From Kiritimatiellia bacterium (GTDB lineage Bacteria > Verrucomicrobiota > Kiritimatiellia > UBA8416 > JABMPJ01): a DNA stretch of 64,000 bases. Below are positions 1 to 64,000 of the stretch, piece after piece. Under the pieces are notes generated by a model. That model had not been told where the DNA came from, did no database searches, and worked only from the letters and a program-made list of their open reading frames with translations. Each line of letters starts with the position of its first letter. Within the stretch, counting starts at the first letter, position 1. The translations under genes and the position numbers were made by a program. Location of the stretch: the NCBI GenBank assembly GCA_030745755.1, contig JASLOA010000010.1, positions 52,583 to 116,582 of the forward strand, given 5' to 3'.

Positions 1-2
1 AG

Positions 3-107
3 TGTGGCGCCATCGTGGCGGCGGTTCTCTTTGTTGTCGAACTGGCCTTCCTGAACGGCCGCGAGAAGCTGGCGGACTACACCGTGTTTGCGCCGGTCGT
101 ATACTAG
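3..107 (+). CDS. C-terminal fragment of a CDS truncated by the window edge (membrane-like tail ...CGAIVAAVLFVVELAFLNGREKLADYTVFAPVVY*)
   Basis: Open frame from base 3 to TAG at 105-107; hydrophobic stretch; stop codon abuts a repeat element. Confidence 0.5.
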   Translation, partial: CGAIVAAVLFVVELAFLNGREKLADYTVFAPVVY

Positions 108-285
108 TGTCGTGTCTCACAGTTGCGTTTGTATAACTCGTGTGTCATCCCGAGCGAAGTCGAGGGATCTCTGCCACATCATGAGGCTGAGATTTGCTTC
201 GGCAAGCTCAGCACAGGCTCTCGCTTCGCTCGGAATGACAGTACTTAGCGCATTTTGGGAGCCTATGTGCGTTACAGGACACTAG
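104..285. repeat. MITE-like inverted-repeat element, family A (CTAGTGTC...GACACTAG, with internal gtcatcccgagcgaagtcgagggatctc / tcgcttcgctcggaatgac)
   Basis: Terminal ctagtgtc/gacactag inverted repeats; related copies at about 24058-24203 and 43626-43776. Confidence 0.75.
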
Positions 286-333
286 CTGCAAATCTAACCT
301 ATCGTTCTGAGCGCGTTTCTGCCATAATCAGGT

Positions 334-3300
334 GTGATTGGTCCTCGTACAACCTGGCTCTTGATTGGGGTGGCAAGCATCGTCGTGGTGCTTCTCGTTG
401 CCCTGAATCCGCGCCCCCAGGAAGGGCAAGTTAAGCCCGAAGTGCCTCTGTTGGCCGCGGCACAGCCATCGTCTCTCCCTGTGATAATGGCAGCGGGCGC
501 GCCGGCCATGCCCCCGCCCGTACCCCCGACGGCGGCGCAGCCGAGTCCGCCCTACCTGAAACATGCGCGCCTCATCGCCGAACGGGAGAGTGCCCCGGGT
601 GCGGATGGCATCTCGCGGCGCACGCGACTACTGGAGATCGAGAGCAAGTATCCCTTTGTGCGGGTGGAAGAGACCCGTCGCTATGACGCGGCGCGCGGCG
701 AATCGTTCACGGTGTGGCGTGTGGCGATGGTGGCCGACCATATCCTGGTGCGACTGCATCCCGATGCGACGGAAGAGATGCTGGAGACGCTGAACCGCCA
801 ACTGGGTGCGACCATCAGGCGTCGGCTCAAACGGAAGAACCACTACCTCGTTGCCTTTGACGCGTTTGGACTGGAAACGGTTCCGCAGCGCATCAAGGAC
901 TACCGCGCCTCACCGATGATTACGGAGGTGGCAGAACCGGACTACCTGGTCGACATGGTGGATACGGTGCCCGACGATCCTCGCTACGGAGAGTTGTGGG
1001 GGGCGGCGAAGATGCGCTGTCCCGAAGCATGGAACATCGAGACAGGGACCGCTTCGGTTGTCGTCGGTGTCATCGATTCCGGAACCAAGACCAATCACGA
1101 AGACCTGGCGGCGAACATCTGGATCAACCCGTGGGAGAATCCGACCAATGGCGTCGATGACGACGCCAATGGGTATATTGACGACGTGCACGGATGGGAT
1201 TTTGCAAACAATGATGCCGGTGTTTACGGTCCCTCCCATCACGGAACCCATGTGGCCGGGACCATTGCGGCTGTTGGCAACAACAGCACGGGGGTGGTCG
1301 GTGTGTCATGGAACTCCAGGTTAATGATACTCAAAATGTTCTCCGATAGCGGCAGTGGTCAGACCAGCGCCGCCATAGATGCCCTTGAATATGCCCGGAC
1401 CATGCGTGAGCGCGGCGTCCCCATTCGGGTGACCAACAACAGTTGGGGCGGCGGGGGGTATTCGACGCTTCTGAGGAGTGCAATCGAAGACACGGGCGAG
1501 GCGGGCATGCTGTTCGTGGCCGCCGCCGGCAATTATCCCCAGTTCTCCTGGCGTGACAACGACGAAATAGACTTCTACCCGGCTTCGTACGACTTGAGCA
1601 ATGTCATCTCTGTGGCTGCCTCGACCAGTACCGACGGATTGGCTAGCTTCTCACACTATGGGGCGACATCTGTGGATCTCGCGGCGCCGGGTGCCAACAT
1701 ACTGAGCACACTTCCCAGCGGTTATGGCTCCCTGGATGGTACGTCGATGGCGACGCCACAAGTGGCGGGAGCCTGCGCGTTGATATGGGAGGCCTATCCG
1801 GCGGCGACCTGGGAGCAAGTGCGCGGCTACATCATGGCGGGCGTGACGACCAACGCCGCTTTTGCCGGCCGCATGGTAAGTAACGGGCGCCTGGACGTGC
1901 TTGGCTCCATGTACGCCATCGCTCCGCAGATTGATCACGAACCGCTCGAAAATACAACCAATGCCGTGACCGATTATGTGGTTGAGGCCAACATCGCCCC
2001 TCCTGCGTTCGTGGTGCCCGGATCGGTCCGGCTGCATTGGAATACCAGCGGCCCTTCAAACAGCTACACGATTGCGCCCATGACGCTGGTCACAAACCAG
2101 CAGGAACAGGCCGTCGTTCCAATAACGAACGCTCTGTATCGCGCCACCATTCCGGCCCAGCCACTGGAAGGACAAGTATACTACTATATAGAGGCCCAGA
2201 CCACAGGCGGCGTGCAGAGAACACACCCCGTTACCGCTCCTTCGATTCCGCATCAGTTTGAAGTTGTTGCGTCTGTCAGCATCTGGATCGCTGGTGATCC
2301 CGGCACGATTGGCGGGGTGTCCCCACCCTATGGCATCCACACGATGCCGTACGGTGTCACCGTCGAGGCGGAGGCGGACCGATTTGCAGAAGAAACAGAA
2401 GCTCATCGCTACGAATGCGTTGGGTGGGAGGCGCTCGGGAGCCCGCCGGCCGAGGGCTCGACCAACCAGGTCGCGTTCGCCCTTGAAGAAAGCACGGCAC
2501 TGATCTGGCAGTGGCAGTTCCAGTACAGTTTGCAGCAGTCTTCCCTGCCGACAGGCGTGATTGAGAGCGTAACATGGTGGGAAGCAGGCCTGCCGGGCCA
2601 GACCGGTGCGGCACCGGATCCGGTTATGAACGGCACGGTAGAAGAACGTTTCGTGGAGTGGCAGATTGGCGGACAGCGTTGGCCCGACGCAACCAACATG
2701 GCGGTGAATCCGGCGGCAGCGATCGGGATGAGCACAGCGCGCCACGCTGTGGCAATCTACCTGCCGGAAGACGAAGACAGCGATGACGACGATCTGCCGG
2801 ACTGGTGGGAGCGGCATTTCTTCGGCAGCCTGGCCCCGCTGTCCACGGATGACCTGGATGGTGATGGATTCAGTAATGACCGGGAATCGGCCGACGGAAC
2901 GAACCCAAGAGACGCCGCTTCTCACCCCATCCCGCCGGCGATCAGCCATACGCCGCTGGCCGACCCGCAGGGACATCCTGCACCGTGGCAGGTGACGGCG
3001 GTAGTGACCGATAATTTCAGCGTGGCCTCCGCCACGCTCCATTGGAGCAAGGTGCCCGACGGATGGAACGAGGTCCCCATGCTATCCGGAACGGGTGATG
3101 TCTATAGGGCTACGATTCCGGCACCGGGTGTTTTGGACGACCACTTTATTTACTGGATCGAGGCCGAAGACGATGCAGGATATACGGCCCAGACAGCGGG
3201 TCATTCGTTTGATGTCGTCTACCCTGTGTTCAGCTACACCCCCACAAACATTGCGATGCTGGTGGAGGCGGATACGCTTCATCATGTGGTGGTCACGCTA

Positions 3301-4323
3301 TCCAACGACGGCAATACGGGATTGACGTGGCTGGCGGATGCCGGCTGGATTGATGCTGTGGAGATGGGTCCAAACGGAGCGACTCACAGTGGCGCTAATG
3401 ATCTGTGGCACGTATCGACCAACCGTGCCTACTCGGGTGATCATGCCTGGTACTGCGGTAGCCCCAGTTCGCGTCAGTACGTCAACAGGATCAATGCATC
3501 ACTGCAGCTGCCGCCAGTCCTTCCGGTCAGCGGCACATTCCTGACTTTCAAGTACTGGGCCGACATCGAGTACGATGCAGGGCTGAACGACGACCACTAT
3601 TGGGATGGTGGCGTTGTCGAAATCTCCACAGACGGCGGATCGTCGTTCATCCAGATTTCACCCGTGGGCGGATATCCGCACCGCATTACGCCCAACGACG
3701 AATCTCCGTTTCCCTACGATACACCCTGTTTCGGTGGCGATGGCGACGGCTGGGTCGAGACCTCGTTTGATCTATCAGCCTATGCCGACCAGATCGTACA
3801 CCTACGCTTGCGTTTCGGGTCGGATTGGGCGGCTGTAGAAGAAGGCTGGTATATTGACGATATTGCCGTTGCGTTCCCCTCGCCCACGAGCGGATGGTTA
3901 GGAATGCTTCCGAACAGCGGAAGTCTGGCGCCCGGCGGGAACAGCATGGCGACCGTTCGGCTCGACAGCGCAGGTATGCCAACCGGCCTTTTACCGGGCA
4001 TGGTCCAGATCAGGGCGGATAATCCGGTGAACCCGATCAACAGTGTTGGGGTTGCACTCTCTGTGCAGGATTCATCCGACCTGGTGTTGCTTGGATCAAC
4101 CGGAAGCGGGATCTCGGCTTCCGGCACGGTCGTGGTGTTCGAATGGGCCGGTTTTGATGATCGCTCCTACACGCTCTATGAGCGCACATCGCTCGTGGAC
4201 GTAACGGAGTCATGGATGGCCGTTGAGGCAGCATCAAATATACCCGGCCTCACGGGTACGATGACGCATACGGTCAATGTCGAGAATGTGGACCAACGGT
4301 TCTACCGCTTGGCGGTGCAGTAG
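334..4323 (+). CDS. S8 family subtilisin-like serine peptidase, large, with C-terminal accessory domains
   Basis: Catalytic motifs VIDSGTKTNHEDL (Asp), HGTHVAGT (His), GTSMATPQVAG (Ser); N-terminal hydrophobic segment; GTG start. Confidence 0.93.
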   Translation: MIGPRTTWLLIGVASIVVVLLVALNPRPQEGQVKPEVPLLAAAQPSSLPVIMAAGAPAMPPPVPPTAAQPSPPYLKHARLIAERESAPGADGISRRTRLLEIESKYPFVRVEETRRYDAARGESFTVWRVAMVADHILVRLHPDATEEMLETLNRQLGATIRRRLKRKNHYLVAFDAFGLETVPQRIKDYRASPMITEVAEPDYLVDMVDTVPDDPRYGELWGAAKMRCPEAWNIETGTASVVVGVIDSGTKTNHEDLAANIWINPWENPTNGVDDDANGYIDDVHGWDFANNDAGVYGPSHHGTHVAGTIAAVGNNSTGVVGVSWNSRLMILKMFSDSGSGQTSAAIDALEYARTMRERGVPIRVTNNSWGGGGYSTLLRSAIEDTGEAGMLFVAAAGNYPQFSWRDNDEIDFYPASYDLSNVISVAASTSTDGLASFSHYGATSVDLAAPGANILSTLPSGYGSLDGTSMATPQVAGACALIWEAYPAATWEQVRGYIMAGVTTNAAFAGRMVSNGRLDVLGSMYAIAPQIDHEPLENTTNAVTDYVVEANIAPPAFVVPGSVRLHWNTSGPSNSYTIAPMTLVTNQQEQAVVPITNALYRATIPAQPLEGQVYYYIEAQTTGGVQRTHPVTAPSIPHQFEVVASVSIWIAGDPGTIGGVSPPYGIHTMPYGVTVEAEADRFAEETEAHRYECVGWEALGSPPAEGSTNQVAFALEESTALIWQWQFQYSLQQSSLPTGVIESVTWWEAGLPGQTGAAPDPVMNGTVEERFVEWQIGGQRWPDATNMAVNPAAAIGMSTARHAVAIYLPEDEDSDDDDLPDWWERHFFGSLAPLSTDDLDGDGFSNDRESADGTNPRDAASHPIPPAISHTPLADPQGHPAPWQVTAVVTDNFSVASATLHWSKVPDGWNEVPMLSGTGDVYRATIPAPGVLDDHFIYWIEAEDDAGYTAQTAGHSFDVVYPVFSYTPTNIAMLVEADTLHHVVVTLSNDGNTGLTWLADAGWIDAVEMGPNGATHSGANDLWHVSTNRAYSGDHAWYCGSPSSRQYVNRINASLQLPPVLPVSGTFLTFKYWADIEYDAGLNDDHYWDGGVVEISTDGGSSFIQISPVGGYPHRITPNDESPFPYDTPCFGGDGDGWVETSFDLSAYADQIVHLRLRFGSDWAAVEEGWYIDDIAVAFPSPTSGWLGMLPNSGSLAPGGNSMATVRLDSAGMPTGLLPGMVQIRADNPVNPINSVGVALSVQDSSDLVLLGSTGSGISASGTVVVFEWAGFDDRSYTLYERTSLVDVTESWMAVEAASNIPGLTGTMTHTVNVENVDQRFYRLAVQ

Positions 4324-4446
4324 CATCATATGCCTCACCGTGCGCGGCTTCTGTTCCCAGGCACCAACTGAGTCTCGGAAATCAACTTGCAAAACAACCG
4401 CAAACGTCACAGATTGTGCCAGCTACAAAAACCATAGGAGGCCGTA

Positions 4447-5445
4447 GTGTTTAGTTGTTCAAAGTCTTGGGTTCAGGTCGTTCTCGTTGCGGTGCTGGCT
4501 CTGTCAGCGAATTCCGCGTGGGCTCTGCACGCCAATGAAAGTGCCGAACTGCCCCTCGCCGAAGCTGGCGGGATGTCTCTTTCGATCAAGGGGTCGTATC
4601 TTGCCGTGGGAGGCGAGGCGCGTGAGTATGTGTACGCTGGCGAAGCTCGCTCATACGGTCAAGCTCCCGAGTACAAAGTGTCGGAACTCATCTGGGACAT
4701 TACGTCACTGGCAATGGCTGGGGGTACCATTTCGGCTCAGCTCGGCGAAGATCTTCGCATCAATGCGGGTGCGTGGTTTGCCGTGAACGAAGGTAGCGGC
4801 GGCATGGAGGACTACGACTGGATTTGGCAGGCTCCACAGAGTGGCGATTGGACACATTTCTCTGAGAGCGAAGTAGATATTGAGTCAGCCTACAGCATCG
4901 ACATCAACGCCTCGCTGGGGCTCTTTGAGCTCGGCCCATTTCAGGTTAGCGGTCTGCTGGGCTATAAGCACGATTTCTGGGAGTGGAGCGACTTCGGCGG
5001 CACCTACATCTACTCGACTTTCGGGTTCCGTGATGACGTGGGCTCCTTCGGAGGAGAGAATGGCATCGACTACGAACAGACTTTTGACATCCCTTACGTC
5101 GGTATTCAACTGGCCACGGAGGGGGCCAGTGTACGTGCGTCGGGCTATTTCCTCTACAGTCCTCTCGTGATGGCCGAGGACAAGGATCACCACATTCTGC
5201 GCAACCTTTACTTCCGTGAAGAGTTCGAAGGGGGCGATTTCTTCGCGGCGGGATTGGATGTCAGCATAGATCTCACCGAGTCCATCTTCATTGCCGGTTC
5301 GGTGGATGCACAGGTGATTCCCGAATTCACGGGTGACATGTTCGTAAAAACAGGACCCGACGGTGAGGAAGGTACAAGTCCGGATGGCGCCGGAATCGAA
5401 AACACGGTCGTGGCTGTTGGCCTGTCGGCCGGTATTCGCCTGTAG
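4447..5445 (+). CDS. Hypothetical secreted/outer-membrane protein (beta-barrel-like)
   Basis: Signal peptide-like N-terminus (VVLVAVLALSANSAWA); alternating polar/aromatic pattern; C-terminal VGLSAGIRL. Confidence 0.6.
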   Translation: MFSCSKSWVQVVLVAVLALSANSAWALHANESAELPLAEAGGMSLSIKGSYLAVGGEAREYVYAGEARSYGQAPEYKVSELIWDITSLAMAGGTISAQLGEDLRINAGAWFAVNEGSGGMEDYDWIWQAPQSGDWTHFSESEVDIESAYSIDINASLGLFELGPFQVSGLLGYKHDFWEWSDFGGTYIYSTFGFRDDVGSFGGENGIDYEQTFDIPYVGIQLATEGASVRASGYFLYSPLVMAEDKDHHILRNLYFREEFEGGDFFAAGLDVSIDLTESIFIAGSVDAQVIPEFTGDMFVKTGPDGEEGTSPDGAGIENTVVAVGLSAGIRL

Positions 5446-5466
5446 GCAATAGAGCGAGGGATTCGC

Positions 5467-6963
5467 ATGACGAACGATCTGCTGATGGATGCGATTCTGG
5501 CCGTTCTGGCCTTCGGTGTCCTGACTGGAGCACTGTTCTTTCTCAAGCGACTGAAAGCCATCGCCCGGTTCCGCGGATCCCTCAACGTTCTCTTCTTGGT
5601 TTCGTCGGTCTCTTTCTTCATGCGCCCCCACATCGGGCAGGGGTACGTGCGGGTGATCTACGCTGCCCTCTTCTCCACGTTTGCCTATATCGCGGTTCGT
5701 CTGCTCGACCTGCTGATGTTCGATGTCTTCATCCGACACCGGCGTGGCGGCCTGCCCGTACCGGTGGTTCTGCGCGCCACGTTCCGCTGGTCGCTGCTGT
5801 CGCTTGCGCTCTACCTGATCATCAAGCACATGTATCCCGACGTGGATCTGAAGTTCCTGGCGTTTTCAACAATCGTGGTGGGGTATATTCTCGGTAACGC
5901 ATCCCAGGATACGCTGGGCAACCTCATTGCGGGCCTGGCCCTGACTGGCGAGCGGCCGTTCTCGATTGGCGATTGGGTGCGCGTGGGCGACTTCGTGGGA
6001 CGTGTGACCGATATGACCTGGCGCGCCACTCGGCTGCAGACCAAGATGCTCGACTACATCATTATCCCGAACGCCACGATCGCACGCGAGTATATCGTGA
6101 ACTACTCGCGTCCCACCCAGAGCCACGGTTTCACGCAGGAGATCGGCGTGAACTACGGCGTGCCGCCCAACAAGGTGCGCGGGGCCATTCTGCGAGCCTG
6201 CGAGGCGGTTCCCGAGATTCTGACCAATCCGGCCCCATTGGTCTGGCTACACAACTACGGTGATTTCTCGATCGACTACACTGTGAAGTTTTTTATCCGC
6301 GAATTCTCCCGCCTGGAGCAAATCCAGAGCGATATGATGGATCGCGTGTGGTACGAGTTCAAGCGGGAGGACATCGTGATACCGTTCCCGATCCGTGACG
6401 TTCGCCCCATGAACGATGTGGAGGCCAAGGCCGAGCGCGAACGCGCAGAGTCAGTGGCGGCCAGCAAGGTGTTGCTCGGCGAGATTCCTATTTTCAGTCA
6501 TCTCTCCAAGGAAGAGCGAGACCAGGTTGCCGAACGCATGGAAGAGAAGATCTATGGTGCCGGCGAGGCACTGGTGCGCAAGGGCGATGCCGGCAACAGG
6601 TTCTATATTGTTCTGGAAGGGAGCACGTCAGTTCACCTGGGTGCCGATACGCGCTCGCCACAGGTGGCCCTGCTCAAGCGCGGGGACTACTTCGGCGAGA
6701 TGAGCCTGCTGACCGGCGAAGAGCGTAGCGCCACGGTGGTGGCCGTCTGCGACTGCCACGTTCTCGAGCTTTCGCACCTGGTTCTGCAAGAGCTGTTGAG
6801 AGAGAAGAAGAGCCTGGCCGAAGACTTTGCCAAGGCCCTCAAAGCCCGTGCCGCCGAGATGGCCACGCTGCAGAAGTCCGTGGACGCCGAGAACAGCAAG
6901 CACACGGCAGAGCCCTCCGAAAAAGCACTTCTCAGCAAGATCTGGGACTTCTTCGGAATCTGA
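5467..6963 (+). CDS. MscS-family mechanosensitive channel with C-terminal cyclic nucleotide-binding domain
   Basis: MscS core (GNASQDTLGNLIAGLALTGERPFSIGDWVRVGDFVGRVTDMTWRATRLQTK...IIIPNATIA), then cNMP-binding fold (YIVLEGSTSVHL...GDYFGEMSLLTGEERSATVVA). Confidence 0.93.
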   Translation: MTNDLLMDAILAVLAFGVLTGALFFLKRLKAIARFRGSLNVLFLVSSVSFFMRPHIGQGYVRVIYAALFSTFAYIAVRLLDLLMFDVFIRHRRGGLPVPVVLRATFRWSLLSLALYLIIKHMYPDVDLKFLAFSTIVVGYILGNASQDTLGNLIAGLALTGERPFSIGDWVRVGDFVGRVTDMTWRATRLQTKMLDYIIIPNATIAREYIVNYSRPTQSHGFTQEIGVNYGVPPNKVRGAILRACEAVPEILTNPAPLVWLHNYGDFSIDYTVKFFIREFSRLEQIQSDMMDRVWYEFKREDIVIPFPIRDVRPMNDVEAKAERERAESVAASKVLLGEIPIFSHLSKEERDQVAERMEEKIYGAGEALVRKGDAGNRFYIVLEGSTSVHLGADTRSPQVALLKRGDYFGEMSLLTGEERSATVVAVCDCHVLELSHLVLQELLREKKSLAEDFAKALKARAAEMATLQKSVDAENSKHTAEPSEKALLSKIWDFFGI

Positions 6964-6989
6964 GTGGTCGGCAGCAGGCAACATCGTTC

Positions 6990-7075
6990 GCCTCGCTGAT
7001 GTCATCCCGAGCTTGCCGAGGGATCTCTGCCTCATGGCGGGGCGGAGATCCCTCGACTTCGCTCGGGATGACACA
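6990..7075. repeat. Dispersed inverted repeat (gtcatcccgagcttgccgagggatctc...gagatccctcgacttcgctcgggatgac)
   Basis: Self-complementary arms; same core as the other dispersed copies in the window. Confidence 0.75.
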
Positions 7076-7108
7076 CCCGCTATTCAGACGCAATGGTGAT
7101 GCAGGGCA

Positions 7109-8389
7109 CTACCCCTCTTTCCGACGCTTCCTGGCCGAAAACTCGGGCGCTTCACGCATGCAGGTGCCCAGCAGACTCATCGATTTGCGCATGAGTTTCA
7201 GGGTTTCCGGCTTCAACTCCATCGGCTCGGCACCCACGTCGTCCCAGCCCTGGCGCGCCAGGTCGTCTGCCACAATCTCGAGCTGCTCCCAGTTATGAAA
7301 GAGACGGCCCCAGTCGCTGTGCAGGATATCCTGCACAAGTTTCTGGTGGGCCGGATACCAGTAGGTGTCGTGGTAGATCACGCTGGCCATGTAGGCCCAC
7401 GGGGCGAGGATGGTCTTCAGGGTCCACTCGATCGGTTTCTTCAGCGGGCCCCAGTAAATGCTGTGCTGCATCCGGCTGGCGAAAGTCATCTTCTTAAATG
7501 GTCCCACGAAATTCCAGTTCTCGTTAGCGACATCCGTGTCGCCCACAAACTCGATGTCACGGACATCGCCGCAACCGAGACCCCGCTCGTGGGCGAGGCG
7601 AATAAAGGTGATGTCCTTAAGCGGATCAAACCCCATCAGTTTGGCGGCCACGGCATCAATCGCGACCTGGTCGGATGACGCGATCAGGACATTCTTGACG
7701 TGCGGCACCATGCACCGCGGACCGGGGCCATCACCGGCGAAGGTTCCGTCCATCACGGCAAAGAGCCCGCTGTGGATCTTCTTCTGAATCATCAGCAAGT
7801 CCACGAGCGTCTCGTGGATGACCGGATGGGTCCAGTGGCGGTGCTCATTGAGCAGTCCGCCAAACGCGTTCTTCATGGCGCCGGTGGTGGTCGTGAAGAC
7901 ATGCGTCTTGATCGTGGGCAGGTGAATGATGTTGGAGCCGATGAACTTCTTGGGAATCATGAAGCCATCTTTGTAGACCTCATTCAGGCAGAGGAACTTG
8001 TCGGCCAGGTCGCCCACGGCATCGCGAACATTGATCCACTCTTCGCCTTCGTAGAGATGAACATTGCGCAGGCCATGGTTGCGGATGACGTTGATCTGTT
8101 TGTTCTGCTCTTCACCAAAGTGAGCATCGATCACCACGGTACGATTATGACAGCCGTGGATCAGGCTGGAATCGTATCCATCACGCTTCAGGGAGCGAAT
8201 GACCCCGTCGAGCTGCCAGGGCGTGGTGGAGGAAGCCGGCATGAAGAAGTGCCAGCTGATGTTGATCTTAAGCGCGGTGTCCCTGTCCTTGGGCAGCGCC
8301 TCCTGGTAGTCCGCCAGGTTCATCAGGCGGTGCGTGTCTTCCAGGACTGTGGCAGGTGACGTGCGGAGAATGGCAACTTTTGATTTCAT
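7109..8389 (-). CDS. DUF362 domain-containing protein
   Basis: Sequence features of the DUF362 family (HLPTIKTHVFTTTTGAMKNAFGGLL; SSDQVAIDAVAAKLMGFDP); start set at MKSKVAIL. Confidence 0.8.
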   Translation of the reverse strand: MKSKVAILRTSPATVLEDTHRLMNLADYQEALPKDRDTALKINISWHFFMPASSTTPWQLDGVIRSLKRDGYDSSLIHGCHNRTVVIDAHFGEEQNKQINVIRNHGLRNVHLYEGEEWINVRDAVGDLADKFLCLNEVYKDGFMIPKKFIGSNIIHLPTIKTHVFTTTTGAMKNAFGGLLNEHRHWTHPVIHETLVDLLMIQKKIHSGLFAVMDGTFAGDGPGPRCMVPHVKNVLIASSDQVAIDAVAAKLMGFDPLKDITFIRLAHERGLGCGDVRDIEFVGDTDVANENWNFVGPFKKMTFASRMQHSIYWGPLKKPIEWTLKTILAPWAYMASVIYHDTYWYPAHQKLVQDILHSDWGRLFHNWEQLEIVADDLARQGWDDVGAEPMELKPETLKLMRKSMSLLGTCMREAPEFSARKRRKEG

Positions 8390-8441
8390 GCCCCTAATCA
8401 TAGCATCCCGCCGCCACAGGGCAACCCTCTCTAGAAAGAAA

Positions 8442-8471
8442 ACGACCGCAGAACATATGTCCTGCGGTCGT
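8442..8471 (-). terminator. Rho-independent terminator downstream of the HU gene
   Basis: Stem acgaccgcag...ctgcggtcgt; on the minus strand followed by the T-rich ttttctttct. Confidence 0.7.
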
Positions 8472-8492
8472 TCCTTATGGAGCTGCTATCCG

Positions 8493-8786
8493 CTATTTCT
8501 TTTTGGCGGGGAGCACGGCATCCTTGGCTGCCTTGGCGATGCGGAACTTCAGAACCGTCTTCGCCGGAATCTTGATGCTCTCACCCGTGGCCGGGTTGCG
8601 ACCCATGCGAGCCTTGCGGCGTACCTTCACGAGCTTGCCGATTCCGGGAATCGTGAAGCCGTCCTTGGCGCCTTTGTAGGCCAATGCGGCGAGGCTTTCC
8701 AGGAACTCCTTGGCCTGCTTCTTGGTCATGTCGTTCTGGTCGGCGAGCTTTGCGATGATCTGGGTCTTGGTCAGGGCTTTTGCCAT
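8493..8786 (-). CDS. HU family DNA-binding protein
   Basis: MAKALTKTQIIAKLADQ...KDGFTIPGIGKLVKVRRKARMGRNPATGESIKIPAKTVLKFRIAKAAKDAV; start at internal Met rather than the ORF-track start. Confidence 0.95.
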   Translation of the reverse strand: MAKALTKTQIIAKLADQNDMTKKQAKEFLESLAALAYKGAKDGFTIPGIGKLVKVRRKARMGRNPATGESIKIPAKTVLKFRIAKAAKDAVLPAKKK

Positions 8787-8915
8787 AACGGTAGTCCTCT
8801 GCTTTTTTGTGTTAATGAATAACGCGTGTCTTTCTGACACCCTGAGAAACGTAAGCGAAACGATCGGACCAATGCAACCCGAATATCCAGCTATAGAAGG
8901 GTTTTTGGGGGGTTG

Positions 8916-9809
8916 CTATCCCCACAGGCTGCGGGGGTAGCGACCGTTGTCCACCAGCCGGGCAATCTCCTCAACCACGCGCGCCTTGTCTTCCGCATAG
9001 GTGGTGCCGAACCAGGTGCAGGGCGTGGGCAGAACATCGACCGTTGCCTCGCCCTGTTTGATCATGGTATCCACGACGCTCGGCAGGAAGAACTCAGCTT
9101 TCGGCTCCTGTCCCGATGTGGCCAGGAACTCGGCAAACTGCTTCTCCAGCGCAGTAAAAACAGAAGGCTTCAGTGCCCATGTGTTCATGGAGACGATGGT
9201 GTCACCGGGAAAGCTCTCACCTCTCTCTTCAGAGCAAAACCTGTCTCCATCGGCGCTGATCGCGGTATGCTCGACCACCCCGGCCAGTTGCCCGTCCACG
9301 ACATCGCAAACGCCGCGCGCGACAGTGCCGTGCGCCGTCACGGTGTTGCGCAGGGTGAAGCCGGCCATGGCATAGCGGGATGCATCGGCGGCGGTCTCGT
9401 CTAGAAACGTTCCGAGTACCCCAAAGGTCTGGCGACCATAGAAATCGTCGGCGTTAATCACGGCGAATGGCGCGTCCACGGCATCGCGACAGACCAGCGT
9501 GGCGTGGGCTGTGCCCCAGGGTTTCTGGCGCTCGGGAGGCAACGGGTAGTCGTTAAGGCCAACCGTCATCTCCTGGCAGACGTAAGCCGTCTCGATGTGT
9601 TGGCCAATGCGGTTGCCCAGGACCTCGCGGAAGGTCTCCTCGATGTCCTTCCGCACGACGAATACGACCCGCTCGAATCCGGCCTGAATGGCATCATAGA
9701 CAGAGTAATCCAGAATGAACTCGCCAGACGGCCCCACGGGGTCCATCTGTTTCAGTCCACCGTATCGACTCCCCATTCCCGCCGCCAGGACAACCAGAGT
9801 GTTCTTCAT
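8916..9809 (-). CDS. NDP-sugar nucleotidyltransferase family protein
   Basis: MKNTLVVLAAGMGSRYGGLKQMDPVGPSGEFILDYSVYDA: nucleotidyltransferase signature. Confidence 0.85.
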   Translation of the reverse strand: MKNTLVVLAAGMGSRYGGLKQMDPVGPSGEFILDYSVYDAIQAGFERVVFVVRKDIEETFREVLGNRIGQHIETAYVCQEMTVGLNDYPLPPERQKPWGTAHATLVCRDAVDAPFAVINADDFYGRQTFGVLGTFLDETAADASRYAMAGFTLRNTVTAHGTVARGVCDVVDGQLAGVVEHTAISADGDRFCSEERGESFPGDTIVSMNTWALKPSVFTALEKQFAEFLATSGQEPKAEFFLPSVVDTMIKQGEATVDVLPTPCTWFGTTYAEDKARVVEEIARLVDNGRYPRSLWG

Positions 9810-9882
9810 AGCCCAAAGCTTATAGCAAGGCGCCGAACGAGATGCAATCACCCGCCACTCACCACCTACCTTTTGGCACCTT

Positions 9883-9986
9883 AATCCTTTGCGATCTCGG
9901 CTCGCTGGGGACAGCTCGCCCTACCTGCCTGCAGCGGGATGGGTTGGGTAGGGCGAGCCGTCCCGGCGAGCCGAGATCGCAAAGGA
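9883..9986. repeat. Long inverted repeat (family C, GGTAGGGCgagc...cccgGCGAGCCG type)
   Basis: atcctttgcgatctcggctcgctggggacagctcgccctacc ... ggtagggcgagccgtcccggcgagccgagatcgcaaaggat; arms about 40 bp. Confidence 0.85.
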
Positions 9987-10077
9987 TCAGGAGTTTGGCA
10001 TCCCGGCACAAGCCGGTGCTTGCTTGTTATGGAAAAACGTGGTTGATTTCCGTGGTGGTTGAAACCGTAAGGACCTC

Positions 10078-12005
10078 ATGATCGCGTCCCAGTCAGTTCC
10101 GGCAGTTGTTCTCTGGCCAGCATCACGCTGTACACGGGCATCTACCATCTCCTGCTCTCCTATCATCGCCGTCGCAAACGCACGGATATCACGTTTGCAC
10201 TGACCTGCTTCGCGATGGGGCTATACGACATTTTCTGCGCGGGGCTCTACACATCCGTTGCCGCCGAGGATGGCATGATGTGGCAGCGCGCCCAGATGCT
10301 GTCGCTTGCACTTGTCGGCATCGCGTTTGTCTGGTTCTGTTCCGACTACACTGGGGCTGTGTCTCGACGCTTCCGCCTGGCCAGCACGGGCTTCTTTGTG
10401 GTGATGGCCCTCACGATGGCCGCGGCACCCGATTCCATCATCTTCCGTGTTGACCGCCCGGTTCTGAGAGCGTTCCGCTTCCTGGGCAGATCCGTGAGCT
10501 ATCGTGAGGTGGAGTTCTCGCTTGTGGGCACATCCTTCCATCTGCTGTGCATTCTCGCGTTCATCTACATGCTGATCGTGGGGCTGCGCTTCTACCAGCG
10601 CGAAAGTCCCCAGCGCGCGGTTCCGCTCATGGCGGCGTTGGTTTGCTTCTTCTTCGGGGTCGTCCACGATTCCGCCGTGGCGGCCGGGATGATCCAGTCG
10701 ATCTACCTGCTGGAGTACTCCTATATGGGCATGGTGTTCCTGATGGCGGCGCGTCTTTCAACCGAGGTCGCGGAAGTTTCCCAGACCCGGGCCCTGCTGA
10801 ACGAGATGGAAACACGGTTTCGTGCCTTCTTTCAGAATACAGCAGTCGGGTTGGCGCTGACCGACTGCGACGGCATTGTGAAACGCGCCAACCCGGGGCT
10901 GAGTCAGATGTTTGGGGAATCGGCCACGTCGCTGGTTGGCCAATCTGTGCTGGACCATTTTCATTCAGACGACCGGGCGACCCTGACGCGCATGATGGAT
11001 CGAATTATTAACGGCCAGGGCAACACGTTTCGCTCGGAAAGACGCTTCCAGTGGCCGGACGGCAGTGTCTTCTGGGGCGACATCTCGATTTCAACAGTGA
11101 GTAGCGCCGACAGCACAGAGGAGCTGGAGGGCCTGATCTGGATCATTGTCGGCATCACGGAGCGTCGGCGCGCAGTCGATTCGCTACGGGGGCTTAACGA
11201 GGAGCTGGAAACCCGGGTTCAAAACCGTACGCGTACACTGATCGAGACCAACCGCCGTCTCGAAGACTCCCTCCAGAAACTGCGTGATGATGAGGAGGCC
11301 GGTAAATCAATTCAGACCAGTCTGTTGCCCCCGCCCATCGAGCAGATCGGGCCACTTGTATTCTCGCGCTATCTGGAACCATCCTTCTACGTGAGTGGCG
11401 ATTTCGTGGACTACTTCCGCATCGATGAGAAACATGTAGGCTTCTATATTGCCGATGTATCCGGGCACGGCGTCTCCTCCGCATTCATCACCGTCCTGCT
11501 GAAGAGCTTCATGTCCTATGCGCGGGAACGCTTCATGAACGGTGAAGAACAGGTGGTGCTCGATCCCGCCATGCTTCTGACCCGACTGAACACGGAGTTG
11601 CTTGGGCAGGATGTCGGCAAACATCTCACGCTCTTCTATGGCGTTATCGAAAGCGATACCAACCGCCTGACGTTCGCCAGCGGCGGACAGTTTCCCTACC
11701 CGATCATGTTAAGTGGCGGAACCGCCGACCGCATGAAGGTCAAAGGAACGCCCCTGGGGATGTTCCCCTTCTCTACATACGAGAACACAGAGCTGGACCT
11801 GCCGACTTCGTTTGTCTGCGCGTTCTTCTCCGACGGGGTCCTGGACTTGCTTGATCAAGACGGTCTCATGGATAGACAGCAGCACTTGGAGAGTGTTGTG
11901 GAACAGAGCGATGGCGATATCGGGCGTATGGTGAAACGTCTCAACCTTGCCGGGCAAACCATGCCGCCGAACGATATATCGGTTCTGACTGTACAGAGGG
12001 TATAG
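10078..12005 (+). CDS. PAS domain + SpoIIE/RsbU-type PP2C phosphatase with N-terminal membrane region; probable 1-nt frameshift near 10111-10113 (uninterrupted ORF from 10215)
   Basis: PAS region (FRAFFQNTAVGLALTDCDGIVKRANPGLSQMFGES) and PP2C region (SGDFVDYFRIDEKHVGFYIADVSGHGVSSAFIT...AFFSDGVLDLLD); upstream codons encode ...LASITLYTGIYHLLLSYHRRRKRTDITFALTCFAMGLYD without an in-frame ATG. Confidence 0.85.
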
Positions 12006-12019
12006 TTCTCTCAAACCTT

Positions 12020-12183
12020 TGTTGCCCAAAAGGAGATCCCTCGACTCCGCTCCCGCCGTCGCCCGCTGGGCTATGGCGGGCAGGCGGGATGACAGCTCCG
12101 GAATTACCGAGTTTTCTAAGACGTTGTCATGCTGAGCTTGTCGAAGCATCTCCTTTGAGCAACTGTGATGATTTGGGCAACAC
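12020..12183. repeat. MITE-like element, family B, copy 1 (GTTGCCCAAA...TTTGGGCAACAC)
   Basis: Terminal inverted repeats gttgcccaaa/tttgggcaac; near-identical to 14819-14983. Confidence 0.85.
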
Positions 12184-12233
12184 GCCGTTGAGCCTTGAAC
12201 CCTCAACCTCGAACCGAGTATCCTTGATCTGTC

Positions 12234-12728
12234 GTGAGTGAATTCAACATCCAATCGGCGACTGAAGACGGCGTGTGTCACATCAGGCTTACCGGCCGTG
12301 TCACATTCACCATGAGCCAGCGCTTCGATGCGTTCATCGAAGACGTGTTCAGAAAGCCCCCCTCGGATATCATCATCGATCTTCGTAAGACCGAGTATAT
12401 GGATAGCACCGCTCTGGGCCTGCTGGCCAAGACTGCACGCCGCTTCATCGCGCACCATCACCGTAAACCCACGCTGCTCTCCACGCAGGAGGATATCAAC
12501 ATCCTGCTTGAGAGCATGGGGTTTGACGCTGCCTTCGACATTCGGTCCAGCGTCGGCTCGGTTCCGTTCTATCTTGAGGACATTCCCCTGCTGGAGAAGT
12601 CTGTTCCCATGCCCGAGACGCTCCTGGAGGCACATGAAACACTCATGGACCTCGACAGACGCAACGTGGATCGGTTCAGCACAACCGTCGATACGCTGCG
12701 AGAAACTGTAGCGCGCAAGTCATCATGA
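12234..12728 (+). CDS. STAS domain protein (anti-sigma factor antagonist-like)
   Basis: IRLTGRVTFTMSQRFDAFIEDVF...DIIIDLRKTEYMDSTALGLLAKTARRF; lies just downstream of a SpoIIE-type phosphatase. Confidence 0.85.
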   Translation: MSEFNIQSATEDGVCHIRLTGRVTFTMSQRFDAFIEDVFRKPPSDIIIDLRKTEYMDSTALGLLAKTARRFIAHHHRKPTLLSTQEDINILLESMGFDAAFDIRSSVGSVPFYLEDIPLLEKSVPMPETLLEAHETLMDLDRRNVDRFSTTVDTLRETVARKSS

Positions 12729-12741
12729 TGCTTCAATCAAC

Positions 12742-12990
12742 ATGAAGAAGAGCGTCAAGCCCGTCCGCAAGTGCCACGCCTGTCTCCTTAATCTCGGCGA
12801 CCATTGCTGGCTCTACCGCTACCCGCGCGGCCAGTGGCGTGGCGGAAAGCGCTGCCGAGCCTTTGACGACGAAACACTTTACACGCAGTTCCGCACCTGG
12901 CAGAAACAGCCCACTGTCAAGACGCGCCGCGAACTGCGCCGCGAGTTCTTCCGCACCAAGAAGAAGGATGGGGTGCAGGCTGAAAAGTAG
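12742..12990 (+). CDS. Small Cys-rich hypothetical protein overlapping the 5' end of hflX
   Basis: 82 aa ORF MKKSVKPVRKCHACLLNLGDHCWLYRYPRGQWRGGKRCRAF...; overlaps the hflX start by 23 nt, consistent with translational coupling. Confidence 0.6.
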   Translation: MKKSVKPVRKCHACLLNLGDHCWLYRYPRGQWRGGKRCRAFDDETLYTQFRTWQKQPTVKTRRELRREFFRTKKKDGVQAEK

Positions 12991-14110
12991 GACAACAGCC
13001 ACGCAAACTGTTCCCCGCGAGAAGGCTCTCCTCGTTCAGGTGGTACTGGGGCACCGGGATCGGAAGGAGGCCGAAGATTCGCTCTCTGAGCTGGAGCGGC
13101 TGGCCGATACCGCCGGAGCCGATGTGGTCGGCCGCATCACCCAACGCCGCTCACGACCCACGGCCGCACTCTTTATCGGAGAAGGCAAGCTGGCCGATAT
13201 CCAGATGGCCTGTCATGAGAGCGGCTCCATATTGGTCATCTTCGATAACGAACTCAGTGCGGTGCAGGTCAATAACCTTGATCTCGCATTGGGCATCAAG
13301 GTGATCGACCGCACTGAAGTCATTCTCCAGATCTTCGCCCGGCGCGCCCAGTCGGCCGAGGCCAAGGTACAGGTGGAGCTGGCCCAGCTGCAGTACCTCG
13401 TCTCGCGGATACCCATTTCCCGAAAACAGCAACGCTTCCAGGGCGGCATCGGCATGCGCGGTCCCGGCGAAAGCCCGCTCCAGTTGCGCAATGCCCCAAT
13501 GCGCCGCCGCATCAGCGATCTCAAGCGACGGCTGGACCGGATCAGCAAACGACGCGCCAGCGTACGTAAGCGCAGGCCCTGGCCACTGGTCTCGCTTGTC
13601 GGCTACACCAATGCAGGCAAATCGACGTTGCTGAACGCCTTCACCCGCGCGGATGCCTACGTGGACGACCGACTCTTCGCGACACTCGACACCAAGACCC
13701 GACTGGTGCACGCCGCGGAGAATCGCAAGCTGCTCCTGACCGATACCGTGGGGTTCATTCGCCACCTCCCGCATGGATTGGTGGCGTCGTTCCGCTCCAC
13801 GCTGGATGTGACGCGCGAGGCCGACCTGCTGCTGCTCGTCGCCGACGCCTCCGATCCGGGCATCGCGATGCAGATCAAGGTGGTTCACGAGACGCTGGCG
13901 GAGATTGGGGCCAGTGATGTGCCGTTTCTGCTTGTGCTGAACAAGAGCGACGCTGCCGGTAAGGATCAACTGGACAGCCTGTGTATGACACACCATGATG
14001 CCGTCGTGGTATCGGCCCGCAAACGCAAGGGGCTGGATGCCCTGAAGGAGCGCATGGTCGAGGCCCTGCTCGCCCATAACGTTCACTTCCCCGGCGAAGG
14101 GGGTAGATAA
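12968..14110 (+). CDS. hflX: GTPase HflX
   Basis: GPGESPLQ.., SLVGYTNAGKSTLLNAFT (P-loop), LLTDTVGFIRHLPHGLVASFRSTLDV, NKSD; start at MGCRLKSRTT. Confidence 0.95.
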   Translation: MGCRLKSRTTATQTVPREKALLVQVVLGHRDRKEAEDSLSELERLADTAGADVVGRITQRRSRPTAALFIGEGKLADIQMACHESGSILVIFDNELSAVQVNNLDLALGIKVIDRTEVILQIFARRAQSAEAKVQVELAQLQYLVSRIPISRKQQRFQGGIGMRGPGESPLQLRNAPMRRRISDLKRRLDRISKRRASVRKRRPWPLVSLVGYTNAGKSTLLNAFTRADAYVDDRLFATLDTKTRLVHAAENRKLLLTDTVGFIRHLPHGLVASFRSTLDVTREADLLLLVADASDPGIAMQIKVVHETLAEIGASDVPFLLVLNKSDAAGKDQLDSLCMTHHDAVVVSARKRKGLDALKERMVEALLAHNVHFPGEGGR

Positions 14111-14892
14111 TGCTCACTGTGGTAGCAACACCAATCGGGAACCTGGATGACATGAGTCGCCGCGGTGTCGATGCCCTGAAGGCGGCGGATGTGATCGCCT
14201 GTGAGGATACCCGCCGGACCCGTATTCTGCTGCAGCACTTCGAGATCCCCCGTCCCGGGGAACTGATTTCCTATCGCGAAGGCAACGAACAGCGGGCGGG
14301 CCAGCGGCTGTTGCGCGCCCTGGAAGATGGCCTGACCGTGGCGCTTTGTTCTGACGGAGGCATGCCCGGGATCAGCGATCCCGGCTACCGCCTGGTCTCA
14401 CTGGCCGTGGAGCACGACCTTGACCTGCAGGTGATCCCTGGTGCCTCGGCTGTGCCCGTGGCGCTGGTTGTGTCGGGGCTCTCCACCTCAAGCTACACCT
14501 TCAAAGGTTTTCCACCACGCAAAGCCGGCGCCTTGAAACGCTTCTTTGAAGCCGAGCAGGATCTGCCCCACACGCTGGTTCTGTTCGAATCCCCTTTCCG
14601 TGTCGGCAAATGCCTCAGCGCCGCCCACGAGGTGCTGGGCGACCGTAAGGCCGCCGTCTGCATCGAACTCACCAAGAAGTTCGAGCGGATCTCGCGCGGC
14701 TACCTCTCTGAACTGGCAGAGCAATTTGCCGAGGGCAAGGTTAAGGGCGAGGTGACGATCGTAATAGCCGGGAACAACCCGAAGTTTGCGCGAGTTGCTG
14801 AAGAGAATGTTCCACGGCGTGTTGCCCAAAAGGAGATCCCTCGACTTCGCTCCCGCCGTCGCCCGCTGGGCTATGGCGGGCAGGCGGGATGA
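14110..14892 (+). CDS. rsmI: 16S rRNA (cytidine-2'-O)-methyltransferase RsmI; last ~22 codons derived from an inserted repeat
   Basis: VVATPIGNLDDMSRRGVDALKAADVIACEDTRRTRILL...CSDGGMPGISDPGYRLV; terminal VAQKEIPRLRSRRRPLGYGGQAG is encoded by repeat family B. Confidence 0.93.
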   Translation: MLTVVATPIGNLDDMSRRGVDALKAADVIACEDTRRTRILLQHFEIPRPGELISYREGNEQRAGQRLLRALEDGLTVALCSDGGMPGISDPGYRLVSLAVEHDLDLQVIPGASAVPVALVVSGLSTSSYTFKGFPPRKAGALKRFFEAEQDLPHTLVLFESPFRVGKCLSAAHEVLGDRKAAVCIELTKKFERISRGYLSELAEQFAEGKVKGEVTIVIAGNNPKFARVAEENVPRRVAQKEIPRLRSRRRPLGYGGQAG

Positions 14893-14983
14893 CAGCTCCG
14901 GAATTACCGAGTTTTCTAAGAAGTTGTCATGCTGAGCTTGTCGAAGCATCTCCTTTGAGCAACTCTGATGATGTGGGCAACAC
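14819..14983. repeat. MITE-like element, family B, copy 2
   Basis: gttgcccaaaaggagatccctcgacttcgctcccgccgtcgcccgctgggctatggcgggcaggcgggatgac...catctcctttgagcaactctgatgatgtgggcaacac. Confidence 0.88.
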
Positions 14984-15009
14984 GTCGTCCAGTATAGGAG
15001 GAAGATCAC

Positions 15010-15504
15010 ATGAGGACACTCACATGCTTGTGTCTACTTTCACTGTTGGCCGCATGCCGACCGAACACGGCCGTCCATCAGGCCTGTTGTCCAAAGGAGA
15101 AGACCATGACTACGAGCTCAGAGAAGACCGATGCGCAGTGGCGAGAACAGCTGACCCCCATGCAATACCGCGTGCTGCGCCAAGCAGGCACTGAACCGGC
15201 AGGTACGGGCGAACTGCTGCACAACAAGAAGACAGGCACCTACACCTGCTCCGGCTGCGGCGTGGAGTTGTTCACGTCCGACGAGAAGTACGACTCCGGA
15301 TGCGGCTGGCCCAGCTTCTGGCAGACCTCGCACGCCACCAACATCACCGAACATGTCGACAACAGCCACGGCATGCGCCGCATTGAAGTCATCTGCTCAA
15401 ACTGCGGCGGCCACCTCGGCCACGTCTTCGAAGACGGCCCCCAACCCACCGGCCAGCGCTACTGCATCAACTCCGTCAGCCTCGGGTTCGAAGAAGAGAA
15501 GTAG
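15010..15504 (+). CDS. msrB: Peptide-methionine (R)-S-oxide reductase MsrB with lipoprotein-like signal
   Basis: YTCSGCGVELFTSDEKYDSGCGWPSFWQT...CSNCGGHLGHVFEDGPQPTGQRYCINSVSL; N-terminal lipobox-like LLAAC. Confidence 0.95.
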   Translation: MRTLTCLCLLSLLAACRPNTAVHQACCPKEKTMTTSSEKTDAQWREQLTPMQYRVLRQAGTEPAGTGELLHNKKTGTYTCSGCGVELFTSDEKYDSGCGWPSFWQTSHATNITEHVDNSHGMRRIEVICSNCGGHLGHVFEDGPQPTGQRYCINSVSLGFEEEK

Positions 15505-15534
15505 CCGCGACGGTGAGTGGAACTGCCTGTGCAG

Positions 15535-15930
15535 TCAGCCTCGGGGAGCGTTGGCTATCTTGCTTCTGCCAAGGAGCTTCAACAGCAGGTTTCTGATGCC
15601 CCTCAGCATGGGATAGAGAATGACTGAGGCCTGTTTGGATCTGAAGATCCGGGAGTTGAGCCGGTTGAAGAGGTTGGAGCGGGTGCCGATCAGGGCCAGG
15701 GCGTGTATGGCATCTGCGTCGGTGTACCATTGGGTGCCGATCTTGAGGGCCATGCCTTGGTCGATATCAAAACCTTGGGCGGCGATCTCTGCCACTATGT
15801 CTGCGTCTTCCCTGGCATTGACCAGCCTGAGCTCGCCCACGCTTTCCCGGATTCGCACAGCTTGGCTGTAGGCCCGGCAGGCCGGGCACTCCCCATCGTA
15901 AACAAAGAGCACTGCCTCTCGTTCCGTCAC
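15535..15930 (-). CDS. DCC (DUF393) thiol-disulfide oxidoreductase-like protein
   Basis: VLFVYDGECPACRAYSQAVR motif near N-terminus. Confidence 0.8.
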   Translation of the reverse strand: MTEREAVLFVYDGECPACRAYSQAVRIRESVGELRLVNAREDADIVAEIAAQGFDIDQGMALKIGTQWYTDADAIHALALIGTRSNLFNRLNSRIFRSKQASVILYPMLRGIRNLLLKLLGRSKIANAPRG

Positions 15931-15934
15931 GTCT

Positions 15935-18900
15935 CTACTCCAGCTCGATCAGAACGGTTCTGGTCGACGGGTGTTGAAGTTGCTGATGCAATTTAAGGAG
16001 TACGGGGTAGGCTTCGGGGCGGATGACAGCCGGGTGAAGATCGACCTCCTGCGTCAGGGTCACATGGTGTGGATCGTCGGTCGGCTGCTGTTCGAAGCGG
16101 ATCGTGCCGAAACCATCCGGCCCTTGCCAGTCAATCTCCGGTGGCAGCATATGCACCTTCCTGGTTGTGGCCGGCAGCTTCAGGTCGTAGCGCACGGTGG
16201 TCCGCTGCGGCTCGGAGCGATAGAAGGCGCCATCGCGGGTATCGGTGTTGAGTCGCAGCAGATCACCGACGCCGGCCGGCAGTGTGACATAGAGGTACTT
16301 CCCGTCCCGCACGGCATAACGGGGGATACTGACCGTAAACGATCGAAAGCCCGGGTAGATGCTGAAATCGGTGGACAGCCCGCCCTGCGGCTCGGATGCC
16401 TGCGAAAGGGAGGCGACCAACTCCATGAAATGCCGCCGCCGCTCCTCGGGCGGCAACTCTTCGTATAGGCGGCGCGTGGCTCCAAAGGCCATGCCGTAGT
16501 AGGCACGCGTAGCAGTAAGCTGCGCATCGCCGTTGTCGTCGAGCTCCAGGAGAAAGTCTGACCGTGAACGTTCCTTCATGGTGCGCGGGGGCTCGATGAC
16601 CGTGGGTTCGCCCTCCAGGTCAAGCGCCACGCGGCCTTCGAAAGGGGTGCTGCCGAGCCGGGCATAGTGGTCGGTCTCATTCAGGTAGACCACGCGGCGC
16701 CCATCCATGACTTTGACCAGCAGATGCGTAAACAGACCGCGCTGCGGCGTATCGAGCAGCGCTTCGCGCAGTGACTCCATCCGTGGCGCCCAGGACGATG
16801 CAAGGAGCATCTCGCTTTCGACCCCGACAGCATTCAACATAACGGCCAGTACGATGGCCCGGTCGGTGGAGTTTCCATAGCCATCGGCCAGTGTCGTATC
16901 GGCCGGTGTGATCGCCTCCCAGGGCAGAGCGGTCAGCCACGGTCCCGCACTGCGGATGTTGCGGGCGACGAAATCCCGTATGGCCAAGACCTTTTCCATC
17001 TTATCGTCGCCGTCGGCCGTCAACTCACGGGCTTTCTGCTCGCAGGCCGGCTGGTTGGTCATAGCCACGCTGAGCCGGACACGAAGTTCATCAACATAGG
17101 TGTTCCAGTCTCCGGCTGATAGAATCAGGGCCGGCATGAAGCTCCAGCGTGGCGGCAAATCATCTTCCGGCCTGATCGCAGGCTGCGGATCGAGCCGCCA
17201 GGTGTGTGTTGTGGTCCCGCCCACAGTACTGATGTCGTAATCATCGGTATCGGTCAGATCCGACACGCGGAGCGCCAGGTTGGTGGGAATGGACACCGTG
17301 ACCGAGGCTGCATCCACGGGATCAAAGCCCTGGAAGGTTTTATGCAACGAGAAGAATGGCTTGCCGCTGATGGTGCGCAGGACTTCGGTGGTGATGACAC
17401 TGCCCTCTTCAACGCCGGGCAGGCTGATCACCAATGTCCGCTCCGCCGGGTAGCGCGGTGCGCCGCCGACCCAGCGCGCGTCCATCACGTTCATCTCGTC
17501 TTCTACAACCTTGTGCACAGAGCCATCCGTATTAATCACGCGCGCCGATTTCAACTCCACGGTTTCCCATGCCGGATTGAAAGAGAGCTTCAGCTCGGAG
17601 TGATCCTTCTTGCCGGCATAGGTGATAACCTGCTTGGAGAGTTTGCGCCGTGATGTCCAGTGCGTGGCATCGGTGATGTCTATGGTTAGATCATCCGCCA
17701 GTATACGGATGTCGTTCTCGGGTTCCTTTGCCACAGCGTCCGCGAACATGACGCGTTTGCGCTGCTCATATTCCCGATCTTTGAGGAGCTGTTTCAACTC
17801 GAGGTAGGCCTCGGGCGAGAACTCCACGGAATCGATCGCGAAGGACGCCGAGGCATGCAGCTGGTTATTCGTCACGCCAAAAGCCTGTCCGTAACGCAAG
17901 CCTTCGGCAGACAGCGTGGACGCGGCTGGAGTGATGGGGTGCTGTGCGGCGACGGGATCGAGGGACACGGTAAAGGCCTCTTCGACCCCGGCGGTCAGTC
18001 GTGTGTAGAGCGGATACTTGCGCTCGTCCAGACCGGTACTCCCGAGCAGGTAGTTGGCATAGCCCAACGTATCGCTCAACCATGGGATGGCGAGCATCGT
18101 GTGGTGCTCTCCACGGATGGGATAATCGGGCGCTTCGTAATCGAGCTTAACGACCAACGGCTGGGTTGTGTCCAGCATGTTGGGCGGTGCGATGGTGAGG
18201 CCGGTCAGGGTGGCACCGGCGACGCGGCGCTTGAGGTGACCCTCGAAAAACTGGCGTCGCTCCTCCGGTTTCAAGCGGGTGAAGTGGCTGCGATAGGCGT
18301 TGTCGTTGATGCCGCTGAAGGTTAGTTGACTGGAGAGGCTGATATGGCCGTTCGCACCCAACGTGCCCGTTGTGTCAATGGAAAGCAGATTCTGGGAGGC
18401 CGGCACCACGGGTGAGGTACGCAACCCCTCCCCTTCCGGGTGTGCCACGAGGTAGCTCATATAGCCCAGGTAGGAAGGGAAGAGCTCCGTGGTGTTCTCA
18501 TCGGTCGGGTCCATCAGCGTGTAGGACCCGTCATCATTGCCCACCGCAACAACGGCATGGTTGAAGAAAGGCTGCGGGACTTCTTCATCTTTGCGTGGAC
18601 CGGCATGAATCAGCACCGGATAGGCCGGCAGGTCGGCCATGCGCAGCATGGCAACGAGCAAGGCAGCCTTATCGCGGCAGACGCCATAGCGGTTGCCGAA
18701 CGTAATGCTCACGTCGTGCGGCTCATAGCCCGGTGCGGTGGTCTCGGTTGTGATGCCCATGTAACGGATCTGTTGCGAGACGAATGTGAAGATGCGCTCG
18801 ATCTTCTCGGTGCGACCGGTGACACCGTCCACCAGTTCAGCTACCTTTGCTTCCATCTCGGGTGTCACGGCTTCGAGGTGCGGCAGGCTGAGCTCCCAGT

Positions 18901-19744
18901 ACCAGCGTGAGATGGTCTCCCAGTCTGGAATCGTGCTTATCAGCAGGCGTTGCACCACGGTGTGGAGCGACGGCATGTTCGGTTCCGGAAACATGCGCGG
19001 GACGTCGCGGACCTCCCAGCGATAGCGATGGCCGCGCCGGGAGGAGGATTCGGTAAATGTCACCGAGTTGCTCACAGCGTCATACAGGCGAATGTTGCTG
19101 AGGGGCAGACTCTTGGGACCCTTAACATCAAGCGTGAGGCGAACGATCGGGGCGGTGTACTCCAAAACCGTGTAGTCGCTCCACGTATTCGGTACACGCG
19201 CCTTGACCGTATCGCGGAACGAACGGATATGAAGCAGGTCGCCGATTTCCAGTCCCGGGACACTCACGCGCAGAATTTTGCTGTTGGGGTTATAGATGTT
19301 GGCGCTCATCTGGCTCGGGTTCACCATGACGCGGCTGTTGGCCGCGACATCCAGCTCCACCGCGGTGCCGTCCGGCTTGATCACCGCCAGGTCCGTGACT
19401 TCAACCGTGCCATAGGGTAGCGTGAAATAGCGCGAAACAGTCTGGTGCGAGCGCTTGCCCTTCTCCGTTAGGACCTTGATGTACTCATCGTCCCAGGTCT
19501 GGTAAGTGCCGTCCTCTTTGTAGACAGTCTGGATGGTCTCATCCACGACCACATCATCGGCGTTGGGATAGGCCTCTGTCGTCACGGCCTCTGCCGCTTC
19601 TACGACTTCGTCACGATCCAGGAGTTTGGGCGGTTTTGGTGCCGCAAAGACCATTCCCTGCCAGAGGAGAACGGTCGTTAGGATCACGGCATAGTGGAAG
19701 ACCTGTGACTTGTCCAGGCATGGTCTTTCCCTTTCGAGTCCCAT
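15935..19744 (-). CDS. DUF3857 / transglutaminase-like protein with two tandem DUF3857-TGase modules
   Basis: Two DUF3857-like segments, each followed by a transglutaminase-like core (RYGVCRDKAALLVAML and GYGNSTDRAIVLAVML); start placed at MGLERERP...LLWQGMVFAAP (signal peptide) because the ORF upstream is repeat-derived. Confidence 0.82.
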   Translation of the reverse strand: MGLERERPCLDKSQVFHYAVILTTVLLWQGMVFAAPKPPKLLDRDEVVEAAEAVTTEAYPNADDVVVDETIQTVYKEDGTYQTWDDEYIKVLTEKGKRSHQTVSRYFTLPYGTVEVTDLAVIKPDGTAVELDVAANSRVMVNPSQMSANIYNPNSKILRVSVPGLEIGDLLHIRSFRDTVKARVPNTWSDYTVLEYTAPIVRLTLDVKGPKSLPLSNIRLYDAVSNSVTFTESSSRRGHRYRWEVRDVPRMFPEPNMPSLHTVVQRLLISTIPDWETISRWYWELSLPHLEAVTPEMEAKVAELVDGVTGRTEKIERIFTFVSQQIRYMGITTETTAPGYEPHDVSITFGNRYGVCRDKAALLVAMLRMADLPAYPVLIHAGPRKDEEVPQPFFNHAVVAVGNDDGSYTLMDPTDENTTELFPSYLGYMSYLVAHPEGEGLRTSPVVPASQNLLSIDTTGTLGANGHISLSSQLTFSGINDNAYRSHFTRLKPEERRQFFEGHLKRRVAGATLTGLTIAPPNMLDTTQPLVVKLDYEAPDYPIRGEHHTMLAIPWLSDTLGYANYLLGSTGLDERKYPLYTRLTAGVEEAFTVSLDPVAAQHPITPAASTLSAEGLRYGQAFGVTNNQLHASASFAIDSVEFSPEAYLELKQLLKDREYEQRKRVMFADAVAKEPENDIRILADDLTIDITDATHWTSRRKLSKQVITYAGKKDHSELKLSFNPAWETVELKSARVINTDGSVHKVVEDEMNVMDARWVGGAPRYPAERTLVISLPGVEEGSVITTEVLRTISGKPFFSLHKTFQGFDPVDAASVTVSIPTNLALRVSDLTDTDDYDISTVGGTTTHTWRLDPQPAIRPEDDLPPRWSFMPALILSAGDWNTYVDELRVRLSVAMTNQPACEQKARELTADGDDKMEKVLAIRDFVARNIRSAGPWLTALPWEAITPADTTLADGYGNSTDRAIVLAVMLNAVGVESEMLLASSWAPRMESLREALLDTPQRGLFTHLLVKVMDGRRVVYLNETDHYARLGSTPFEGRVALDLEGEPTVIEPPRTMKERSRSDFLLELDDNGDAQLTATRAYYGMAFGATRRLYEELPPEERRRHFMELVASLSQASEPQGGLSTDFSIYPGFRSFTVSIPRYAVRDGKYLYVTLPAGVGDLLRLNTDTRDGAFYRSEPQRTTVRYDLKLPATTRKVHMLPPEIDWQGPDGFGTIRFEQQPTDDPHHVTLTQEVDLHPAVIRPEAYPVLLKLHQQLQHPSTRTVLIELE

Positions 19745-19908
19745 GCACGGCGGACCGGGACGGTCCGCCCTACCCAACTGGCTGAACCAACACCTCAGGA
19801 TAGTCCCCATGGCTCTTGGTTGATCGACTCGGGTAGGGCGCGGCGTCCCCGCCGCGCCGAAAGTGCGTGGAACGAGCCAAAGGGAAAGACCATGCTTATC
19901 CAGGGACG
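19712..19908. repeat. Inverted repeat of the GGTAGGGC family with long outer arms
   Basis: tccaggcatggtctttcccttt ... aaagggaaagaccatgcttatccagg outer arms; inner cggtccgccctaccca / gggtagggcgcggcgtccccgccgcgccg. Confidence 0.75.
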
Positions 19909-19955
19909 CTCGATACTTGCAGACTTTGCGATTTGGCATCATGATGATCATCTCC

Positions 19956-20540
19956 ATGAATAACGTGAACCGTCAGTGTAAAGTATTGCTCCTCCTGCTG
20001 GCCATCTCGCTTTTGGGTGCAATGGGTGGCAGCGCCGACATCTGGAATGACGACTACAACCGCGAAGATTACGAGGAACCCGCGGGGGCAAGTTTTGCTT
20101 TTCTGCTCAATCCATCCGAGGACATCTGGGGTATCGCCATCGGCTCCGGCACCTGGCTGGTCAACACGCCGGTTTTCGGCGACTACTTCATTCGCCTGTT
20201 TTACAACGGTCTGGAAGAAACGACATACAGCGGAATAGGCATGACGCTGCGCCTCATGCCACACTGGCGTGTGGCCCCGTTCGCAGGAGCAGGAGGCAGC
20301 TACAACTACGCATTGAATCGGGCAGAAGCGGATAGCGAGAATGGTTCACTCGTGGTACACGGCGAAGACTACTCCGGCGCGGGCACCTCTTACTGGGGAG
20401 GACACGCCGAAGCAGGGATGCGGATCTGGTTCAATTCACGACTCCAGCTACTGGAAGTGATGGGACGCTATACCTGGAGCTCGAACGACGGGGATCGGGA
20501 CTACTGGTTGATAGGTATCAGCACCGGTGTCGGGATATAG
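19956..20540 (+). CDS. Hypothetical secreted/outer-membrane protein
   Basis: Signal peptide (CKVLLLLLAISLLGAMGGSA); start at MNNVNRQCK chosen downstream of the repeat. Confidence 0.65.
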   Translation: MNNVNRQCKVLLLLLAISLLGAMGGSADIWNDDYNREDYEEPAGASFAFLLNPSEDIWGIAIGSGTWLVNTPVFGDYFIRLFYNGLEETTYSGIGMTLRLMPHWRVAPFAGAGGSYNYALNRAEADSENGSLVVHGEDYSGAGTSYWGGHAEAGMRIWFNSRLQLLEVMGRYTWSSNDGDRDYWLIGISTGVGI

Positions 20541-20541
20541 C

Positions 20542-20626
20542 GCACCGGCCAGGGGGAAGGCCGCTTGGCTGGAGAGCGTGGAATACCACGCTCAAAGGCC
20601 TGCGCGACCTTCCCCCTGGCCGGTGC
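20542..20626. repeat. Inverted repeat, family D (gcaccggccagggggaagg ... ccttccccctggccggtgc)
   Basis: Perfect 19-bp arms, with an inner stem gagcgtgg/ccacgctc. Confidence 0.85.
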
Positions 20627-20676
20627 TGGTGGTGGTTGGTGATTAGTAGTGGGTAACAGAACAAAGGGAGGCAGAG

Positions 20677-21369
20677 ATGAGGCAGTGGGTATATGTGTGT
20701 GTGCTCCTCGCGCTGGTGGCGACGGCTGCGTGCGGAGCGGAAGGAGAGATGGGTCTGGGTGTCAAGCTTGGCTCGATGGGAATAGGTCTGGACTACACCA
20801 TCGGCGTCAACGAGAAGCTGAATGTGCGAGTGGTGGGGAACTTCTTCAGCTACACGTACGATGACTTCGAGTTTGACGACGACGATGAAGATGAAGCCGC
20901 GATCGACGAGGTCGTTGATGAGATTGAGGTGACACTCGACCTCATGTCCCTGGGTGCTCTTGCCGATTGGCATCCGTGGGCGAACGGGTTCCGCCTGTCC
21001 GCGGGCGCCTTCTATAATGGCAACGAAGTGGATCTCTCTGTCACGACCGACTCTACGATTGAAATCGATGACGTGGATTATGACGTCAGCAGGCTGGACG
21101 GTAAAATCGACTTCGGCGCCTTCGCTCCTTATGTCGGCATTGGCTGGGGCAACGCGGCCGAGGCAGACCAGCGCTGGAGTTTTGTATTTGATCTGGGCCT
21201 GATGCTGCAGGGCAGCGCCGACATAGCTCTCACGGCCTCGGCCTCGGATCCGACGCTCCAGAACCAACTGAATGCGGCCATCGACAACGAGATCGAAGAC
21301 CTGGAAGATGATGTAGAAGACTTCACGGTCTACCCCGTCCTTGCCCTCGGTGCTTCGTATACGTTCTAG
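20677..21369 (+). CDS. Hypothetical secreted outer-membrane-type protein with acidic insert
   Basis: Signal peptide (VYVCVLLALVATAACGA); DDFEFDDDDEDEAAIDE insert; C-terminal LALGASYTF typical of barrel termini. Confidence 0.65.
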   Translation: MRQWVYVCVLLALVATAACGAEGEMGLGVKLGSMGIGLDYTIGVNEKLNVRVVGNFFSYTYDDFEFDDDDEDEAAIDEVVDEIEVTLDLMSLGALADWHPWANGFRLSAGAFYNGNEVDLSVTTDSTIEIDDVDYDVSRLDGKIDFGAFAPYVGIGWGNAAEADQRWSFVFDLGLMLQGSADIALTASASDPTLQNQLNAAIDNEIEDLEDDVEDFTVYPVLALGASYTF

Positions 21370-21381
21370 GTGCGAATAGAA

Positions 21382-21419
21382 AACGGGCGCCAAGGTTCGG
21401 CTGAATCCTGGCGCCCGTT
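21382..21419. terminator. Bidirectional terminator-like hairpin between convergent genes
   Basis: aacgggcgccaagg ... cctggcgcccgtt between a + CDS ending at 21369 and gnd ending at 21426. Confidence 0.7.
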
Positions 21420-21425
21420 GTGTGT

Positions 21426-22880
21426 CTAGACCACGTACGTCGAGGCGGCTGTTGTGCCGCCGCGTCCGGTCCAGTTGGTGTGGAAGAACTCGCCGCGCGG
21501 CTTATCCAGGCGCTCGTAGGTGTGGGCGCCGAAGTAGTCGCGCTGGGCCTGCAGCAGGTTCGCCGGCAGGCGCTCGCAACGATACGAGTCGTAGTAGTTC
21601 AAGGCCGAGCTCATGGCCGGAATGGGAATGCCCAGCTTGACGGCGGTCTGGATGACTTTGCGCCACGGCCGCTGTGCCTGGCGCACCACGCGCTTGAAGT
21701 AAGGCGCGAGCAGCAGGTTGGGCAACTTGCGCCGACGAGCGTAGGCCAGCTTGATCTCATCCAGGAACTGCGCCCGGATAATGCAGCCGCCACGCCACAT
21801 CAGCGCGATCTCACCGTAGTTCAGCTTCCAGCCATGCTCTTCAGACGCCGCGCGCATGAGCTGATAGCCTTGGGCGTAGGAGCAGATCTTCGACGCGTAG
21901 ACCGCATCTTGGAGCTGGTCGATGAACTTCTCACGGTCGCCGCGGAATTTGACCTTAGGACCGCGCAGTTTTGAGGACGCGGCGACACGTTCGTCTTTGA
22001 TCGCCGACAGGCAGCGCGCAAACACTGCTTCGGCGATCTGCGGAATGCCCACGCCGAGATCAAGTCCGGCCTGTGAGGTCCACTTGCCCGTACCTTTCTG
22101 ACCGGCCGTATCCAGGATCACATCAACCAGGGGCGACCCGTCCTCATCCTTCTTGGATAGGATGTCGCGTGTGATCTCGATCAGGTAGGAATCCAGCACG
22201 CCTTCGTTCCACTCGGCAAAGACCTTCTGAATCTCGTCGGCGGTCATCCCAAGGCCCTGGCTCATGATGTGGTAGGCCTCGCAGATAAGCTGCATGTCGC
22301 CATACTCAATGCCGTTGTGGACCATCTTGACGAAATGGCCGGCTCCATCCTTGCCTACCCACTCGCAACACGGCGAGCCATCGGGAGCCTTGGCCGAAAT
22401 AGACTGGAAGATGTCCTTTACTTCCGGCCACGCCTTCGGGCTGCCACCCGGCATGATCGAGGGCCCCAGCAAGGCGCCTTCTTCGCCGCCTGAAACACCG
22501 GTACCGATATAGAGGATGCCCTTCTTCTTCAGCTCCTCGTAACGGCGGATCGTGTCGGGATAGTGGCTGTTACCACCATCGATAATGATGTCGCCCTTCT
22601 CAACGAACGGGACAAGTTGTTCGATCAACGCATCGACCGGTGCGCCCGCCTTAACCAGCATCATGACCTTGCGTGGCCGCTCGAGACTGTTGACGAGCTC
22701 TTCGACGCTGTGGCAGCCGATGAAGTTCTTGCCAGCCCCACGACCACCAATGAAGTCGTCCACCTTGCTGACCGTGCGGTTAAAGCACGCCACCGTGAAC
22801 CCCTTGCTCTCCATGTTCAGAATGAGGTTCTCCCCCATCACAGCCAATCCCACCAATCCGATATCTGCCTTGTCTTTCAT
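21426..22880 (-). CDS. gnd: 6-phosphogluconate dehydrogenase, decarboxylating
   Basis: IGLVGLAVMGENLILNMESKGFTVACFNRTVSKVDDF; GTGVSGGEEGALLGPSIMPGG; TDWTGRGG-type C-terminus. Confidence 0.97.
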   Translation of the reverse strand: MKDKADIGLVGLAVMGENLILNMESKGFTVACFNRTVSKVDDFIGGRGAGKNFIGCHSVEELVNSLERPRKVMMLVKAGAPVDALIEQLVPFVEKGDIIIDGGNSHYPDTIRRYEELKKKGILYIGTGVSGGEEGALLGPSIMPGGSPKAWPEVKDIFQSISAKAPDGSPCCEWVGKDGAGHFVKMVHNGIEYGDMQLICEAYHIMSQGLGMTADEIQKVFAEWNEGVLDSYLIEITRDILSKKDEDGSPLVDVILDTAGQKGTGKWTSQAGLDLGVGIPQIAEAVFARCLSAIKDERVAASSKLRGPKVKFRGDREKFIDQLQDAVYASKICSYAQGYQLMRAASEEHGWKLNYGEIALMWRGGCIIRAQFLDEIKLAYARRRKLPNLLLAPYFKRVVRQAQRPWRKVIQTAVKLGIPIPAMSSALNYYDSYRCERLPANLLQAQRDYFGAHTYERLDKPRGEFFHTNWTGRGGTTAASTYVV

Positions 22881-22974
22881 ATGTCACCCTTTCTTTATCT
22901 CACTTGTCTTCTACTCTCATACAACCCACACAGGTCAACGCAGTACCATAACCATCCACCTCGTCAGATACCCC

Positions 22975-23172
22975 AGCGGAGGCCGGGGGGAAAGTCCCGC
23001 AGGCCTTAGCAGTACGGTATCCCGCGCATCCCTCTCCCCATCCAACCATGAGGCACCCCCAGGGGGGTACTCTGCCCCCAGCGTAGGCCAGAGGGAAGGT
23101 CCCGCAGGCCTTAGCGGTTCGGTATTCCGAACCGGTCGAGCCAAGGGGCCTTCCCTCTGGCCGGAGCGCTAC
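22975..23172. repeat. Family D repeat: two direct copies of ggccNgNgggaaNgtcccgcaggccttagc... plus terminal inverted arm
   Basis: cagcggaggccggggggaaagtcccgcaggccttagcagtacggtat and cagcgtaggccagagggaaggtcccgcaggccttagcggttcggtat; then ccttccctctggcc. Confidence 0.8.
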
Positions 23173-23178
23173 ATAGCT

Positions 23179-24036
23179 CTAGACCCCGCTAAAAGCCGAG
23201 AATCCTCCATCCACCGGAATCACCGTCCCCGTCACAAATCCGGCGGCACTATCCGAGACCAGCCACAGGAGTGTGCCCACCAACTCTTCGGGAGAACCGT
23301 ACCTGTTGAGAGGCGTCTGACCAATGATCTGGCCGCCGCGTGCTGTGGGCGAACCGTCTTCATTGGTCAAAAGCGAACGGTTCTGATCGGTCAGGAAGAA
23401 TCCGGGAGCAATGGCATTCACCCGAATCCCCACTTTCGACATGTGCACCGCCAGCCACTGTGTGAAATTGCTGACCGCAGCCTTGGCCCCGCTGTAGGCC
23501 GGAATCTTGGTCAGGGGCGTAAAGGCATTCATGGATGAGGTATTGATGATGACCCCCCCACCCCGTTCGGCCATGCCGCGCGCGAAGATCTGCGACGGCA
23601 GCAGCGTGCCGAGGAAATTGAGATTGAAGACAAACTCGATGCCCTTGGGGTCCAGATCGAAGAACGTGGTGGCATCTGCGTCAGCCTGTGCCAGTACGTC
23701 TTCGGTGAGATACTCCATGGAGGTGGTGCCCTTGGGATGGTTGCCCCCTGCTCCGTTGATCAGGATATCGACCGGCCCCAGCTCCGACTCGATCTTCTCA
23801 CATGCCGCCTTCAGGCTTGCACGCTCGAGGACATTACACTCAACCCCAATCGCGGTTCCGCCCGCCTCGGTGATCTCGGCGGCCACCGCGTCGGCGGCTT
23901 CCAGGCGCAGGTCTGCCACCGCCACTTTGGCACCGCATTCTGCCAACGCCTTGGCCATCGTGCTGCACAGCACCCCTCCACCACCGGTCACCACGGCGGT
24001 CTTGCCTTCTAATTCAATCTTGAATGGTATTGTCAT
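23179..24036 (-). CDS. SDR family oxidoreductase (possible D-mannonate/fructuronate-type oxidoreductase)
   Basis: GKTAVVTGGGGVLCSTMAKALAECGAKVAVADL; YSGAKAAVSNFTQWLA; C-terminal TGTVIPVDGGFSAFSGV. Confidence 0.9.
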   Translation of the reverse strand: MTIPFKIELEGKTAVVTGGGGVLCSTMAKALAECGAKVAVADLRLEAADAVAAEITEAGGTAIGVECNVLERASLKAACEKIESELGPVDILINGAGGNHPKGTTSMEYLTEDVLAQADADATTFFDLDPKGIEFVFNLNFLGTLLPSQIFARGMAERGGGVIINTSSMNAFTPLTKIPAYSGAKAAVSNFTQWLAVHMSKVGIRVNAIAPGFFLTDQNRSLLTNEDGSPTARGGQIIGQTPLNRYGSPEELVGTLLWLVSDSAAGFVTGTVIPVDGGFSAFSGV

Positions 24037-24057
24037 AGTTGCTTCCTGTCTTCCTCG

Positions 24058-24203
24058 CTAGTGTGCTGTCTCACAAACGAACTCTCACAATACGTTGGTC
24101 TTTGTCATTCCGAGCGAAGCGAGGAATCTCTTATCCATGTTGCGGTAGAGATCCCTCGACTTCGCTCGGGATGACACACGAGTTGTACACACGTGATTCT
24201 AGT
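24058..24203. repeat. MITE-like element, family A copy (CTAGTGTGCTGTCTCAC ... TTCTAG)
   Basis: Same core gtcattccgagcgaagcgaggaatctc...gagatccctcgacttcgctcgggatgacacacgagtt; flanked by CTAG on both sides. Confidence 0.75.
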
Positions 24204-25476
24204 TCCCCTCAAACCGATCTCGCCATGACCACAGGCCGATGGCCGGATTCGAAATGTAGAAAATCTCCTCGCCGTCATCCATCACGTTGACCCCGTCGGT
24301 CAGCGTGGCCGGATTGTAGCGCTCGAGCATGTCGTCCAGCGGCGCATAGTTGAAGTTGACCCCGCGAATCTCCTCTTCGCTCAAATGCCCCGGGCAATAC
24401 GTGATGGTGAAGCGTCCTTCTGAGGAGCCATGGATCAGGTGGGCCGCGGCACTCAGGTTATTGCCCAGCTCGGGATGCTCCTCAAGAGCCGCCAACACGG
24501 CCGGGGTGCCGATGTAACCGTAAGCCCGGATCAGGCGGTCGATTTCCGGGTCCTCGCCGAACTCACACACACCGGGAGCCAACACGATCAGCTCGCCGTC
24601 ATCGGCAATTGCCATGCGAGTGCGGTAGATGCTCTTGTTGCCCAGCCACGTGCTCTTGAACTCGGCAGGATCGAGATAGACCACCACCTTCTTGAGTGGT
24701 TCCTCGACCATCTCGAAATTCACCTTAAGCGAAAGTTCTGCCGCCCGATCAAAACACTCGCGCCCGTCGCCGATATAGAGGCCGCGCAACTGAAGCTGTC
24801 CCGAATCGTCGCGTCCGATCACCGTTTGAACGTAGACAATGGGAAGTTCTGCCGCCAAATGCTCGCAGGCATAGTCCAACACCCGTCGCACAGGCGTGTC
24901 CGCCCGCCCCATCATGCGTTCCATGCCGTACGCAGCACCCAGGAAGTGGCTCTTGTTAATCCCCTCCGGCCCGCCAGTGCCGACAAAGATGTTCTTGCTG
25001 TGGTTGGCCATGCCAATCACTTCGTGCGGCACGACCTGCCCGATGGAAAGGATGAGGTCGTGCTCCCCGTCCACAAGCAGGTGATCCACCTGGGCCGGCC
25101 AGGCATAGTCGACTGCTCCTTGCGACACCTCCCGCACATAGTCACCCGGCACGTCGCCCAGCGTCACCACTCCACTGCGCCAGTCGTGCTCGCGAAAACG
25201 GTCATGCGGGATGCCCGGGAACATCTCGTCAAGCTGATCGGCCGTCATAGGCGAATGCGTTCCCAGGGCAGGGAGCACATCAGCAAGATGATCGCCGTAG
25301 TAATCATAAGTAAACCGGGTCAGCATTCCGGCTTGCGAATGGAAGCGGGTGAAGTCGGGAGGAATAGCCAGAACGCGTTCGCGCTGGCCAAGTTGGTCGA
25401 ATACTCCGGACAGCGCCTGGCGCGCCTCTTCCTTTGTAATCACATCGGTTTCCGAACCCCGTTCGAAATAGAGCAT
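24199..25476 (-). CDS. Lactate racemase (LarA)-like / DUF2088 domain protein
   Basis: IPPDFTRFHSQAGMLTR...LPALGTHSPMTADQLDEMFPGIPHDRF...VVPHEVIGMANHSKNIFVGTGGPEGINKSHFLGA. Confidence 0.9.
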   Translation of the reverse strand: MLYFERGSETDVITKEEARQALSGVFDQLGQRERVLAIPPDFTRFHSQAGMLTRFTYDYYGDHLADVLPALGTHSPMTADQLDEMFPGIPHDRFREHDWRSGVVTLGDVPGDYVREVSQGAVDYAWPAQVDHLLVDGEHDLILSIGQVVPHEVIGMANHSKNIFVGTGGPEGINKSHFLGAAYGMERMMGRADTPVRRVLDYACEHLAAELPIVYVQTVIGRDDSGQLQLRGLYIGDGRECFDRAAELSLKVNFEMVEEPLKKVVVYLDPAEFKSTWLGNKSIYRTRMAIADDGELIVLAPGVCEFGEDPEIDRLIRAYGYIGTPAVLAALEEHPELGNNLSAAAHLIHGSSEGRFTITYCPGHLSEEEIRGVNFNYAPLDDMLERYNPATLTDGVNVMDDGEEIFYISNPAIGLWSWRDRFEGN

Positions 25477-25624
25477 CCGTTCGACTCCTTCAACAAGAAT
25501 GAGGAATAGAATACTAGATCTGCTGAGATGTCACTAAAAAAGCGGCTTTTTTGAACACGAACTGGCCCGTTCAGTATAAGTGGGACCAATACCAACAGTC
25601 GCTTCTTTCCGGAAAAACCCCTTG

Positions 25625-25725
25625 GTTGTCATTCCGAGCGAAGTCGAGGAATCTCTGGTCTAAGCTTATGCATGAGATGCTTCGACAAGCTCAGCATGAC
25701 GCGCTAGTACCAACCGACAAGTACC
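25625..25725. repeat. Dispersed repeat (gtcattccgagcgaagtcgaggaatctc ... gagatgcttcgacaagctcagcatgac)
   Basis: Contains both half-motifs that also occur in family A and B elements. Confidence 0.7.
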
Positions 25726-25894
25726 TGAGACTGGTATGAGTCATGACCATGGCGTTCATTCCGGTCCGCGCGAGCCGACGAGGTCACGCCGGTCTACACG
25801 CCACAATGACCCATATTCTCCGCTTGCAAAACCCAGACAATGCGCATATGTTTGTGCCATATTGTCGCATCCATAAGACAAGGAACAGCTAGAA

Positions 25895-27154
25895 ATGCCA
25901 ATGAAATCAGGATTTGTTGAGCGTCTGATCGAGCGACTGGATCGCCTGGATCCAGAGAGCTTGCAGTCGCACTTCCTGCGTCTGGCGCAGGATCGTGGAC
26001 TGTTGGAGATGGTTTTCCAGTCGATCCAGGAAGGCATTCTTGTGGTGGATAGCGATGGCAACCTGGATTACGCCAATCGCGCGGCGGAGCAGTTCCTGGG
26101 ATTCACGCTGGAATCGGAGCGGGGACGGCCGGTTTCGCGCTATCTTGGCGAGATGGATTGGGACCGCATTCTGAGTTTGGACACTCAGGAGTGGTCGAAG
26201 ATGGTAGCGCGGGAGATAGAGATGACCTATCCCGTACAACGCTTCCTGACTTTCTACGTGGTACCGATGCACCAGGATTCCATCGACAGCCGCGGTGCGC
26301 TGGTGATCCTGCGCGATGTCACACACGAGCGCGAGCAGGAGGCATCGACGCTGGAGTCGGAACGCATCAATGCCGTGAAACTGTTGGCGGCCGGGGTGGC
26401 ACATGAGATTGGCAATCCGCTCAATGCACTCAACATTCACCTGCAGCTTCTCGACCGTGAGGTCGGCAAGATGCGCGAGGATAGCGACAACAGCGGTGCT
26501 GCCGGTGCGGAGGATCTCGACTACCTGCACGAGCTAACCGAGGTGGCGCGCACCGAAGTGGCGCGGCTGGACCAGGTTATTACGCAGTTTTTGCAGGCCA
26601 TACGCCCCACCAAACCGGAACGGGCTCCTGAGCAGATTGAGGTGCTGCTGGAAGACACGCTGGCGCTCCTCAAGCAGGAGGTCGAGAACCGCAGCATCAG
26701 CATCGAAATCGAGCGACCCGAGAAGCTCCCGCGTATTCAGGTGGATGGCGGGCAGATCAAGCAGGTCTTTTTCAATATCATCCGTAATGCGTTTCAAGCC
26801 ATGCCCGATGGTGGCCAGCTCAAGATCGTGCTCTTTACGACGGACGAGTATTTCGGCATCTCGTTCCGGGATTCGGGTGTTGGGATTCCGCCGGAAGAGT
26901 TCAGCCGCGTCTTTGAACCGTACCACACCACGAAGTCGAGCGGGTCGGGCCTGGGCCTGATGATTGTGCAACGCATCGTGCAGGAGCACGGGGGTCAGAT
27001 CGAGCTAATGAGCAAGCCCGACACCGGAACCGGCTTCACGGTCCTGCTCCCCCTGGCAGAGCGAAGCATTCGCCTGCTGGATGCAAAGCCAACGCGGAGA
27101 AAAGGAAGGGATTCCGGCCCGCACGAAGAGCGGACCCAACCCAACCAAGGGTAA
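25895..27154 (+). CDS. PAS-domain sensor histidine kinase
   Basis: PAS (SIQEGILVVDSDGNLDYANRAAEQFLG), H-box (VAHEIGNPLNALNIHLQLL), HATPase (NIIRNAFQAMPDGGQ...FRDSGVGIPPEEFSRVFEPYHTTKSSGSGLGLMIVQRIVQEHGG). Confidence 0.95.
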   Translation: MPMKSGFVERLIERLDRLDPESLQSHFLRLAQDRGLLEMVFQSIQEGILVVDSDGNLDYANRAAEQFLGFTLESERGRPVSRYLGEMDWDRILSLDTQEWSKMVAREIEMTYPVQRFLTFYVVPMHQDSIDSRGALVILRDVTHEREQEASTLESERINAVKLLAAGVAHEIGNPLNALNIHLQLLDREVGKMREDSDNSGAAGAEDLDYLHELTEVARTEVARLDQVITQFLQAIRPTKPERAPEQIEVLLEDTLALLKQEVENRSISIEIERPEKLPRIQVDGGQIKQVFFNIIRNAFQAMPDGGQLKIVLFTTDEYFGISFRDSGVGIPPEEFSRVFEPYHTTKSSGSGLGLMIVQRIVQEHGGQIELMSKPDTGTGFTVLLPLAERSIRLLDAKPTRRKGRDSGPHEERTQPNQG

Positions 27155-27182
27155 GGTAGGGCCCGACCTCCGGGCGGGCCGC
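27153..27182. repeat. aaggtagggcccgacctccgggcgggccgc repeat between kinase and regulator genes
   Basis: 30 nt identical to 34450-34479. Confidence 0.85.
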
Positions 27183-27210
27183 AGGCATGATCTATGGGCA
27201 TGGGAGACAT

Positions 27211-28611
27211 ATGATGGCTAAAGAGAAACCTTCAATCCTCATTGTGGACGACGAGAAGAACACGCGCGAAGGGCTGGAACGGGCCCTGCGACGTGAGTAC
27301 CGTGTAGCCACGGCTGAGAGCGGCGATACCGCGCTCGAGCTGATGGCCGAGGATCCACCCGACATCCTGCTGACAGATCTTCGTATGCCGGGCATGGACG
27401 GTCTGACCCTCGTGCAGCGGGCCCTGGCTCGGCATCCCAACCTGGTCTGCCTGTTGCTCACGGCCTACGGAAGCGTAGAGACGGCTGTCGAGGCGATGAA
27501 ACGCGGCGCGCATGACTACCTGACCAAGCCGGTCAACCTGGATGAACTCGAATTGGTGCTGAAACGCGCCCTGCGCTCACAGAAGGTGGAGACGGAGAAC
27601 GCCAACTTGCACAAACAGTTGGACGACAAGTATGGCGTGGAGAACATCATCGGGAACTCGCCCGCCATGGCGCAACTCTTTGACACGATCCGGCAGGCGG
27701 CTCCAACGCAGGCAACGGTACTGGTACAGGGAGACAGCGGGACAGGCAAGGAACTGGTGGCGCACGCTGTTCACCGTCTCAGCAATCGTGCGCGCGGACC
27801 GTTTGTCGCCGTGCACTGTGCGGCACTCTCCATGAACCTGCTCGAAAGCGAGCTGTTTGGACATGAGAAGGGCGCCTTCACCGGGGCCATGTCGCGTCGC
27901 AAGGGGCGCTTCGAGCTGGCGGACGGCGGCACGCTCTTTCTGGACGAGATTTCGGAGATCGATGCGTCTATCCAGGTCAAGCTCCTGCGCGTTCTGGAGG
28001 AGCGACAATTCGAACGGGTGGGTGGCGACGAGACGATTGAAACAGATATTCGACTCATTACAGCGACCAACAAGGATCTCAAGACGCTGGTGAAAGAAGG
28101 CAAGTTCCGCGAGGATCTGTTCTTCCGGCTCGATGTCGTGAACATCACTCTGCCTCCGCTACGCGAGCGCATTGGAGATGTGGCGATGCTGTGCCGTCAT
28201 TTCCTGGATGAGTTCAACCAGAGCAACGGACGCGAGATCGATGGCTTCACGCCCGACGCCGTCACCATCCTCTCCAGCTATAACTGGCCGGGCAATGTCC
28301 GTGAACTGCGCAACACCATCGAGAAGATGGTGGTCCTGTCGCGTGGCAACCGGCTGACCGCCCGTGATGTCCCGGCCAACATACGCGAGACCGTGAAGGC
28401 CGCGGGGCCATCCGTGGTACTCCCTTCAGGCGGCACCATGCGCGGCGGTGATTCGCTCGCCGCAACCGAGCAGCGCATGATCATGGCAACCCTGGAGAAA
28501 CTGAACGGCAACCGTACCAAGGCAGCCGAAGAGCTTGGCATCAGCCGTCGCACCCTGCACCGCAAACTGAAGCAGTACGAGGAAGACGCCGCGGCGATTT
28601 CAGGGGATTAG
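27211..28611 (+). CDS. Sigma-54-dependent response regulator (NtrC family)
   Basis: Receiver (SILIVDDEKNTREGLERAL...LLTDLRMPGMDGL), AAA+ with GESGTGKE-like GDSGTGKELVAHAVH, GAFTGA, C-terminal Fis HTH (LNGNRTKAAEELGISRRTLHRKLKQY). Confidence 0.96.
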   Translation: MMAKEKPSILIVDDEKNTREGLERALRREYRVATAESGDTALELMAEDPPDILLTDLRMPGMDGLTLVQRALARHPNLVCLLLTAYGSVETAVEAMKRGAHDYLTKPVNLDELELVLKRALRSQKVETENANLHKQLDDKYGVENIIGNSPAMAQLFDTIRQAAPTQATVLVQGDSGTGKELVAHAVHRLSNRARGPFVAVHCAALSMNLLESELFGHEKGAFTGAMSRRKGRFELADGGTLFLDEISEIDASIQVKLLRVLEERQFERVGGDETIETDIRLITATNKDLKTLVKEGKFREDLFFRLDVVNITLPPLRERIGDVAMLCRHFLDEFNQSNGREIDGFTPDAVTILSSYNWPGNVRELRNTIEKMVVLSRGNRLTARDVPANIRETVKAAGPSVVLPSGGTMRGGDSLAATEQRMIMATLEKLNGNRTKAAEELGISRRTLHRKLKQYEEDAAAISGD

Positions 28612-28694
28612 CCGCAAAAGAGCGCAGAGAACACAAAGAAAGAAGGCACAAGGCCAAAGCCTTGTGCCTCTTCTCCTTCAGCCTGTCGCCCTGA

Positions 28695-29327
28695 CTATGC
28701 GGCCAGCGACTTGGCCAGGTCGGCTGCCGAGGCAGCGTCCGGAGCGTAGCCATCAGCGCCGATCTCGTCGCAGAACGCCTGTGTTACAGGGGCGCCACCA
28801 ATCATAACCTTGGTTGTGTCGGCAATGGCCGAACCCTTCACGGCATCCACAACGGACTTCATGTTGGTCATGGTCGTGGTCAGCAGGGCGGATACCCCGA
28901 TCACGGCCGCATTGTTCTCCTGGGCGGTATCGACGAACTTTTGCGGATCGCAGTCGATACCCGCGTCAACCACCTTGAACCCGGCGCCTTCGAGCATCAT
29001 GCAGACCAGGTTCTTACCAATGTCGTGCAGGTCACCCTTGACCGTGCCTACGACGGCCACGCCAATCGGTTCCACGCCGGCGGCGGTCAGCTGCGGCTGG
29101 AGTATTTCCATTCCGGCCTTCATGGCGCGGGCCGCAATCAGGACCTCGGGCACGTACACTTCGTTCTTTTTGAAACGCTCGCCGATGACGCTCATGCCGG
29201 CCAGCAGCCCGTCGTTCAGCACCTCGCCCGGTGCGGCTCCCTCACCCAGCGCCTGCTCAACCAGCGCCTTCAGATCGTTGGCCTTACCCTTCATCAGGTT
29301 CTCGGCAATGTCCTGCAATACACTCAT
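28695..29327 (-). CDS. Corrinoid (B12-binding) protein of methyltransferase systems
   Basis: B12-binding signature GTVKGDLHDIGKNLVCMMLEGAGFKVVDAGIDC. Confidence 0.93.
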   Translation of the reverse strand: MSVLQDIAENLMKGKANDLKALVEQALGEGAAPGEVLNDGLLAGMSVIGERFKKNEVYVPEVLIAARAMKAGMEILQPQLTAAGVEPIGVAVVGTVKGDLHDIGKNLVCMMLEGAGFKVVDAGIDCDPQKFVDTAQENNAAVIGVSALLTTTMTNMKSVVDAVKGSAIADTTKVMIGGAPVTQAFCDEIGADGYAPDAASAADLAKSLAA

Positions 29328-29517
29328 GGTACTCCTTCGTGTTGGTTGTAAATCCCTGCGATATCCGATCGCCTTCTCTCCTCAGCAGAAAACACATGCT
29401 ACGTGGATGTTCTGCAGTCTTCTAGTCGCTTTTTTGTGTAAAATATAACGATAGTGTTGAAAGACTCAGAAAATATGTCTAGATTCGTATATTTGTGGAG
29501 GGCAGAGGAGAACTGAT

Positions 29518-30720
29518 ATGGCGATATTGTCGAAGCGTCTATTAGATTCAGTCGGTCGCGACTATCGCGGGCGGCACGGACTTCGCATCCAGTTGATGGA
29601 TATTACCGGACAGGTCAGCGGCGGATCGGATGACCCGCTGGGGGCTCTCGACAACGCATCGCGCCGGCGCAACTACGCGTTGCAGCAGAGCATCAACCAG
29701 GGGGTGCCCTATATCTACGAAGCGGCACCGGGCATTGTTTCATGGATGGTCGCACTCGAGGACAAGCGACGGATATACGGAGGCTTGATAGGCGGCGAGG
29801 TGCTTGCGCTGGCAGAGGGACAGACCCTCAAGCCAACACGAAACTACCTTGTGAAGCATGGGCTTTCGCCGGGTGAAGCCGGCGATCTGCTGGAAGGCCT
29901 CCCGGTCTGGGACCCTTCCCGGACAGAATCGGCTGCAGCCGATCTGAGGGACATATTCTATCAGCAGAGCGGGTGGCATACGGAGCTGCTGGATGAGACT
30001 CGTCTCCGGCGCAGCCAGATGGAGCAGTTGAACCGGGCCATCGAGGACCAGCGGCGCGAAGGTCAACCGGCACTCTATGCGTTTGAGAAAGAGCGGATGC
30101 TGCTGACCACTATTCGCACGGGCGACCGGCCGGCAGCGCGCAGTCTGCTGAACGAGATGTTGTCCGTGATCTACATGTCCTCGCCCAAGCTGGTGGTGCT
30201 GCGCGCGCGGGCCGTGGAGCTATTGAGCTGCCTGTCGCGGGCAGCCATCGAAGATAACCCGCTCTTGGAGCCTATGATTGAGCGTAACCATGCCTGGACC
30301 GAGAAGCTGGTGGCGGCGCAAAGCTTCGAGGCACTCTCGCAGCAACTCATGGCCGCACTGGATGATTTCATCGACGCCATCTATCTTCAGGGCGTCAACC
30401 GCTCGAATGTCAAAGTATCGCAGGCCCTGGACTACATCGGCCGCCACTACACCGGGGCCATCTCCCTGCGTGACGTGGCTGACGAAGTAGGCTTGAGCCC
30501 ATGCCGAGTGGCCCACCTGATGAAGACCTATACCGGTCGCACGGTCATGCAACTGATCTACCAGATGCGCGTGAACCACGCGCAGAAGCTCCTCGCCAAC
30601 ACGACACAGAGCTGCACCGATATTGCCTACGAAGTGGGATTCAACGACCAGAGCTACTTCATCAAGCATTTCAAACGCCTGACAGGCACAACGCCCATGC
30701 GGTTCCGGCGTGCGGGGTAG
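29518..30720 (+). CDS. AraC family regulator with PocR-type sensory domain (paralogue 1)
   Basis: C-terminal double HTH (ISLRDVADEVGLSPCRVAHLMKTYTGRT...DIAYEVGFNDQSYFIKHFKRLTGTTPMRFRR); N-terminal PocR-like region. Confidence 0.88.
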   Translation: MAILSKRLLDSVGRDYRGRHGLRIQLMDITGQVSGGSDDPLGALDNASRRRNYALQQSINQGVPYIYEAAPGIVSWMVALEDKRRIYGGLIGGEVLALAEGQTLKPTRNYLVKHGLSPGEAGDLLEGLPVWDPSRTESAAADLRDIFYQQSGWHTELLDETRLRRSQMEQLNRAIEDQRREGQPALYAFEKERMLLTTIRTGDRPAARSLLNEMLSVIYMSSPKLVVLRARAVELLSCLSRAAIEDNPLLEPMIERNHAWTEKLVAAQSFEALSQQLMAALDDFIDAIYLQGVNRSNVKVSQALDYIGRHYTGAISLRDVADEVGLSPCRVAHLMKTYTGRTVMQLIYQMRVNHAQKLLANTTQSCTDIAYEVGFNDQSYFIKHFKRLTGTTPMRFRRAG

Positions 30721-30731
30721 TGCTCAGGACC

Positions 30732-31559
30732 CTAGTTCGCCATCGCCAGGGCCGGTGTGGCGGGATCGCTCATGGCGATCACGATTTCGCCGGCGCCCAT
30801 GCGACCGAAGTGCGGCGTCTGCCAGCCTGAAGTCTCACGCTTGACGCGGTTGCGGACATAGGCCGCCAGCTTCAGAGCCGAAACACCGCTGTTCCTCCCC
30901 CCGGAGCGGTGGAAGTAGTTGAGGATGTAGCGAGTGAACAGACCATGACCATCGGCTTCGAACGCGCGATCCAACGCACCGCCGGCGGTCAGCATCTGAA
31001 TACTCCGGGAGGAGGTCCAGTCGGTAGAATCTGTGGCAACTGAGATGCCAAACCCTGAGTAGCAGGAATCCATGATGAAGAGGCTGTGGCGGTTCGGCAT
31101 ACGATCGGCGGCGTCGCGCAGCTTCTGCATCGACAGACCGTCATCGGCCTCATGTCCGCGACGGGTCTCTACCGGCAGCAGGTAACCCATCTGGTTGCCG
31201 TTGGCATCGCTGCCGGTCCAGCCGTGGCCCGCGTAGAAGAATACGAACAGATCGTTCTTGCCGATTTCGTCGCCGACTTCCTTAAGAGCAGCTGTGATGT
31301 CATCGCGGCTGGCTTCTTCGTCGGTCAGCAGCAGGACTTTGTCGAATCCGTAGCTCTTGAAAACCTGGGACATCTCAACCGCATCGTTGACCGAGCAGGA
31401 GAGGGGAGCGTAGGAGGGATAGTCGTTGATGCCGACGCAAACGGCGATCCGGCGGCTGTAGGCCTGCCCCGCCGCATGGCTCACGACCGTGGCGGCCAGA
31501 ATGAATGTTGCAGCCGCTGTCAGCGTCCGCCCGATCATGTTGTTGCTTTTGAGTGTCAT
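30732..31559 (-). CDS. Secreted caspase-like protein (peptidase C14 / metacaspase family)
   Basis: Catalytic His (LFVFFYAGHGWTG) and Cys (LFIMDSCYSGFG) motifs; signal peptide (IGRTLTAAATFILAATVVSHAAGQ); start at MTLKSNN because the ORF-track start (31601) lies inside the sigma-54 promoter. Confidence 0.93.
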   Translation of the reverse strand: MTLKSNNMIGRTLTAAATFILAATVVSHAAGQAYSRRIAVCVGINDYPSYAPLSCSVNDAVEMSQVFKSYGFDKVLLLTDEEASRDDITAALKEVGDEIGKNDLFVFFYAGHGWTGSDANGNQMGYLLPVETRRGHEADDGLSMQKLRDAADRMPNRHSLFIMDSCYSGFGISVATDSTDWTSSRSIQMLTAGGALDRAFEADGHGLFTRYILNYFHRSGGRNSGVSALKLAAYVRNRVKRETSGWQTPHFGRMGAGEIVIAMSDPATPALAMAN

Positions 31560-31597
31560 CCTTTTTACTCCCACGCTCGCTTGTGCGGCTATATATC

Positions 31598-31612
31598 GCA
31601 ACGAGCGTGCCA
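31598..31612 (-). promoter_or_regulatory. Sigma-54 (-24/-12) promoter of the caspase-like gene: TGGCACGCTCGTTGC
   Basis: + strand gcaacgagcgtgcca; exact match to TGGCACG-N4-TTGC; 38 nt upstream of the ATG at 31559. Confidence 0.88.
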
Positions 31613-31628
31613 GGATGACTCAAGTTTT

Positions 31629-31658
31629 TATAACGTACTCCTTTATAACTAGTTACAA
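31629..31658 (-). promoter_or_regulatory. Candidate activator box TTGTAACTAGTT..., inverted half-sites TGTAAC-N17-GTTATA
   Basis: 12 nt identical to 54111-54122, same half-site spacing and same distance to the -24 element. Confidence 0.6.
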
Positions 31659-31688
31659 AAAATGGCGCCCCGGAAATACAGGGCGCCA
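31657..31688 (-). terminator. Rho-independent terminator of the upstream regulator gene
   Basis: Minus strand tggcgccctgtatttccggggcgccaTTTTTT: stem plus T-run. Confidence 0.88.
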
Positions 31689-31722
31689 TGCATGTGTAAA
31701 AGCTGTACAGTGTCAAAAAATG

Positions 31723-33156
31723 TTACGGTTGATCTTCCTCCTGCGCGCGCATGTTTTTGAGGTGCCGATTCAGGGTCTGGCGAGTAATGCCGAGGAGCTG
31801 TGAAGCCATGGTCTGGTTGCCATCCGTGCGGCGCAGGGCCTCCTCAATGAGGAGTCGTTCAGCCTGTCGTATCGAGGGCAGGGGCTGATCCGGACTCAGA
31901 AAATCAGGGCTGGGTACGGGAAGTGCGGGTAACTCAGGGACAGATCCCTGTTCGCGAGAGATCGCATCCCTGAATGTGCTCATCGACAGCACGCCGCTCT
32001 TATGGGTGCTGACGGCGTCGTAACACATAGCCTCCAACTCGCGAATATTGCCGGGGAAGCTGTAGGTCGAAAGGAGTGTAACTAATTCAGGCGGCGGCGT
32101 GGGTTTCTTCTTCTTCATCTCCGTGGCCGAGCGCGCCAGGAAATGGTCTAACAGGCGGGGCAGGTCTCCCCGCCGCTCGCGAAGCGGGGGGGCATTAACA
32201 TGGTGGGAGCGCAACCGGAAGTAGAGGTCCTCCCTGAAATCGCCGGACCGCTGCAACGTCTGCAGGTCCCGGTTCGTCGCCACTACAATACGGGCGTTGG
32301 TACGTTTGGCGCTATCGGAACCCAGCGCGAAATACTCTCGCTCCTGCACCAACCTCAGCAGCTTGACCTGCGACATGCTGTTCAGGTCGCCAATTTCGTC
32401 CAGGAAGAGCGTGCCCCCTTCGGCCCGTTCGATCAGGCCTTTACGCACATCCATGGCACCGGTAAAGGCGCCCTTGACGTGGCCGAAGAGCGTGTCGGAG
32501 AAGACGTTGTCATCCAGTCCGGCAATATTGACCGGAATGAACTCGCCGGTCCGCCCGCTGGACTGATGAATGGCCCGCGCGATCAGTTCCTTGCCAACAC
32601 CGGTCTCGCCCGTTACCAGGATGGGCTGGGGGGTGCCGGCGATGGCCTCTATGTACTGGAACAGCGACCGCATACCAGCATCGCTCGTGACAATATCACT
32701 GAATGCATCTGGCTGGGTCAATTCGGTTGAGAGCAGGTGCTGAGTGAGCAAGGCATTCTCGCGGCGCACATCCCGCACATCGAGCGCGCGGCGCAGGCCG
32801 GTGAGCAAGTGCTCTTCCTTGACGGGCTTGACCATGTAATCGAACGCACCGGCGCGCATGCACTTGACAGCCGTATCGACTTCGTCCACGCCGGTCACAA
32901 CGATTACCGGCAAGTCAGGGTGGCGCTGCACAATGCGGGGCAGAACATCCCGGCCGGAGAGGCGGGGCATATTCAGGTCGAGCAACACGGCATCGAATTC
33001 ATGCTCCTTCATAAGCGCATCCACACCGGCGCCATCTTCGCAGGTTATGACATTTGTGATGCCATCGGCACGCAGCGTATAGACGTAGTTGCGGAGCAGA
33101 TCCTTATCATCGTCGACCAGGAGAACGGGATGCACCGGAAAGGCGGGTGTACTCAT
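31723..33156 (-). CDS. Sigma-54-dependent response regulator (NtrC family)
   Basis: Receiver (LLVDDDKDLLRNYVYTLRADG...VLLDLNMPRLSGRDVLP), VTGETGVGKELIARAIH, GAFTGAMD, Fis HTH (TDGNQTMASQLLGITRQTLNRHLKNM). Confidence 0.96.
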   Translation of the reverse strand: MSTPAFPVHPVLLVDDDKDLLRNYVYTLRADGITNVITCEDGAGVDALMKEHEFDAVLLDLNMPRLSGRDVLPRIVQRHPDLPVIVVTGVDEVDTAVKCMRAGAFDYMVKPVKEEHLLTGLRRALDVRDVRRENALLTQHLLSTELTQPDAFSDIVTSDAGMRSLFQYIEAIAGTPQPILVTGETGVGKELIARAIHQSSGRTGEFIPVNIAGLDDNVFSDTLFGHVKGAFTGAMDVRKGLIERAEGGTLFLDEIGDLNSMSQVKLLRLVQEREYFALGSDSAKRTNARIVVATNRDLQTLQRSGDFREDLYFRLRSHHVNAPPLRERRGDLPRLLDHFLARSATEMKKKKPTPPPELVTLLSTYSFPGNIRELEAMCYDAVSTHKSGVLSMSTFRDAISREQGSVPELPALPVPSPDFLSPDQPLPSIRQAERLLIEEALRRTDGNQTMASQLLGITRQTLNRHLKNMRAQEEDQP

Positions 33157-34358
33157 GCCGTCTCTTCCTCGCTACCCCTGGGTACGGGCAGGGCGATGGT
33201 GACCAGTGTGCCGCGACCTCCGGCGGAACTGAAGACCAGTGCACCGCCGTGGGTTTCAACGATCTGCCGCGAGATGGAAAGCCCCAAGCCGGTACCGCCG
33301 GTATCGTGCTTGGTTGTGAAGAAGGGGTCTGTTATCTGGGAAACGGCCTCGGGGGGAATGCCGACACCCTCGTCCTGCACCATGATATGCACCTCGTTAG
33401 CGGCCGGGTTGTAAGCCGTTGAAAGCGAGATGGCACAGTCCTGGTTGGGAACCGCCTGGCAGGCATTGCTGAGAAGGTTGATCACCACCTGTTCAATTCT
33501 TCGTGCCGCACCTTTCACGGGGGGCAGGTCGTCGGCACACGTCACACTGAAGTGATGCGTCGCCTTGCTTATCGTTGAGTTCATCAGCTCGGAAGCGCCC
33601 TGCACCACCGCATTGACGTCAAAGAGGTCGCGCACTTCGCCATCTTCTTTGCGGGCGTAATTCTTCAGATCCGACACCAGCCGGTTGATGCGCTCCGCCG
33701 CGCGGTAACAGGAAGCCACCATCTCCGGTATGTCTTCCCGGATTTCGCTGTAGGGACCGATCCCAAGGTCGAAGTCGCCTTCCTTCTCTTTGTGTTCGTC
33801 CAGAACGGGAAGCAGGTCATCCGTGATGCGGCGGATCGTCTTCAGGCTGAGCAACATGACGTTGTTGGGGTTGCTGACTTCATGGGCCACCCCGGACACC
33901 AGTGTGCCGAGTGCGGCCAGCTTCTGGGCCTGAACCAGTTGAGCCTCGGCGCGCTTGTGCTCCGTGATGTCCTGGCGGATCACGATGGCGCCGTGCGTGA
34001 ACGGCGCCAGGGTGTACGCGAAGATATGCCCGCCCGAGCGTACATCAGATACTTCGCGCACCACGTTCTGTTCGAGCGTCTTCTTCAGTTCGCTCTTCAT
34101 GATGATGTCGCACTCGGAGTCGCCGGAAAAAAGAACACGCCCGAGCTCCGGCAGGGAGTCGTGGGCATGACGGCGCGCCAGGTTGCTCTTCACCACTTTG
34201 CCTTCACGGTCCACCACGGTGATGGCGGAAGGGTTATGCTGGAAGAGGGCGAAGTTGAATGCTTCCTTTTCATGGCATTCGCGCAGCACGTTGCCCAGGT
34301 CACGGCGGTCACTGCTCTCGTTGTTCCCGTTGTCGTCTGTCATGTCGGTGCACTCCAT
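33153..34358 (-). CDS. PAS-domain sensor histidine kinase partnered with the downstream regulator
   Basis: VSGVAHEVSNPNNVMLLSLKTIRR H-box; NLLSNACQAVPNQ...DEGVGIPPEAVSQITDPFFTTKHDTGGTGLGLSISRQIVETHGG; 4-nt overlap with regulator gene. Confidence 0.95.
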   Translation of the reverse strand: MECTDMTDDNGNNESSDRRDLGNVLRECHEKEAFNFALFQHNPSAITVVDREGKVVKSNLARRHAHDSLPELGRVLFSGDSECDIIMKSELKKTLEQNVVREVSDVRSGGHIFAYTLAPFTHGAIVIRQDITEHKRAEAQLVQAQKLAALGTLVSGVAHEVSNPNNVMLLSLKTIRRITDDLLPVLDEHKEKEGDFDLGIGPYSEIREDIPEMVASCYRAAERINRLVSDLKNYARKEDGEVRDLFDVNAVVQGASELMNSTISKATHHFSVTCADDLPPVKGAARRIEQVVINLLSNACQAVPNQDCAISLSTAYNPAANEVHIMVQDEGVGIPPEAVSQITDPFFTTKHDTGGTGLGLSISRQIVETHGGALVFSSAGGRGTLVTIALPVPRGSEEETA

Positions 34359-34449
34359 GTTCGGGGTCGAGACATACTAGCGAGTCATGCCACCCAAATC
34401 CACCGGAAAAAAGGGCCACAGTCATACCGGGCTCTACCCCACCCCAGGC

Positions 34450-34479
34450 AAGGTAGGGCCCGACCTCCGGGCGGGCCGC
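34450..34479. repeat. aaggtagggcccgacctccgggcgggccgc repeat (second copy)
   Basis: 30 nt identical to 27153-27182. Confidence 0.85.
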
Positions 34480-34493
34480 GGGGAGGTCAAGCG

Positions 34494-35711
34494 CTACGCA
34501 ATCCCGCGACGTTCCCGCCGGTACCTGGCGGGCGTTGTGCCGGTCATTTCCCGGAATTGACGCGTGAAGAAACTCTGGTCGGAAAACCCCACCTCGTAGG
34601 CGATCTCGGCACAGGTGAGGGACGTCTCTTCGAGCAGGTGCCGCGCCTTCTCCGAGCGCAGCCGCTTGACATGCTGCAGGATGGTTCGCCCCGTGTAGTC
34701 CTTCACCATGTGGGCAATCCGGAACGTGCTAAGGTCTACCTGCTCCGCAACATCCTTGAGTCGAATATCTTCGGTGTAGTGCGTGGCGACGTAGTCGAGC
34801 GCCTTACGCACCTTCTTGTTGGTGCGACCATAGCCCTGTTCGAAGATGCTATCCATGAAATCGTCAAGTGCCTGGCGCACCACTTTACACAAGGCCTCGA
34901 ATCCCTCGGTGCTGAAAACCTGCTCCATCCATTTCTGCTGTCGTTCCAGCAACGGTTCCAGCAGCGGACTGTCCTCCACCGCGGCCCGTACGAGGTAGCC
35001 CATCATCTCGATGATGCGGGCCCGGATCACCGCCTCCCGTGGCGAGTAGAGATAGATCGCCGCCAGCATCGTATTCAACATGCTACGTGCACCGGCCCGG
35101 TTGCCTACACGGATCAGCGAAAGAAGAATGCGCTCCTCTTCAAGCGGATAGGCGCGGTCCGGCCGACGTTTCCGTTCATGGATGGCCTCGGCGATCTGGC
35201 GTTGCTGCAGCGCGTCGGCCCGGTTGCGGGTCAGAAGGGTGGGTGTCCATCCGCTAACCTGGTAGAACAGCTCAAAAAGACTGGCTGCAGCTTCATGTAC
35301 CCGTGGCTGTGGCCAGGCGGGAATCCTGCCGACATAGGCAGCGGCCGATTTGCGGCCGACCCCGGCCGAGACAATGTAGTTGACCAGCTCAGTCGTATCC
35401 GCTGCATCACCCTCGATGCGGACTTCCCCGCCGCTGAGTCCCCCCTCCACCGATTCCCCGTACACGAGCGGCACAATCCATGTCATGAGACCCGGAGCCA
35501 TGAAGAACGCGTACGGATCTCCCCAGCGCACGGCCTCCTGGAGGGCATGTGATCGCGCCTGACAGAAGACGGCGTTGTTGTGCAACGTCGAACTGCGGCC
35601 CTGATCCGTGATGGTCCCGTCTGCGGCAACCGGCAGACAGGTCAAGCCGTACTCGTTCCGGTAGGCCCGGTGGAGCTGCGTCATCGTGTTGGCCGAGAGT
35701 CGAGAGGTCAT
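34494..35711 (-). CDS. AraC family regulator with PocR-type sensory domain (paralogue 2)
   Basis: IRLKDVAEQVDLSTFRIAHMVKDYTGRTILQHVKRLR...IAYEVGFSDQSFFTRQFREMTGTTPARYRRE; collinear similarity to 29518-30720. Confidence 0.88.
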   Translation of the reverse strand: MTSRLSANTMTQLHRAYRNEYGLTCLPVAADGTITDQGRSSTLHNNAVFCQARSHALQEAVRWGDPYAFFMAPGLMTWIVPLVYGESVEGGLSGGEVRIEGDAADTTELVNYIVSAGVGRKSAAAYVGRIPAWPQPRVHEAAASLFELFYQVSGWTPTLLTRNRADALQQRQIAEAIHERKRRPDRAYPLEEERILLSLIRVGNRAGARSMLNTMLAAIYLYSPREAVIRARIIEMMGYLVRAAVEDSPLLEPLLERQQKWMEQVFSTEGFEALCKVVRQALDDFMDSIFEQGYGRTNKKVRKALDYVATHYTEDIRLKDVAEQVDLSTFRIAHMVKDYTGRTILQHVKRLRSEKARHLLEETSLTCAEIAYEVGFSDQSFFTRQFREMTGTTPARYRRERRGIA

Positions 35712-35826
35712 GGTGGTGGATTGCTTCCTGATCGTGGAACACTAGCACGGCCATGGCCGAGAGGTCACGGGCGATATGCTGCTTATGACTGGTAACAGCT
35801 CGCCGCATCCGGTTATCGTTCCGGCT

Positions 35827-36909
35827 ATGACCACCACCGACTCCCAGGGCATACGTTGCGCACTGCTGCGCTGGTTCGATCGTCACCGGCGCCCCATGCC
35901 GTGGCGCAACGACCCGCATCCTTACAAAGTATGGATCAGCGAAATCATGCTGCAGCAGACACAGGTTGCCACGGTTATACCCTACTTCGAACGGTTCATT
36001 ACACGCTTTCCTGCCATCGGAGATCTCGCCGCAGCCAACTTGCAGGCCGTACTGGAGATCTGGCAGGGACTCGGTTATTACTCGCGCGCCCGCAACCTGC
36101 ACAAGGCCGCCCGGATAGTGATGAACGAGCGGGGCGGCGAACTACCGCGCACGGCAGGCGACTGGCAAACGCTGCCCGGAATCGGCCCCTATGCCGCCGG
36201 CGCCATTGCCAGCATCTGCCATAACGAAGTGGTCCCGGCTGTCGACGGGAATGTGGTCCGCGTCTTCACGCGGCTGCTAGGGATTCAGAAGGACTCCACG
36301 AAGCCCGCCGTGCGCCGCGAACTGACAGAAACAGTGGCCACCGTCATCGCGCCGCATCGTGCCGGTGATTTCAATCAGGCCATAATGGAACTGGGCGCGC
36401 TGGTATGCAAGCCACGCAATCCCAACTGCGCGCACTGCCCCCTGAGGCGCCGATGTGTCGCACGTGCCGAGGGATTGACCGCCACCATTCCCGTGCGCCC
36501 CTCGCGCAAACCCGTTCCGCACATCGATGTCGCCGCCTGTGTAATCCGCCGTGGCAATCGACTCCTGATCGCCCGCCGTCGCCCCGACCAGATGCTGGGC
36601 GGTTTGTGGGAGTTTCCCGGCGGCAAGCAAGAGCCCGACGAGACCCTTGAGCAGACCGCCATCCGCGAGATTGCCGAAGAGATAGGAATCGAGATTCGCG
36701 TCGTGCGCAAGCTGGGAGCCATCAAACACGCCTTCAGCCATTTCAAGATGACCTTGCACGTCTTCGAGTGTCGCCCCCAGCGCGGCCGCGCCCGTGCCGT
36801 TACAGTCGATGCTGTCAAGTGGGTAGGTATCGACGAGCTCAACGCCTACCCATTCCCCGCCGCCGACCAAAAGATCATCCGTTGGCTCACCGCCCCCCCG
36901 GCAGAATAG
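35827..36909 (+). CDS. mutY: A/G-specific adenine glycosylase with C-terminal NUDIX-like domain
   Basis: EIMLQQTQVATVIPYFERF...LPGIGPYAAGAIASI...VDGNVVRVFTRL...C-X6-C-X2-C-X5-C FeS motif; GLWEFPGGKQEPDETLEQTAIREIAEEIGIE. Confidence 0.96.
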   Translation: MTTTDSQGIRCALLRWFDRHRRPMPWRNDPHPYKVWISEIMLQQTQVATVIPYFERFITRFPAIGDLAAANLQAVLEIWQGLGYYSRARNLHKAARIVMNERGGELPRTAGDWQTLPGIGPYAAGAIASICHNEVVPAVDGNVVRVFTRLLGIQKDSTKPAVRRELTETVATVIAPHRAGDFNQAIMELGALVCKPRNPNCAHCPLRRRCVARAEGLTATIPVRPSRKPVPHIDVAACVIRRGNRLLIARRRPDQMLGGLWEFPGGKQEPDETLEQTAIREIAEEIGIEIRVVRKLGAIKHAFSHFKMTLHVFECRPQRGRARAVTVDAVKWVGIDELNAYPFPAADQKIIRWLTAPPAE

Positions 36910-36981
36910 TCCCCACCCCCGTTGCGCCCCCCGCAACAACCCAAACAGCCCCACCACCACAGAGCCCAAGAGCCAGGAAAT

Positions 36982-37002
36982 GCGTGTCATAATTGACCAC
37001 GA
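36982..37002. repeat. Left half of imperfect palindrome copy 1 (gcgtgtcataattgaccacga | tcgtagcaaaatctgacacgc, 36982-37023)
   Basis: Diverged copy of 37148-37189; 16/21 arm pairing. Confidence 0.65.
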
Positions 37003-37147
37003 TCGTAGCAAAATCTGACACGCTGATACTTACATGTGCTGCGGGCGATGTGCGCTCTATTTGCGCGCCTACATGGATAACAATCAATAATAGAAGCTAT
37101 TTGAGAGGATGACCTCTTGCATATCCAGCACCACGAAGCTCCTCATT

Positions 37148-37189
37148 AGCGTGTCATAATTGGCCACGATCGTGGCTAATTATGACACG
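37148..37189. repeat. 42-bp near-perfect palindrome GCGTGTCATAATTGGCCACGA|TCGTGGCTAATTATGACACGC
   Basis: 20/21 arm pairing by direct reading. Confidence 0.88.
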
Positions 37190-37339
37190 CCTTTGCTTAT
37201 GTGTATTGTAGGCGGTATGGGGTTGGGGCGTTGGTGGTGATGGTTGTTGGAGAGGAAAGGAGGGGGGGTGTTTGGTCTGTGGACTTGCCTTATAGGGGAG
37301 GTACTGATAAAGACAGCCCCCAAATGAAGGAGTTCTACG

Positions 37340-38383
37340 ATGGATGAGGCTTTGCAGGTCGGTGTGATCGGACTGGGAATGGGACGCCATCATGTGGCCG
37401 GATTTAACGCGCATTCGCAGGCCAAAGTCGTGGCTATTTGCGATCAGCAGGAAGACCGACTGGCCGAAATTGGTGATCAGAACAATGTGCCGGGGCGCTA
37501 TACCGATGCGGCCGAAATGATCGCTGAGGAGAACCTGGATATCGTCTCAATCGCGACGCCCAACACCTTCCACCACGCCTACACGCTGATGGCGTTTGAA
37601 GCCGGGGCCCACGTCTTCTGTGAAAAGCCGATGGCGATGAATGCGCACGAGGCCCGCGAGATGATCGAAGCCGGGCGGGCGGCGGACAAGCGCCTCATGA
37701 TCAATTTCTCCTACCGCTTCAGCCCACAGTCCTGGGCGCTTAAGAACGAGGTCGACCGGGGCACGCTGGGCGATATCTACTATGCGCGCACGCAGTGGCT
37801 GCGTCGACGCGGCATGCCGGGGTTTGGCGGCTGGTTCGGCACCAAGGCCCTTTCGGGCGGCGGTCCCCTGATCGACCTGGGCGTGCATCGCCTCGATCTG
37901 GCTCTCTGGCTGATGGGCTACCCGCGCCCCGTCTGGGTCATGGGCAGTACCTACAACCACATTGCCTCGGAGCTGGCCCGACAGCAGGGCAAGGCTTTCG
38001 ACGTCGAAGACATGGCCGTCGCTCTTATCACCTTCGAAAACGGCGCCACGCTGGAGTTGGAAGCCAGTTGGGCGGCCAATATCGCAGAGGAGGAGCTGAT
38101 GCAGACACGTCTGCTCGGAACCAAGGCCGGCCTGCTGCAACACAACGTTAACGGCACCTACGATTTTGAGGCCACGATTTACCAGGAACGCGATGGGGCG
38201 CATTACGACATGAAACTCCGCCCCCCTGTACCGGGTGTCACCAGCCCAATGGCCCACTTCGTGGATGCCCTGCTGGCTGACCGTCCCCATATCGCGACCG
38301 GTGAAGAGGGATTGATTGTTATGGAACTTCTAGATGCTATCTATGAAAGCGGTGCTAAAGGCGAACCAATAAGGATCCAGTAG
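37340..38383 (+). CDS. Gfo/Idh/MocA family oxidoreductase
   Basis: VGVIGLGMGRHHVAGFNAHSQAKVVAICD; CEKPMAMN. Confidence 0.95.
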   Translation: MDEALQVGVIGLGMGRHHVAGFNAHSQAKVVAICDQQEDRLAEIGDQNNVPGRYTDAAEMIAEENLDIVSIATPNTFHHAYTLMAFEAGAHVFCEKPMAMNAHEAREMIEAGRAADKRLMINFSYRFSPQSWALKNEVDRGTLGDIYYARTQWLRRRGMPGFGGWFGTKALSGGGPLIDLGVHRLDLALWLMGYPRPVWVMGSTYNHIASELARQQGKAFDVEDMAVALITFENGATLELEASWAANIAEEELMQTRLLGTKAGLLQHNVNGTYDFEATIYQERDGAHYDMKLRPPVPGVTSPMAHFVDALLADRPHIATGEEGLIVMELLDAIYESGAKGEPIRIQ

Positions 38384-39547
38384 ATGAAAAACACAAGAAT
38401 TGGAATCATCGGTCTTGGCAGTATGGGCGAAAGTCATTTCGGCGCTTTCCAAAAGGGAAACGTGCCCGGAGCTGAAGTAACGGCCGTATGTGACACGGAC
38501 CCCGCACGCCTGGCGTGGGCACAAGAGCAGGGCCTTGATGCCGCCGCCTGTTTCGATACACCCGATGCATTCTTTGCTGATGCGCAGGTGGACGCGGTCA
38601 TGATTGCCACCCCACATTACTACCATCCTCCGCTTGCCATACAGGCACTGGAGAAAGGTCTGCATGTGCTGGTGGAAAAGCCGGCCGGCGTCTACACACG
38701 CCAGGTACGCGAGATGAATGCGGTGGCAGCCGATGCGCCCGGTGTGTTCGCCATCATGTTCAACCAGCGTATGCAGCCGGCCCATCGTAAGATCAAAGAC
38801 CTGATCGACAGCGGCGAGCTGGGGGAGATTCGGCGCGTCAACTGGATCATAACGAACTGGTTCCGATCACAGGCGTACTACGATGGCGGAGGCTGGCGCG
38901 CCACGTGGCAGGGCGAGGGCGGTGGTGCATTGGTCAACCAGTGTCCCCACCAGCTTGACCTGATCCAGTGGCTGTGCGGAACGCCAACGCGCGTCAGTGC
39001 GCACTGCGCTTTTGGCAAATACCACGACATCGAGGTCGAGGATGATGTGACGGCCTTTATGGAATACGCCAACGGGGCTACCGGCGTCTTCATCACCAGT
39101 ACAGGTGAAGCACCCGGCACCAACCGCCTCGAGATAGTGGGCGAGAAGGGGCGACTGGTTTTGGAAAACGACACCCTCACCTTCCGCCGTAACCGTGTGC
39201 CTATGAGTGAATTCTGTCGGACTACGACCGCTAGCTTCGCCAAGCCAGAGTGCTGGACCATTGATATTCCGGTCGGCAAAATGCCGGCAGCTGAGCACAC
39301 GCTGGTAATGCGCAATTGGGTTAATGCCATCCGCGACGGTGAAGAACTGCTCAGTCCGGGCGTAGAAGGTATCCAGGGCGTGGAACTGTGCAACGCCATG
39401 CTGATGTCGGCCTGGACCGGACAACCCGTAGACCTGCCGATCGATGATGACGCCTACTACGACCTGCTTCAGGAACGCATAGCGGCTTCGACCGTGGTCA
39501 AAGACGAAACCCGGAACGCCGTCGCAGACCTCGCCGGATCTTTCTGA
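38384..39547 (+). CDS. Gfo/Idh/MocA family oxidoreductase
   Basis: IGIIGLGSMGESHFGAFQKG; LVEKPAGVY; immediately downstream of a homologous-family gene. Confidence 0.95.
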   Translation: MKNTRIGIIGLGSMGESHFGAFQKGNVPGAEVTAVCDTDPARLAWAQEQGLDAAACFDTPDAFFADAQVDAVMIATPHYYHPPLAIQALEKGLHVLVEKPAGVYTRQVREMNAVAADAPGVFAIMFNQRMQPAHRKIKDLIDSGELGEIRRVNWIITNWFRSQAYYDGGGWRATWQGEGGGALVNQCPHQLDLIQWLCGTPTRVSAHCAFGKYHDIEVEDDVTAFMEYANGATGVFITSTGEAPGTNRLEIVGEKGRLVLENDTLTFRRNRVPMSEFCRTTTASFAKPECWTIDIPVGKMPAAEHTLVMRNWVNAIRDGEELLSPGVEGIQGVELCNAMLMSAWTGQPVDLPIDDDAYYDLLQERIAASTVVKDETRNAVADLAGSF

Positions 39548-39569
39548 GCCCGCGCCGGCACACTGCGCC

Positions 39570-39962
39570 TCAATCCATTCTGAACGCGTGTGGAAGCAGG
39601 GCGCCGAGGGTGGTGGATTCGTAATCGCCCGTGTAGCCGGATCCCGCGATATAGACCGGTGTGTCCGGCCGGCAAAACTCCGCAAGAACCTGGCGACAGG
39701 CCCCACACGGGAAGGGCGGTGGACCGCCATCAGCGACGATGGCGATCGCCTTGAACCTGCGCTTGCCCGCGGCTATAGCCGCGCCAATCGCAACACGCTC
39801 GGCACAGATGGTGAGGCCGTAGGAGGCGTTCTCCACGTTGCAGCCGGTAATCACGCCCTCGTCTTCAGTCAGTAGGGCGGCCCCCACCTGGTAGTTCGAG
39901 TAGGGGGCATGCGCATGCTTGCGGGCAGCGGCAGCGGCGGCGAGCAGCTCGGTGGGTTTCAT
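39570..39962 (-). CDS. cdd: Cytidine deaminase
   Basis: HAPYSNYQVGAALLTEDEGVITGCNVENASYGLTICAERVAI...PCGACRQVLAEF. Confidence 0.97.
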   Translation of the reverse strand: MKPTELLAAAAAARKHAHAPYSNYQVGAALLTEDEGVITGCNVENASYGLTICAERVAIGAAIAAGKRRFKAIAIVADGGPPPFPCGACRQVLAEFCRPDTPVYIAGSGYTGDYESTTLGALLPHAFRMD

Positions 39963-41263
39963 GTGATTACCTTTCCAATGAGGTCGGGTGGCACGACGGA
40001 ATAGGAGCTGACCCAGAACGCCTGTTCCACGAAAGGCTTGGCTTCCTCGATGGCCTCATAGCTGTTGGCGTGAATGATGGCCATGGGTTGTCCTTCGGAA
40101 ACGGTCTCGCCCACCTTGACGATATCACTGATGCCGACCGCATGATCGACGTCGTCCTCCACGCGTCGGCGGCCCGCGCCGAGGGCGATGCAAGCGCGAC
40201 CGATGGCCTCTGCATCCGCACCGGCGACCACACCGTCGGCAGGAGCAGGGCAGGGCACCTGGTGTGACGCAACGGCAAGACGGGAGGGATCCTCAATCAC
40301 GGCGGCATCACCGCCCTGCAATTGGACCATCTCTTTGAAGGTGGCGAGGGCGCGGCCATCAGCCAGCACACCCTTCAGCCGCTCGCGCGCGGCGTCCATA
40401 CTGTCCGCCACGCCGGTCAGCGTCAGCATGTGGGCAGAGAGCTCGATCGTGATCTTAACCAGATCAGCCGGTCCTTCACCGCGGAGCGTCTCGATGGTTT
40501 CTTTCACCTCCAGCGCATTGCCGGCCGTGCGCCCCAGGGGTTGGTTCATGTCGGTCACGACCGCCGCCATTCTCTTGCCGGCATTCTGGCCGATACTGAC
40601 CATGGTCTCGGCCAGTTCAGTCGCCAGCTCGGGCGTTTTCATGAACGCACCGGTGCCCCACTTCACATCCAGCACGAGTGCGTCCATTCCTTCAGCCAAC
40701 TTCTTGGACATGATACTGGCGGCAATCAGCGGAATGGAAGGAACCGTGCCCGTCACATCGCGCAGCGCATACAGCTTCTTGTCCGCCGGTGCGAGCGAAC
40801 CGGTCTGTCCAATGATGGAGCACCCACACGTTTCCAACACCTTCAGAAAGGCATCGATCTCCAGGTCGGTTCGGTAACCGGGAATCGACTCCAGTTTATC
40901 GAGAGTGCCACCCGTAATACCCAGGCCGCGTCCGGACAGCATCGGCACCGCGACCCCGCAGCAGGCCACGAGCGGAGCCAGGATAAGCGAAACCTTGTCG
41001 CCGATCCCGCCCGTGGAATGCTTATCCGCCTTGGGCAGTGCAATGCTACTGGCATCAACCAGGTCGCCCGACCGCATCATCGCATCCGTCAGAACAGACA
41101 CCTCGTGAGCGCTCATCCCCTGGAAGTAAATCGCCATGGCCAGCGCGGCCATCTGGTAGTCGGGTATATCGCCCCTGGTGTAGCCCTCGATGAAGGCGCG
41201 GATGTCAGCTTCCTCCAACGCCTTGCCGTCACGTTTCTGCTCAATAATCCACTGCGGTACCAT
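39959..41263 (-). CDS. Pyrimidine-nucleoside / thymidine phosphorylase
   Basis: DKHSTGGIGDKVSLILAPLVA signature; ALVLDVKWGTGAFM; C-terminal PYNP domain. Confidence 0.96.
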   Translation of the reverse strand: MVPQWIIEQKRDGKALEEADIRAFIEGYTRGDIPDYQMAALAMAIYFQGMSAHEVSVLTDAMMRSGDLVDASSIALPKADKHSTGGIGDKVSLILAPLVACCGVAVPMLSGRGLGITGGTLDKLESIPGYRTDLEIDAFLKVLETCGCSIIGQTGSLAPADKKLYALRDVTGTVPSIPLIAASIMSKKLAEGMDALVLDVKWGTGAFMKTPELATELAETMVSIGQNAGKRMAAVVTDMNQPLGRTAGNALEVKETIETLRGEGPADLVKITIELSAHMLTLTGVADSMDAARERLKGVLADGRALATFKEMVQLQGGDAAVIEDPSRLAVASHQVPCPAPADGVVAGADAEAIGRACIALGAGRRRVEDDVDHAVGISDIVKVGETVSEGQPMAIIHANSYEAIEEAKPFVEQAFWVSSYSVVPPDLIGKVIT

Positions 41264-41322
41264 GCCGTGAGCGTAGGGCGGTACGCGCGGAATGTCAAAG
41301 CCTGCTTTGGCCTTGCGGCGAC

Positions 41323-41411
41323 GTGCGGCTTGCCGGGGACGGCTCGCCCTACCTTACTCTTGGGAAGATACGTTCACGGACGGATAGGGCAAGGTGTCCC
41401 GGCGAGCCGCA
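41323..41411. repeat. Inverted repeat of the GGTAGGGC family
   Basis: gtgcggcttgccggggacggctcgccctacc ... ggatagggcaaggtgtcccggcgagccgcat. Confidence 0.78.
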
Positions 41412-41486
41412 TCGGGATGGCTCCTTCCTTATCTTCATGTTCTTCGTGATTTCAAACAGCTGCACCATGTGCTACAGGTTCCGTGT

Positions 41487-42290
41487 ATGAAGACCAGTCT
41501 AATCGTTAACGTCTACAACCGCTCCGCCTGGCTCAAGGTCTGCCTGGGGGCGTTGCTGCATCAGACCGTTCGCCCCGACGAAGTGATTGTGGCGGATGAT
41601 GGATCGGCGCCGGACGAGGACGAGGAGGTGAAGGCCTTCCTGGCCTCATACCCGATCTCCAATGATTACGTTGCACAGGAGGACAAAGGATTTCGCGCCG
41701 CGGCGGCACGGAACATGGGGATTCGACACTCCTCGGGCGAGTACTTGGTCTTCCTCGACTGTGATATCGTGCTGATGCCCGATGCGCTGGCACATCACGT
41801 GGAGCGTGCCCGGCCTCAGACGTTCCTGTTGGGTCAGGCTGCGCAGCTTGACGAGGAGGCAACGGGTTCGCTCCTGAACGGTGCTCCCGATTCAGCGTCA
41901 GGTGTGGAAGCGCTGTGGGAACAGGCGGATGATTCGTATCTTGCCGATGCGGAGAAGCGATTCAAGCGTGCCCGCTTCCTGCGCCGTCTACACCTGACCA
42001 AGCGGCATAAACCGCAACTCATCAGCAATCATTTCTCTCTCTTCCGGTCCGACATGGAGTGTGTGAACGGGTTCGACGAGACATTCGAAGGCTGGGGACT
42101 GGAAGACGATGACCTCGGGCTTCGGCTCTACCAGTCCGGCATGAGGGTCGACTCCGTCTTTCGGGAAGCACGCGCCGTTCACCTCTGGCACGACACACAC
42201 AAGCCCGAAGCGGATGCATGGGTCAGCCAGAATCGGGAGTACTTCGAGCGCAAGGATATCCCGACGTTCTGTGAGAAGGGGCTGCGGTAG
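41487..42290 (+). CDS. Glycosyltransferase family 2 protein
   Basis: TSLIVNVYNRSAWLKVCLGALLHQTVRPDEVIVADDGS...LVFLDCDIVL...FEGWGLEDDDLGLRL; start placed downstream of the repeat. Confidence 0.92.
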   Translation: MKTSLIVNVYNRSAWLKVCLGALLHQTVRPDEVIVADDGSAPDEDEEVKAFLASYPISNDYVAQEDKGFRAAAARNMGIRHSSGEYLVFLDCDIVLMPDALAHHVERARPQTFLLGQAAQLDEEATGSLLNGAPDSASGVEALWEQADDSYLADAEKRFKRARFLRRLHLTKRHKPQLISNHFSLFRSDMECVNGFDETFEGWGLEDDDLGLRLYQSGMRVDSVFREARAVHLWHDTHKPEADAWVSQNREYFERKDIPTFCEKGLR

Positions 42291-42291
42291 G

Positions 42292-43206
42292 CTATAGGCT
42301 CTTGGCTATAGGCTGTAGACTCTTGATCCACCACCGCACGCACTTCCTTCTGGCCCCATGCAGCGGCCATGCCTGGCGGATGCGGGACCGGGCGGCAGGG
42401 CGGTTGCCTGCGGCTATCAAGTGCTTGGCGATTTCCAGGAGGTGTTTGGCCATGAAGACCTCTACAGAGCCACGACTGGTGTGCTGGAAGTCGCCTTTCT
42501 CCAAGGCGTTCTGCAGTGTGGTCAGTAAAGCGGTATCGTTTCCGGCAAAAGTGAGATCACGCGCAGCACGATTCTCCGCGCCGGTATGGTAGACGGCCTG
42601 GATGCCCGGGTGATAGGCGATGGAATGGCGCAGCGCGATGCGTGTCCACATATCCCAGTCTTCAGCCAGCGCTTCACCCCGCGGGAAGAGACCGACTTCA
42701 TCGAAGACGGTCTCTTTGCATACCGAGTTACTGGAATTAATGGGGGGATAGCGTGTCATACTGGCAAAGAAGTCCTCGAGCAGCCCACCTTCCGGGTCGG
42801 CCGGGAGTCCTGCGTAGTGTTGCTCCACCACACGGTCTTCACCTTCAATGATATCGCACCCGGTGGCGCAGAGCGCAGCAGATGGAAAACGCTCCATCAG
42901 GTCCGTGACCGTGGCCAGGAAATCGGGCTTCCACTCGTCATCGGCATCGAGGAAGGCGATCCAGTCGCCTGCAGCTTCGCCGATTCCGCGATTCCGCGCC
43001 GCCGATGCGCCCTGGTTGGTCTGTTGAATCAGCCTAACCCGCTCGTCGCTGAACCCCGCCACCTTCTCGGCGCTGGCGTCCGTGCAGCCGTCGTCAATCA
43101 CCAGGATCTCGAGGGGCGATAGGGACTGTCCGATCACGCTGTGCAGGCAGCGCTCGATCTCGTTTACCTTGTTATAGAGAGGAATAACGACGGAAATTCT
43201 GTGCAT
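42292..43206 (-). CDS. Glycosyltransferase family 2 protein
   Basis: ISVVIPLYNKVNEIERCLHSVIGQSLSPLEILVIDDGCTD...WIAFLDADDEW. Confidence 0.94.
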   Translation of the reverse strand: MHRISVVIPLYNKVNEIERCLHSVIGQSLSPLEILVIDDGCTDASAEKVAGFSDERVRLIQQTNQGASAARNRGIGEAAGDWIAFLDADDEWKPDFLATVTDLMERFPSAALCATGCDIIEGEDRVVEQHYAGLPADPEGGLLEDFFASMTRYPPINSSNSVCKETVFDEVGLFPRGEALAEDWDMWTRIALRHSIAYHPGIQAVYHTGAENRAARDLTFAGNDTALLTTLQNALEKGDFQHTSRGSVEVFMAKHLLEIAKHLIAAGNRPAARSRIRQAWPLHGARRKCVRWWIKSLQPIAKSL

Positions 43207-43305
43207 AGCTACCCGAGACCTGTTGAGTTCTGAGCATGGCCTGCGAAGGAGGTGAAGTCAACCCCGCTTGCCTGTTGCGACGTGTGGGGGTATAGTCTGT
43301 GTGTC

Positions 43306-43629
43306 ATGAAACACATCATAATCATAGTTTTGGCTGTCGCCTGTTGTATCGGCACCCAAGGATGCAGTACCAGCGCCAATCGCGGTGGCTCCTCGCTGAG
43401 GGTGTACGTGTTGGAGAATGGGACTTTCGACGTGAACGGACGCGTGACGGCATTGACCGACCTGGGCAAGACGGTCAGAGCGACCGGTGCCAGATCCACG
43501 ACCACTATCAAGGTGGCCGTGCCGGATACGGCCTCGCAGGATGAAATGACAAGGATCATAGGTGTGCTGCGCAGAGCAGGCTACGTCAGGGTTCTTTTCA
43601 CCCGTCCGCGCCGGGCACACGCATCGTAG
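43306..43629 (+). CDS. Small lipoprotein resembling the ExbD periplasmic domain
   Basis: Lipobox-like CCIGTQGC; VYVLENGTFDVNGRVTALTDLGKTV...IKVAVPDTASQDEMTRIIGVLRRAGYVRVLF resembles the ExbD C-terminal fold pattern. Confidence 0.55.
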   Translation: MKHIIIIVLAVACCIGTQGCSTSANRGGSSLRVYVLENGTFDVNGRVTALTDLGKTVRATGARSTTTIKVAVPDTASQDEMTRIIGVLRRAGYVRVLFTRPRRAHAS

Positions 43630-43776
43630 CGTTCTGTCACGCAAACAAGCTCCCAAGACACGCAAGCACTTGTCATTCCGAGCGAAGCGAGGAATCTCAG
43701 GTCTATGTATGGACAGAGATCCCTCGACTTCGCTCGGGATGACACACCAGTCATGCAAATGTAGTAATGATACACT
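43626..43776. repeat. MITE-like element, family A copy
   Basis: gtagcgttctgtcacgcaaacaagctccc aligns to the reverse complement of the right end of 104-285 (ctagtgtcctgtaacgcacataggctccc); same core. Confidence 0.75.
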
Positions 43777-43818
43777 GGCGTCGCATCGGTGGTCCGCTCC
43801 TGGAGGAAGGTACAGATC

Positions 43819-47703
<3,885 letters not shown>

Positions 47704-47773
47704 GACCTCTCCATTATGAATCAGCTAAGCGCCGAGTGTTGCACCGGCTCCACCTGAAGTCAAGATTCGCTCC

Positions 47774-47844
47774 GGGAAAGGGGGGGCTTCTTTGGCTCGA
47801 CGCTTCCTGCGGAAGCGAAAGGCCGGCAGAAGCCCCCCCTTTCC
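47774..47844. repeat. Inverted repeat gggaaaggggggct ... agcccccctttccc with adjacent direct repeat cttctttggctcgacgctt
   Basis: Complementary arms; the 19-nt direct repeat recurs at about 47868-47886. Confidence 0.72.
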
Positions 47845-47950
47845 CTACGCTTGGGCTATTTTGGGCGGCTTCTTTGGCTCGACGCTTGATGTACTCCCAC
47901 ATCCTGCTATTTGCGGAGCGAGTAACAGAAGTAATCATGTATGTTGGGGC

Positions 47951-48081
47951 TGTTGCCCAAAAGGAGATCCCTCGACTTCGCTCGGGATGACAACTCCGGA
48001 ATCAGCGAGTTTGCTAAGGAACTGTCATGCTGAGCTTGCCGAAGCATCTCCTTTGAGTGATCCCGCTGGTTTGGGCAACAC
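47951..48081. repeat. MITE-like element, family B, copy 3 (lacks the internal gcgggc hairpin insert)
   Basis: tgttgcccaaaaggagatccctcgacttcgctcgggatgac...catctcctttgagtgatcccgctggtttgggcaacac. Confidence 0.85.
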
Positions 48082-48187
48082 GCCTTGTTGACTTTAGTTA
48101 CGCGTGGCCGAGAGGAATCGAGAACGGGGGCAAGTGCAGACCCATTGAATATTGACTCCTCCGCCCGTTCAACTATCCTATTTCGCC

Positions 48188-49465
48188 ATGAAAGTTCTTG
48201 TTGTTGGGGGTGGGGGTCGCGAGCATACGCTGGCCTGGATGATTGCGAATGACAGCACGAAGCCGGAGGTGTTCTGTGCGCCCGGCAACGCGGGATCGTC
48301 GGAAGTCGCCACGAATCTGCCGATCGGGGCGGAGGACGTGGATGCGCTGACCGCCTGGGCAGTCGAGAACCGGCCGGATCTTGTGGTGGTGGGCCCCGAA
48401 GCGCCGCTGTGTGCCGGTATTGCCGACCGCATGGAAGCCGAAGGTCTGCGTGTTTTTGGTCCGCGTGCCGACGGGGCGCGCATGGAGGGGAGCAAGGAGT
48501 TCTGCAAGGACGTCATGCTCGCAGCCGGCGTTCCCACGGCGGCTTGTGGAACGTTCAGCGGCAAAGAGGGTGCCTGGGCCTATGTAAAGGAACACGGCGT
48601 ACCGATTGTGATTAAAGCGGATGGGCTGGCGGCAGGCAAAGGCGTCTATGTCTGTATGACCGAAGAAGAGGCCGAGACCGCGCTGGATGAAATCTGTCTC
48701 GATCGCCGCTACGGGGATGCCGGAAATCGGATTGTTGTGGAGGAGTGTCTTGAAGGCGAAGAAGCCTCGATCCTGGCTCTGTGCGATGGCGACAACATCG
48801 TGATGCTCTCCTCGTCGCAGGATCACAAGCGCGTCTTCAACGGCGACCAGGGGCCCAACACCGGTGGCATGGGCGCCTATTCTCCCGCCCCCGTTGTGAC
48901 GGACGATCTCTGGCCATTGATCCATGACAACGTTCTGCGGCCTACCGTTGATGAGCTTAAGAAACGAGGGATCACCTATAGAGGTGTGCTCTATGCCGGG
49001 CTCATGATGACGGCGGATGGCCCGAAGGTATTGGAATACAACTGTCGCTTTGGCGATCCCGAGACACAGGTGGTTCTGCCCCGTATAGAGGGCGACATTC
49101 TGCCGCTCTTCCAGGCGTGTGTAGACGGTACGCTGTCGGACGACCTGCTCAAGTGGAAACCCGAATCGTGTGTCTGCGTGGTCATGGCCTCAGGCGGATA
49201 TCCCGGCTCCTACGAAAAGGGCAAGGTGATAGAAGGACTTGCCGAGGTGGCCAGCTTGCCGGGCGTTGTTGTGTTCCATGCCGGCACGGCCGAAAAGGAT
49301 GGAGCTGTCGTGACCTCAGGGGGGCGCGTGCTGGGTGTAACGGCGCTGGGTCCAACCTTGCCCGAGGCCGTCAAGCAGGCCTATGCCGCCATTTCTCAAA
49401 TCAGCTTTGACCAGGCCCAGTATCGTACGGATATTGCGGCTCGCGCTCTAGATAGAAACCCATAG
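48188..49465 (+). CDS. purD: Phosphoribosylamine-glycine ligase
   Basis: MKVLVVGGGGREHTLAWMI; GPNTGGMGAYSPAPVV; EYNCRFGDPETQVVL. Confidence 0.97.
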   Translation: MKVLVVGGGGREHTLAWMIANDSTKPEVFCAPGNAGSSEVATNLPIGAEDVDALTAWAVENRPDLVVVGPEAPLCAGIADRMEAEGLRVFGPRADGARMEGSKEFCKDVMLAAGVPTAACGTFSGKEGAWAYVKEHGVPIVIKADGLAAGKGVYVCMTEEEAETALDEICLDRRYGDAGNRIVVEECLEGEEASILALCDGDNIVMLSSSQDHKRVFNGDQGPNTGGMGAYSPAPVVTDDLWPLIHDNVLRPTVDELKKRGITYRGVLYAGLMMTADGPKVLEYNCRFGDPETQVVLPRIEGDILPLFQACVDGTLSDDLLKWKPESCVCVVMASGGYPGSYEKGKVIEGLAEVASLPGVVVFHAGTAEKDGAVVTSGGRVLGVTALGPTLPEAVKQAYAAISQISFDQAQYRTDIAARALDRNP

Positions 49466-49480
49466 CGAAAGGATCCACAC

Positions 49481-49987
49481 ATGCCCACGAAACCAGAAGT
49501 CATTGTAGTAATGGGAAGCGATTCAGATTGGCCGCTCGTGAAGAAGGCCGTCGAAACACTGGCCGAGTTTGAAATCGGCTGTGATGTGCAGGTCTGTTCG
49601 GCCCACCGCACGCCGGAAGATGCCTGCAAGCTGGCCGCCGAAGCGCAGAAGCGCGGCATCAAGGTGATCATTGCTGCTGCCGGCGGCGCCGCACACCTGG
49701 GCGGTGTTCTGGCTGCGCATACAACACTGCCGGTCATCGGTATTCCGGTCAAGGGCGGCGCCCTGAACGGGATGGATGCCCTGCTGGCTACTCTGCAGAT
49801 GCCCTCAGGCATCCCGGTGGCCACGGTCACGCTCGGTAGCGCCGGGCCGGTGAACGCCGCTGTTCTGGCCGCCCAGATGATCGCGCTCGCCCGTCCCGCC
49901 CTGCGTCGCAAGCTCACGGCCTACAAGCGTAGTCTTAAGAAGAAGGTCGCCAAGGGCAACAAGAACGTCCAACGCGACCTGGCCTAG
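49481..49987 (+). CDS. purE: N5-carboxyaminoimidazole ribonucleotide mutase
   Basis: VIVVMGSDSDWPLVKKAVETLAEF...VCSAHRTPED...AAAGGAAHLGGVLAAHTTLPVIGIPV. Confidence 0.97.
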   Translation: MPTKPEVIVVMGSDSDWPLVKKAVETLAEFEIGCDVQVCSAHRTPEDACKLAAEAQKRGIKVIIAAAGGAAHLGGVLAAHTTLPVIGIPVKGGALNGMDALLATLQMPSGIPVATVTLGSAGPVNAAVLAAQMIALARPALRRKLTAYKRSLKKKVAKGNKNVQRDLA

Positions 49988-50562
49988 TGATCACACCCGC
50001 CATGATTGAAGAAGCGGCTACGGCCCTCGGGGCCGGCCGCCTCGTCGTGGCCCCGACGGACACCGTGTATGGGGTCTGCGCTCACCCGGATCAGCCCGAT
50101 GCCATCGAACGGCTTTTTGTGGTTAAGGGTCGTCCTGAAACGAAGCCGATTCCTCTCCTGGTAGCCGACGCGGATGCACTGGGTTCAATCGGCGCCACCT
50201 TATCCGAGCCGGAGCAGCGCCTCGCGGATGCTTTCTGGCCTGGACCCCTCACGCTGATCGTAGAAACACCCAGTGGAAGCGAAGGCGTGCGCGTGCCGGA
50301 TCATGATGGCATGCGTGCCCTGCTGCGCGCATCCGGTGGCGTGCTGCGCGTCACCAGTGCCAACCTGAGCGGCGAACCACCCGCACTGACGGCCGAACAG
50401 GCGCGTGAGCCGCTGGGCGATCGCGTGGCGATGATTCTGGATGGTGGTCCCGTGGTCGGCGGAGTCCCCAGCAGCGTGGTACGAGTGAGTGACGGTAACC
50501 TGGAGGTGCTCCGCGAGGGCGCACTCAGTTCAGCCGTCCTGCACCGGACCTCCGACCTCTGA
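49987..50562 (+). CDS. L-threonylcarbamoyladenylate synthase (Sua5/YciO/YrdC family)
   Basis: VVAPTDTVYGVCAHPDQPDAIERLFVVKGRPETKPIPLLV...FWPGPLTLIVE...VTSANLSGEPP; GTG start overlaps the purE stop. Confidence 0.95.
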   Translation: MITPAMIEEAATALGAGRLVVAPTDTVYGVCAHPDQPDAIERLFVVKGRPETKPIPLLVADADALGSIGATLSEPEQRLADAFWPGPLTLIVETPSGSEGVRVPDHDGMRALLRASGGVLRVTSANLSGEPPALTAEQAREPLGDRVAMILDGGPVVGGVPSSVVRVSDGNLEVLREGALSSAVLHRTSDL

Positions 50563-50644
50563 CCTCCTACCTCCGACCTCCGTTCTTGAGTCTGTGCCCC
50601 GTTCAAGGTAGGGTCTCCATCTCACACTTTTGGCAGGAGAGAGT

Positions 50645-51115
50645 ATGGCCGGTGGATTGATTGTTTTCGTGTGCACAGGCAACGTATGTCGCAGTCCCAT
50701 GGCCGAATACCTCCTGCGCGCCCATCCGGAACTTGGTGCGGGCTGGGACGTGTGTTCCGCCGGCCTGGCGGCCGTGTTTGGTGTTCCGGCCAGCCACGAG
50801 GCGGTGGGCGTAATGCGTGAGAAGGGCATAGATATCAGGGCCCATTGCAGTCGTCCGTTGAGCGCCGAGCTGGTGGCGGCGGCTGAGCTGGTGGTGGTGA
50901 TGACCGCCGATCATAGCCGGATGATGGACCTGCTCTACCCGGAGGCCATGGACAAGGTCCGCCTCCTGAAGTCGTTTGATGAAGGCGCAAAGAGACTGGA
51001 TCTGCGCGATCCGATTGGAATGTCGCATGATGTCTATCGCGGCATAAGAAAAGAAATTGAACAGGCCCTGCCGGGGCTGTTGGCATGTCTGGAAGATAGG
51101 ACAAAATCAAGATGA
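50645..51115 (+). CDS. Low-molecular-weight protein (tyrosine/arginine) phosphatase
   Basis: [21 protein letters not shown]-loop; C-terminal DLRDPIG; position between tsaC and rpiB. Confidence 0.93.
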
Positions 51116-52794
51116 AGATCCTTATGGGTTCAGATCACGGCGGCTTTGCCATCAAAGAAGTGGTGATGAAGGCGCTCGACGAGCGGGGCATCGAAGTGGA
51201 AGACATGGGCTGCCACGATACCGAATCGGTCGACTACTCAGACTATGCTGCAGCCGTGTCGTCGCGTATTGCGGCGGGCGATGCAGACCAGGGCGTGCTG
51301 GTGTGTACGACCGGTCTTGGGATGACCATCGCGGCCAACAAGTATCCACGTGTGCGCGCGGCGCTCTGCATGACGCCGGAAATGGCGGAGAAGGCTCGTG
51401 AGCATAACAATGCCAACGTGCTGGTACTCGGTGGCGGACTGATCTCCGAAGCGGAAGCTGAGGCTATCCTGGAAAAGTGGCTGACCACGCCCTTCTCGAA
51501 CAACGAGCGGCATGCCCGCCGCATTGAGAAATTTTCGTCGAGCCGTGTGACTGAAACCGAAACGGCCGGACTTTACGATGCCGATCCGGAAGCCTGGTCC
51601 ATCACGCAGGCTGAAGTCCTGCGCCAGCAGAAGACGCTCGATCTGATTGCCTCCGAGAACCACGTCAGCCGGGCGGTACGCGAGGCCCAGGGCTCTGTCA
51701 TGACCAACAAGTACGCCGAGGGGTATCCCCGCAAGCGCTGGTACAACGGCTGCAAACACGTCGATGAGATCGAGCAGCTTGCGATCGACCGCGCCAGGGA
51801 ACTGTTCGGTTGTGATCACGTCAACGTGCAGCCACACTGCGGCAGCGCGGCCAACATGGCGGTCTACTTCGCGGCCCTCGAGCCGGGCGATACGATCCTG
51901 GCGATGAGCCTGGCATGTGGCGGGCACCTGACGCACGGCAGCCCGGTCAATTTCTCAGGTCGTCTCTTCAATATGGTGCACTATGGCGTCTCCAAGGAGA
52001 CCCAGGTGATCGATTACGACGAAATCGAGGCCCTGGCCAAAGAACATCAGCCCAAGATGATCGTGGCCGGCGCCAGCGCCTATCCGCGCATTCTCGACTT
52101 CCCGCGGTTCCGCGAGATCGCCGATTCCGTCGGAGCCATGTTGACCGTCGACATGGCGCACATCGCCGGACTCGTCGCGGCCGGTGTTCATCCCAGCCCG
52201 GTGCCCTATAGCGATTTCGTTACCACCACGACACACAAGACGCTGCGCGGACCGCGCAGCGGCATGATCCTCTGTCGCAAAGCCTACGCGGCCGACGTCG
52301 ACAAACAGGTCTTCCCCGGGATGCAAGGCGGTCCCCAAATGCATTCCATAGCGGCCAAGGCCGTTTGCTTCAAGGAGGCCCTGGATCCCGCTTTCAAGGC
52401 ATACGCGCAGCGGGTCGTGGATAACGCAGCCGTTCTGGCGACGGAGCTTCAGGCGGACGGACTCCAGCTCGTCTCCGGCGGTACGGATAACCACCTGATG
52501 CTGGTGGATCTCAATCCGATCGGCCTGACCGGCAAAGACGCCGCCAATGCGCTTGAGAAAGCCGGCATCGTGCTCAACAAGAACTCGATCCCCTTCGACA
52601 CCAAGAGCCCGTTTGTCACCTCCGGTATCCGCATCGGTACAGCGGCATTAACAACGCGTGGCATGGGCGAGGTCCAAATGAAGGCTCTGGCAGAACTGAT
52701 AAGTCGCGTCCTCAAAGCCCACGAAGACGAGGCCGTGCTCGCCGACGTCCGCCTCCGCGCGGAAACCCTCGCGGCCGCCTTCCCCGTGCCGTGA
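51112..52794 (+). CDS. Fusion protein: ribose-5-phosphate isomerase B (N-term) + serine hydroxymethyltransferase (C-term)
   Basis: Rpi[17 protein letters not shown]...[24 protein letters not shown]...[22 protein letters not shown]; Gly[52 protein letters not shown]...[18 protein letters not shown]; single uninterrupted ORF. Confidence 0.96.
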
Positions 52795-53957
52795 GCGCGC
52801 TCTCCCAGCCAGACGTTCCGCCCCTGCGCGTGCTCGCGCTGGAGGCATACTATGGCGGGAGCCATAAGGCGTTTTTGGACGGGTGGATGGCGCGCAGTCG
52901 GCACGAGTGGACGCTGTTGAGTCTGCCCGACTCAAAATGGAAATGGCGGATGCGCCATGCCGGTGTCACGTTTGCCGAGCAAGTCAGCGAGGCCGTGGAC
53001 GAGGGTGAAGCGTGGGATGTGATCTTCACGTCCGACATGCTCTCGCTGGCCGACTTCCGGGGATTGGCTCCGAAGGCAGTGCGTGATCTGCCTGCCGTAG
53101 CCTACTTTCACGAGAACCAGCTCACCTATCCGGTGCGCGAAGAGAGTGAACGCGACTACCATTTCGTTTTCTCCAATCTGACCACCGCCCTTTCTGCCGA
53201 GTCCGTCTGGTTTAACTCCGCGTTTCATCGTGACGAGTTTCTGGAAGCTGCCACGGCATTCATCAAGCGCATGCCCGACTTCAAGATTCTGAGTGCCGTG
53301 GACGCGATTCGCGCCAAGAGCGCCGTGCATCCCCCTTGTATCGACGCGACAGAGGCCCCCGCCGACCGATCCGGCGGCCCGCTTCACATCCTCTGGGTCG
53401 CGCGGTGGGAATTCGATAAGTGCCCCGAACGGTTCTTTGCGGCGCTGGATCTGCTGGCCCAACAGGGCACCGACTTCCGCATCAGTGTGTTGGGTGGCGA
53501 AGCCGGGCGGTCTCCGCTGCCGGTATTCAAGCAGGCCCGCCAACATTTCGCCGACCGGATCCTGCACTGGGGCTACCAGGAATCACGCGCCGCCTACGAA
53601 CAAGTGCTCAGTGAAGTCGATGTCGTGGTCTCAACCGCCGACCACGAGTTCTTCGGCATCGGCATCCTCGAAGCAGCAGCAGCCGGCGCATTCCCGCTGG
53701 TTCCGCGCCGCCTCGCCTACCCCGAAGTACTCATCGATAGCGACATGCCCGGCTGCGACTCCTTCTTCTATGACGGCGACGAACACGCTCTCTGCGGCCG
53801 CCTGGCCACCCTCGCCGCCCGCAAAGAACACGGCGACCTCTGGCAAGCCCACCCAAACCGTGCCCGCCAAGCCGCCGACCGCTACACCCCAACGGCCCTC
53901 ATCCCCGCCCGCGATACCGCGCTCTCCTCGCTCATCTCGTCTGAAGAGCCGAGGTAG
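52791..53957 (+). CDS. DUF3524 glycosyltransferase (tRNA-queuosine alpha-mannosyltransferase-like)
   Basis: [49 protein letters not shown] matches the DUF3524 N-terminal signature; GTG start overlaps the glyA stop. Confidence 0.85.
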
Positions 53958-53990
53958 GGCCCGCTCGGAGAGCGTGCCCTACCAGCCTCA
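53951..53990. repeat. Short inverted repeat of the GGTAGGGC family
   Basis: gaggtagggcccgctc ggag agcgtgccctaccagcctc. Confidence 0.75.
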
Positions 53991-54110
53991 TACCTGCCTT
54001 AGCGAGAACTCTCTGCCCGGAGTCAACACAATACATAATTGTAATTGCGCGCGAGGCCTATGATACACTATTGTCATATATGTTGTTCAGAGGGGTGGTT
54101 CTCTATATGG

Positions 54111-54140
54111 TTGTAACTAGTTGATTAGGTATGGGTTACA
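54111..54140 (+). promoter_or_regulatory. Candidate activator box TTGTAACTAGTT..., inverted half-sites TGTAAC-N17-GTTACA
   Basis: Shared with 31629-31658 at identical spacing from the sigma-54 promoter. Confidence 0.62.
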
Positions 54141-54156
54141 CTTCTATTGGTCCTGT

Positions 54157-54171
54157 TGGCACGGGGATTGC
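54157..54171 (+). promoter_or_regulatory. Sigma-54 (-24/-12) promoter of the glutamine synthetase gene: TGGCACGGGGATTGC
   Basis: Exact match to TGGCACG-N4-TTGC, about 100 nt upstream of the ATG at 54270. Confidence 0.88.
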
Positions 54172-54269
54172 GAATGATCTGCGGCAAGTCGAAGTGTCTG
54201 CTGTGCCCATGGTGGGTCGGTGAGCAGTGCGCGGTGGATTAGGATCTTTAAGACAAGGAGATAAGTAAA

Positions 54270-56327
54270 ATGAGCGTATTGGACTTTTATGGTGAGAACG
54301 TGTTCAGCATCAAGACGATGCGGAGTTATCTGTCGGAGACGGCTTACGAGTCGCTGACTAAGATGATTACCGAAGGCGCAACAGTGGATCCGTCGATTTC
54401 GGACGAAGTGGCTGACGCGATGAAGACCTGGGCCATGGAGAAGGGCGCGACCCACTACACGCACTGGTTCCAGCCCCTGACGGGCGCTACTGCCGAGAAG
54501 CACGATTCGTTCGTGACGCCTGATCATGAAGGCGGCGCGATGTGCCAGTTCTCCGGCAAAGAACTGATCCAGGGCGAGCCGGATGCCTCCAGTTTTCCGT
54601 CGGGCGGTCTCCGCGCCACGTTCGAAGCGCGCGGTTACACGGGGTGGGACCCCAGCAGTCCTGCCTTTCTTAAGGAAACGGACAATGGGGCCACACTCTG
54701 CATTCCCACGATCTTCTGTGGATACCACGGCGAGGCGCTCGACAAGAAGACGCCGTTGCTGCGTTCCATGGCGGCGCTGTCGACGCAGGTTTGCCGCCTC
54801 GGCAAGCTGTTCGGTATTGAAGGCAGCGGTCGTGCCTACGCGACGCTGGGTTCGGAGCAGGAGTACTTCCTGATCGATAAGGACTTCTACCTCGATCGCC
54901 TGGACTTGATCCAGACCGGCCGCACGCTGTTCGGTCGTGAGCCGGCCAAGCATCAGCAGATGGACGACCATTACTTCGGTGCGATCAAGCGTCGCGTCAT
55001 GGAGTTCATGTCGGATCTGGATGCCGAACTCTGGCGCCTGGGCGTGCCGGCCAAGACGCGCCACAACGAGGTGTCACCGGCGCAGTTTGAATTGGCCCCG
55101 ATGTTTGAGGAACTGAACCTGGCGGTTGACCACAACATGATCACGATGGAGGTCATGCGCGATGTAGCTGACCGGCACGGGTTTGCCTGTCTCCTCCATG
55201 AGAAGCCCTTCGCCGGCGTGAATGGTTCCGGCAAGCACAACAACTGGGCGGTAGCCGGTCCGGATGGCAAGAACTGGCTGACTCCGGGTGACAACCCGCA
55301 TGAGAACGCGAAGTTTATGACCATGATCTGTGCCTTGATCAAGGCCGTGGATGAGCATGCCGACCTGTTGCGTTCATCTGTGCAGGGCGCGGGCAACGAT
55401 CATCGGCTGGGCGCGAACGAGGCCCCGCCGGCCATCATCTCGATCTTCCTGGGCGAGCAACTCGCGGACGTGATCGAGCAGATTGAGGCCGGTGGCGCAA
55501 AGAGTTCGACGGACGGCGGCAAGATCGAGATCGGCGTTAGCCATCTTCCTGATCTGCCGCGTGACGCGACTGACCGTAACCGGACCTCGCCGTTCGCCTT
55601 CACGGGGAACAAGTTCGAGTTCCGCGCGGTGGGGTCGAGTCAGAGCTGTGCCGGCGCCAACATCGTGATGAACACGATTGTGGCCGATGCGCTCGACTTC
55701 ATCTGCACTAAGCTCGAAGCGGCCGATGGTGACTTCAATGATGCCCTGCAGGGCGTACTGGCCGATATCATCAAGACGCACAAGCGCGTGCTCTTCAACG
55801 GTGACAACTACACCGCGGAATGGCACGCCGAGGCGGAGAAGCGCGGGCTGCCGAACCTGCGCACGACGCCGGATGCGCTTGAGGTGATGAAGACGGAGAA
55901 GACGGCGAAGCTGTTCGAGAAGCACGGCGTGCTCACCGCGCGTGAACTGGAGTCGCGTTTCGAGGTCTACCACGAGACGTACGAAACCATGATCGGCATC
56001 GAGGCGAGTTGCGCGCTCACGATCGCGAAGACGATGATCGCGCCTGCGGCCCTGGAGTACCAGGCTGAGCTGGCCGAGACGGTCGAGAAGGTCACTGCCG
56101 CCGGCGCATCCGCTGAGGCGGCAAAGAGTACGCTCGTGGCCGTGTCCACCGAAGCGGACAAACTGTGTAGGAATATCGGAGAGCTGGAAGCGGCTCTTGG
56201 AGATGCTGCGAAGTCGATCGCGGTTATGGGCGAATTGCGCGCCGCGGCGGACGAACTGGAAGGCCTGGTGCCGTACGATGCATGGCCGCTGCCTTCCTAC
56301 GCGGAAATGCTGTTTGTGCTTCAGTAG
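54270..56327 (+). CDS. glnN: Glutamine synthetase type III (GlnN-type)
   Basis: ~700 aa size class; [23 protein letters not shown]-like motif; [47 protein letters not shown]. Confidence 0.97.
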
Positions 56328-56358
56328 AAGCCTGACACTTGTGTTTTGAAATCGCGTA

Positions 56359-56392
56359 GGACCCGCCGCCCGCCAAGGGTGGCGGGTCCTGC
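56359..56392. terminator. Hairpin between glnN and gltB (aggacccgcc ... ggcgggtcct)
   Basis: 10-bp arms; no T-run, so terminator/attenuator function is uncertain. Confidence 0.5.
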
Positions 56393-56421
56393 TGTCGAGA
56401 AAACAGGCGGGGGTCTGGAAG

Positions 56422-59400
56422 ATGGATGAGGACAATGGCCAGGTACACCAACGGTGGGGACAGTTTGCCGCCCCGCAGGGGCTCTACTCCCCGGCGCACG
56501 AGCACGACGCCTGTGGTGTAGGTTTCCTGGCGAATGTGAGCGGTGAGCCCTCTCACGCGATCATCGAGCGTGGCATTGAGGTGCTGAAGAATCTCCTGCA
56601 TCGCGGCGCAACCGGTGCCGACACCCATACGGGCGACGGTGCGGGTCTGCTCTTCCAGATCCCGGACAAGTTCTTCCGGCGTATCGCGCCGGAACTGATG
56701 AGCGAACTGCCGCCCGCGGGATCGTACGGCGTCGGCATGCTCTTTCTCCCGCGCGACGACAAGACGCGCGTGGCATACTGTCGCCTGGTCGAGACGGCGA
56801 CCGAAGAGGAAGGTCTCACGTTCCTGGCGTGGCGCGAGGTACCGATCGACAGCAGTGTGCTCGGCGAGCAGGCGCGGCAGGCAGAGCCGTCGGTGATGCA
56901 GTGCTTTGTCGGCAGCGAGTTGCTTTCGGGTGAAGCCCTGGAGCGGAAGCTCTACGTGGTCCGACGCCTGATCGAAAAGCGCATCACCGACACCTATCCC
57001 GACGATACGATGTTCTACGTGCCCAGCTTCTCCTGTCGCACCATCGTCTACAAAGGGCTCATGATGGCAACACAGGTGCCGGGCTACTTCCTGGACCTGG
57101 GCGACAAAGATCTCGAGTCGGCCGTGGCCGTGGTGCACCAGCGCTACAGCACAAATACGTTTCCCTCGTGGCCATTGGCACAGCCGTTCCGGACACTGGC
57201 CCACAACGGCGAAATCAACACGTTGCGCGGCAACCTCAACGGCATGCGGTCGCGTGAGCGCAACATGACCTCCGACGTGTTTGGCGACGATATCAGGAAG
57301 CTCATCCCCGTTGTCCAGCCCGGCGGCAGTGATTCCGCGGCCCTGGACAACGCACTTGAGCTGCTTGCCCGGGCCGGCCGTACGATCGATCACTCGGCCC
57401 TGATGCTGGTACCCCAGGCTTGGGGGACGAAGTATCCCATGGGCCCGAACCTGCGCGGGTTCTTTGAATACCACGCCGGGATTATGGAGCCGTGGGATGG
57501 CCCCGCAGCGTTGGCTTTCACGGACGGACGGTTTGTCGGCGCCTTGCTCGATCGCAATGGGCTGCGGCCGGCACGCTACACGCTGACCACGGACGGTTTC
57601 ATTGTGTTTGCCTCGGAGGCGGGCGTGCTGGATATCCCGGCCTCCGAGATCAAAGAACGCGGTGCGTTGCGGCCCGGGCGGATGCTCCTGGTCGATCTCG
57701 AACGTGGGCAGATCATGAAGGACGCGGAGGTCAAAACCCAGCTCGCCCGGCGTCAGCCCTATCGACGCTGGGTGGAAGAGAACCATATCCTGATTCACGG
57801 CTTTTTCAATGCAATGAACGCTATTGAGCCGGACCGTGACACCCTACTCCAGCGCGAGAGACGCTTCGGCTACACCCGCGAAGACCGTAACGTCATCATT
57901 GGACCCATGGCCGGAAAGGGCAAAGAGCCGATAGGCTCGATGGGCTCCGATCAGCCGCTGGCCGTCCTGTCGGAGAAGCCGCAGCTTCTCTACTGGTACT
58001 TCAAACAGATGTTCGCCCAGATTACGAATCCGGCCATCGACTCGATTCGCGAAGAACTGGTGATGTCGCTGACGACGTTCATGGGTACGCCCGACCAGAT
58101 TCTGACCGAGACGCCGCGGCATGCGCGACTGGTCAGATTGCGCCACCCGATCCTCTCGGACGAGGATCTGTCCCGGATCCGGTCGCTCAACATTCCCGAT
58201 TTCGACGCGCTGACCATCCCGATGGCTTTCGCGGCCGGGGGCAAAGGCAGCGATCTTGAGGCGGCGTTGGCCAACATATGCGACCGGGCCGAGAAGGCCA
58301 TTGTGAACAGCGAGGTGCGGTTCATCGTTCTGAGCGACCGGGATCTGCCGGACGACATGGTCCCGATTCCCGCCCTGCTCGCGGTATCGGCCGTAAACCA
58401 GCACCTGGTTCGCATCGGCGCCCGCACAAGCGCCAGCGTGATCCTTGAAACAGGTGAAGCCCGCGAGGTGATGCACATGGCCGTACTGCTGGGCTACGGC
58501 GCCTCGGCAATCAACCCCTACCTCGCGCTGGAGATCGTGGCCGACCTCGCACTGGCGGACGAGTTGGAGAAATCCATCGCAGTGCCGAAGGCGATGGAGA
58601 ACTATGTCAACGCTATCTGCACGGGCCTGCTCAAGGTCATGTCCAAGATGGGTATCTCCACCCTGCGGAGCTATCGCAGCGCCCAGGTATTCGAGGCCGT
58701 CGGACTCAACAGCCAGGTGGTGAACACGTATTTTCCGGGTACCGCCTCGCGAATCGAGGGGATTGGCCTGGACGAAATCGCCACGGAAGCGAATGCCCGG
58801 CATCGGGCTGCCTTCCCCGACGATGTCTATGACGACAAGCTGCTGCCTGCCGGAGGCATGTACAAGTTCCGCAATGGCGGTGAACGCCATCTCTGGTCGC
58901 CGGACGCCATCTCACTTCTGCAGCGCGCCACGCGAGAAGAGAACTTCGAGCACTTCAGGGAGTATTCCCGTCTGATCAATGATCAGGAGAAGGCTCAGAT
59001 CACGTTGCGCGGTCTGCTCAAGTTCAAGTCCGGCAAGCCCATCCCGCTTGACGAGGTCGAACCCGCCTCGGCGATCATGAAACGGTTTGTCACCGGTGCC
59101 ATGTCGTTCGGCTCCATCAGCCGTGAAGCGCATGAGACGCTGGCGATTGCCATGAACCGAATTGGCGGCAAGAGTAACAGCGGAGAGGGAGGCGAAGATC
59201 CGGCCCGCTATGAGCCGCTCCCGAACGGCGACAGTCGTAGCAGTGCCATCAAGCAGATCGCGAGCGGCCGGTTTGGTGTCACGGCGAACTATCTTGCCCA
59301 TGCGCAGGAGTTGCAGATCAAGATTGCCCAGGGCGCCAAGCCCGGCGAGGGCGGTCAGCTCCCGGGGCACAAGGTGAACGAGGAAATCGCGAGAACGCGT

Positions 59401-60987
59401 CACTCTACACCGGGCGTAACACTTATCTCGCCGCCGCCGCACCACGACATCTACTCGATCGAGGACATCGCCCAGCTTATCTATGATCTGAAGTGCAGCA
59501 ACCTCGACTCGCGCGTGTCGGTGAAGTTGGTTTCCGAGGTCGGCGTCGGCACCATTGCGGCCGGTGTGGCGAAAGCCCACGCGGACATGATCCTGATCAG
59601 CGGCTACGACGGCGGTACGGGCGCCTCGCCACTATCATCCATCAAGCACGCCGGCATGCCGTGGGAGCTGGGCCTGGCCGAGACGCAGCAGACCCTGGTG
59701 TTGAACGGACTGCGCAGCCGCGTACGCCTGCAGACCGACGGGCAGATGCGGACCGGCCGTGATATCGTGATTGCGGCGATGCTCGGTGCCGAGGAGTATG
59801 GATTCGCGACGAGTTCGCTGGTCGTGTGCGGTTGCGTCATGATGCGCAAGTGCCACAGCAATACCTGTCCGGTTGGGGTGGCAACCCAGGATCCCGAGCT
59901 GCGCAAGCTCTACACCGGCAAGCCCGAGCATGTTGTGACCTACATGCGAATGCTGGCTGAATCCGCACGCGAGGTCATGGCCGAGCTGGGATTCCGCTCG
60001 ATTGACGAGATGATCGGGCGCTCCGACTGTCTCGAGATGAATCATGCGATCGATTTCTGGAAGGCACGTGGGATCGACTACTCGCGCATCCTGCACCAGC
60101 CCGAAGCCGAACGGCGCGAGATGCTTTGCACGATGCAGCAGGATCACGGCGTCGATGGCGCGCTGGACATGGAGCTGCTCCCGCGACTCAAGAGCGCGCT
60201 CGAGGACAAGATGCCGGTCCACATCAAGTTGCCGATCCGCAATGTCAATCGCACGGTCGGCACCATCATCTCCGGTAAGATCGCAAAACGCTACGGCGAT
60301 GCCGGGTTGCCGGATGATACCGTTACACTCGAGTTCAAAGGCGCGGCCGGGCAGAGCTTCGGCGCCTTCTGCTGCAACGGCATGACCATGATCATGGAAG
60401 GCGAGGCCAATGACTACCTGGGCAAGGGGCTCTCGGGCGCGCGGATCATCGTGAAGCCCAATCAGGACGCCACCTTCGATCCTTCCGCGAACATCATCGC
60501 CGGCAACGTACTACTCTATGGCGCCACCAGCGGCGAGGTCTATATCAACGGCCAGGCCGGCGAGCGCTTCGGTATTCGCAACAGCGGTGCACACGCCGTC
60601 GTCGAAGGAGTAGGAGACCATGCCTGCGAATACATGACCGGCGGACGCGTCGTTATCCTGGGCCCAACCGGCGTCAACTTCGGTGCCGGCATGAGTGGCG
60701 GTATCGCCTACGTGCTCGATGAAGACGGCATGTTCGACAACAACTGCAACCTCGAGATGATCGACCTCGAACGGGTTGATTCGCCCGAGGACCTTACCGA
60801 GCTGAAAGGCATGATCGAGAACCATGTAACCTGTACCGGCAGTGCCCTCGGAACAAAGCTCCTGGAGGACTGGGATCACTACAAGCGCCAGTTCGTGAAG
60901 GTATTCCCAATGGAGTACCGACGCGTCCTCGGCCAGATGATGCAGGACGACGAAGCCACTGAGCGTGAAGAGAAAGTGTTTATGTGA
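56422..60987 (+). CDS. gltB: Glutamate synthase large subunit
   Basis: N-terminal [95 protein letters not shown]. Confidence 0.98.
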
Positions 60988-62420
60988 TGGGCAAAGAACG
61001 CGGATTTATGGAGATTGAACGCCGCGACCCCGGGTATCGGCCCGTGGAGGAGCGCGTTAAGGATTATCGTGCGGTAGAACGGCAATTCAGCAGCACGCAG
61101 CTCGTTGAACAGGCCACGCGGTGCATGGACTGTGGCATCCCTTTCTGTTGCAGCACGGGCTGCCCGCTGGCCAATGTTATTCCGGAGTTCAACGACCTCG
61201 TCTACAAGGAGCGCTGGCAGGATGCGCTCGACATGCTGCTGTTAACCAATCCGTTCCCCGAATTCACAGGCCGAATCTGCCCCGCGCCCTGCGAGACCTC
61301 GTGCACGTTAGGCATCAACAGAGATCCGGTGGCTATTCGTCAGATCGAAGTATCAATCGTGGAGAACGCCTTTCGGCGCGGCCTCCTCGAGGCGGAGCCG
61401 CCGTCACGTCGCCACGATGCGCGCATTGCGGTGGTGGGGTCCGGACCAGCCGGGCTGGCTACCGCCGACGTGCTCAACCGGCACGGCTATAACGTGGTGG
61501 TCTTTGAAAAGAACCGGTATCCGGGTGGGCTGCTGCGCTACGGCATCCCCGATTTCAAGCTCGAGAAGTGGGTGGTTGAGCGCCGCATCAAGCTGATGGA
61601 AGACGAGGGCGTTGTGTTCGAGACAGGCGTCGACGTCGGTCTCGACCTGTCCTCAAAATACCTGCTCGACCGCTTCGATGCAGTGGTACTGTCCGCGGGG
61701 GCCGAGAAACCGCGGGACCTGCCCATCCCCGGGCGGGACCTGGAGGGAATTCACTTTGCCATGGATTTCCTGTCGCAGCAGAACCGGCGTATCAGCGGCG
61801 AGGAGATCAAGAGCGAGGAGATCAGCGCCCGCGACAAACACGTGATCGTAATCGGCGGGGGTGATACGGGGTCCGACTGCGTTGGCACCTCCAATCGCCA
61901 GGGCGCAACGGGCGTCACGCAGCTTGAGATTCTGGCCGAACCTCCGGAGAATCGTCCGGCCGAGACGCCATGGCCGCTGTGGCCCCTGAGTCGCCGCGAT
62001 TCGAGCAGTCACAAAGAGGGGTGCGAACGGCGCTGGTCGGTGCAGACCGAGGAGTTCGTGGGCAACCAGGGACGCGTGAGCAAACTGAAGTGCTGCGAAG
62101 TGGAGTGGGACACACCCCAAGATGGTGGACGTCCCGTGCCAAGGAAGGTGAAGGGATCCGACTTCCTCCTGCCTGCTGACCTCGTCTTTCTCTCGATGGG
62201 TTTCACGGGCCCGGCCACGAACAAGCTTGTCGACGACCTCGAGCTGCAGCTCGACCCGCGTGGCAACATCCAGCGCGACGGCGACCACAGGACCAGCCAC
62301 CCCGGCGTCTTCGTCGCCGGCGACATGACCCACGGCGCCAGCCTCGTCGTCCGCGCCATCAACGACGGAGTCCAAACCGCCAGGAGCGTCATGAACTGCC
62401 TTAAGCCGACAGACCGTTAG
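60984..62420 (+). CDS. gltD: Glutamate synthase small subunit
   Basis: [88 protein letters not shown]; overlaps gltB. Confidence 0.98.
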
Positions 62421-62455
62421 CCCGCGTATTTCGCGCGCATCGTGAACCGTCCGGG

Positions 62456-63565
62456 TCAGTCCACGTACGGGCTGCTGCGGCGCGACATGGTGCGGAACTC
62501 CTTGAAGGGCTCGAAGCGGGACCACTCCTCCAGACCGGTTAGGGATTCAAGCTCGAACAGAATGCCGGCTTCAAACATCGCCGCAAAGGGATTCATGCCG
62601 CCGATGACGATCATGCCGGTGCGTCCCTCGGCAACCGGGATGTCGAGCAGAGGCTGGTTGGGTTGACCGGTAACCAGGATGCCCGAGAGACCGAGCACGC
62701 GTTCCTTTGCCGCCTGCCTGACCGCCTCGACCGCAACCGTCGGTACTTCGCGGAAGCTGGCGCCGATGATGCCGTTTCTGCTGGCTGCGCAATCCCCCAC
62801 GCTGGTCATGCCGGCGCGTATGTAGGCTTCGAGCGGATCCATGGTGGTCCCGCGATATTCGATCAGCTGCACAAACCGCACCGGCTCCCCGTCACGCATC
62901 TCCAACAGTCCGCCGAAACGCGAGACGACAGGAATGCCGCGCTTCAGAAGAACGCCATTGACGACGACGCTGCAGACCGTGGCCAGACCGACGCGGCCCG
63001 GCGGGATGCGGACGCCGGCCAGTACATCGCCTTGCTCGGCAAACGCCAGGTAGTCATCCATACCCAGGCCGGCCGCAAAGACCGGCTCAATGATTTGCAG
63101 CGCACGGGTCAGGTCCTGCTTACGCAACGTGGCCACATTCGCGATGATCGAGCCCTTGCTGTGCTGCGGGTCGAACGACATCCGGTAGGCCAACACCCCG
63201 ACACGTGCGGCGACAAACCCAAGTTTCTCCATCACATGAACACGAGAGAGCTCCTCTCGTCCTGCAGGTAACAGCCGTCGGCCGGCACGGCGACTCACGC
63301 AGACAGTGAGTCCGGCATCATCCAAACGCCCCAACCGAAACCGGATGGTGCGAGGACTGATCTCCACCCCCATCTTGAGTAGATCGCGCGCAATACGCGA
63401 GGCGCCGACAGGCCCATCATGCTCCGACAACACCTTCAGTATCGCCGCGTCCGTTCTATCCAGCTTCTCGTGCATAGTCGTTCTCTCCACATAGCACCCG
63501 GGCTCTATATAGATAAATCTGCAACTTTCTTCAGAAGAAGTGCCTGCCTCATATGCAAGACCCAA
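62456..63565 (-). CDS. NrpR-like transcriptional regulator (winged helix + DUF128 domain); probable start at MHEKLDRTD (63472)
   Basis: LDRTDAAILKVLSEHDGPVGASRIARDLLKMGVEISPRTIRFRLGRLDDAGLT (wHTH); GSIIANVATLRKQDLTRALQIIEPVFAAGL; RIPPGRVGLATVCSVVVNGVLLKRGIPVVSRFGGLLEM; RFVQLIEYRGTTMDPLEAYIRAGMTSV; INGGMNPFAAMFEAGI-like motif (DUF128/NrpR). Confidence 0.88.
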   Translation of the reverse strand: MGLAYEAGTSSEESCRFIYIEPGCYVERTTMHEKLDRTDAAILKVLSEHDGPVGASRIARDLLKMGVEISPRTIRFRLGRLDDAGLTVCVSRRAGRRLLPAGREELSRVHVMEKLGFVAARVGVLAYRMSFDPQHSKGSIIANVATLRKQDLTRALQIIEPVFAAGLGMDDYLAFAEQGDVLAGVRIPPGRVGLATVCSVVVNGVLLKRGIPVVSRFGGLLEMRDGEPVRFVQLIEYRGTTMDPLEAYIRAGMTSVGDCAASRNGIIGASFREVPTVAVEAVRQAAKERVLGLSGILVTGQPNQPLLDIPVAEGRTGMIVIGGMNPFAAMFEAGILFELESLTGLEEWSRFEPFKEFRTMSRRSSPYVD

Positions 63566-63618
63566 ACGGCAGCCTTAAAGCACCACCTGTGGTGCCCGGT
63601 TGCCTCAGTTCTGACGAG

Positions 63619-63638
63619 ATACGGCAATATTGCCGTAT
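63619..63638. promoter_or_regulatory. Perfect 20-bp palindrome ATACGGCAATATTGCCGTAT upstream of the NrpR-like gene (candidate operator)
   Basis: Exact reverse-complement symmetry, about 150 bp upstream of the probable start codon. Confidence 0.55.
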
Positions 63639-63881
63639 TCTGGCACGTACCACAAGACAATTCGTGATGATGCTAACCGTCAAAGTTTATGTTGTCTTGG
63701 CGGTGATACAGGGCATAGAGTACGGCCTTCGATTGCCGTCTACACCGTTCAGATGGAGGGGGACTTCACCTCGACGGTGAGTTAGTTGATGAGCATCCAC
63801 AACGCATAGCAAGAGGTATGCCTTGAGTATGCTTGTGGTGTGGCTCCTCAGAGGGGTAAATGCTCCTTTGAACCAGTGGAG

Positions 63882-63930
63882 TACCCCAAAGGGGTGCACC
63901 ATCATAGCCCTGGGTGAAACCCAGGGATCC
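63882..63930. repeat. Short palindromic units accccaaaggggt and ccctgggtgaaacccaggg (dispersed-repeat-like, non-coding)
   Basis: Two adjacent self-complementary units; no credible CDS in this end region. Confidence 0.5.
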
Positions 63931-64000
63931 ATGGAGAACATGGATATTGCGGGAGGCGAAGCGGACGAGAACGCCCACGGTCAACCCCCGTCCGCGTGAC

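Follow-up and report, generated by a model that had tools for sequence, protein, structure and literature searches.

Two sigma-54 (-24/-12) promoters in the window, the whole stretch of 64,000 nucleotides that was analysed, carry the same palindromic box at the same distance upstream of the -24 element: one lies ahead of glnN, the other ahead of a caspase-domain gene. Does the shared box mark a regulon that joins nitrogen assimilation to a metacaspase, or does it serve a purpose common to both promoters? The sequence comparisons favour the latter. With a probability of about 0.8, the box is where a bending protein of the HU/IHF (DNABII) family binds, a palindromic site generic to many sigma-54 promoters of the phylum and not the signature of a single glnN-caspase regulon.

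The two promoters and their orthologues

The glnN locus, on the plus strand, contains the following features:
54032..54043, plus strand: putative enhancer dyad 1, TACATAATTGTA, for a nitrogen-specific enhancer-binding protein; kept in 5/5 genus glnN promoters
54064..54075, plus strand: putative enhancer dyad 2, TACACTATTGTC, 32 bp downstream of dyad 1; conserved block in the five-genome alignment
54112..54140, plus strand: glnN box, symmetric IHF/HU-type candidate site TGTAACTAGTTGATTAGGTATGGGTTACA; from sequence, alignment and consensus match
54157..54171, plus strand: sigma-54 (-24/-12) promoter of glnN, TGGCACGGGGATTGC; from sequence, kept in 5/5 genus genomes
54270..56327, plus strand: glnN, glutamine synthetase type III, 685 aa; Pfam GSIII_N, Gln-synt_C and Gln-synt_C-ter

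Further upstream, an RpiB-type isomerase domain is fused to serine hydroxymethyltransferase in one reading frame (window 51112-52794, Pfam), and window 52791-53957 encodes a homologue of tRNA-queuosine alpha-mannosyltransferase (QTMAN_N, Pfam 5.6e-60), an enzyme known mainly from animals.

The caspase locus lies on the minus strand:
30732..31559, minus strand: caspase-domain (metacaspase-like) protein with a probable signal peptide, 275 aa; Pfam Peptidase_C14, 5e-19
31598..31612, minus strand: sigma-54 (-24/-12) promoter of the caspase gene, TGGCACGCTCGTTGC; from sequence, conserved in orthologues
31629..31657, minus strand: caspase box, symmetric IHF/HU-type candidate site TGTAACTAGTTATAAAGGAGTACGTTATA; from sequence, alignment and consensus match
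31657..31688, minus strand: intrinsic terminator of the upstream two-component operon, TGGCGCCC...GGGGCGCCA TTTTTT; from sequence, inverted repeat mostly kept in relatives
31690..31720, minus strand: conserved block TTTTTTGACACTGTAC-N3-TTTTACACATGC, between the regulator gene and its terminator, a candidate caspase enhancer (presumed function); 5/5 genus genomes
31723..33156, minus strand: NtrC-family response regulator with receiver, sigma-54 activation domain and Fis-type HTH; Pfam
33153..34358, minus strand: sensor histidine kinase, partner of the response regulator; Pfam HisKA and HATPase_c

Both promoters fit the sigma-54 pattern TGGCAC-N5-TTGC, with GG and GC 10 bp apart and the element placed ahead of a gene. 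Upstream of glnN, a 12-mer, TTGTAACTAGTT, occupies 54111-54122 and the dyad TGTAAC-N17-GTTACA occupies 54112-54140; on the minus strand, the same 12-mer begins at 31658 in the caspase promoter region and the dyad TGTAAC-N17-GTTATA runs from 31657 to 31629. The gap between box and promoter is 16 nt in both cases, which confirms the matching box and equal spacing described in the sequence-only reading. The genome-wide tests are pattern searches. In the 3.07-Mb genome, the 11-mer pattern TGTAACTAGTT-N{10,20}-GTTAYA occurs in two places only, the glnN and caspase promoters, and the 11-mer with a second arm is absent from all 56 relatives searched. Taken alone, this literal search would imply that relatives lack the box, an implication overturned by the aligned orthologous promoters, in which the arms are conserved.

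Orthologues of both genes are present in four other genomes of the genus (glnN with 88-92% and the caspase with 82-90% identity). The dyad, in the form TRTAAN-N17-NTTAYA and with a few degenerate copies, is found in 5/5 glnN and 5/5 caspase promoters, 16 nt from the -24 element except in one glnN promoter (genome G003, 15 nt). All ten orthologous promoters retain the -24/-12 element, with TTGC or CTGC at -12. In one species both glnN arms have changed together relative to the window (TGTAAG...CTTACA). The twelve identical nucleotides that first drew attention survive only in part: the dyad arms are kept in the four other species, but the TAGTT core is not. Because the orthologous promoters keep the dyad and lose this core, the dyad is, judging from the alignments, real and selected, and the 12-nt identity partly accidental.

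The sequences further upstream differ between the two genes. In the five-genome alignment of the glnN upstream region, conservation covers the tandem TACA-N4-TGTA dyads, lapses between these dyads and the box, and returns at box and promoter. Across the class, most sigma-54 promoters of amtB and outer-membrane-protein genes have such dyads upstream; none was found at the promoters of caspase, clpB, hsp20 or pilin genes, and ten dnaK promoters yielded a single copy, in an atypical place. The tandem dyads are probably enhancers of the nitrogen regulon. Caspase promoters carry instead a conserved block, TTTGACAC-YGTAC (31720-31690), and the 3' end of the response regulator gene precedes the caspase gene in all five genus genomes; this regulator is likely the activator of the adjacent caspase promoter. 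Specificity thus appears to reside further upstream, where elements differ between nitrogen genes, dnaK and the caspase, the box being the common candidate bend site. The resulting arrangement appears classical, with regulon-specific enhancers, a bend site and a sigma-54 promoter in succession. At the caspase locus no gap separates the two-component operon's terminator from the candidate bend site, the one stopping just where the first letters of the other stand; because the box abuts the terminator T-run, its leading Ts belong also to the terminator.

Distribution of the dyad among sigma-54 promoters

The genus test set consists of the sigma-54-like sites of five genus genomes, with 80 nt upstream of each, plus a few order-level sites found via the dyad. 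In this set, 14 dyads that match at 9 or more of the 10 arm positions have an arm spacing of 17, against 0-4 at each of the other spacings from 12 to 23, and the genus-set dyads are located 15-16 or 27-29 nt from the -24 element. Held-out data give the same peak: among 145 class-level sites outside the genus, the cell with spacing 17 and distance 16 collects 12 matches at a threshold of 8, and the other cells at most 6. Across the class, the dyad lies 16 nt from -24 or about one helical turn further out (26-29 nt), the latter position being that of the genus dnaK dyad (27-28 nt). The genes behind dyad-bearing sites include glnN, the caspase gene, amtB (in several families), dnaK, clpB, hsp20, thioredoxin and an outer-membrane protein. 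At the sigma-54 pilin promoters of three genus genomes (L222, L224 and L225) the dyad was not found, so that sigma-54 transcription in this clade can do without the box.

A search of the five genus genomes for the exact full motif, TRYAA-N4-YT-N7-AR-N4-TTRYR (or, with a fixed final A, TTRYA), gives 12 sites, against one for the reversed control. At 10 of these 12 sites a -24/-12 element follows 15-27 nt downstream, a result that bears out the box in the scan for proximity to such elements that the sequence-only reading had proposed. At the level of the phylum (390 genomes), the motif, allowing two mismatches and placed 16 nt from -24, gives about 197 matches, against 14 for the reversed pattern, a control that tests box and promoter jointly, the position of the box being tested in the genus set and the held-out class set. 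Some of the pattern matches are probably due to chance.

In at least 10 genomes of several families, dnaK lies behind a near-consensus sigma-54 promoter (TGGCACGGGCATTGC type) with upstream dyads of its own, such as GCGACATATTGTCGC (G000:C27:30464 (L008), L217, L218, L219, L189, L191, L200, L202, L203 and L205). Near-consensus sigma-54 promoters also precede clpB (L214) and hsp20 (L206). A sigma-54 heat-shock regulon would be unusual.

Inner structure of the box and its candidate ligand

In 43 aligned copies, the inner letters that had played no part in selection are strongly conserved, namely Y10 (39/43), T11 (38/43), A19 (40/43) and R20 (39/43), and they are symmetric about position 15. The unselected centre is close to GATWATC, and the full motif contains the IHF consensus, WATCARNNNNTTR (PMC3897727, PMC7962754, PMC9519438), in both orientations. 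A distance of 9 bp separates the conserved YT (10|11) and AR (19|20) steps, equal to that between the two kinks introduced by IHF (PMC9519438). Information appears to be carried by the dyad arms and these inner steps only. The centre was also evaluated in the phylum, in the 82 listed matches outside the class with intact GG and GC, where selection had not touched the seven letters of the centre: 46 of the 82 have a half-site that agrees with WATCARNNNNTTR at 8 or more of its 9 positions, compared with 15.8 +/- 3.4 (maximum 27) in 2000 shuffles of the seven centre letters. Agreement varies between copies. The left half of the glnN box reads AATCAACTAGTTA on the minus strand and matches WATCARNNNNTTR at 9/9 positions, the caspase halves match at 7/9 and 6/9, and the C of WATCAR is weak both in the aligned copies (14/43) and in the phylum sites (25/82). 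The outer arms (TRY, RYA) reach beyond the classical IHF consensus. Two other identities for the box, an everted TACA-N4-TGTA enhancer and a GlnR/TnrA-type site, were dropped as unfit in spacing and inner letters.

Three DNABII genes are present in the genome (G000, assembly 92% complete). Two encode HU-like paralogues that score far below the NCBIfam cut-offs for IHF-alpha and IHF-beta; one lies in the window (8493-8786, minus strand), the other at G000:C8:76017-76277, and both carry an unusual IPGxGKL segment (IPGIGKL in the window copy, where IHF-beta has IEIRGFG). The third gene (G000:C8:87055-87324, minus strand) encodes HIELREFGVF, the E and R of which align with the E-x-R of IHF-beta, presumably its E44 and R46. 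In IHF-beta this motif includes residues that read TTR. Proteins of the DNABII family that bear IE[LF]R[ED]FG or a close variant occur in eight genomes: four of the five from the genus, and four more elsewhere in the order. Its E-x-R motif makes the third DNABII protein the likely ligand of the box, probably as a homodimer; with E-x-R in both subunits, such a homodimer would explain why the consensus is present in both halves of the site. Motif, position, symmetry and breadth of the box are computed, and we infer the identity of the protein, its homodimeric state, the bending and the effect on transcription.

Mechanism, alternatives and known systems

Counting from the -24 element, the box would span roughly -71 to -43, with the gene-specific enhancers on one side of it and the sigma-54 promoter on the other. 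A bend at this point would bring the activator, bound at its enhancer, up against the sigma-54 holoenzyme, with glnN and the caspase gene each answering to its own activator. Of the three roles that the sequence-only reading had considered (activator, repressor or architectural site), the architectural one fits a candidate bending site.

Alternatively, the box may bind a dedicated, clade-specific co-factor of sigma-54, not of the HU/IHF type, that touches the holoenzyme directly, its likeness to an IHF site being convergent. The spacing to -24 is rigid across class and phylum (16 nt or one turn more), tighter than bending alone seems to need, and the symmetry of the box, where classical IHF sites are asymmetric, would suit a dedicated dimeric regulator. 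This explanation is nevertheless improbable: the unselected centre letters form a symmetric IHF consensus with steps 9 bp apart, an IHF-beta-like DNABII protein is present in the genome, and no candidate for the co-factor was found.

Very unlikely is an operator for one dimeric factor, of the NtrC family or another, that co-regulates glnN and the caspase gene and couples nitrogen status to the metacaspase. The two boxes are strongly alike, share their position and are kept in five species, and the gene just ahead of the caspase gene encodes an NtrC-family response regulator. One dimeric protein, as had been proposed, probably does occupy both sites, but the same dyad stands at many unrelated promoters (amtB, dnaK, clpB, hsp20, thioredoxin and outer-membrane protein) and throughout the phylum, with differing elements further upstream, and the nitrogen-metacaspase link is left unsupported. 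Moreover, glnN has conserved tandem enhancer dyads of its own at the classical distance, which the caspase promoter does not have, and the inner structure of the box matches the IHF consensus. Removing this seeming connection of nitrogen metabolism with a bacterial caspase matters, as it would otherwise have been pursued. Finally, a coincidental likeness of AT-rich sequence near promoters, such as an UP element, is hardly credible: the region is AT-rich and the 12-nt identity is itself not conserved, but the held-out class data peak sharply at one spacing and one distance, 10 of the 12 exact motif sites of the genus genomes stand beside sigma-54 promoters, and the motif far outnumbers its reversed pattern in the phylum.

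If the box is a palindromic DNABII site, a further step may be considered tentatively. The sigma-54 promoter of the phylum could be a composite, in which a homodimeric IHF-like palindrome at fixed helical phase to -24 makes bender and holoenzyme one unit, possibly touching, for regulons as unrelated as nitrogen, heat shock and the caspase. Since the rigid spacing is tighter than bending seems to need, direct contact with the holoenzyme is possible.

IHF sites between enhancer and sigma-54 promoter are known from nif, glnH, psp and Pu. To our knowledge, none of the classical sites has such rigid spacing. Others have been described in Desulfovibrio, at the orp promoters (at -42/-43 and -79, PMC3897727), and in Geobacter (PMC7962754). 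The box resembles these sites in its place in the promoter, in the consensus WATCARNNNNTTR and in the proposed role of bridging activator and holoenzyme. Classical IHF is an IhfA/IhfB heterodimer. In its sites the consensus occupies a single side, frequently with an A-tract opposite (PMC9519438). In contrast, both halves of the box are conserved symmetrically, with the consensus in each, as one 29-bp palindrome, and it stands at one or two fixed distances from -24 over nitrogen, heat-shock and other sigma-54 genes of the phylum. Like NtrC enhancers, the box is palindromic and upstream of -24/-12 promoters of nitrogen genes; unlike them, it lies nearer the promoter, differs in half-site and spacing, and is common to nitrogen, heat-shock and caspase promoters where an NtrC-type enhancer is a regulon-specific upstream dyad. 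At glnN the enhancer role would be filled by the TACA-N4-TGTA dyads at 54032-54075.

A non-exhaustive literature search found no direct precedent for symmetric or homodimeric IHF sites, or for sigma-54 studies in Verrucomicrobiota. Sequence preference is also a property of two homodimeric members of the HU family, TF1 of phage SPO1 and Hbb of Borrelia, neither of which is tied to sigma-54 promoters. The likeness to them is that a homodimeric DNABII protein, the ligand proposed here, would call for a symmetric site. What is known of the help that IHF gives to sigma-54 promoters comes mainly from Proteobacteria, where the site is asymmetric and loosely positioned. Over a whole, largely uncultured phylum, a symmetric site at one or two fixed distances would provide a sequence handle for predicting sigma-54 regulons there; it also predicts a homodimeric IHF and raises the question of whether bender and holoenzyme touch.
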